A stretch of DNA of 22,819 nt, taken from positions 1 to 22,819 of the IMG/VR virus record IMGVR_UViG_3300048029_000105. One strand, 5' to 3'. Under the pieces are notes generated by a model that searched no databases, was not told where the DNA came from, and saw only the letters and a program-made list of their open reading frames with translations. The position numbers and the translations under genes are program-made. Shown here piece by piece: positions 1-22,819 of the stretch. Position 1 is the first letter of the stretch; every line of letters starts with the position of its first letter. Source of the DNA: a virus.

Positions 1-104
1 CCGCAGATTCCCCTAAACATCCAATCTTCTACAGAGACTTGCATATCCATTTCAATTTCGGTTGATTTGATTAAACGTGGGTACTTACCCAGGCCCACTT
101 GCAT
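1..104 (-). CDS. Partial hypothetical protein, runs off left edge
   Basis: An open frame of 34 codons begins with ATG at 104-102 and continues past the left edge; it begins MQVGLGKYPRLIKSTEIEMD. It is not recognisable from this N-terminal part. It lies about 130 bases downstream of the terminator at 237-263, so it probably starts its own transcription unit, but I see no clean TAnnTTTG box in front of it. The intervening 105-236 holds only a short perfect palindrome (183-198, arms CCTACA/TGTAGG). The coding call rests on an uninterrupted frame in the prevailing direction. Confidence 0.45.
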   Translation of the reverse strand, partial: MQVGLGKYPRLIKSTEIEMDMQVSVEDWMFRGIC

Positions 105-236
105 TTTACGTTAATACGGCTTTATTTCGATATATCCAAATTTTTCCGAACTTATTTATCGACTTTTTTGCGTAAGATATTTCCTACAGGGGTGTAGGGG
201 TGGGACTACAATAGGGTAAATTGATGGAAAAGAAGA

Positions 237-263
237 GGGCGCATAGCCCAAAACTATACGCCC
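237..263 (-). terminator. Rho-independent terminator of the small-peptide operon
   Basis: Arms 237-246 and 254-263 pair over 10 bp with one G-U and enclose a 7-base loop. On the minus strand the hairpin is followed by a pyrimidine/T-rich run. It lies 30 bases beyond the stop of the gene ending at 293 and closes the leftmost operon. Confidence 0.7.
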
Positions 264-292
264 CCCACATTTTAAAGTAGTTATATTTTTTG

Positions 293-445
293 CTAGTCTG
301 GAATAACTAGTAAATTAGTACCAATTTCAATTTGTTTTATTACGTCGCAAATTGTTATTTGATCCTGGATCTTAAGCCCGCCCCGCTTTAATTTATCAAC
401 CAGGGCGGCGTGTATTATCTTTTGTTCTCGTGTTAAATTACCCAT
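293..445 (-). CDS. Small hypothetical soluble protein (50 aa)
   Basis: Not recognised. The product begins MGNLTREQKIIHAALVDKLK, with a short amphipathic helix followed by a hydrophobic beta-like end (TNLLVIPD). The ATG at 445 is preferred over an in-frame ATG at 499 because it overlaps the stop of the upstream membrane peptide gene by 8 bases, the arrangement seen throughout this genome; the longer form would swallow most of that gene. It is the last gene of an operon with two tiny membrane peptides and is followed by a terminator. No function can be inferred. Confidence 0.6.
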   Translation of the reverse strand: MGNLTREQKIIHAALVDKLKRGGLKIQDQITICDVIKQIEIGTNLLVIPD

Positions 446-521
446 AGTGCATCCAGGTTGAAAGGCAAAGAATAAACGACCACATAAGAGCGCATCCAAT
501 TAAGATTAGTATATTTTTCAT
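438..521 (-). CDS. Tiny membrane peptide (27 aa)
   Basis: The sequence begins MKNILILIGCALMWSFILCL and ends STWMHYG. Nearly the whole peptide is one hydrophobic helix, with a Cys at position 10 that gives a weak lipobox-like look (LIGC). Its ATG shares bases with the TGA of the preceding membrane peptide (CTATGA overlap), and its TAA overlaps the next start. These overlaps on both sides are the main support for coding. It could be a small lipoprotein or spanin-like piece, or a membrane-acting accessory peptide; this is inference only. Confidence 0.5.
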   Translation of the reverse strand: MKNILILIGCALMWSFILCLSTWMHYG

Positions 522-610
522 AGCGTTGATATTATTTGTATTGAAGCACCAATAATAAAAATAAAAGTTAGTGCGGTTAAAATGTAAGCAATTGTATTTT
601 GTGTGTCCAT
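518..610 (-). CDS. Tiny single-pass membrane peptide (30 aa)
   Basis: The peptide starts MDTQNTIAYILTALTFIFII and ends GASIQIISTL: a short polar N-terminus and one transmembrane helix at about residues 7-28. The ATG sits in the AACAATTATGG context shared with other starts here. A TATATTTG promoter element lies 21 bases upstream (631-638), making this the first gene of the leftmost operon, which continues with overlapping genes at 438-521 and 293-445. Function unknown. Confidence 0.6.
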   Translation of the reverse strand: MDTQNTIAYILTALTFIFIIGASIQIISTL

Positions 611-630
611 AATTGTTTCTTTTGTTAGTA

Positions 631-666
631 CAAATATAAGGTATTTAATGTTAACTTAATGTTAAC
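631..666 (-). promoter_or_regulatory. Promoter with two 11-bp-spaced TTAACA boxes
   Basis: The minus strand reads TTAACA-N5-TTAACA-N10-TATATTTG. The last element (631-638) matches the Bacteroidota -7 consensus TAnnTTTG. The two hexamers are part of AATGTTAAC on the plus strand at 647-655 and 658-666, exactly 11 bp apart. They lie over the 3' end of the upstream 58-codon gene, so the repeat also encodes its last residues. The layout matches a head-to-tail operator for an OmpR/PhoB-type or excisionase-type protein. Confidence 0.6.
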
Positions 667-827
667 TTTTTCTTTTGCTCAATCATATATTCCCGCTGTA
701 TGTCGTAAGTTTTACCCACGACTTCTAATTTCTGTTCAAAGGTCAAATGCCTATATTTTAAGTGCCCGTACATTTGTTCGACTACTTTTGTTCTAGTGTC
801 CAAATAATTTAAAGGGTGTATATACAT
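651..827 (-). CDS. Hypothetical 58-aa protein
   Basis: Not recognised. The product begins MYIHPLNYLDTRTKVVEQMY and is mostly charged and helical, with no Cys cluster or membrane segment. The start ATG at 827 follows the stop of the gp88-like gene by three bases, so the two are co-transcribed from the promoter near 1768. The last codons (TTA ACA TTA AGT TAA) are built from the TTAACA repeats that form the next promoter's operator, so coding and regulatory sequence overlap here. Confidence 0.65.
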   Translation of the reverse strand: MYIHPLNYLDTRTKVVEQMYGHLKYRHLTFEQKLEVVGKTYDIQREYMIEQKKKLTLS

Positions 828-830
828 AGC

Positions 831-1586
831 TTATATATTTTTAATAGTGAAGCCTGTTGCATCTTTGCGGGCTGCGCCTTTGGCTTTCAGCCCTAGAATT
901 ACACCGTTATATTTTAGCATCTGCAAGTCTGATTTATCGCCGTCCACAACCTCAGTGGACCACCACCTTTTTGGTAACTCGTTAAACACTGCAGCTACAT
1001 TAATTCCGTGACGGATAGCCAATTCAGTTTTTACGGCGTTATCCTCAGCCCTGGAAAAAGTTACCGTGTAATTTGGGTGGCTTTTATATCGCAAACATTT
1101 TTGTATATTCTTGCTATAATCGTAAAATACGGCGTGCGGCTGTAGCGTCTCAATATCTAAGAAACCATATTTTTTGAGCATATAAACGAAGTCAATATCC
1201 GAGGTGCCGTTTAACCTGAAAGCTACTTTATAGCCGTTACGTCTAGCCTTCGCCGTCTCTTGCGTAATTTCGTCCGCTAACTTATTAAGAAAGGCTAGCT
1301 TATTTTTAATAAACAGCTCAGTTTTATTGACACGGGCCTTTATTACATTTGAAAACGAACCGCGCCCCGCACTGACCAAACAAGCAGCCGCACAACCTTT
1401 GGAGGCGTGCGGGCAAAGGTTTTTACCTTCACTGTTCTGGTTGTATGGCATTAAGTAAAGGATGAAAGTCTTTATTTCGTTTTTTGCCGTTTTAGCATTC
1501 GTTGATCCTGGCGAAAGTAATTTTTTCGGCATATTGGGGACGCTAGTTGAAACGGCGTCCCAAACATTAGTTTCAAAATTATTCAT
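831..1586 (-). CDS. Mycobacteriophage gp88-like protein
   Basis: This 251-aa protein resembles the phage family named after mycobacteriophage gene product 88 (Pfam GP88). Visible signatures are a Cys cluster, NLCPHASKGCAAACL, with C58, C65 and C69; a following SAGRG turn (about 72-76); and the conserved RLNGTSDID block at about 124-132. The spaced cysteines suggest a metal or Fe-S site, but no biochemical role is established that I can cite. The ATG at 1586 lies 3 bases after the preceding stop in an AATTATG context. It is the second gene of a three-gene unit (1589-1741, this, 651-827). It is far larger than its neighbours and is the only member with a recognisable family. Confidence 0.75.
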   Translation of the reverse strand: MNNFETNVWDAVSTSVPNMPKKLLSPGSTNAKTAKNEIKTFILYLMPYNQNSEGKNLCPHASKGCAAACLVSAGRGSFSNVIKARVNKTELFIKNKLAFLNKLADEITQETAKARRNGYKVAFRLNGTSDIDFVYMLKKYGFLDIETLQPHAVFYDYSKNIQKCLRYKSHPNYTVTFSRAEDNAVKTELAIRHGINVAAVFNELPKRWWSTEVVDGDKSDLQMLKYNGVILGLKAKGAARKDATGFTIKNI

Positions 1587-1588
1587 AA

Positions 1589-1741
1589 TTACTGGACGTT
1601 TTTATATATATTTAAACCAGCGGCAAAACCTAAAATTTTACCAGTATACAAATAAACATAATCTTTACAAGCATATATCGAAGGCTTAGACCTTAAGCGC
1701 TTGCGGTTGCTTCGTGGGTGAATGTAGAATTGAATTTCCAT
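1589..1741 (-). CDS. Small basic hypothetical protein (50 aa)
   Basis: The product begins MEIQFYIHPRSNRKRLRSKP and ends YTGKILGFAAGLNIYKNVQ. It is strongly basic in the N-terminal half, with a hydrophobic C-terminal half. It is the first gene after the promoter at 1768-1845, with a leader of roughly 20 bases. The gp88-like gene starts only two bases after its stop. Not recognised; the basic N-terminus would be compatible with nucleic-acid binding, but that is a guess. Confidence 0.6.
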   Translation of the reverse strand: MEIQFYIHPRSNRKRLRSKPSIYACKDYVYLYTGKILGFAAGLNIYKNVQ

Positions 1742-1767
1742 ATTTTTTTTATTTTAGAATTACCCTA

Positions 1768-1845
1768 CAAACATACGGCACGCCGTGCGGCTAAATGTTA
1801 AGCTAATGTTAAGAAATGCACCCCCAATGTTAAGAAATTGTTAAC
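1768..1845 (-). promoter_or_regulatory. Promoter with four phased TTAACA boxes and a palindrome
   Basis: The -7 element TATGTTTG (1768-1775) matches TAnnTTTG. Upstream on the minus strand are four TTAACA hexamers in two N5-spaced pairs. The corresponding plus-strand nonamers start at 1794, 1805, 1826 and 1837, giving spacings of 11, 21 and 11 bp, close to whole helical turns. The N20 spacer between the proximal hexamer and the -7 element contains interlocking GC-rich palindromes (1775-1786 and 1778-1788). It drives the 50-aa gene, the gp88-like gene and the 58-aa gene. Confidence 0.65.
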
Positions 1846-1863
1846 AAGGGGGGTACAAAAAAA

Positions 1864-1929
1864 CCTACTGCGTTTAACGATAACCCTACTGCGTTTAACG
1901 ATAGGGAAACCTACTGCGTTTAAGAATCG
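1864..1929 (-). repeat. Three tandem TTAAACGCAGTAGG repeats
   Basis: On the plus strand CCTACTGCGTTTAA occurs at 1864, 1885 and 1910, with offsets of 21 and 25 bp. The first two copies also share the flank CGATA, so that unit is 19-20 bp. The third copy supplies the stop codon of the zinc-ribbon gene (GAT TCT TAA). The array lies directly upstream of the TTAACA promoter at 1768-1845 and belongs to the family found at 3381-3420, 13935-13975 and 22002-22035. Confidence 0.85.
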
Positions 1930-2045
1930 AACAGTGCGCTGATATCGTCTATGTCTATGAAGTCTGCGTGTTCTTTGCACTTCGAACAAAGGTCGGTGTT
2001 CCAAATCGGTGGAGCATCACAACAGTTACTAACTATCTCAGACAT
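1920..2045 (-). CDS. Small zinc-ribbon-like protein (41 aa)
   Basis: The protein begins MSEIVSNCCDAPPIWNTDLC and continues SKCKEHADFIDIDD. C8, C9, C20 and C23 form a CC-x10-CxxC knuckle typical of short phage zinc-ribbon proteins, followed by an acidic tail. The ATG at 2045 is chosen because it overlaps the stop of the upstream gene (ATGTATGTCTGA region); an in-frame ATG at 2126 would overlap that gene by almost 90 bases. It is the last gene of the operon that begins at 3248. The metal site is inferred from Cys spacing, and the partner or target is unknown. Confidence 0.7.
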   Translation of the reverse strand: MSEIVSNCCDAPPIWNTDLCSKCKEHADFIDIDDISALFDS

Positions 2046-2322
2046 ACATTGCATCATAATCGTGAATCGAATCCCAATACTTACAAGCGTTCTGATAGCT
2101 TCCTGTAGTACCAGGCTTAATATCATCCCTTGAAGGGATTACATTGCCGTAGAAGTCCTTATATTGCTTCTTGGGTAGCATACACTGTCCAGACTCTAAT
2201 AGTCGCATTGCCTCTCTTCCATATGAACCTTCCATATGCCAGACTGAACCATCATTGATTAGGCGTTGCATACCAGCAACGCCATAATCTTCCTGTAGCT
2301 TACTTATTTTCCTGTAGTGCAT
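2038..2322 (-). CDS. Hypothetical 94-aa protein
   Basis: The sequence begins MHYRKISKLQEDYGVAGMQR and contains INDGSVWHMEGSYGREAMRLLESG, followed by a PKKQYKDFYGNVIPSR segment. It looks like a compact soluble alpha/beta protein; I cannot assign a family. It overlaps the upstream HTH gene by 23 bases and the downstream zinc-ribbon gene by 8, consistent with translational coupling in one operon. The position next to an HTH_17 protein hints at a regulatory or accessory role, which is inference. Confidence 0.7.
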   Translation of the reverse strand: MHYRKISKLQEDYGVAGMQRLINDGSVWHMEGSYGREAMRLLESGQCMLPKKQYKDFYGNVIPSRDDIKPGTTGSYQNACKYWDSIHDYDAMYV

Positions 2323-2815
2323 CCCTTAAGTTATTTAATATTAATTCGTCACTATCCTTACGCTGTTTAATTGTAGTAGATACAATTGAATCTAGCCAAT
2401 GGAATAAGTCGGTAGCGTCAAACGTAACAGTTTTTTGACCTTGGCAGATATGCAGCTCACCATCAGATCCATAGATAGTATCTATCATTCCGATATAGAA
2501 ATTATCGTGTCGAACCTCTTCTTCTTGCATATCATTAAGCACGTCTATAATATTTGTTTGACTGCTTAAGGTCTTAGAATCCAGGAGATTGTTCTCAAGC
2601 TCGGTGACTTGATTTTCGATCTCTTCGCTTTCCCCTCTTTTATCTTCTAGCCATTTATCTATCTCGGCTTTGTTGAATAGCAGCTTTCCGCCTGTGGGAT
2701 TGCTGTAAGGGATTTCACCATTGGAGGTGTAGTTATATATAGTACCTAGAGAATATCCTGTGTACTTAGCTGTTTGCTTTGCTGTTAACTGCTCTTTATT
2801 TGCGTATTTAAACAT
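2300..2815 (-). CDS. HTH_17 / excisionase-type DNA-binding protein
   Basis: The 171-aa protein has an N-terminal winged helix of the MerR/excisionase (HTH_17) type: residues about 9-50 read QTAKYTGYSLGTIYNYTSNG, then IPYSNPTGGKLLFNKAEIDKWLEDKR, with the characteristic sequence of helix, wing and W-L helix. The rest is acidic and helical, with predicted coil around 60-75 (ESEEIENQVTELENNLL). Such proteins act as excisionases, DNA-bending factors or small regulators and often bind direct repeats as head-to-tail filaments, which makes it a candidate binder of the TTAACA arrays nearby. No integrase or attachment site is visible in this window, so excision is not supported. It is separated from the upstream gene by two bases. 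Confidence 0.8.
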   Translation of the reverse strand: MFKYANKEQLTAKQTAKYTGYSLGTIYNYTSNGEIPYSNPTGGKLLFNKAEIDKWLEDKRGESEEIENQVTELENNLLDSKTLSSQTNIIDVLNDMQEEEVRHDNFYIGMIDTIYGSDGELHICQGQKTVTFDATDLFHWLDSIVSTTIKQRKDSDELILNNLRDALQENK

Positions 2816-2817
2816 AA

Positions 2818-3105
2818 TTATATAAATTTAATAGTTTTACCATTTACTTTTGCCTCAATTAAGGTATTGAGATTAACCATCCTGAACCCCTTCTTTTGCA
2901 TATCGTATACAACGAAAAGGTTTTTAGTATCTGGATTAAAAGACATTCCTACGCCCTTTACTCCTTTCTTTACACCCCTACGGGCTACCATCGTCCTAAT
3001 AGTGCCATCCTTCTTTTCAAAGGTTACACTAAAGATCTTACCACTCTTAGTGGCCTCTGTGAATTGTTGCACTCTTGTTTTAGGTGCTGTCAAAATCCAA
3101 GTCAT
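2818..3105 (-). CDS. WYL_2 / DUF2693-like SH3-barrel protein
   Basis: This 95-aa protein reads SGKIFSVTFEKKDGTIRTM near residues 21-39, then ARRGVKKGVKG and a C-terminal LFVVYDMQKKGFRMVNLNTL. It resembles the small Sm/SH3-fold family formerly called DUF2693 (Pfam WYL_2), common in phages and mobile elements of Bacteroidota and in T4-type phages. The predicted role is nucleic-acid or ligand binding, without a demonstrated substrate. The ATG at 3105 comes two bases after the stop of the 46-aa gene, in the TATAATTATG context also used by the next gene. Confidence 0.7.
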   Translation of the reverse strand: MTWILTAPKTRVQQFTEATKSGKIFSVTFEKKDGTIRTMVARRGVKKGVKGVGMSFNPDTKNLFVVYDMQKKGFRMVNLNTLIEAKVNGKTIKFI

Positions 3106-3107
3106 AA

Positions 3108-3248
3108 TTATATAGTGATTTTAAGTGTTACTCCGTTTTTATTTACCTTTACTTCTGATGCTTCTTTAGCGAGCTGAGCTACTGTCTTAGCATCTTGCGG
3201 ATTAAAGCCCTGGGCTTTCAATACGCTTTGTAGTGTTGGTTTCTTCAT
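3108..3248 (-). CDS. Small hypothetical protein (46 aa), operon leader
   Basis: The protein begins MKKPTLQSVLKAQGFNPQDA and ends NKNGVTLKITI. The first half resembles a short SAP-like helix pair; the second half has a KVNKNGVTLKI pattern resembling the VNGKTIKFI end of the following WYL_2-like gene. It starts only four bases downstream of a TATATTTG -7 element, so its mRNA would be essentially leaderless. It is the first gene of the operon running to 1920. Function unknown. Confidence 0.65.
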   Translation of the reverse strand: MKKPTLQSVLKAQGFNPQDAKTVAQLAKEASEVKVNKNGVTLKITI

Positions 3249-3252
3249 AGGG

Positions 3253-3309
3253 CAAATATATAAAGCCCTGGAATATCCAATGTTAAGTTAACGTTAAGAA
3301 ATCGTTAAG
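3253..3309 (-). promoter_or_regulatory. Leaderless promoter with three 11-bp TTAAC(G/A) boxes
   Basis: The minus strand reads TTAACG-N5-TTAACG-N5-TTAACA-N20-TATATTTG-CCCT-ATG. The plus-strand nonamers start at 3279, 3290 and 3301, exactly 11 bp apart. The N20 gap to the -7 element (3253-3260) is the same length as in the promoter at 1768. The start codon follows the -7 box by four bases, so transcription should begin at or beside the ATG. Confidence 0.65.
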
Positions 3310-3310
3310 T

Positions 3311-3372
3311 GTCGTTTGTGTCGGATGCGTCGTTTGTGTCGGATGTCAAGTTTGTCAAGTTTGTCAAGTTTG
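3311..3372. repeat. Two adjacent short tandem repeats (18-bp x2, 9-bp x3)
   Basis: On the plus strand the 17-mer GTCGTTTGTGTCGGATG occurs at 3311-3327 and 3329-3345. It is followed immediately by three perfect copies of TCAAGTTTG (3346-3372). The block fills the space between the TTAACA promoter array and the TTAAACGCAG pair at 3381-3420. It resembles iterons or a regulatory protein array; it is non-coding in all frames I checked. Confidence 0.85.
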
Positions 3373-3380
3373 TCACAAAC

Positions 3381-3420
3381 CCTACTGCGTTTAAGAGCTA
3401 CCCTACTGCGTTTAATGATA
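3381..3420 (-). repeat. Two tandem TTAAACGCAGTAGG repeats
   Basis: CCTACTGCGTTTAA occurs on the plus strand at 3381 and 3402, a 21-bp period. Both copies are complete, and the second has the flank TGATA resembling the CGATA flank of the copies at 1864-1903. They lie between the 9-bp repeats and the hairpin at 3423-3475, upstream of the operon starting at 3248. Confidence 0.85.
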
Positions 3421-3422
3421 AA

Positions 3423-3475
3423 TCCCCGACTCTGAAAGGTCTCTAAAGCACACGGAGACCTAACAAAATCGAGGA
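3423..3475 (-). ncRNA. Candidate structured RNA (double-stem hairpin)
   Basis: The 53-base element is symmetric: outer arm 7, internal loop 7, inner arm 7, apical loop 11, inner arm 7, internal loop 7, outer arm 7. The inner arms (3437-3443, 3455-3461) pair perfectly. The outer arms (3423-3429, 3469-3475) pair completely on the minus strand using one G-U, but leave a C-A mismatch on the plus strand, which favours a minus-strand RNA. A TATATTTG element lies about 45 bases upstream. There is no U-tract, so it is not a standard terminator, and it does not fold as a tRNA. The RNA call is inference. Confidence 0.4.
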
Positions 3476-3519
3476 TGTTACCTTATGAGCAAATATGTAA
3501 CCCACATATTTTGACAAAA

Positions 3520-3527
3520 CAAATATA
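3520..3527 (-). promoter_or_regulatory. Possible -7 promoter element after terL
   Basis: TATATTTG on the minus strand matches the Bacteroidota -7 consensus and lies just after the large terminase stop. A convincing TTG at the -33 position is not visible. Downstream is only the hairpin at 3423-3475 and a 9-codon frame, so if active it would transcribe the structured element and possibly read into the next operon. Confidence 0.35.
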
Positions 3528-3542
3528 CAAAAATATTTTATA

Positions 3543-4754
3543 CTACCTAATAGTATAAGCACCTTTTGTGCGATTTACTAAAACATATTGAGCAGCATAC
3601 CTGATTGCATCGATGCAGTGATTCCATTTGTCTACAGGCTTTGTCTGGCCTTTAGTGGCCCATACATAGTTATTCAGCTCCTTAATCAGTTCCATAGAGT
3701 CTGGATCAACAATAAGGTCATAGTCTTGCAGTAGTGCAATACCCGATAGGATAGACCCACTGCGTTTAATGGTCGGGGTTATATTACACCCCTTAAGTTT
3801 TATCTCTTTAATAAGACGCGGTTCTGCAGAGTCCGACACCACTAGGTGCGGACCTGCATACCTTATATTATAGTCTGCTATTTGTGTAGTCGACATACCT
3901 GTCTTAGCATACATTACTTTAAGGAATATGCGCTTATTGCCTTTGTCGATAGATAACTTAACCAGTGTAGTGGGGTCAACGGAGAAACCAAAATCCTGTC
4001 CGAATATAGTATCATAGTTATCGTTGAACTGACCTACTCTCCAATTGGTAAAGATAACACCTTCTTGCTTTTCCATCCACCCACCAAGTATCTGGTGTGT
4101 GTACTTCTCAGGTCTACGTCTTCTAATCTCTGCTATCTGATTCAGAAACGACTGTGATAGGTTATCAGTATTGTCAAGGTAAGTAGTGTGTATATAGGTA
4201 ATTCCATTTTGCATTCCATTGAATCCTTCAGGGATATCTCTATTCGCATAGAAGCGTCCCCATATCCAATGCTCTTTAGTGGTTGGGTTAAGTATTAAAA
4301 TGACCCTATTAGGTTTAGTCTTCACCCTAACAGACTGGTCAATCTTATCGAAGGTATCTTCATCCGTAAGCTCTTCTGCTTCATCTAGGACAAAGGTGGT
4401 TATTGCGTTTAACGATTTCAGTGATGCTGTTTGATTCCCTGATGCAGTTCTAATTCCCTTAAATAATATAGAAGATCCTGTCTTGATATTTGTTATCTCG
4501 TCTTTCGTTATGCGAAAGTCCTCGACAACACCCATAAGTTCTAACTTCTCTAAGAACTCAGGAATAATAGACGATGATGCAGAGGTCATAGTATATCGTG
4601 TAAACAGTATCTTATGCCCCTTCTCGTATGTTAGTAGCAGTAAGAACACATTGACTGCAAAAGACTTACCAGAACCTCGCCCTCCTGTTGTAATGAAGTA
4701 ACGTGACTCGTTACCAAATGCTTTGTACTTAGGATTTAAATTAGGCACTTTCAT
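3543..4754 (-). CDS. terL: Terminase large subunit (packaging ATPase/nuclease)
   Basis: Motor protein that packages DNA into the prohead. Counting from the ATG at 4754: Walker A TGGRGSGKS at residues 23-31, Walker B VLDEAEE at 122-128, coupling-type LNPTT at 155-159, then an RNase H-like nuclease domain with D254 (GQDFGFSVDP), D308 (VVSDSAEP) and D382 (NHCIDAIRYA). The 403-aa length fits the PBSX/Terminase_3 group. The ATG at 4754 overlaps the TGA of the upstream PAPS-reductase-like gene (ATGA); an in-frame TTG three codons earlier is less likely. Oddly, TerL is some 16 kb downstream of the portal. Two copies of the TTAAACGCA motif fall inside the gene (3761-3768 and 4404-4411). Confidence 0.95.
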   Translation of the reverse strand: MKVPNLNPKYKAFGNESRYFITTGGRGSGKSFAVNVFLLLLTYEKGHKILFTRYTMTSASSSIIPEFLEKLELMGVVEDFRITKDEITNIKTGSSILFKGIRTASGNQTASLKSLNAITTFVLDEAEELTDEDTFDKIDQSVRVKTKPNRVILILNPTTKEHWIWGRFYANRDIPEGFNGMQNGITYIHTTYLDNTDNLSQSFLNQIAEIRRRRPEKYTHQILGGWMEKQEGVIFTNWRVGQFNDNYDTIFGQDFGFSVDPTTLVKLSIDKGNKRIFLKVMYAKTGMSTTQIADYNIRYAGPHLVVSDSAEPRLIKEIKLKGCNITPTIKRSGSILSGIALLQDYDLIVDPDSMELIKELNNYVWATKGQTKPVDKWNHCIDAIRYAAQYVLVNRTKGAYTIR

Positions 4755-5605
4755 AATCCACAATATCCGCTATCACATTCATTAAAGTCATCATCAAATA
4801 ATTCTATTTGGCTACTCCATTTAGCTATTTCATCATAAGTAATCTTCTCTTTCCAGGTAGCACCATTAATGCTTTCCCTTTCTTTTTGAGCAAACCAATT
4901 TAGTTTATTTGGGTGTTTCTGCCACATTTTAGATAAGAGTAAATTCTCTTTATGAAAACATCCAACACAATTATTCATCCAAGCAAACCTAACGAGCTTA
5001 TCTTCCCAATACTTCTCAATACCATCCTTATATACGTTATCCGTTATAAGGGGAAATTCAGGCATACAATAATCTATTTTTTTCCATCTATTTGTTTTTC
5101 CACTCTTGCTCTTACCGACAATAATATCGGCTTCTATAAAGCCTCTATTATTTTTTCTAGCAATCATTCTTTTAGCACGGTTCTGTTCATTAGCTCTAAA
5201 CCCAAACCTCATAATAGGAGATGAATCTAAATTATTATATGTCCATTCAGCAATAGGTGTAACCTTCATCTCTGTGGTGCAGAATCTACGCATATAAGAC
5301 GGAAGAAAAGTCTTACCATTCTTTTTCATTATGATATCATCAAATAGCTTACCTGTTACCCAAGTAATTTTCCTTCCTATATATTGTTCTAAATCAAGCA
5401 TAGTATGTATAATTATATCATCCTCCAATGTACCTACAAATGGTGCTTGTATTCTATCCTCTACTTCTTGTCTTAGTTTCTTATCAGGGTACATACAACC
5501 TTTATCACTTGTTCTAACTAACGAAAATACATCATAGTCAGCAGGATAATTGGCTGCTATATAGCTTGATGTTTTACCACCGCTTAGGCTATTTATTGTC
5601 TTCAT
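4751..5605 (-). CDS. PAPS reductase-like PP-loop protein
   Basis: This 284-aa protein belongs to the adenine nucleotide alpha hydrolase/PAPS reductase (CysH, DndC) superfamily. It has an N-terminal PP-loop SLSGGKTSSY (residues 6-15), FCTTEMKVTP (C109) and a C-terminal NNCVGCFHKE with C213 and C216; C37, C180 and the tail cysteines C277 and C282 could add metal ligands. Family members activate or transfer sulfur (sulfate assimilation, DNA phosphorothioation, tRNA thiolation). Which reaction applies here cannot be read from sequence; the rest of the Dnd or sulfate pathway is absent. It overlaps the small-terminase candidate by 17 bases and terL by 4, so it is inserted into the packaging operon, next to a cytosine methyltransferase. 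Confidence 0.85.
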   Translation of the reverse strand: MKTINSLSGGKTSSYIAANYPADYDVFSLVRTSDKGCMYPDKKLRQEVEDRIQAPFVGTLEDDIIIHTMLDLEQYIGRKITWVTGKLFDDIIMKKNGKTFLPSYMRRFCTTEMKVTPIAEWTYNNLDSSPIMRFGFRANEQNRAKRMIARKNNRGFIEADIIVGKSKSGKTNRWKKIDYCMPEFPLITDNVYKDGIEKYWEDKLVRFAWMNNCVGCFHKENLLLSKMWQKHPNKLNWFAQKERESINGATWKEKITYDEIAKWSSQIELFDDDFNECDSGYCGL

Positions 5606-5999
5606 CTTCTTCAGGTGTTATGTCAATTACGTCTTCTATTTCCTTTGGTGGTTCAGAGCCTGGGAATATATTTACAATAGAGAAGTCTATGTTCTTAGCT
5701 TGGCTAAGTGCATCAGGATTATCCATTGCTTTACCGTATATATACTCAATAACCATCTTGCGGTCATATTGCGAGTTCTCTGCCTTCTCCGCAACCATCT
5801 TCCAGAAGTTAGCCTCAGACCCATAAACCTCCTCTATCGCATTGGTGGCAAGCAGTTTTGACCTGTTCTTCTTAGCCTTGTTTAGATTAGCGGGAGTGGC
5901 CATAGTCTTCCGGACAAGTGCATCGCCACGCTTTGCACCATTACCCTTCCGACCATCGGTCTTCTTCATATATTTACGTTCACCCTTTTGCCTAGGCAT
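5589..5999 (-). CDS. Probable terminase small subunit
   Basis: The 136-aa protein has a very basic N-terminus (MPRQKGERKYMKKTDGRKG), a helical core EEVYGSEANFWKMVAEKAEN followed by YDRKMVIEYIYGKAMDNPDA, and an acidic C-terminal tail (ITPEEDEDNK). Basic DNA-binding head, helical oligomerisation core and acidic tail fit small terminase subunits that recognise the packaging site. It lies two genes upstream of terL, separated only by the PAPS-reductase-like gene, and all overlap. An internal ATG at residue 11 is an alternative start. The assignment is mainly by context and general shape, not by a diagnostic motif. Confidence 0.6.
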   Translation of the reverse strand: MPRQKGERKYMKKTDGRKGNGAKRGDALVRKTMATPANLNKAKKNRSKLLATNAIEEVYGSEANFWKMVAEKAENSQYDRKMVIEYIYGKAMDNPDALSQAKNIDFSIVNIFPGSEPPKEIEDVIDITPEEDEDNK

Positions 6000-6966
6000 A
6001 CACTACCTTTTTTATTCTTTCAGCTACAGCTGCAACAACATCTACTGTTACTGCGTTTCCACACATCTTGTAACGCTGTGTGTCACTTATTACACCTTCA
6101 GCACCCTCTTTAGTCCAATCGTCTGGAAATCCTTGTAAACGCTCACATTCGATTGGTGTTAGTCTTCTTATTTTAGTTGACTCCATAACCGCTTGATTAC
6201 AGGCTGTATCTAAAGTCTGAGCTACACCCTTACCGACTCTACCTCTTCTAGTTTTAGATGTAGGTACAGAATAGTTTATGCTATCGCCTTCTTCATCCAC
6301 TTCATAACCTTTTAAGGTTGCTGATTTTACCTTTATTAATTGATTATCAAAATTTACTCCTTTGTGATAACTTGTTGTGATACAGGCGGAAGATTCTTTC
6401 TCAGTAACATTCCTTTTATTGCTTTCTCCGATAGGAAATATTTGTCCTCCACTTCCGTCTCCAAGATATCCGACAAGGTAGATTCTCTCTCTATTTTGGG
6501 GTAGAAACCACTTTGTATTAAGCAGTTGCCATTCGAGTCTATAACCCCCAATGTTGGTAAACGCTTGCAAGATTGCTGCAAAGTCTTGGCGATTGTTTGA
6601 GGAGAATGTTCCTTTAACATTTTCCCAGACAAAAACACGAGGTCTCTTTTCTCTGATGAGTCTAATTGCTTCACTGATAAGGCTACTTCGTTCGCCCCCA
6701 AGTCCTTTACGTTTTCCAGCAAGGCTGAAGTCTTGACAAGGACTTCCGAAAGTGATGAGGTCGATGTCGGGGAGCTCTCCTCCACGAACATCCGTAACTG
6801 ATCCGACATAATTACTATCTTTAAATTTATCTTTATATACTTGTATTGCGTACTTATCTATCTCACTAAAGTATGAGTTAATCTCGAATCCTGCACGTTC
6901 GAATCCTAGATGGAATCCACCTATTCCTGAGAAAAGGTCTAAGTGGTTAATCTTTATTTTTTTCAT
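5992..6966 (-). CDS. C5-cytosine DNA methyltransferase
   Basis: Transfers a methyl group from SAM to cytosine C5. Counting from the ATG at 6966 (324 aa): motif I DLFSGIGGFHLGFERAGF (10-27), motif IV FGSPCQDFSLAGKRKGLGGE with catalytic C77, motif VI WENVKG (114-119), motif VIII QNRERIYLVG (157-166), then RRLTPIECERLQGFPDDW and CGNAV near the C-terminus (motifs IX-X). All key residues are present, so it should be active. The target-recognition region is about residues 170-270. No partner restriction endonuclease is adjacent, so it is an orphan phage enzyme, likely for anti-restriction. An ATG ten codons upstream gives a longer overlap with the preceding gene and is less likely. Confidence 0.95.
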   Translation of the reverse strand: MKKIKINHLDLFSGIGGFHLGFERAGFEINSYFSEIDKYAIQVYKDKFKDSNYVGSVTDVRGGELPDIDLITFGSPCQDFSLAGKRKGLGGERSSLISEAIRLIREKRPRVFVWENVKGTFSSNNRQDFAAILQAFTNIGGYRLEWQLLNTKWFLPQNRERIYLVGYLGDGSGGQIFPIGESNKRNVTEKESSACITTSYHKGVNFDNQLIKVKSATLKGYEVDEEGDSINYSVPTSKTRRGRVGKGVAQTLDTACNQAVMESTKIRRLTPIECERLQGFPDDWTKEGAEGVISDTQRYKMCGNAVTVDVVAAVAERIKKVVYA

Positions 6967-7201
6967 ATATCTTATCGTATAATTCCCATATAGCATTGTA
7001 CCATTCGCTTTTGCTATACAGCTTCTCTCCTAATTTCTTCTGCCCTTTGTAATCTATCTCCAATCTATATTCCGTTCCTTCTGGAATAGGATATATTTTG
7101 TAGCCATTATTTAGGCAGTAACTCTGCGCTTCTAGATTTCTAGAAGGAGGTAACAGTTTCGTAAGAGCCAATAATCTGCGCTCCCTGGTTTTTTGGCCCA
7201 A
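6947..7201 (-). CDS. Hypothetical 84-aa protein
   Basis: The core reads NNGYKIYPIPEGTEYRLEID, then YKGQKKLGEKLYSKSEWYNA and a helical end WELYDKIYEKNKD: a small alpha/beta protein of unknown role that I take to be widespread in flavobacterial phages. It overlaps the upstream DnaA-like gene by 62 bases when started at the ATG at 7201; a TTG at 7171 would shorten the overlap to 32 bases and may be the true start. It overlaps the methyltransferase start by 20 bases. Confidence 0.65.
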   Translation of the reverse strand: MGQKTRERRLLALTKLLPPSRNLEAQSYCLNNGYKIYPIPEGTEYRLEIDYKGQKKLGEKLYSKSEWYNAIWELYDKIYEKNKD

Positions 7202-7715
7202 TCTTAAATCCTTTTAGCATTGTTATTATTCTGAACTCAGCAGTCTCTATTTTATCTGTTGGTATTTGGTTTACCAAATCTACAAGTAGCTCAATCTCTT
7301 TACGATAGGGCTTGGCTTCCTTTAATTTTAACTGAAGTTCTGTTATTTTGTTTTTCAGATTATCAATGGTAAGGTCTCTTTCATCCATAGATGTGTACAC
7401 ATCGCCTAAACTATTGAACACCTCAACGCACTTATCGTACATCTTTTTATTTAGTGGAGATTTAAGTATATCTGCTTTAAAGTTTCTAAGCGAATAAAGT
7501 ACAGTGGCGTGGTTCTTTTTAAGAACAACACCTATGTAGGACTTAGCACCTCTACTCATTCCGTTCTTCTTTAGGTAGTCATAAACTATCTTACAGAATA
7601 TAGAACGAGCCATAACGTTCTTATGGTCTCTTACAGGACTCATTATATCTCTACCTGTTACTGTCGATACTATCTGATTTATTCTTTGCACTTCTTGTGC
7701 TATCTCGTTATTCAT
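7140..7715 (-). CDS. DnaA domain IV-like DNA-binding protein
   Basis: Counting from the ATG at 7715 (191 aa), residues about 15-80 resemble the C-terminal DNA-binding domain of DnaA: SVTGRDIMSPVRDHKNVMAR, then a helical stretch and IGVVLKKNHATVLYSLRNF, comparable with the DnaA box-binding helix and its DHxTV signature. A heptad-like region (111-135) follows. There is no AAA+ ATPase, so it cannot be a full initiator; it may bind DnaA-box-like sites at the phage origin, recruit the host helicase or compete with host DnaA. The start overlaps the previous stop as ATGA; an in-frame ATG at 7790 is rejected because it would overlap that gene by 79 bases. Confidence 0.75.
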   Translation of the reverse strand: MNNEIAQEVQRINQIVSTVTGRDIMSPVRDHKNVMARSIFCKIVYDYLKKNGMSRGAKSYIGVVLKKNHATVLYSLRNFKADILKSPLNKKMYDKCVEVFNSLGDVYTSMDERDLTIDNLKNKITELQLKLKEAKPYRKEIELLVDLVNQIPTDKIETAEFRIITMLKGFKIGPKNQGAQIIGSYETVTSF

Positions 7716-7927
7716 ATGTTGTCTTCGTTTAAATATATTTGAACTGTTAGTGTTGTAGCTAACTCGCAAGCTAAAAGTATTCCCTCGCATTCTTCATACC
7801 CTTCTAGTTGTTCAAACAGATCCAGACTGTTATATATCTCATAGAGAGGTATTCCAGCTATTATATCGTTGCAAGTAAGGATAAAGAACTCTTCTACTAC
7901 AGGAGTCCTAAAATCCCACTCCCTCAA
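7712..7927 (-). CDS. Hypothetical ~71-aa protein
   Basis: The main body reads EEFFILTCNDIIAGIPLYEI and EQLEGYEECEGILLACELAT, an acidic helical protein without recognisable motif. No ATG gives a small overlap with the upstream nuclease gene; ATGs at 7978 and 7993 would overlap it by 70-85 bases. The TTG at 7927 gives a 20-base overlap and is my choice, with low certainty. The stop forms ATGA with the DnaA-like gene. It may be an accessory of the adjacent replication genes, by position only. Confidence 0.5.
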   Translation of the reverse strand: MREWDFRTPVVEEFFILTCNDIIAGIPLYEIYNSLDLFEQLEGYEECEGILLACELATTLTVQIYLNEDNI

Positions 7928-8651
7928 TATAGTTCCCAATTGCCTCGCTAACCTTCTCGTAACCTTGCTGTATATCATCGGGGGTTGCATCATAAGTTTT
8001 AACCTTTAGTGTTCGTTTGTCTACAATAACAAAGGTAAAGCTTTTTTTCTTAAATATCGTCATATAAATGTATGCTTGTGCATCATAATTATATAAGTCC
8101 ATATTATATTGCCAAGAATCGATGTCGGATGTGGTCTTTAGGTCCACAATCCGATCATCCCTTAAACAGTCTGCCTTGGCTCTGAAGGGGATTCCTTGAA
8201 CGTATCCGACTCCTGGTGTTTCATATTCTCCTCCTGTAAATAAGTCATTTGCTGTTGGGTTGTCCAGAACAGCATCAACAATGCCTTCCGCCCATACTTT
8301 CTCCTTAGATAACATAATCTCTTTACCTTCCAACGAAGGGTCTTTAACAGCTTCTTTGTAGCCTTTATTACGCCTAGTAGCCACATCAACAAAATGGTAG
8401 TAATCATTTATCTTGTCTTTTTCTAATAGTGAAACGTGAATTAGCCTACCCTCTCTGAGTGGCTTCATATTACTGTCTAAGGGTTCGGTGCTACCTAAGT
8501 AACTGTCTATACCCTCTAGCAGCTTCTTACACGATGAAGAGGACAGGCAAGCCTTATTAAGGTAGCCATAATAGAACTCGTTATCGTACATCTTTTCGAC
8601 TAGGTCGTCTACAGCCCAATCAGTCCCGTCAAGTAGTTTTATCGTCTCCAT
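7908..8651 (-). CDS. RecE-like PD-(D/E)XK exonuclease
   Basis: The 247-aa protein carries the RecB/RecE-type nuclease motifs: an early REGRLIHVSLLE (66-77, H72), E144 in YETPG, AKADCLRDDRIVDLKTT (158-174) with D161, D170 and K172 of the PD-(D/E)XK site, and NYDAQAYIYM (188-197) with the conserved Q192 and Y194. This matches the DUF3799/exodeoxyribonuclease VIII-like family that resects double-strand ends. It pairs functionally with the ERF annealing protein about 4 kb upstream in the same transcription direction, together giving a phage single-strand-annealing recombination system. It overlaps the coiled-coil gene upstream by 23 bases. Confidence 0.85.
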   Translation of the reverse strand: METIKLLDGTDWAVDDLVEKMYDNEFYYGYLNKACLSSSSCKKLLEGIDSYLGSTEPLDSNMKPLREGRLIHVSLLEKDKINDYYHFVDVATRRNKGYKEAVKDPSLEGKEIMLSKEKVWAEGIVDAVLDNPTANDLFTGGEYETPGVGYVQGIPFRAKADCLRDDRIVDLKTTSDIDSWQYNMDLYNYDAQAYIYMTIFKKKSFTFVIVDKRTLKVKTYDATPDDIQQGYEKVSEAIGNYIEGVGF

Positions 8652-8766
8652 CTTTTTCTTCTTTAGTGATTATTTGATGTAGGTACATACACATCTCTTG
8701 GAGCTGCGCAACGTTCTTTTCTAGTTGCTTTATCTGTTGAGCTTGACTCAGTCTTTTCTTATTCAT
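8629..8766 (-). CDS. Small coiled-coil protein (45 aa)
   Basis: The sequence starts MNKKRLSQAQQIKQLEKNVA and continues QLQEMCMYLHQIITKEEKD. Hydrophobic residues spaced 3-4 apart from 6 to 33 suggest a short coiled coil, with a basic N-terminus and an acidic tail. It overlaps the nuclease start by 23 bases. It may be a dimeric accessory factor; nothing more specific can be said. Between it and the next gene (8767-8829) only a 14-codon frame is present, which I do not call. Confidence 0.6.
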   Translation of the reverse strand: MNKKRLSQAQQIKQLEKNVAQLQEMCMYLHQIITKEEKDGDDKTT

Positions 8767-8829
8767 ATCTTATACTTTATGCCCTACTAACAAGGTTGCA
8801 ATAAACATCCCCATATTTATAACTTGCTT

Positions 8830-8979
8830 TCAGGCATTTTTATAATCTCTTATTACTAATTCTACATAAAAAACAATAAAGTCAATTACAATCGAATTAT
8901 ACTGCTCATTGAAAGATGTGAAGTATATTCCAAATCCCCAATGACTTTGACACTTATATCTTCCTGCTTTTATTTTCAT
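8830..8979 (-). CDS. Small hypothetical protein (49 aa)
   Basis: The sequence begins MKIKAGRYKCQSHWGFGIYF and ends YVELVIRDYKNA. The N-terminus is basic and aromatic, and residues 28-43 (SIVIDFIVFYVELVI) could be a beta strand or a weak membrane segment. The ATG forms a 4-base ATGA overlap with the DUF5664 gene stop, which is the chief evidence for coding. Function unknown. Confidence 0.5.
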   Translation of the reverse strand: MKIKAGRYKCQSHWGFGIYFTSFNEQYNSIVIDFIVFYVELVIRDYKNA

Positions 8980-9329
8980 TTTACTCTTGCGTTTTCTATT
9001 TCCTTTTGTAAGTTAGCTAATGCCCTCCAAGCTACTTTAGCTGAATGGCGTACACCATCTGTGTCTATTGTACCTGCATCGATGAGGTGACGCATTAAAG
9101 CGTCTAACTCATCTCCAGATTTGCTTCTATCCCAATGCAATGGTGTACCAGGGTTATGTTGCTCATTACCTGCATAACTGCACCTAGCAACCTCTTTGAT
9201 TGCGTCAGGGAAGTATTTTATCACACCTGAATAAACAGGTATCTGTTTTCTGTTTTCTTTCGGAGGGTTTACATATTCGCTATAGGAACTTGTGTATCCG
9301 CCTCCGTAAAATGGCTCATCCTTACTCAT
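8976..9329 (-). CDS. DUF5664-like (dATP/dGTP diphosphohydrolase N-domain) protein
   Basis: This 117-aa protein has KYFPDAIKEVARCSYAGNEQ, then HNPGTPLHWDRSKSGDELDA and MRHLIDAGTIDTDGVRHSAK, ending AWRALANLQKEIE. The histidine/acid helical pattern matches the phage family DUF5664, annotated as the N-terminal domain of dATP/dGTP diphosphohydrolases. It may tune dNTP pools during phage replication; the activity is not certain from sequence, and no other modified-nucleotide synthesis gene (for example PurZ) is visible. It overlaps its neighbours at both ends by 4 bases. Confidence 0.75.
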   Translation of the reverse strand: MSKDEPFYGGGYTSSYSEYVNPPKENRKQIPVYSGVIKYFPDAIKEVARCSYAGNEQHNPGTPLHWDRSKSGDELDALMRHLIDAGTIDTDGVRHSAKVAWRALANLQKEIENARVK

Positions 9330-9721
9330 AACTTAAGTGCTAAATCTGTGTGTAAATATGCTACTTCCTTTTCTACTCTAGCCCCATTAGCGAACTGAGT
9401 AGTAGCTGGATTTCTTCTGTTGACTTCCCACTCAGGCGAAATGCATAATAGATTATATGCGAATACGCCCATAGGAGTACTACAAATATAAATAGGAATA
9501 TCAAGATGAGCCTCGCAGGTGTCCATAAGGGCTTGATATTTTTTTCTTTCGATAAGTAACGTCTCATAGTGTGTCTTTCTACATTTTAGTTCTACTCGGT
9601 GTCTTGTTAATGGTGAATAGCAATCCCACCTACTCATTTGCTTTCTAGCCTTTACAAGATCAGGATACGTACTGCGTTTAAGAAAGTCGAATAAATCGTC
9701 CTCTTTATTTATAGGTTGCAT
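9326..9721 (-). CDS. Putative PD-(D/E)XK/VRR-type nuclease
   Basis: The 131-aa protein has RWDCYSPLTRHRVELKCRKT (31-50), a D33-x10-E44-x-K46 arrangement typical of small restriction-like nucleases, followed by a helix IERKKYQALMD (57-67) and the beta pair IPIYICSTPMGVFAYNLL. The fold could be a Holliday-junction-like or single-strand nuclease; the assignment is moderate. One copy of the TTAAACGCAGTA motif lies within codons for FLKRST (9673-9680). The gene overlaps the next upstream gene by 17 bases and DUF5664 by 4. Confidence 0.6.
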   Translation of the reverse strand: MQPINKEDDLFDFLKRSTYPDLVKARKQMSRWDCYSPLTRHRVELKCRKTHYETLLIERKKYQALMDTCEAHLDIPIYICSTPMGVFAYNLLCISPEWEVNRRNPATTQFANGARVEKEVAYLHTDLALKL

Positions 9722-10124
9722 ACAATGTTTTTAGTGGTTTAAATACGCTATTTAAAAAACAAGATGAACAGCCTGATGGCTTTCTGTTGTCGTTAAAAAC
9801 TCTATTATATATCTGGACCATTCTTCTATTCTGATCTATAGACAGTGTGTTAATACCACTATCTACTATATTTCCAACGAAGTTATATTCGTCTTCAGTA
9901 AAGCACTCAGGCCTCTTATACCTAAACTTCTTATTGAGAACTTCCTTACGCTCATCACACCCGCAATCTTCTCCAGCTATAAATTTAACAATCTTTTTTA
10001 TTCCTGTTGCTGTAGTAATCTTTTCTACGGTATCGCCTAAGCCTTTTGGAGCAGAGTTATATTTAGCCTTCCACTCTTTGTACGCTTTGGTTCGTTTATC
10101 TTTTGGTGCTTCTGGTATACTCAT
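9705..10124 (-). CDS. Conserved phage protein, unknown function (139 aa)
   Basis: A basic N-terminus (PEAPKDKRTKAYKEWKAKY) leads into GLGDTVEKITTATGIKKIVK and FIAGEDCGCDERKEVLNKKF, then a C-terminal DNRKPSGCSSCFLNSVFKPL. The CGC and CSSC pairs may bind a metal. I associate the GEDCGCDERK signature with phages of Flavobacteriia but know no function. It begins in an ATGA overlap with the 46-aa gene and sits in the replication block, so a DNA-metabolism role is plausible. Confidence 0.7.
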   Translation of the reverse strand: MSIPEAPKDKRTKAYKEWKAKYNSAPKGLGDTVEKITTATGIKKIVKFIAGEDCGCDERKEVLNKKFRYKRPECFTEDEYNFVGNIVDSGINTLSIDQNRRMVQIYNRVFNDNRKPSGCSSCFLNSVFKPLKTLYATYK

Positions 10125-10261
10125 TTCCTATTAATTAAAGACTTGTCAACGTAAGATGATTTCCTATTGGTCCTGCTGTAATAGTATGTACTTTGGAACT
10201 CTGTCGTAGGGATAAATTTTAACCCCTTATTTATTTCTGCTTTTGTCTTTCTTCGTTTCAT
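10121..10261 (-). CDS. Small basic hypothetical protein (46 aa)
   Basis: The sequence begins MKRRKTKAEINKGLKFIPTT and continues EFQSTYYYSRTNRKSSYVDK. It is rich in Lys/Arg/Tyr and could bind nucleic acid. The ATG overlaps the sigma-factor TGA and the stop overlaps the next ATG, both as ATGA, so it is bracketed by coupled genes. No family recognised. Confidence 0.6.
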   Translation of the reverse strand: MKRRKTKAEINKGLKFIPTTEFQSTYYYSRTNRKSSYVDKSLINRK

Positions 10262-10818
10262 ATCCTTTCGTAGTCTTGGTTAAAAAAATCTTCTATGTCC
10301 TCTCCGAACTTTTCTTTAAGTATCTCCTTATAGTTCTTGCAAGAGTTATATATGCTCGTAAGTGAAATCTTTGTATCCTCAGCAATATTCCTAAGAGACT
10401 GATTAGTATAATAGTATAGCTTGAATAATTTTTGGTCATACCAATGCCAAGTGGAAACCTCTTCATCAATGGAGTTAAGTATCTTAAGATATGCCTCCTC
10501 CATAAAGTCATCTTTCTGCTTTTTTTCTGTGCATTGCGAAGAAGGTGATAACACCCCGATACTCTCAGCATCTGCATAGTCTTTACCGATTTGCCTCTTT
10601 TGAAACTTAAGATGGTCATAAAATAAGTTGCGTAAAGTGATGTATACAAAAAAAGGATTAACCTCACCATTCTTTATTATTTTTTCAGGGTTATCAACAT
10701 ATTTGTGTAGTCTAAGGTACATATCTTGAACTAGATCATTAGCAAGGATTATATCCCCACATAGTGAATGAGCCATAGAAATCCATTCCTTGTGTTTAGT
10801 CGTCAGTATCTCTAACAT
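10258..10818 (-). CDS. Sigma-70 family-like RNA polymerase sigma factor
   Basis: The 186-aa protein has the two-domain layout of short sigma factors. Region 2 is at about 15-75, with CGDIILANDLVQDMYLRLHK and FFVYITLRNLFYDHLKFQKR. A region 4-type helix-turn-helix is at about 128-170, with YDQKLFKLYYYTNQSLRNIA and SLTSIYNSCKNYKEILKEKF. It would redirect host polymerase, probably to late phage promoters. A candidate target is the repeated TTAAACGCAGTRGG element in this window, but this is untested. It overlaps the small membrane protein gene by 23 bases and lies in the replication operon, consistent with middle expression before late genes. Confidence 0.8.
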   Translation of the reverse strand: MLEILTTKHKEWISMAHSLCGDIILANDLVQDMYLRLHKYVDNPEKIIKNGEVNPFFVYITLRNLFYDHLKFQKRQIGKDYADAESIGVLSPSSQCTEKKQKDDFMEEAYLKILNSIDEEVSTWHWYDQKLFKLYYYTNQSLRNIAEDTKISLTSIYNSCKNYKEILKEKFGEDIEDFFNQDYERI

Positions 10819-10954
10819 AAATAAGGCTTATTCCAAAAACAAAAAAGAGGAACTGAAACATAACATAGTCTCCTTCCTCACCATCCAAGTTTGAGTCTTT
10901 TACATTTAACCCAATCGCTATCCCGTATATGGGAAAAAATGATACTCCAAACAT
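10796..10954 (-). CDS. Small membrane protein (52 aa)
   Basis: The protein begins MFGVSFFPIYGIAIGLNVKD. It has two hydrophobic stretches (about 1-16 and 31-47, FQFLFFVFGISLIYV) separated by an acidic loop DSNLDGEEGDY, and looks like a two-pass membrane protein. It overlaps the sigma-factor start by 23 bases and lies just after the RusA gene. Possible roles include superinfection exclusion or membrane anchoring of replication; neither is shown. Confidence 0.6.
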   Translation of the reverse strand: MFGVSFFPIYGIAIGLNVKDSNLDGEEGDYVMFQFLFFVFGISLIYVRDTDD

Positions 10955-10958
10955 ATTG

Positions 10959-11375
10959 CTAATATAGTAATTTAATTTTAATATAATTGTCTTTACCGTA
11001 GAATTTTCTTAAGTCTTTTACCTCTACGATATTTTGGTCCTGCTCAAACACAATACCCTCCAAAGCATCTATAAATGCTTTGTTCAGGTTATCTAGTAAG
11101 TCAGGCTTAGTAGTCTTTATAAGACCTTCCTGTCTGCGTTTAAGAGCTGTGGACTTAGGAAACTGGAAACAATAATGCAGATACTCCACTATAATGGGTG
11201 TACCTGCTCTTATTATCTCAAAGTCTTTTGGTAGTTGACCTGAAAGTTCCCAAGCTACGTCTTTCTTAAAGTCTAGTATCTTTTTAGGTGTAAAAGCAAC
11301 TCCACTCCTGCTCATTCTAAATGATTGGTGCGGTGTTGGTTTTAGGTTAAAATGGAGAATCAATTCTGAGTACAT
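10959..11375 (-). CDS. rusA: RusA-like Holliday junction resolvase
   Basis: Cleaves four-way DNA junctions during phage recombination and replication. The 138-aa protein carries the family block KPDLLDNLNKAFIDALEGIV (90-109) followed by EQDQNIVEVKDLRKFYG, giving D92, D95, D103 and D113 as probable metal ligands and K120/K124 as candidate active-site lysines. Length is normal for RusA. It overlaps the upstream ATPase gene by 29 bases and fits with ERF and the RecE-like exonuclease as one recombination set. A variant TTAAACGCAG motif is embedded at 11135-11142. Confidence 0.85.
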   Translation of the reverse strand: MYSELILHFNLKPTPHQSFRMSRSGVAFTPKKILDFKKDVAWELSGQLPKDFEIIRAGTPIIVEYLHYCFQFPKSTALKRRQEGLIKTTKPDLLDNLNKAFIDALEGIVFEQDQNIVEVKDLRKFYGKDNYIKIKLLY

Positions 11376-12165
11376 TATCTATCTTATCGATTATTTTAGG
11401 TATCCCCTCTCTATCTACTTCAAAGCTAAAGTCCTCAAAGGGGTAGGACCTGCTTCGTTTACATTTTACGTCAACGATATTGTCATCGTCTTCCCTTACC
11501 TTTAATTGAATCTGTGTTTCTGTCTTTTTTTCCAGGAATGAACCTAAATGTCCTGTTGGCTTGTCACTATTGAAGTTGCTGTGAATAACTACTATAATAT
11601 GTACGTTATGCTTCTCAGTCCACCTCATTATCCTTTGTACGATTTCGTTGGACTCTCTTATGTCGTTTACGTCTATCACTAAATCAGCAATACCGTCTAT
11701 AATCATTACACCAACATCTTCTCCGCATAAGTCTAAATACAAGTCTATAAACTCAAGCCTATTTTTAGTTGAGAAGGTTCTAAGACCGTAAGTATCGTAC
11801 TCTAGGCCATTGTATCCTGACATATCAAGAACTCTCTTAAACACTCTCTGAGCGTGTGGCGCACCTTGTTCAGTGTCAAAGTGTACCAATCTTTTACCGT
11901 CTCTGTGTCCTCTTATGTTGCCTGTGTACTTAGTGGTGTCTGTTAAATATGCTCCTGCAAGCATAGATATGAAGAATGTCTTTTTACTCTTTGGAGGTGC
12001 TTGTACGAAACTAAAGTTGCCGTAAGTGCCTATTGGCGTGTGGTATGTTTTATCCTTGGTTCTATATTCACCATAGCTAATTGCTATAGGTGGATACTCG
12101 ACCTCTTTATATGGGTCTATGTATGCTAATTTTCTAAGTTGTTCGAATCTCTGTTGTGGTGTCAT
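11347..12165 (-). CDS. RepA/AAA_25-type replicative ATPase
   Basis: This 272-aa RecA-fold ATPase is likely a hexameric phage helicase of the RSF1010 RepA kind. The Walker A position reads QAPPKSKKTFF (55-65), so both loop glycines of GxxxxGKT are replaced (A56, K61), while the K-T pair is kept. Walker B is GVMIIDGIADL (152-162) with D157, a sensor-like VVIHSN is at 192-197, and TGHLGSFLEKKTETQIQL follows. It probably unwinds DNA at the phage origin with the SSB-like protein upstream. A terminator separates it from that gene. No primase is fused or adjacent. Confidence 0.8.
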   Translation of the reverse strand: MTPQQRFEQLRKLAYIDPYKEVEYPPIAISYGEYRTKDKTYHTPIGTYGNFSFVQAPPKSKKTFFISMLAGAYLTDTTKYTGNIRGHRDGKRLVHFDTEQGAPHAQRVFKRVLDMSGYNGLEYDTYGLRTFSTKNRLEFIDLYLDLCGEDVGVMIIDGIADLVIDVNDIRESNEIVQRIMRWTEKHNVHIIVVIHSNFNSDKPTGHLGSFLEKKTETQIQLKVREDDDNIVDVKCKRSRSYPFEDFSFEVDREGIPKIIDKIDNVLRIDSPF

Positions 12166-12187
12166 CTCTTGGTATTAATGGTTAAAA

Positions 12188-12211
12188 AAGGGTGGCTATT
12201 ACACCACCCTT
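12188..12211 (-). terminator. Rho-independent terminator after the SSB-like gene
   Basis: Perfect 8-bp arms (AAGGGTGG/CCACCCTT) enclose an 8-base loop, followed on the minus strand by a T-run. It sits between the SSB-like gene and the ATPase gene, so ERF and SSB can be made in excess of the genes beyond. Confidence 0.8.
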
Positions 12212-12234
12212 TCGGACAAACAAAAGAGACAACA

Positions 12235-12519
12235 CTAGAACTCTAAACTAGAGTCAAGGGTTTCGGTTTCAGCAGGGGCTAACTCCTTTGCTGATTTAAT
12301 AATACCATCGGTCCAAACAACTTTGCCGTTACCGATATAGGCTTTTTTAGTTTTAGCATCACGCTCCTCTTTTGATTGAGCGTAGAATACAGAGGCATTT
12401 TGCCCGTATTGAGACAACTCATCACGAGTTGCAACTACTAAATTAAGGTATTGACCTTTGTATAATTTACTTTTATCGATTTTCTTTACATCGATTGAGA
12501 TTTCAGTTAATGCTGCCAT
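12235..12519 (-). CDS. Probable ssDNA-binding protein
   Basis: The 94-aa protein starts MAALTEISIDVKKIDKSKLY and continues GQYLNLVVATRDELSQYGQN, with SVFYAQSKEERDAKTKKAYI, then an acidic, disordered tail ending DSSLEF. A small OB-like barrel plus an acidic C-terminal tip resembles SSB proteins, whose tips recruit partners. It follows ERF by six bases and precedes a terminator, fitting a recombination role. The family match is by overall pattern rather than a single signature. Confidence 0.65.
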   Translation of the reverse strand: MAALTEISIDVKKIDKSKLYKGQYLNLVVATRDELSQYGQNASVFYAQSKEERDAKTKKAYIGNGKVVWTDGIIKSAKELAPAETETLDSSLEF

Positions 12520-12525
12520 ATCTAT

Positions 12526-13095
12526 TTATTTACTTGTTAATTTAATCATTGCTGCGTCAGATATTGTGTACTTGATCTGAACCTTATCTATACTGCCTCC
12601 GTTATCCATATAGGCTTTAACCTTATCGTATTCAGCAGTTCCTGGCTTTAGGATTGGCTTTGCTTTCTTAGCAGGCGCACCTTTGCCGTGTGTATTAGTC
12701 GCATCAGCGTCTTTAGTGTCATCAATTAAGAATAAACCATTGAGCGCATACTTGCGAGCGTATGAAGAGGACGAACCAAACGACTGGGCAATATCCATTC
12801 CCTTTCTGTTTGGGTCAACTCCTGCTTGTGCAGATACAGATACGGTGTCTTTACCGTCAGTCACAGAAGCAGTTGCATTTACATATGTAATGCCAGATTG
12901 GTCTCCCCAACCTCCTGAACTTAGTATCTCGTCTGTAATCGTCAGGGCAAGTCCTTGCTCTGACAGAAGCGGTTTGACAGCCTCTAGGATGTCTTCACAG
13001 CTTCGATAGTTGTACTTACCAAAGTTATTCCTTTGGTTCTTTGGTGCTTTCAGTCTCCCCTGAATAGCAACCAACTTATTTACTAGCGTAGTCAT
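12526..13095 (-). CDS. erf: ERF-family single-strand annealing protein
   Basis: Anneals complementary single strands during phage recombination. The 189-aa protein has the ERF pattern: LVAIQGRLKAPKNQRNNFGK, NYRSCEDILEAVKPLLSEQG (about 29-48), and the diagnostic AQSFGSSSSYARKYALNGLF with DDTKDAD (about 103-131), followed by a Lys/Ala linker and a small C-terminal domain. It has its own near-leaderless promoter (13100-13132) and leads the ERF-SSB unit closed by a terminator. It partners with the RecE-like nuclease at 7908-8651. Confidence 0.9.
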   Translation of the reverse strand: MTTLVNKLVAIQGRLKAPKNQRNNFGKYNYRSCEDILEAVKPLLSEQGLALTITDEILSSGGWGDQSGITYVNATASVTDGKDTVSVSAQAGVDPNRKGMDIAQSFGSSSSYARKYALNGLFLIDDTKDADATNTHGKGAPAKKAKPILKPGTAEYDKVKAYMDNGGSIDKVQIKYTISDAAMIKLTSK

Positions 13096-13099
13096 AGTG

Positions 13100-13132
13100 C
13101 AAATATATAAAAAATTATTCTTTTACCAAAAA
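13100..13132 (-). promoter_or_regulatory. Near-leaderless promoter of the ERF operon
   Basis: TATATTTG at 13100-13107 on the minus strand, with TTTTTGG upstream giving a TTG at 13127-13129 and a 19-bp spacer, fits the Bacteroidota -33/-7 promoter. Only four bases separate the -7 box from the ERF ATG (TATATTTGCACTATG), almost the same as TATATTTGCCCTATG at 3248. The -33 part lies within the end of the upstream 82-aa gene. Confidence 0.65.
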
Positions 13133-13363
13133 CTCATTAGGGTCACTCATAAAAGACAATACATCTATCATATTATCCTTTTCGCAGCACTCCTGTTTGA
13201 GGCTATTTATGAATGTTAGATTATCTCTGTTTTCAATATGCAAGCCTGCCACGTAAATGGCTATCTCATTCAATGCTCTCACGACCTGGTGGTCGTGGTC
13301 TTTTAGGGTTTGACTAAGTAAGTCAAAATTATTATAGAAGTTTATTTCTTGTATTGCAGTCAT
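13115..13363 (-). CDS. Hypothetical 82-aa protein
   Basis: The sequence starts MTAIQEINFYNNFDLLSQTL and contains DHDHQVVRALNEIAIYVAGL, then SLKQECCEKDNMIDVLSFMS: an acidic helical protein without recognisable motif. It is the first gene left of the A+T island and is preceded by a TATATTAG element (13382-13389) resembling the promoters at 3253 and 13100. It may be an early/replication accessory protein by position. Confidence 0.6.
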   Translation of the reverse strand: MTAIQEINFYNNFDLLSQTLKDHDHQVVRALNEIAIYVAGLHIENRDNLTFINSLKQECCEKDNMIDVLSFMSDPNEFLVKE

Positions 13364-13381
13364 ATCTTTTGTTTTATGGTG

Positions 13382-13389
13382 CTAATATA
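13382..13389 (-). promoter_or_regulatory. Weak -7-like element upstream of the 82-aa gene
   Basis: The minus strand TTTTTATATATTAGCAC matches the ERF promoter TTTTTATATATTTGCAC in all but one base, giving TATATTAG instead of TATATTTG. No TTG at the proper -33 distance is evident. The leader to the ATG would be about 18 bases. Confidence 0.4.
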
Positions 13390-13400
13390 TAAAAAGTTTT

Positions 13401-13505
13401 TCAATATAATATTATTACATACAATTTATTTGTATGTAATAGTATATATAATATATAATATTATAATAACATATATAATATAAATATAATATATAATATA
13501 ATATA
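13401..13505. other. A+T island with inverted repeat, possible origin
   Basis: Apart from a few G/C bases this stretch is A and T only, with long runs of TATAATATAT. It contains a perfect 11-bp inverted repeat ATTACATACAA/TTGTATGTAAT (13414-13424, 13430-13440, 5-base loop). It separates the lysis genes from the replication block that holds the ATPase, SSB-like and DnaA-IV-like genes. Easy melting and this context suggest an origin or DNA-unwinding element; there is no direct proof. Confidence 0.4.
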
Positions 13506-13535
13506 GGGCATAGCCCCTTTAAAAGGGCTATACCC
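13506..13535 (-). terminator. Long hairpin terminating the lysis operon
   Basis: Arms of up to 14 bp (with two G-U pairs) almost touch, GGGTATAGCCC pairing with GGGCTATGCCC, located just after the stop at 13538. It is followed on the minus strand by an A+T-rich run rather than pure T, so it is less canonical, but its position between operons supports termination. The sequence resembles the terminator at 237-263. Confidence 0.6.
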
Positions 13536-13537
13536 AA

Positions 13538-13939
13538 CTATTTTATAGTTCTTTCGTGTATTATATCGAATGGGAATATAGAGTCAGCCTTCATATCGTC
13601 ATTGTCTACATACAGGTAGTTATTGTTTATTCCTATCCGTGTAAAACCAGCCTCTAGAAGTGCTGTTATAATCCGATATCTCTTGTATGTGTGCTTACAT
13701 TGAATTACTGCTGCTCTACCAATTAAGTGTGAAGAATGCTCAAGTTCATTGATCTTACCTCTACAACCGTAACAGACGAACCCCTTCAGTACCTTAAACT
13801 TCAGTTCGGCTAAACCCCTCGCTTCGTCAAGCATCTGCAAGAAGTGTCTATCCATATTTTTAAAGCCTGTAGAGTGCTTATCGCACCACTGACAGTCAAA
13901 TTCTTCGTACTCGAAGTGTTTAAGCTCGTGTATACCCAC
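13538..13939 (-). CDS. Degenerate M15 peptidase paralogue with two CxxC motifs
   Basis: The 133-aa protein aligns end to end by eye with the M15 peptidase at 14480-14833: HFEYEEFD versus YFNYSEFD, EHSSHLIGRAA versus ENSSHLKGLAV, and LLEAGFTRIGINNNYLYVD versus LLDVGFSRIGVAKTFIHAD. Of the three zinc ligands only His (H71) remains; Asp is V78 and the second His is Y110, so it should not be catalytic. In exchange it has CQWC (C16, C19) and CYGC (C56, C59), which could form a structural zinc knuckle. It starts with GTG at 13939 inside a TTAAACGCAGTGGG repeat and ends the lysis operon. It may be a cell-wall-binding or regulatory pseudoenzyme. Confidence 0.75.
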   Translation of the reverse strand: MGIHELKHFEYEEFDCQWCDKHSTGFKNMDRHFLQMLDEARGLAELKFKVLKGFVCYGCRGKINELEHSSHLIGRAAVIQCKHTYKRYRIITALLEAGFTRIGINNNYLYVDNDDMKADSIFPFDIIHERTIK

Positions 13940-13975
13940 TGCGTTTAAGAATTAGCCTATTGCGTTTAAGAATTA
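13935..13975 (-). repeat. Two tandem TTAAACGCARTRGG repeats
   Basis: TGCGTTTAAGAATTA occurs on the plus strand from 13940 and again from 13961, a 21-bp period, preceded by CCCAC and CCTAT. The left copy contains the GTG start of the degenerate M15 gene, and the right copy directly follows the stop of the 41-aa gene. Same orientation as the other copies. Confidence 0.85.
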
Positions 13976-14098
13976 ACGCCCTTGTCCTCTGTAAGCTTTC
14001 TTGTGTCCTCTTTTGCCTGGTGAAGCATTTTTAGAATGTACACCTGGTCTTTTTGTCTTTGTCTTGGCTGTGTAGGTGCTATCTATCTTCTTTGCCAC
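13973..14098 (-). CDS. Small basic phage protein (41 aa)
   Basis: The frame starts with GTG at 14098 and reads (M)AKKIDSTYTAKTKTKRPGV, then HSKNASPGKRGHKKAYRGQG-R. It is about one-third Lys/Arg and disordered. The KRPGVHSK and KKAYRGQGR blocks look like a recurrent small basic protein of flavobacterial phages, usually near lysis genes. It overlaps the holin end by 20 bases and its stop abuts the 21-bp repeats. Role unknown; nucleic-acid binding is possible. Confidence 0.65.
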   Translation of the reverse strand: MAKKIDSTYTAKTKTKRPGVHSKNASPGKRGHKKAYRGQGR

Positions 14099-14480
14099 TT
14101 CTCTTGCTCTTTTCCCAAGTTCTACCTACAAAGTAAGCACCGTATACTGTAATTAATAAACTTTGGAATATCGGAATGTATTCCTTTTGTACCTCAAAAC
14201 CTCCTATGTTACCATCCGTAAAAGCAAACAGAGTAAACATCACTGTAAGGAATACCAATACCAAAGGACGAATGTTCTTTGACAAGAACGAGTCCGACTG
14301 CATATCTAGCTTCCAACGCTCTGTAACTTGGTCCTGCGCTTCCTTATCAGCCTGTTCTAACAGCTCCTGAAGCTTTTGCTTGGCTTCTAAGCGTTCTTCA
14401 TCACTTGTGTGGAGGTTATCTATTACTTTGGCGATATCCTTCAGCAAACCGCCTGTAATCGCTTGTATTATCTTCTTCAT
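14079..14480 (-). CDS. Holin (Holin_3TMs-like)
   Basis: Inner-membrane protein that would release or activate the endolysin. The 133-aa product begins MKKIIQAITGGLLKDIAKVI, followed by a charged helix (SDEERLEAKQKLQELLEQAD), then SFLSKNIRPLVLVFLTVMFT and a second membrane span QSLLITVYGAYFVGRTWEKS. The LSKNIRPLVLVFL signature is typical of the 3TM phage holin family. The ATG at 14480 shares an A with the M15 stop (TAATG); an upstream in-frame ATG at 14492 is less favoured. Confidence 0.8.
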   Translation of the reverse strand: MKKIIQAITGGLLKDIAKVIDNLHTSDEERLEAKQKLQELLEQADKEAQDQVTERWKLDMQSDSFLSKNIRPLVLVFLTVMFTLFAFTDGNIGGFEVQKEYIPIFQSLLITVYGAYFVGRTWEKSKRSGKEDR

Positions 14481-14833
14481 TAGTAAGTCCACATTACACC
14501 ATTAGACTTATCAGGATCAATATCAGCGTGTATAAAAGTTTTTGCTACTCCTATCCTGCTGAATCCTACATCTAAAAGGCAATTAATTAAATCAAATCTA
14601 TCTATACTGTCATCACAAGCTATATCTACTGCAAGTCCTTTAAGGTGGCTGCTATTCTCTGCACCTCCAACAGCTTCATTGTGTGCAGGTGTTCTGAAAC
14701 CGCTATTTATGTGTATAGGTTTGTCAAATTTATCACGTACATCATCTAACATATCAAGTAATTCTTTGTCCATTAATTGACCGCTACCTTGTACGTCAGG
14801 GCTATCAAACTCACTATAATTAAAGTACCTCAC
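14480..14833 (-). CDS. M15-family peptidase (endolysin)
   Basis: Zinc D-Ala-D-Ala carboxypeptidase/endopeptidase-type lysin. From the GTG at 14833 (117 aa): INSGFRTPAHNEAVGG (42-57), the ligand motif SSHLKGLAVDI with H63 and D70, and FIHADIDP with H102. All three zinc ligands of the SxHxxGxAxD...HxD type are present. The GTG forms a GTGA overlap with the upstream membrane protein; a GTG eight codons earlier gives a longer overlap. It is placed directly before the holin. It is the intact relative of the degenerate copy at 13538-13939. Confidence 0.85.
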   Translation of the reverse strand: MRYFNYSEFDSPDVQGSGQLMDKELLDMLDDVRDKFDKPIHINSGFRTPAHNEAVGGAENSSHLKGLAVDIACDDSIDRFDLINCLLDVGFSRIGVAKTFIHADIDPDKSNGVMWTY

Positions 14834-14985
14834 TTTTTCTTTTTCATTTCCCACCACTTCTGAATAGTATATCCTATCGACACGATAAGCAATAGTAATT
14901 TAAGACTATCTTCCAAGATATTAAAAGTGCTTATGGTCATTGCCGATATGTTAAGTAAATATACTCTCAAAGTAGTTAAGTCCAT
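14830..14985 (-). CDS. Small membrane protein of the lysis cassette (51 aa)
   Basis: The protein begins MDLTTLRVYLLNISAMTIST and has a membrane helix DSLKLLLLIVSIGYTIQKWW (about 26-45), followed by the basic end EMKKKK: a single-pass N-out/C-in pattern. It lies immediately upstream of the endolysin with a GTGA overlap, so it could be a second holin-like or antiholin protein. The ATG is in the CTAATTATGG context and follows the preceding stop by two bases. Confidence 0.7.
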   Translation of the reverse strand: MDLTTLRVYLLNISAMTISTFNILEDSLKLLLLIVSIGYTIQKWWEMKKKK

Positions 14986-14987
14986 AA

Positions 14988-15389
14988 TTAGTTGCTATAA
15001 GACCACCCTGCAAAAGTGTGGACACCGTTACCTTCTTCTATCTCTATTTCTTTAGAAACCCATCCGTATGGATAGTCAATTTCCGTTACAGCAGGTGTAA
15101 TCACGTTACCATCTTCGTCAAGTACAGCAGCTTCTGTTTCTTCTGTAATCTCTGATGCTCTCCATAGAACATCAACAGAATACATATCACTACTAACGCC
15201 TTCCGTTAGTAATTCGCCATCTTCATCGTATGTAGGTTCTGTAATCCACAAATAGCCTAACTTAACAACTGTATGGCTGTGTGATGGGTGTTCGTTCCCT
15301 TCCTCGTCTTCTTGGTGTGGTAGAGCAGCTATTCTTGTTTCTGCTAACTCTTGAGTTTCAAATTCATATTTGCGGAACAAATATTTCAT
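14988..15389 (-). CDS. Acidic hypothetical protein at the end of the tail module
   Basis: The 133-aa protein begins MKYLFRKYEFETQELAETRI and contains HPSHSHTVVKLGYLWITEPT, then a strongly acidic EITEETEAAVLDEDGNV and GWVSKEIEIEEGNGVHTFAG. It resembles the small conserved proteins found after tail genes in flavobacterial phages, perhaps a tail-fibre chaperone or baseplate piece. I do not recognise a defined domain. The start follows the homing endonuclease by 11 bases, in an AATTATGA context. Confidence 0.65.
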   Translation of the reverse strand: MKYLFRKYEFETQELAETRIAALPHQEDEEGNEHPSHSHTVVKLGYLWITEPTYDEDGELLTEGVSSDMYSVDVLWRASEITEETEAAVLDEDGNVITPAVTEIDYPYGWVSKEIEIEEGNGVHTFAGWSYSN

Positions 15390-15400
15390 AATTATTATGT

Positions 15401-15940
15401 TTAATTGTTATTAATGTATTTAAATTTATATCCTTTTGCAAGTTCATCTATTCCAAGACAAACTCTATATACTCCTTTTATACCTGTTTTTTTAACGGCT
15501 TCTGATGCGCTATTATATTCAGCTACAAATTTATCATCGCAGGTAAACTGATGTACTTTTTTACTATTTCCCTCTCCTATTCCTTTTTTGTGATTTTCTG
15601 ATAACCGTTTGCCTTTCGACCAAGACGAACCACCACTATTGGCTAAACCTATTTTACGCTTTGTTTCTGCTTTATGTGTAAATCCTGAAGTTCCATCTCC
15701 ACCAACAGTTAAGTTTGTAAGGTTTTCTAATCCAATAGCTTCTATTAGTTCCATTTCTAAATTAAACGCTTCTTGCTCTGTCATATTATCCTTAAAGATA
15801 GTAACGTTATAACCATACTTATCTACTACTCTTTGCCAATAGGCATTTCTATTGTTTTTTTTAGTCGCTCTATATCCTTTGCCTTTGCCGACATAGAATA
15901 TCTGACCATTTGGTTTTTTATGTAGATAAACGTAAAACAT
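15401..15940 (-). CDS. GIY-YIG homing endonuclease
   Basis: This 179-aa free-standing homing endonuclease starts with a GIY-YIG domain in which the two motifs read YVYLHK (3-8) and FYVGKGKGYR (15-24), followed by E66-region helices (NLEMELIEAI). It has a NUMOD3-type DNA-binding repeat SGFTHKAETKRKIGLANSGG (about 90-109) and a C-terminal NUMOD1-like segment VHQFTCDDKFVAEYNSASEA. It would nick or cut a homologous site in related phages and copy itself. It lies between the fibre genes and the 133-aa gene without interrupting an identifiable frame. Confidence 0.85.
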   Translation of the reverse strand: MFYVYLHKKPNGQIFYVGKGKGYRATKKNNRNAYWQRVVDKYGYNVTIFKDNMTEQEAFNLEMELIEAIGLENLTNLTVGGDGTSGFTHKAETKRKIGLANSGGSSWSKGKRLSENHKKGIGEGNSKKVHQFTCDDKFVAEYNSASEAVKKTGIKGVYRVCLGIDELAKGYKFKYINNN

Positions 15941-15974
15941 ACTACTTCTTAAATATATATTTCATTGTATTAAA

Positions 15975-17183
15975 TTAACTTGTTAATGCTGTTAGTTCTG
16001 CTGGTGTTAATGCGGCGTTGTAAATTTTATAATCCTTTATCTTTCCGTGAAAAATGTTACTTACTAATGCGTGATTACCAAAGCTAATCTTACTTAAATC
16101 ATCTCCTATGACATTACTAATTGTATCAGCATCTATCTGTGTTCCGTTTATATATAAATAACCATTTGACGCATTAAAAGAAGCTGCAACTTTATTAGTT
16201 TGAGTAGTATCTGTATTTGGTGCTGCAATACTAAAACCTGTTGAGCCGAGAGAGGAAATTGTAAACGTAGATATTTGATTACCAGTTAACTGTAATACAA
16301 ACCTATCTGTACCACTCCCATCGTTTATAGTAATTGACTTGGTTGCACTATCATTCGCAAGTGATTCTACTTCAAGATAAAAAGCCATTGCTTGTCTATT
16401 AAACAAACTTGTAAGCATATTATCTTGCACTAAAGTTTCCCCACTCCTTGTTACAGCACTTCCTTGTGTTGGTATATACGAAGTAGCGTAGCTTCCTGCT
16501 TCCGCTTGAAAGCCAAATAACAACAAACTTGCGGTATCTGATGTGCTTATATTACCCCTTAATTGTATGTGTAAATTTATATTATTACCATTACTTTGAC
16601 CTGTTGATGTAAATCTTTGCCAATCTGAAGTTAGAGTAAAATTAAAATTTTCATTAGTTACATTGTCGGCAGAAAAATTTACAACCTTACCTACATCTGA
16701 CTGACTATATGCCTTTGCGTAAAAACTAAAAGTGTAATCAGTTGTTAAGGTGTTGGTAAAATTTTCAGTTAATCTACTCCTGTCTGTTGAAGTAGTTCCA
16801 CCACCTATATTAAAATCAATTTTAAAGGCATTATTAGTTCCGTCAGGCGATATACCTTGATTAGCAGATACAACAGGTGCTGATGCAGTACCGCCTGTGC
16901 CTTTTTCCCAAGCTGAATTATCAAAACCATTTGAATATAAAATACTATTCTGCCTTTGTGGCTCAAGTAGCAAATGCCCTTTAGTGTTGTTTAGAAAGTC
17001 AATTCTTGGTTCGTCAATACCTACTGTTTCGATTAAACCTTGCTTGTTTACCCTTGTTGCGCTTGATGCTCTGTCAAAGTCAAAAGGTAGTGGTTTGTAG
17101 TTGTCGTTTTCGGCATTATACGCAAGTAGCTTCTCTGTCTTTTGCGCCCAACTGCCATTTCCTAAATTAAATGTATTTGCCAT
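15975..17183 (-). CDS. Tail fibre/receptor-binding protein, paralogue 1
   Basis: The 402-aa protein carries a module shared with its two upstream neighbours: FDFDRASSATRVNKQGLIE (34-52), PRIDF...LLLEPQRQNS (59-80), a jelly-roll-like domain (about 110-230), SYATSYIPTQGSAVTR (231-246) and a C-terminal concanavalin/LamG-like beta domain ending IYNAALTPAELTALTS. Such proteins display sugar-binding domains at the tail tip and determine adsorption. It has the shortest N-terminus of the three. Its start shares a base with the upstream stop (TAATG). Confidence 0.75.
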   Translation of the reverse strand: MANTFNLGNGSWAQKTEKLLAYNAENDNYKPLPFDFDRASSATRVNKQGLIETVGIDEPRIDFLNNTKGHLLLEPQRQNSILYSNGFDNSAWEKGTGGTASAPVVSANQGISPDGTNNAFKIDFNIGGGTTSTDRSRLTENFTNTLTTDYTFSFYAKAYSQSDVGKVVNFSADNVTNENFNFTLTSDWQRFTSTGQSNGNNINLHIQLRGNISTSDTASLLLFGFQAEAGSYATSYIPTQGSAVTRSGETLVQDNMLTSLFNRQAMAFYLEVESLANDSATKSITINDGSGTDRFVLQLTGNQISTFTISSLGSTGFSIAAPNTDTTQTNKVAASFNASNGYLYINGTQIDADTISNVIGDDLSKISFGNHALVSNIFHGKIKDYKIYNAALTPAELTALTS

Positions 17184-18508
17184 TATTCTATAATATATAA
17201 TTGTTGTGTAGCCATTTCGTTAAAACTCTTATAACTCGTTAGTGTTTCTAATTCGTCTTGCGTTAATGCTTCTTTGAAAAACATTGTTTGGTATACTTTA
17301 GCTTGAAACTTTAAACCATTTCCAAAGTCAGCATACCTTATACTTTCCATTTGTGTAGTAAAATTAACTGTCCCACCTGTGTCTATATCGTCTGCAAGAA
17401 ACCCATCTTTAAACAATACAAAGTTGTCAGTTTCGTAGCTTCCTGCAATTTTCAACCTTATGTTTTTAGTAACAGGTGTATTACAAAAACCAACACCTGA
17501 ACCTCCCGAAAACACTTGAAATTGTGCTTCACCACTTATAAAGTTTATGAATACTCTATTATCAAGTATTTCTTCTGCATCTGGGTCAGATATTGAAAAC
17601 TGAAAATAATCAGAAGAAGTAGTATCGTATGGTATTTCTAAATCTATAAACAACGTACCTTCGTTTTGACTGCCTATTATGTCTTCTGCACCACTTGCTA
17701 TTTGAGCATTATCTAATGCCCTTGTTACACCGTTTGTTTCTCCTTGTGTTGGTATGTAGCTTGTTGCGTATGTTCCTGCTTCAAACTGTACACCCCATAT
17801 AAAACCATTACCAGCTACACCTGTACTTTGTGTATTCGTATCGCTATCAGTAAAAAAGAAATCTACAAAATCTCCACTCCCTGTTGCGTTGTCTGTTGCT
17901 ACTATTTCAACCTTAATCCAATCATTAGGATATTGCTCTATTGATGCGCTTGTTACATTCGTCCCTTTGTATGCTATGGTATTTGTATCAAGGTCAATAA
18001 TAGTGTTACCATTCGCAGGTGTAGTACCATTAAGCACAAATAAACTTCTTGCGTTTAAATATCTTAAATCTCCTTTTTTAGCAAAGAACGACCAAGCATA
18101 AGTACCGCTTAAAATCGTTAGGGTTTTTCTTACAAGCGCACCACTTGTTTGTGTTAGCTTGTTACCTGTTAAAGAACCATCGGGCGATACAATACTGTCT
18201 GCATCTATTGTTGTGTTAGTAAGCGAATTGCCTTGATTTAAATCTTGACTATATGTGTATATATTAATCCTCTGCGGCTCTAAAAGTAAATGTGGGTCAG
18301 GTTGTACTACTCCGTTTATAAAGTTATAGTTAAGTCTTGGCACGTTAGCAGGTATGGTTTCTATAAGACCATCTTTATTTACTCGTGTACCATTAGTAGC
18401 ACCTGTATAGGCAAAGTCCCCTGCGCTTGTATTAGGCACAACAGAAAATAGTGTATTTACTCCTACTCCACTTGGTATTTGCGCTAAAGATGCTTTGTCG
18501 TTTATCAT
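17183..18508 (-). CDS. Tail fibre/receptor-binding protein, paralogue 2
   Basis: At 441 aa it has the same order of blocks as its neighbours: TRVNKDGLIE (41-50), PRLNY...HLLLEPQRIN (57-82), a carbohydrate-binding-like jelly roll with SGDFVDFFFTDSD, TYATSYIPTQ...VTR (247-263) and a LamG-like C-terminal domain with MFFKEALTQDELETLTSYKS. The RAS segment of the other copies is changed to TGA at this spot (FAYTGATNGTRVN). The end MATQQLYIIE parallels MATDLEYTLE of paralogue 3. It is joined to its neighbours by TAATG and ATGA overlaps. Confidence 0.75.
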   Translation of the reverse strand: MINDKASLAQIPSGVGVNTLFSVVPNTSAGDFAYTGATNGTRVNKDGLIETIPANVPRLNYNFINGVVQPDPHLLLEPQRINIYTYSQDLNQGNSLTNTTIDADSIVSPDGSLTGNKLTQTSGALVRKTLTILSGTYAWSFFAKKGDLRYLNARSLFVLNGTTPANGNTIIDLDTNTIAYKGTNVTSASIEQYPNDWIKVEIVATDNATGSGDFVDFFFTDSDTNTQSTGVAGNGFIWGVQFEAGTYATSYIPTQGETNGVTRALDNAQIASGAEDIIGSQNEGTLFIDLEIPYDTTSSDYFQFSISDPDAEEILDNRVFINFISGEAQFQVFSGGSGVGFCNTPVTKNIRLKIAGSYETDNFVLFKDGFLADDIDTGGTVNFTTQMESIRYADFGNGLKFQAKVYQTMFFKEALTQDELETLTSYKSFNEMATQQLYIIE

Positions 18509-19674
18509 TCTAAAGTATATTCTAAATCAGTAGCCATTTGTGTAAAGCTAACCCAGCTTGTTAAACTTTCTAACTCTGCATCTGTTAATGCTTCTTTAAA
18601 TACTGAAAGTTCTTTTGTTTTACCGTAAAAGTCTTCTGCAGTTGATGCGCTTTCAAAACGAAGTTGGTTCAACGTATTAGTAAATGTAAAGGTTTGACCC
18701 ATTGTAATAACTTCAGTTCCATTTACAAAAACAGAACTTTCGCCTGATTTGTATTTAAAAGCAACTTTGGTAAATTCAGTAATGTCTCTTACTGTAATAT
18801 TTCTAAATATTGTAACAGAATTATTTTCTCTTAAAGTTACATTTAATTGGTTTGAAGCGTTTTTAAAACGAAGCATAACCGCATTATTATTTGAGCTATC
18901 ACTTATTGAAATAATTCTGTTCGTTAGGTCATCTGCTAAAGCAGCAATCTCCGCATACAAAACACCCTCACTATCGTTAAACAGGTCAGCATTACCGCTA
19001 TTGTTTGCTACATCAGCCGAACGTGTTACGGTTGAACCTGATGTGGGTATGTAAGAAGTGCTATAAGATAAATTTTCAATTTGAGCATTTGTAACAGAAC
19101 CGCTAATAGTACAGGTTAAAGTTCCGCTTGTTGGTGTAAAAGTTACGCTTACTCTCTCATTAACACCTGTACCAGTTAGTGTGCCTGTATGTGTACCACT
19201 AAATGTAATTGTTCCTGTTCCGTAAAAAGAAACACTAAAACTTGTTGCGGTTGTAGTAACGTCTTGTGTAGATAAATTAGCTGAATTTAAAAATAAATTA
19301 GTACTCTGTGGCTCTAACAACCAACTACCAAAACCACTTGTGTAATCTATTCTTGGAATACCACTTGCAACTTCTTCTATAAGTCCTTTCTCGTTTACTC
19401 TTGTAGCAATAGACGCTCTTGTAAAGTCAAAATCGCCATCGCCATCAGTAGGTACAGGAGAATTTATAGAACCATTATCGTAAGCAGTAGGAGTTAAAAC
19501 AATACTTGCCTTGTTAGGTATATCCCTTAATATCTCGTCTGTGCCATCAGAGTTTTCGTAATTATCAGAACGCTTATACAGTTCGTTTGTTGCATCAGCA
19601 TCAAAATAAATGTTACCCCAACCTAAAGGTTTAGGGTTTCCCCACTCGCTTCTGTGATATATTTCGTTTGGCAT
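18505..19674 (-). CDS. Tail fibre/receptor-binding protein, paralogue 3 with distinct N-terminus
   Basis: The 389-aa protein begins MPNEIYHRSEWGNPKPLGWG and continues NIYFDADATNELYKRSDNYE, an N-terminal anchor-like region (1-55) absent from the other two copies. Then come the shared blocks FDFTRASIATRVNEKGLIE (82-100), PRIDY...WLLEPQSTN (107-126), STSYIPTSGSTVTR (205-218) and a LamG-like C-terminus ending SVFKEALTDAELESLTSW. The anchor suggests that this copy may contact the tail or baseplate, with the others stacked or co-assembled; that is inference. Confidence 0.75.
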   Translation of the reverse strand: MPNEIYHRSEWGNPKPLGWGNIYFDADATNELYKRSDNYENSDGTDEILRDIPNKASIVLTPTAYDNGSINSPVPTDGDGDFDFTRASIATRVNEKGLIEEVASGIPRIDYTSGFGSWLLEPQSTNLFLNSANLSTQDVTTTATSFSVSFYGTGTITFSGTHTGTLTGTGVNERVSVTFTPTSGTLTCTISGSVTNAQIENLSYSTSYIPTSGSTVTRSADVANNSGNADLFNDSEGVLYAEIAALADDLTNRIISISDSSNNNAVMLRFKNASNQLNVTLRENNSVTIFRNITVRDITEFTKVAFKYKSGESSVFVNGTEVITMGQTFTFTNTLNQLRFESASTAEDFYGKTKELSVFKEALTDAELESLTSWVSFTQMATDLEYTLE

Positions 19675-19676
19675 CT

Positions 19677-19811
19677 CTATTTGTTTTCTCTATATTCTTT
19701 ATAACAGATTGCTAATGCTTGCTCTGTTTTATATTCTTTGCCAATTTGGACAACACATCTCTCGATGAAGTCTTTTTGTTTCTCTCCTGGTGTTGGTCTT
19801 GGTATTGGCAT
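19677..19811 (-). CDS. Small conserved phage protein (44 aa)
   Basis: The sequence starts MPIPRPTPGEKQKDFIERCV and ends with KTEQALAICYKEYRENK. The P-x-P-GE-x(3)-DFIxRC...QALAICY pattern is familiar from phages, where it occurs alone or near capsid/protease and portal proteins; its function is unknown to me. It sits between the connector gene and the fibres, ending two bases before the start of paralogue 3. Confidence 0.7.
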   Translation of the reverse strand: MPIPRPTPGEKQKDFIERCVVQIGKEYKTEQALAICYKEYRENK

Positions 19812-19863
19812 CTACTTAAAAACTGTTTTAGTTTGTTTATGTTTTCCTTTTTTGGTTGATATC

Positions 19864-20373
19864 TCATAAAACCCAACTGTTGAAATTATCTGACTTGTCT
19901 GGATACATACCCTCATTGTTTGCAGCATTGTATTCAGGATACAAATCGTTATTAAACGTCATATAATCTAAAAACCTTCTTGTGTAGAACTCTGCCTTAT
20001 TGCGTGAGTTCTCTACTAGATATTGCACCTCTTGCATCGAGAGAGTCTCTGAGGACTCGCTACGATGCTTATATACACCTCCATTACTAACTTGGTAGGA
20101 AGCAAACATATAATAGTCTGACTGAGCAAACCAAATAAGCATAGGTGTTAAATAGTCGTTCAGGAGTGTTTTGTAGGCTGCATTCGCAGGGAGGTCTATC
20201 TCGTTATCTACAATCAACTGTTGCACCTTGTCATAAAGTACAGTACCCAGGTAATTCTGTATATGGATATCTTGGCTGACCTCGATAAACTGAATAAATT
20301 TATCAGCATCTACAACCCCACCTACAATCGACTTACGTCTTAAGTCATCAGTCGTTATGAACAGTGCCTTCAT
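19864..20373 (-). CDS. Head-tail connector-like protein (DUF6712-like)
   Basis: The 169-aa helical protein contains DADKFIQFIEVSQDIHIQNY, then LGTVLYDKVQQLIVDNEIDL, LNDYLTPMLIWFAQSDYYMF and YQVSNGGVYKHRSESSETLS. This matches the phage family DUF6712, found beside portal proteins and thought to be a head-completion/adaptor protein. It overlaps the portal gene by 26 bases, supporting a role at the portal vertex. The exact ring position is inferred from the neighbourhood. Confidence 0.7.
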   Translation of the reverse strand: MKALFITTDDLRRKSIVGGVVDADKFIQFIEVSQDIHIQNYLGTVLYDKVQQLIVDNEIDLPANAAYKTLLNDYLTPMLIWFAQSDYYMFASYQVSNGGVYKHRSESSETLSMQEVQYLVENSRNKAEFYTRRFLDYMTFNNDLYPEYNAANNEGMYPDKSDNFNSWVL

Positions 20374-21580
20374 CTTCTTTCTTTTTAAATAGTGACTTTA
20401 CTCTATCCATAGCAGATAGTTTCTCTCCTGTTTCTTCTTCACGCTTAATCTTAGTCTCGATATTGTCTAGCTGAGTAAACTCAATAGGCTGTAGTGTAAC
20501 GAAGTATAGGTTAAGATCAATCTCGTTAAATGCCAAAATCGTTTTAAGGCACTCTATTATCTTTTCTTGGAACGGTCTAATAACAATGTTATCCATAAGT
20601 ACAGAAGCCGTTCTAAGCTCTTCTGCGTTGTTCCCAAAGCCTGTATTATCCTTTATTCCAAGCAGTATCGGAGAAACGACTCTGTGTCCAAGCATAATCT
20701 TCTCACGAGCCTCGTCAGACAGGAATTGGTATTGTGCGTGAGCATCTGGTAAATGGATTGGCTCTATGTCTGCTGCACGTTCAGGGTCTTCGTTAAACGC
20801 TAGTATAAACTTACCTGAGTTAGACGTTCCTCCGAACTTGTCTTGTATTTTGTTCTCTATAAGCTGTTGTGCCTCTTCGTCAGGAACTCCGTTATTGAAG
20901 TTGATTAGAAGTGATGGCTGAAGCCCATTAAGAATATTGTTTATATGGTAGTTAGATACCTCCTCTTCAAGAGAACAGTATTGTAAACATCCGTGATAAT
21001 CCACAGGTGCATAGTAATAAAACCCTGGTCTGTAAGGACGGATGATATAAAGTTCTCTAGGCTCACTAGATTTGCCATTACCAAATGTTGGTATACGTTT
21101 AGGGCTGTCTGTGGGTTTATAATCAGACCACTTAGGATGGTAGTAATATGCTTTAATCTTACCTTCGTCTGCTTTTTCTGCTCTTAGCGTTTCCATAGGG
21201 AAATGCGTAAGAGAAGTAATTCTAGTTTTACTTTTATTATATACAACCTGAACAGCAGCTTGGCCAAGTAACTTGTAATCATTGACTAACTTTTTTACCT
21301 CTTCGTCCTTTAATATCATTTTGAATCTAGCAAACATCTCAGGCTTCTCTTCGCTGTCTGTTGCGCTTAAGCCTCTACCGTAAATCATATCTACGATACC
21401 GTTGATACAACAAGAGTTAGTTGGACTGCTGAGGTAGTTGTCTATTAGGTCTCCGAAGTAGTTATTATCTTCTCCGTATGTTACCCAATCATTGCGGTAA
21501 TCTTCCTTTATTTCGGGAATGGTGTAACCCTGTAGATTTACTACCCTGATTGCTCCTTCTGATTTTTTCTTTCTAGCCAT
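20348..21580 (-). CDS. Portal protein
   Basis: The 410-aa protein forms the DNA entry ring. Visible portal features are a basic N-terminus, an NSCCINGIVDMIYGRGL helix, a wing with ITSLTHFPMETLRAEKAD and YYHP, the stem/crown helical part with NTGFGNNAEELRTASVLMDN and IRPFQEKIIECLKTIL, and a charged C-terminal tail (RVKSLFKKKEDEG). This pattern and the length fit PBSX/HK97-type portals of Bacteroidota phages. It starts one base after the preceding gene. Confidence 0.85.
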   Translation of the reverse strand: MARKKKSEGAIRVVNLQGYTIPEIKEDYRNDWVTYGEDNNYFGDLIDNYLSSPTNSCCINGIVDMIYGRGLSATDSEEKPEMFARFKMILKDEEVKKLVNDYKLLGQAAVQVVYNKSKTRITSLTHFPMETLRAEKADEGKIKAYYYHPKWSDYKPTDSPKRIPTFGNGKSSEPRELYIIRPYRPGFYYYAPVDYHGCLQYCSLEEEVSNYHINNILNGLQPSLLINFNNGVPDEEAQQLIENKIQDKFGGTSNSGKFILAFNEDPERAADIEPIHLPDAHAQYQFLSDEAREKIMLGHRVVSPILLGIKDNTGFGNNAEELRTASVLMDNIVIRPFQEKIIECLKTILAFNEIDLNLYFVTLQPIEFTQLDNIETKIKREEETGEKLSAMDRVKSLFKKKEDEGTVHND

Positions 21581-21581
21581 A

Positions 21582-21938
21582 TTAAACTGTTATATATTTC
21601 TGTCCTGTTGGAGCAGCAGTGTGTTCTGTATACTTACCACTGTTAAGTGTTTGTTTTTGCTTTCTATCTGTTTGAGAGGTAACATATGCCTTATCTCTAA
21701 AAAGCAAACTTGATCCTTGTTTTAGCTCCATAAAATAAAGACTACCTTCAGATAGTATTGAGAACGTACAAGGGATGCTTATATAGTTACCATCAATCGT
21801 TGAGGTAAGGTTAGTAAGCGTTTCTGTTTTGCCTGTTCCGTCTTCTTTTATAACCAAAGTAAGGTCACTCGCTTCTACATAAGAGCGAGGGACAATCTTA
21901 AGTATTTGTGAATTTGTTGACGGAAGTAGTACTTTCAT
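21582..21938 (-). CDS. Hypothetical head/tail protein (118 aa)
   Basis: The all-beta-looking sequence starts MKVLLPSTNSQILKIVPRSY and contains IKEDGTGKTETLTNLTSTID, FMELKQGSSLLFRDKAYVTS and ends TAAPTGQKYITV. By position between the tail-tube-like gene and the portal it is a structural or decoration protein; I recognise no family. It follows a terminator, and its own upstream has no clear TAnnTTTG box, so it may depend on read-through or on a phage-sigma promoter, possibly the repeats at 22002-22035. Confidence 0.65.
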   Translation of the reverse strand: MKVLLPSTNSQILKIVPRSYVEASDLTLVIKEDGTGKTETLTNLTSTIDGNYISIPCTFSILSEGSLYFMELKQGSSLLFRDKAYVTSQTDRKQKQTLNSGKYTEHTAAPTGQKYITV

Positions 21939-21974
21939 ATGTATATATAACTTAAAGGCGTGTTATTTGTTTAC

Positions 21975-22001
21975 AAAAAAGCCCCACCGTAAGGCAGGGC
22001 T
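21975..22001 (-). terminator. Rho-independent terminator after the tail-tube-like gene
   Basis: Arms AGCCCTGCC/GGTGGGGCT (9 bp, two G-U) enclose a 4-base loop at 21980-22001 and are followed on the minus strand by six T. The element directly follows the pair of TTAAACGCA-type repeats. Confidence 0.85.
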
Positions 22002-22035
22002 TATTGCGTTTAAGAAGGTACTATGTTTAAGAATT
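22002..22035 (-). repeat. TTAAACGCAATA repeat plus degenerate second copy
   Basis: The plus strand has TATTGCGTTTAAGAA from 22002 and TACTATGTTTAAGAATTA from 22019, a 17-bp spacing; the second has AT in place of GC in the core. The second copy supplies the stop codon of the tail-tube-like gene (AAT TCT TAA), the same situation as at 1920. Confidence 0.7.
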
Positions 22036-22587
22036 AGTTCCTACTACTATAGTTGCATTTGCAGCAGTTCCAGCATATGGGTCAGCAGCAGTTGGTCCAG
22101 CTAAAAAGTTAGCAGGAGCAGTCTCCTGTGCAGTAAACGTAAGTGTATAACCACTTAAGTCTCCCATAGCAGCACCAGTTACAACTGTACCACCTGATAC
22201 ATCAGCACCGTGTTCTAATCCTACCATCATTACATTACCGTTGTAATCTTCAACAGCAATGTGAGGTCTACCAGCAGCCAAGATTTTAATCTCTTTGTGG
22301 TCTTCCTTACTTAGTTTATGTAGAGTTAGGTTTAGTGTTTGCTCATAGAAAGAAGTTCCATTCTCACGAGAAGCATTAATTGTCTGCTCAAGAGAAGAGT
22401 TTCCTTTTACTTCGTATTTGAAAGCGTCAAAAGTACCTCCAATAGTATCAATTTCGTAGTCTCCATTATTAGCATCCGCATAAGTAATATCTCCTAGATC
22501 TCCAAAATCAGTAAAGTAAACGGCTCTTATCCCGCCTACTACATCTTTACAAGGTTCTTTACGCCCTTTAGTTAAATCACAAGCCAT
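22027..22587 (-). CDS. Major tail (tube-like) structural protein
   Basis: The 186-aa protein begins MACDLTKGRKEPCKDVVGGI and contains RAVYFTDFGDLGDITYADAN, a beta-rich core with SLEQTINASRENGTSFYEQT and LTLHKLSKEDHKEIKILAAG, then VVTGAAMGDLSGYTLTFTAQ and an Ala/Thr-rich end. The pattern (antiparallel beta sheet, central helix, GYTLTFTA strand near the end) suits a tail-tube or major tail protein; a head decoration protein is the alternative. It is flanked by strong terminators on both sides and starts in AATTATGG, as expected for an abundant structural product. Confidence 0.65.
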   Translation of the reverse strand: MACDLTKGRKEPCKDVVGGIRAVYFTDFGDLGDITYADANNGDYEIDTIGGTFDAFKYEVKGNSSLEQTINASRENGTSFYEQTLNLTLHKLSKEDHKEIKILAAGRPHIAVEDYNGNVMMVGLEHGADVSGGTVVTGAAMGDLSGYTLTFTAQETAPANFLAGPTAADPYAGTAANATIVVGTNS

Positions 22588-22608
22588 AATTATTTTTAGG
22601 TATTAAAA

Positions 22609-22642
22609 AAGGGCAGGTAGGCCACTAGGCTTACCTACCCTT
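22609..22642 (-). terminator. Strong Rho-independent terminator after the capsid gene
   Basis: The 15-bp stem (AAGGGTAGGTAAGCC with its partner, two G-U) has a 4-base loop and is followed on the minus strand by a T-run. It lies about 22 bases beyond the capsid stop and before the tail-tube-like gene. Confidence 0.9.
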
Positions 22643-22664
22643 TTATGTTTAACAATTTATTTTA

Positions 22665-22817
22665 CTATGCTAGAGTTTGTAATACAAGATCGCTACCGAT
22701 GCCATATTGTACACCTGCAGTAAATCGCATAATAACTCTTACATTTTGAGAACCGTCTAAGTCACCCATATCTAACAACTTAACTTCGTTGTGGTCAGCT
22801 AATAGACCTGTACCGAA
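22665..22817 (-). CDS. Major capsid protein, C-terminal fragment
   Basis: The frame enters from the right edge and ends in TAG at 22665, giving 50 residues: FGTGLLADHNEVKLLDMGDL, DGSQNVRVIMRFTAGVQYGI, GSDLVLQTLA. The VRVIMRFTAGVQYG(I/V)GSD ending looks like the C-terminal beta segment of capsid proteins in flavobacterial phages. Position before the tail and portal genes and the strong terminator agree with a capsid gene. The start lies outside the window. Confidence 0.65.
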   Translation of the reverse strand, partial: FGTGLLADHNEVKLLDMGDLDGSQNVRVIMRFTAGVQYGIGSDLVLQTLA

Positions 22818-22819
22818 GT

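Follow-up and report, generated by a model that had tools for sequence, protein, structure and literature searches.

Tandem hexamer repeats at promoters of marine flavobacterial phages probably let the host phosphate-starvation regulator turn on small, probably early genes

Boxes of the OmpR-family regulator PhoP of Bacillus subtilis consist of TTAACA-like hexamers with a period of about 11 bp. Among phages, host Pho boxes are known at promoters of the cyanophages P-SSM2 (Prochlorococcus) and S-PM2d (Synechococcus); in gel shifts, S-PM2d promoters were bound by the host's PhoB, and the expression of some phage genes went up when P was depleted (PMC10976474). The Pho regulon of Flavobacterium johnsoniae includes phoBR with OprP and a TonB receptor, and is induced by Pi depletion (PMC8115612). 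Putative Pho boxes were mentioned at plcP clusters of marine bacteria, in a report whose main text does not give their sequences (PMC4796936). Neither a Bacteroidota Pho box sequence nor a flavophage Pho box was described in the literature found, which covered few subscription papers.

The window analysed here is a 22.8-kb virus record from IMG/VR, in which almost all genes lie on the minus strand. An earlier note on this DNA had claimed that hexamer tandems with an exact 11-bp period occur at three promoters and nowhere else in the window, with gaps of 10, 20 and 20 bp between the proximal hexamer and a TAnnTTTG box. Each part of this description was confirmed. A pattern search of the whole window found five exact TTAACR-N5-TTAACR pairs, every one of them on the minus (gene) strand at one of the three promoters, and no further pair in the rest of the window; 300 dinucleotide shuffles gave a mean of 0.057 pairs and a maximum of 1. 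The boxes and the genes behind them are as follows.

649-665, 1796-1812, 1828-1844, 3281-3297 and 3292-3308, minus strand: the five pairs
649-665, minus strand: box 1, TTAACATTAAGTTAACA, two copies, period 11
631-638, minus strand: -7 box of promoter 1, TATATTTG, 10 bp past the last repeat
293-610, minus strand: promoter 1 unit of tiny ORFs, located at 518-610, at about 436-521 and, 50 aa long, with its end at 293; the family of the last is present in 10 loci
1796-1844, minus strand: box 2, two pairs, TTAACAATTTCTTAACA (1828-1844) and TTAACATTAGCTTAACA (1796-1812)
1768-1775, minus strand: -7 box of promoter 2, TATGTTTG, 20 bp past the last repeat
1589-1741, minus strand: 50-aa ORF following promoter 2, family in 7 loci
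831-1586, minus strand: GP88-family protein (PF17338, E 1e-36)
3281-3308, minus strand: box 3, three copies, TTAACGATTTCTTAACGTTAACTTAACA
3253-3260, minus strand: -7 box of promoter 3, TATATTTG, 20 bp past the last repeat
3108-3248, minus strand: 46-aa ORF, first gene past promoter 3, family in 23 loci
2818-3105, minus strand: WYL_2/Sm-like beta-barrel protein (PF10902), in 75 viral loci
2300-2815, minus strand: an HTH_17 domain, private to this phage, joined to a conserved small gene

A scan of the window found TAnnTTTG sites without the box in non-genic DNA near 13100, 3520-3535 and 249; the box is thus no constant feature of promoter-like sites. The repeat unit exceeded the hexamer and reads TTAACATTnnn, with A or G at position 6 and T at the next two positions in 70% and 84% of copies, respectively.

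The terminase of the window was 81-98% identical to that of 80 other IMG/VR loci, and the nearest named phages by terminase were Nonlabens P12024L and P12024S (52%). In the 81 terminase-related loci (722 kb), 178 gene-strand pairs had a spacer of 5 (period 11), a count that, like that of the 97 boxes below, does not represent independent events because many boxed sequences are interrelated. No gene-strand pair had a spacer of 1-4 or 6-10, and a spacer of 16 (two turns) was found 70 times. Where an exact TAnnTTTG was present, it lay 9-10, 19-22 or 30-31 bp past the last copy, mostly 20 bp (97 distinct boxes). A -7 box matching at least 5/6 stood at these phased distances in 82 of the 97 unique boxes, compared with 8% of random positions. 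A scan of all IMG/VR for the box followed after 20 bp by TAnnTTTG gave 96 stretches; 9 were found with period 12 instead of 11, 13 with a distance of 10 bp, and none with the off-phase distance of 15 bp. The earlier note had named two sequence outcomes that would refute it, frequent pairs away from promoters and lack of conservation; both checks turned out in favour of the feature. Tandem direct repeats with an 11-bp period and a fixed helical phase to the -10/-7 element, two of the properties by which we judged a Pho box, were both present.

When boxed loci were grouped by shared proteins (single linkage), most joined the group of the window and nine fell outside it; boxes also occurred in phages with fewer than two proteins in common with that group. 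Two of the nine (L288, L355) are pieces of one 17-kb contig, IMGVR_UViG_3300034073_002502, which carries about 19 boxed promoters, almost every one built as TTAACATTnnnTTAACA, 20 bp, TACATTTG. One gene of this contig had a weak DUF7227 match. In another phage contig outside the group (L335), the first gene past the box encodes a NADAR-domain protein (PF08719) of 152 aa. Among cultured phages, Polaribacter phages P12002L and P12002S had two boxes apiece (in P12002L at promoters located at 48338 and 46024), and the promoter box was absent from Nonlabens phage P12024L, the nearest cultured terminase relative, and from two other cultured flavophages.

Such repeats might simply serve the basal promoter, for instance as an A/T-rich UP element in helix phase, without any specific protein switch. 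They are A/T-rich and lie at promoters, and in the 20-bp class TTG often follows at position -33. However, the TT after the hexamer is 70-84% conserved although it lay outside the search pattern, the pairs are absent from rpoD loci, and the other promoter-like sites of the window have none; we consider a purely basal role very improbable.

A second gene-strand element was seen near the boxes. The 12-mer TTAAACGCAGTA, usually followed by GG, had 314 gene-strand copies and none on the other strand in the 81 loci, 289 of them outside ORFs of at least 100 aa. It is often tandem, 17 or 21 bp apart, and often lies within 250 bp upstream of a TTAACA box. In the window it occurs at the following positions, and it is also present in L001-L080.

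1863-1930: copies of TTAAACGCAGTA
3380-3421: copies of TTAAACGCAGTA
13934-13975: copies of TTAAACGCAGTA
elsewhere in the window: single copies

The 13-mer TTAAACGCAGTAG had only 10 copies, on both strands, in 30 genomes of the host group.

Flavobacteriaceae are indicated as the host group by the TAnnTTTG type of promoter and by the closest cultured relatives; a prophage search with the terminase in genome contigs found none. TTAACA-N5-TTAACA was sought at host phosphate promoters in thirty genomes of Flavobacteriaceae and near relatives, reached through rpoD. Since PstS was rare in this sample (7 of 30 genomes, 1 over the cut-off), the porin OprP (PF07396) and the phosphate transporter PiT (PF01384) were taken as markers. 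TTAACA pairs with at most one mismatch peaked at period 11 around PiT (19 vs 0-8 at other periods) and around OprP (15 vs 0-10), and had no such peak at the control rpoD loci (4 vs 1-8). When the 30 genomes were scanned without bias for TTAACATT-N3-TTAACATT, allowing at most one mismatch, 93 sites were found, many of them probably due to chance, as the reversed pattern gave 41. Thirteen of the 93, from 12 genomes, lay within 1.5 kb upstream of OprP or PiT on the same strand, where 0.04 were expected (Poisson value 2e-28, which ignores shared ancestry). A strict pattern, CTTAACA-N4-CTTAACA, had a single match in the same genomes; this count is misleading because in the host sites the hexamer is preceded by other bases.

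OprP, PiT, a PhoB-like regulator and a kinase (PhoR) follow the box in Aquimarina macrocephali. In Salinimicrobium marinum, it is followed by OprP, PstS, PstC, PstA and PstB, after which a PhoU-like gene begins. The assignments of PstA, PhoU and the kinase were made by eye, on sequence and gene order. At the sequence level, these operons (OprP-PiT-PhoB-PhoR and OprP-PstSCAB-PhoU) settle the identity of the box. The core TTAACGTTAACTTAACA at the Altibacter OprP promoter is identical to positions 3281-3297 of the window. The last TTAACA lies about 9 bp from the TTTG box at OprP and 19-20 bp from it at PiT, and these spacing classes (9 and 19-20 bp to the -7 box) agree between hosts and phages. 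Sites in Flavobacterium are degenerate: in Flavobacterium sp. Root186, the promoter of a TonB receptor adjoining phoBR has three degenerate copies, ATAACA-N5-ATAACA-N5-TTTACA, ending 9 bp before TTTCTTTG. This receptor stands in place of F. johnsoniae Fjoh_0545, an orthology drawn from gene order and domain, with no tree; Fjoh_0545 had a reported log2 FC of 8.0 under Pi depletion (PMC8115612). The third property of a Pho box, that host-group phosphate genes have the same sequence upstream, was thus found, with the exception of four PhoX loci, at which the box was not detected. The TTAACATT repeat, which the phages also carry, is very likely the Pho box of the Flavobacteriaceae.

A conserved, secreted-looking protein of about 104-119 aa is also encoded beside the host box, often divergently from PiT or OprP, and is perhaps phosphate-regulated as well. 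Its genes are located as follows.

L373, 3383-3742: gene of the secreted-looking protein
L374, 8003-8362: gene of the secreted-looking protein
L375, 4891-5247: gene of the secreted-looking protein
L376, 4167-4520: gene of the secreted-looking protein
L380, 3235-3594: gene of the secreted-looking protein
L382, 8350-8664: gene of the secreted-looking protein

The best NCBIfam family of the host-group response regulators, which have receiver and Trans_reg_C domains, was PhoB, below its curated cut-off. The activator could be another OmpR/PhoB-family regulator of the host that prefers almost the same site, the phosphate operons being only part of its regulon. Some host matches do precede TonB receptors or unrelated genes, and tandem sites of about 11 bp are common to OmpR-family regulators. 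The sole concentration tested and found, however, was at OprP/PiT/pst operons, and two of these run on into phoBR or pst-phoU; we regard a different family member as unlikely.

The earlier note had left two candidates for the regulator, a host phosphate-type response regulator and the phage HTH_17 protein acting as a head-to-tail filament. The former now has strong support, since OprP/PiT/pst/phoBR operons of Flavobacteriaceae carry the same box, and the latter is not supported. An operator of the HTH_17 protein should co-occur with the regulator gene, and the domain was found in only 1 of 133 box-carrying viral loci, that of the window; the other 132 lacked it. The C-terminal half of the protein is the conserved small gene. 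Since the rest of the protein is conserved and the HTH_17 domain is absent from the other boxed loci, the domain is a private addition; the protein as query found no relatives in viral contigs. A phage-encoded regulator such as this one, encoded two genes downstream of box 3, would leave the likeness to host sites to convergence. This is hard to reconcile with the single occurrence of the domain, with the same box geometry at host phosphate operons, and with boxes in phages sharing fewer than two proteins with the group of the window, and we judge it highly unlikely. No Trans_reg_C domain was found in the window, and no PhoB homologue was seen in the fetched viral loci, which are partial, such that a regulator encoded in another part of these genomes could have escaped detection. 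As the viral loci show no PhoB homologue, the regulator of the boxes is most likely that of the host.

We consider it likely that the phage repeats are host Pho boxes at which host PhoB~P binds and activates small phage genes under phosphate shortage. We infer that the phosphorylated PhoB-type regulator would bind head to tail along the TTAACATTnnn repeats, at intervals of one helical turn, and contact the host RNA polymerase at TAnnTTTG promoters. Transcription of the small phage genes would thereby be raised, and their expression would be highest when the host is short of phosphate. Bound PhoB might instead repress the phage genes and hold them back in starved cells; the proximal repeat does overlap the -33 region or lie next to it. 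Host uptake operons, whose induction by starvation is expected (PMC8115612), have this same geometry in front of them, and repression appears extremely improbable.

The genes that PhoB would activate are short and mostly uncharacterised, and no recognised phosphate-uptake gene was found among the boxed phage genes examined. The predicted structure of GP88 (pLDDT 73) gave only weak TIM-barrel-like matches, none below E 0.001. GP88 homologues sit close to the genome end in several pelagiphages, and in P12002L and P12002S one box precedes the outermost gene of the leftward small-gene block; both positions suggest that the boxed genes are expressed early. The window also encodes a sigma-70 region 2 protein (10258-10818, minus strand) with relatives in 63 viral loci, which might be a phage sigma factor driving later genes. 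A PAPS-reductase-like gene (phrog_424; 4751-5605, minus strand) adjoins the terminase, and a GIY-YIG/NUMOD homing-endonuclease-like gene lies at 15401-15940 (minus strand).

The box provides a concrete candidate sequence for the Flavobacteriaceae Pho box, undescribed in the literature found and present in phages of major marine heterotrophs. Should binding hold, a shortage of phosphate would tune phage expression directly, tying nutrient state to infection outside cyanobacteria, and the cultured Polaribacter phages P12002L and P12002S are ready test material. The 17-kb contig with its many boxed promoters raises a broader and rather doubtful possibility: that marine and freshwater Bacteroidota phages commonly wire host-takeover blocks, beyond metabolic genes, to phosphate starvation, with environmental phosphate setting the course of infection.

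Compared with the PhoP boxes of B. subtilis, the repeats described here have nearly the same hexamer and the same period, in another phylum and with another promoter type. The F. johnsoniae regulon is matched through the syntenic Flavobacterium TonB-receptor promoter with its degenerate repeat copies, whereas the main text of that study describes neither a binding site nor a phage (PMC8115612). The likeness to cyanophages lies in phage promoters that bear host Pho boxes, here as judged by sequence. The cyanophage box, in contrast, is PyTTAAPyPyT/A, its targets include pstS and DNA polymerase (PMC10976474), and it belongs to a different phylum; here, short uncharacterised genes make up most of the targets, and conservation of the box extends across a phage family. 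Phage use of host PhoB is thus already known from cyanophages, and what is new is the phylum, the box, and its presence at several small-gene units throughout a phage family.
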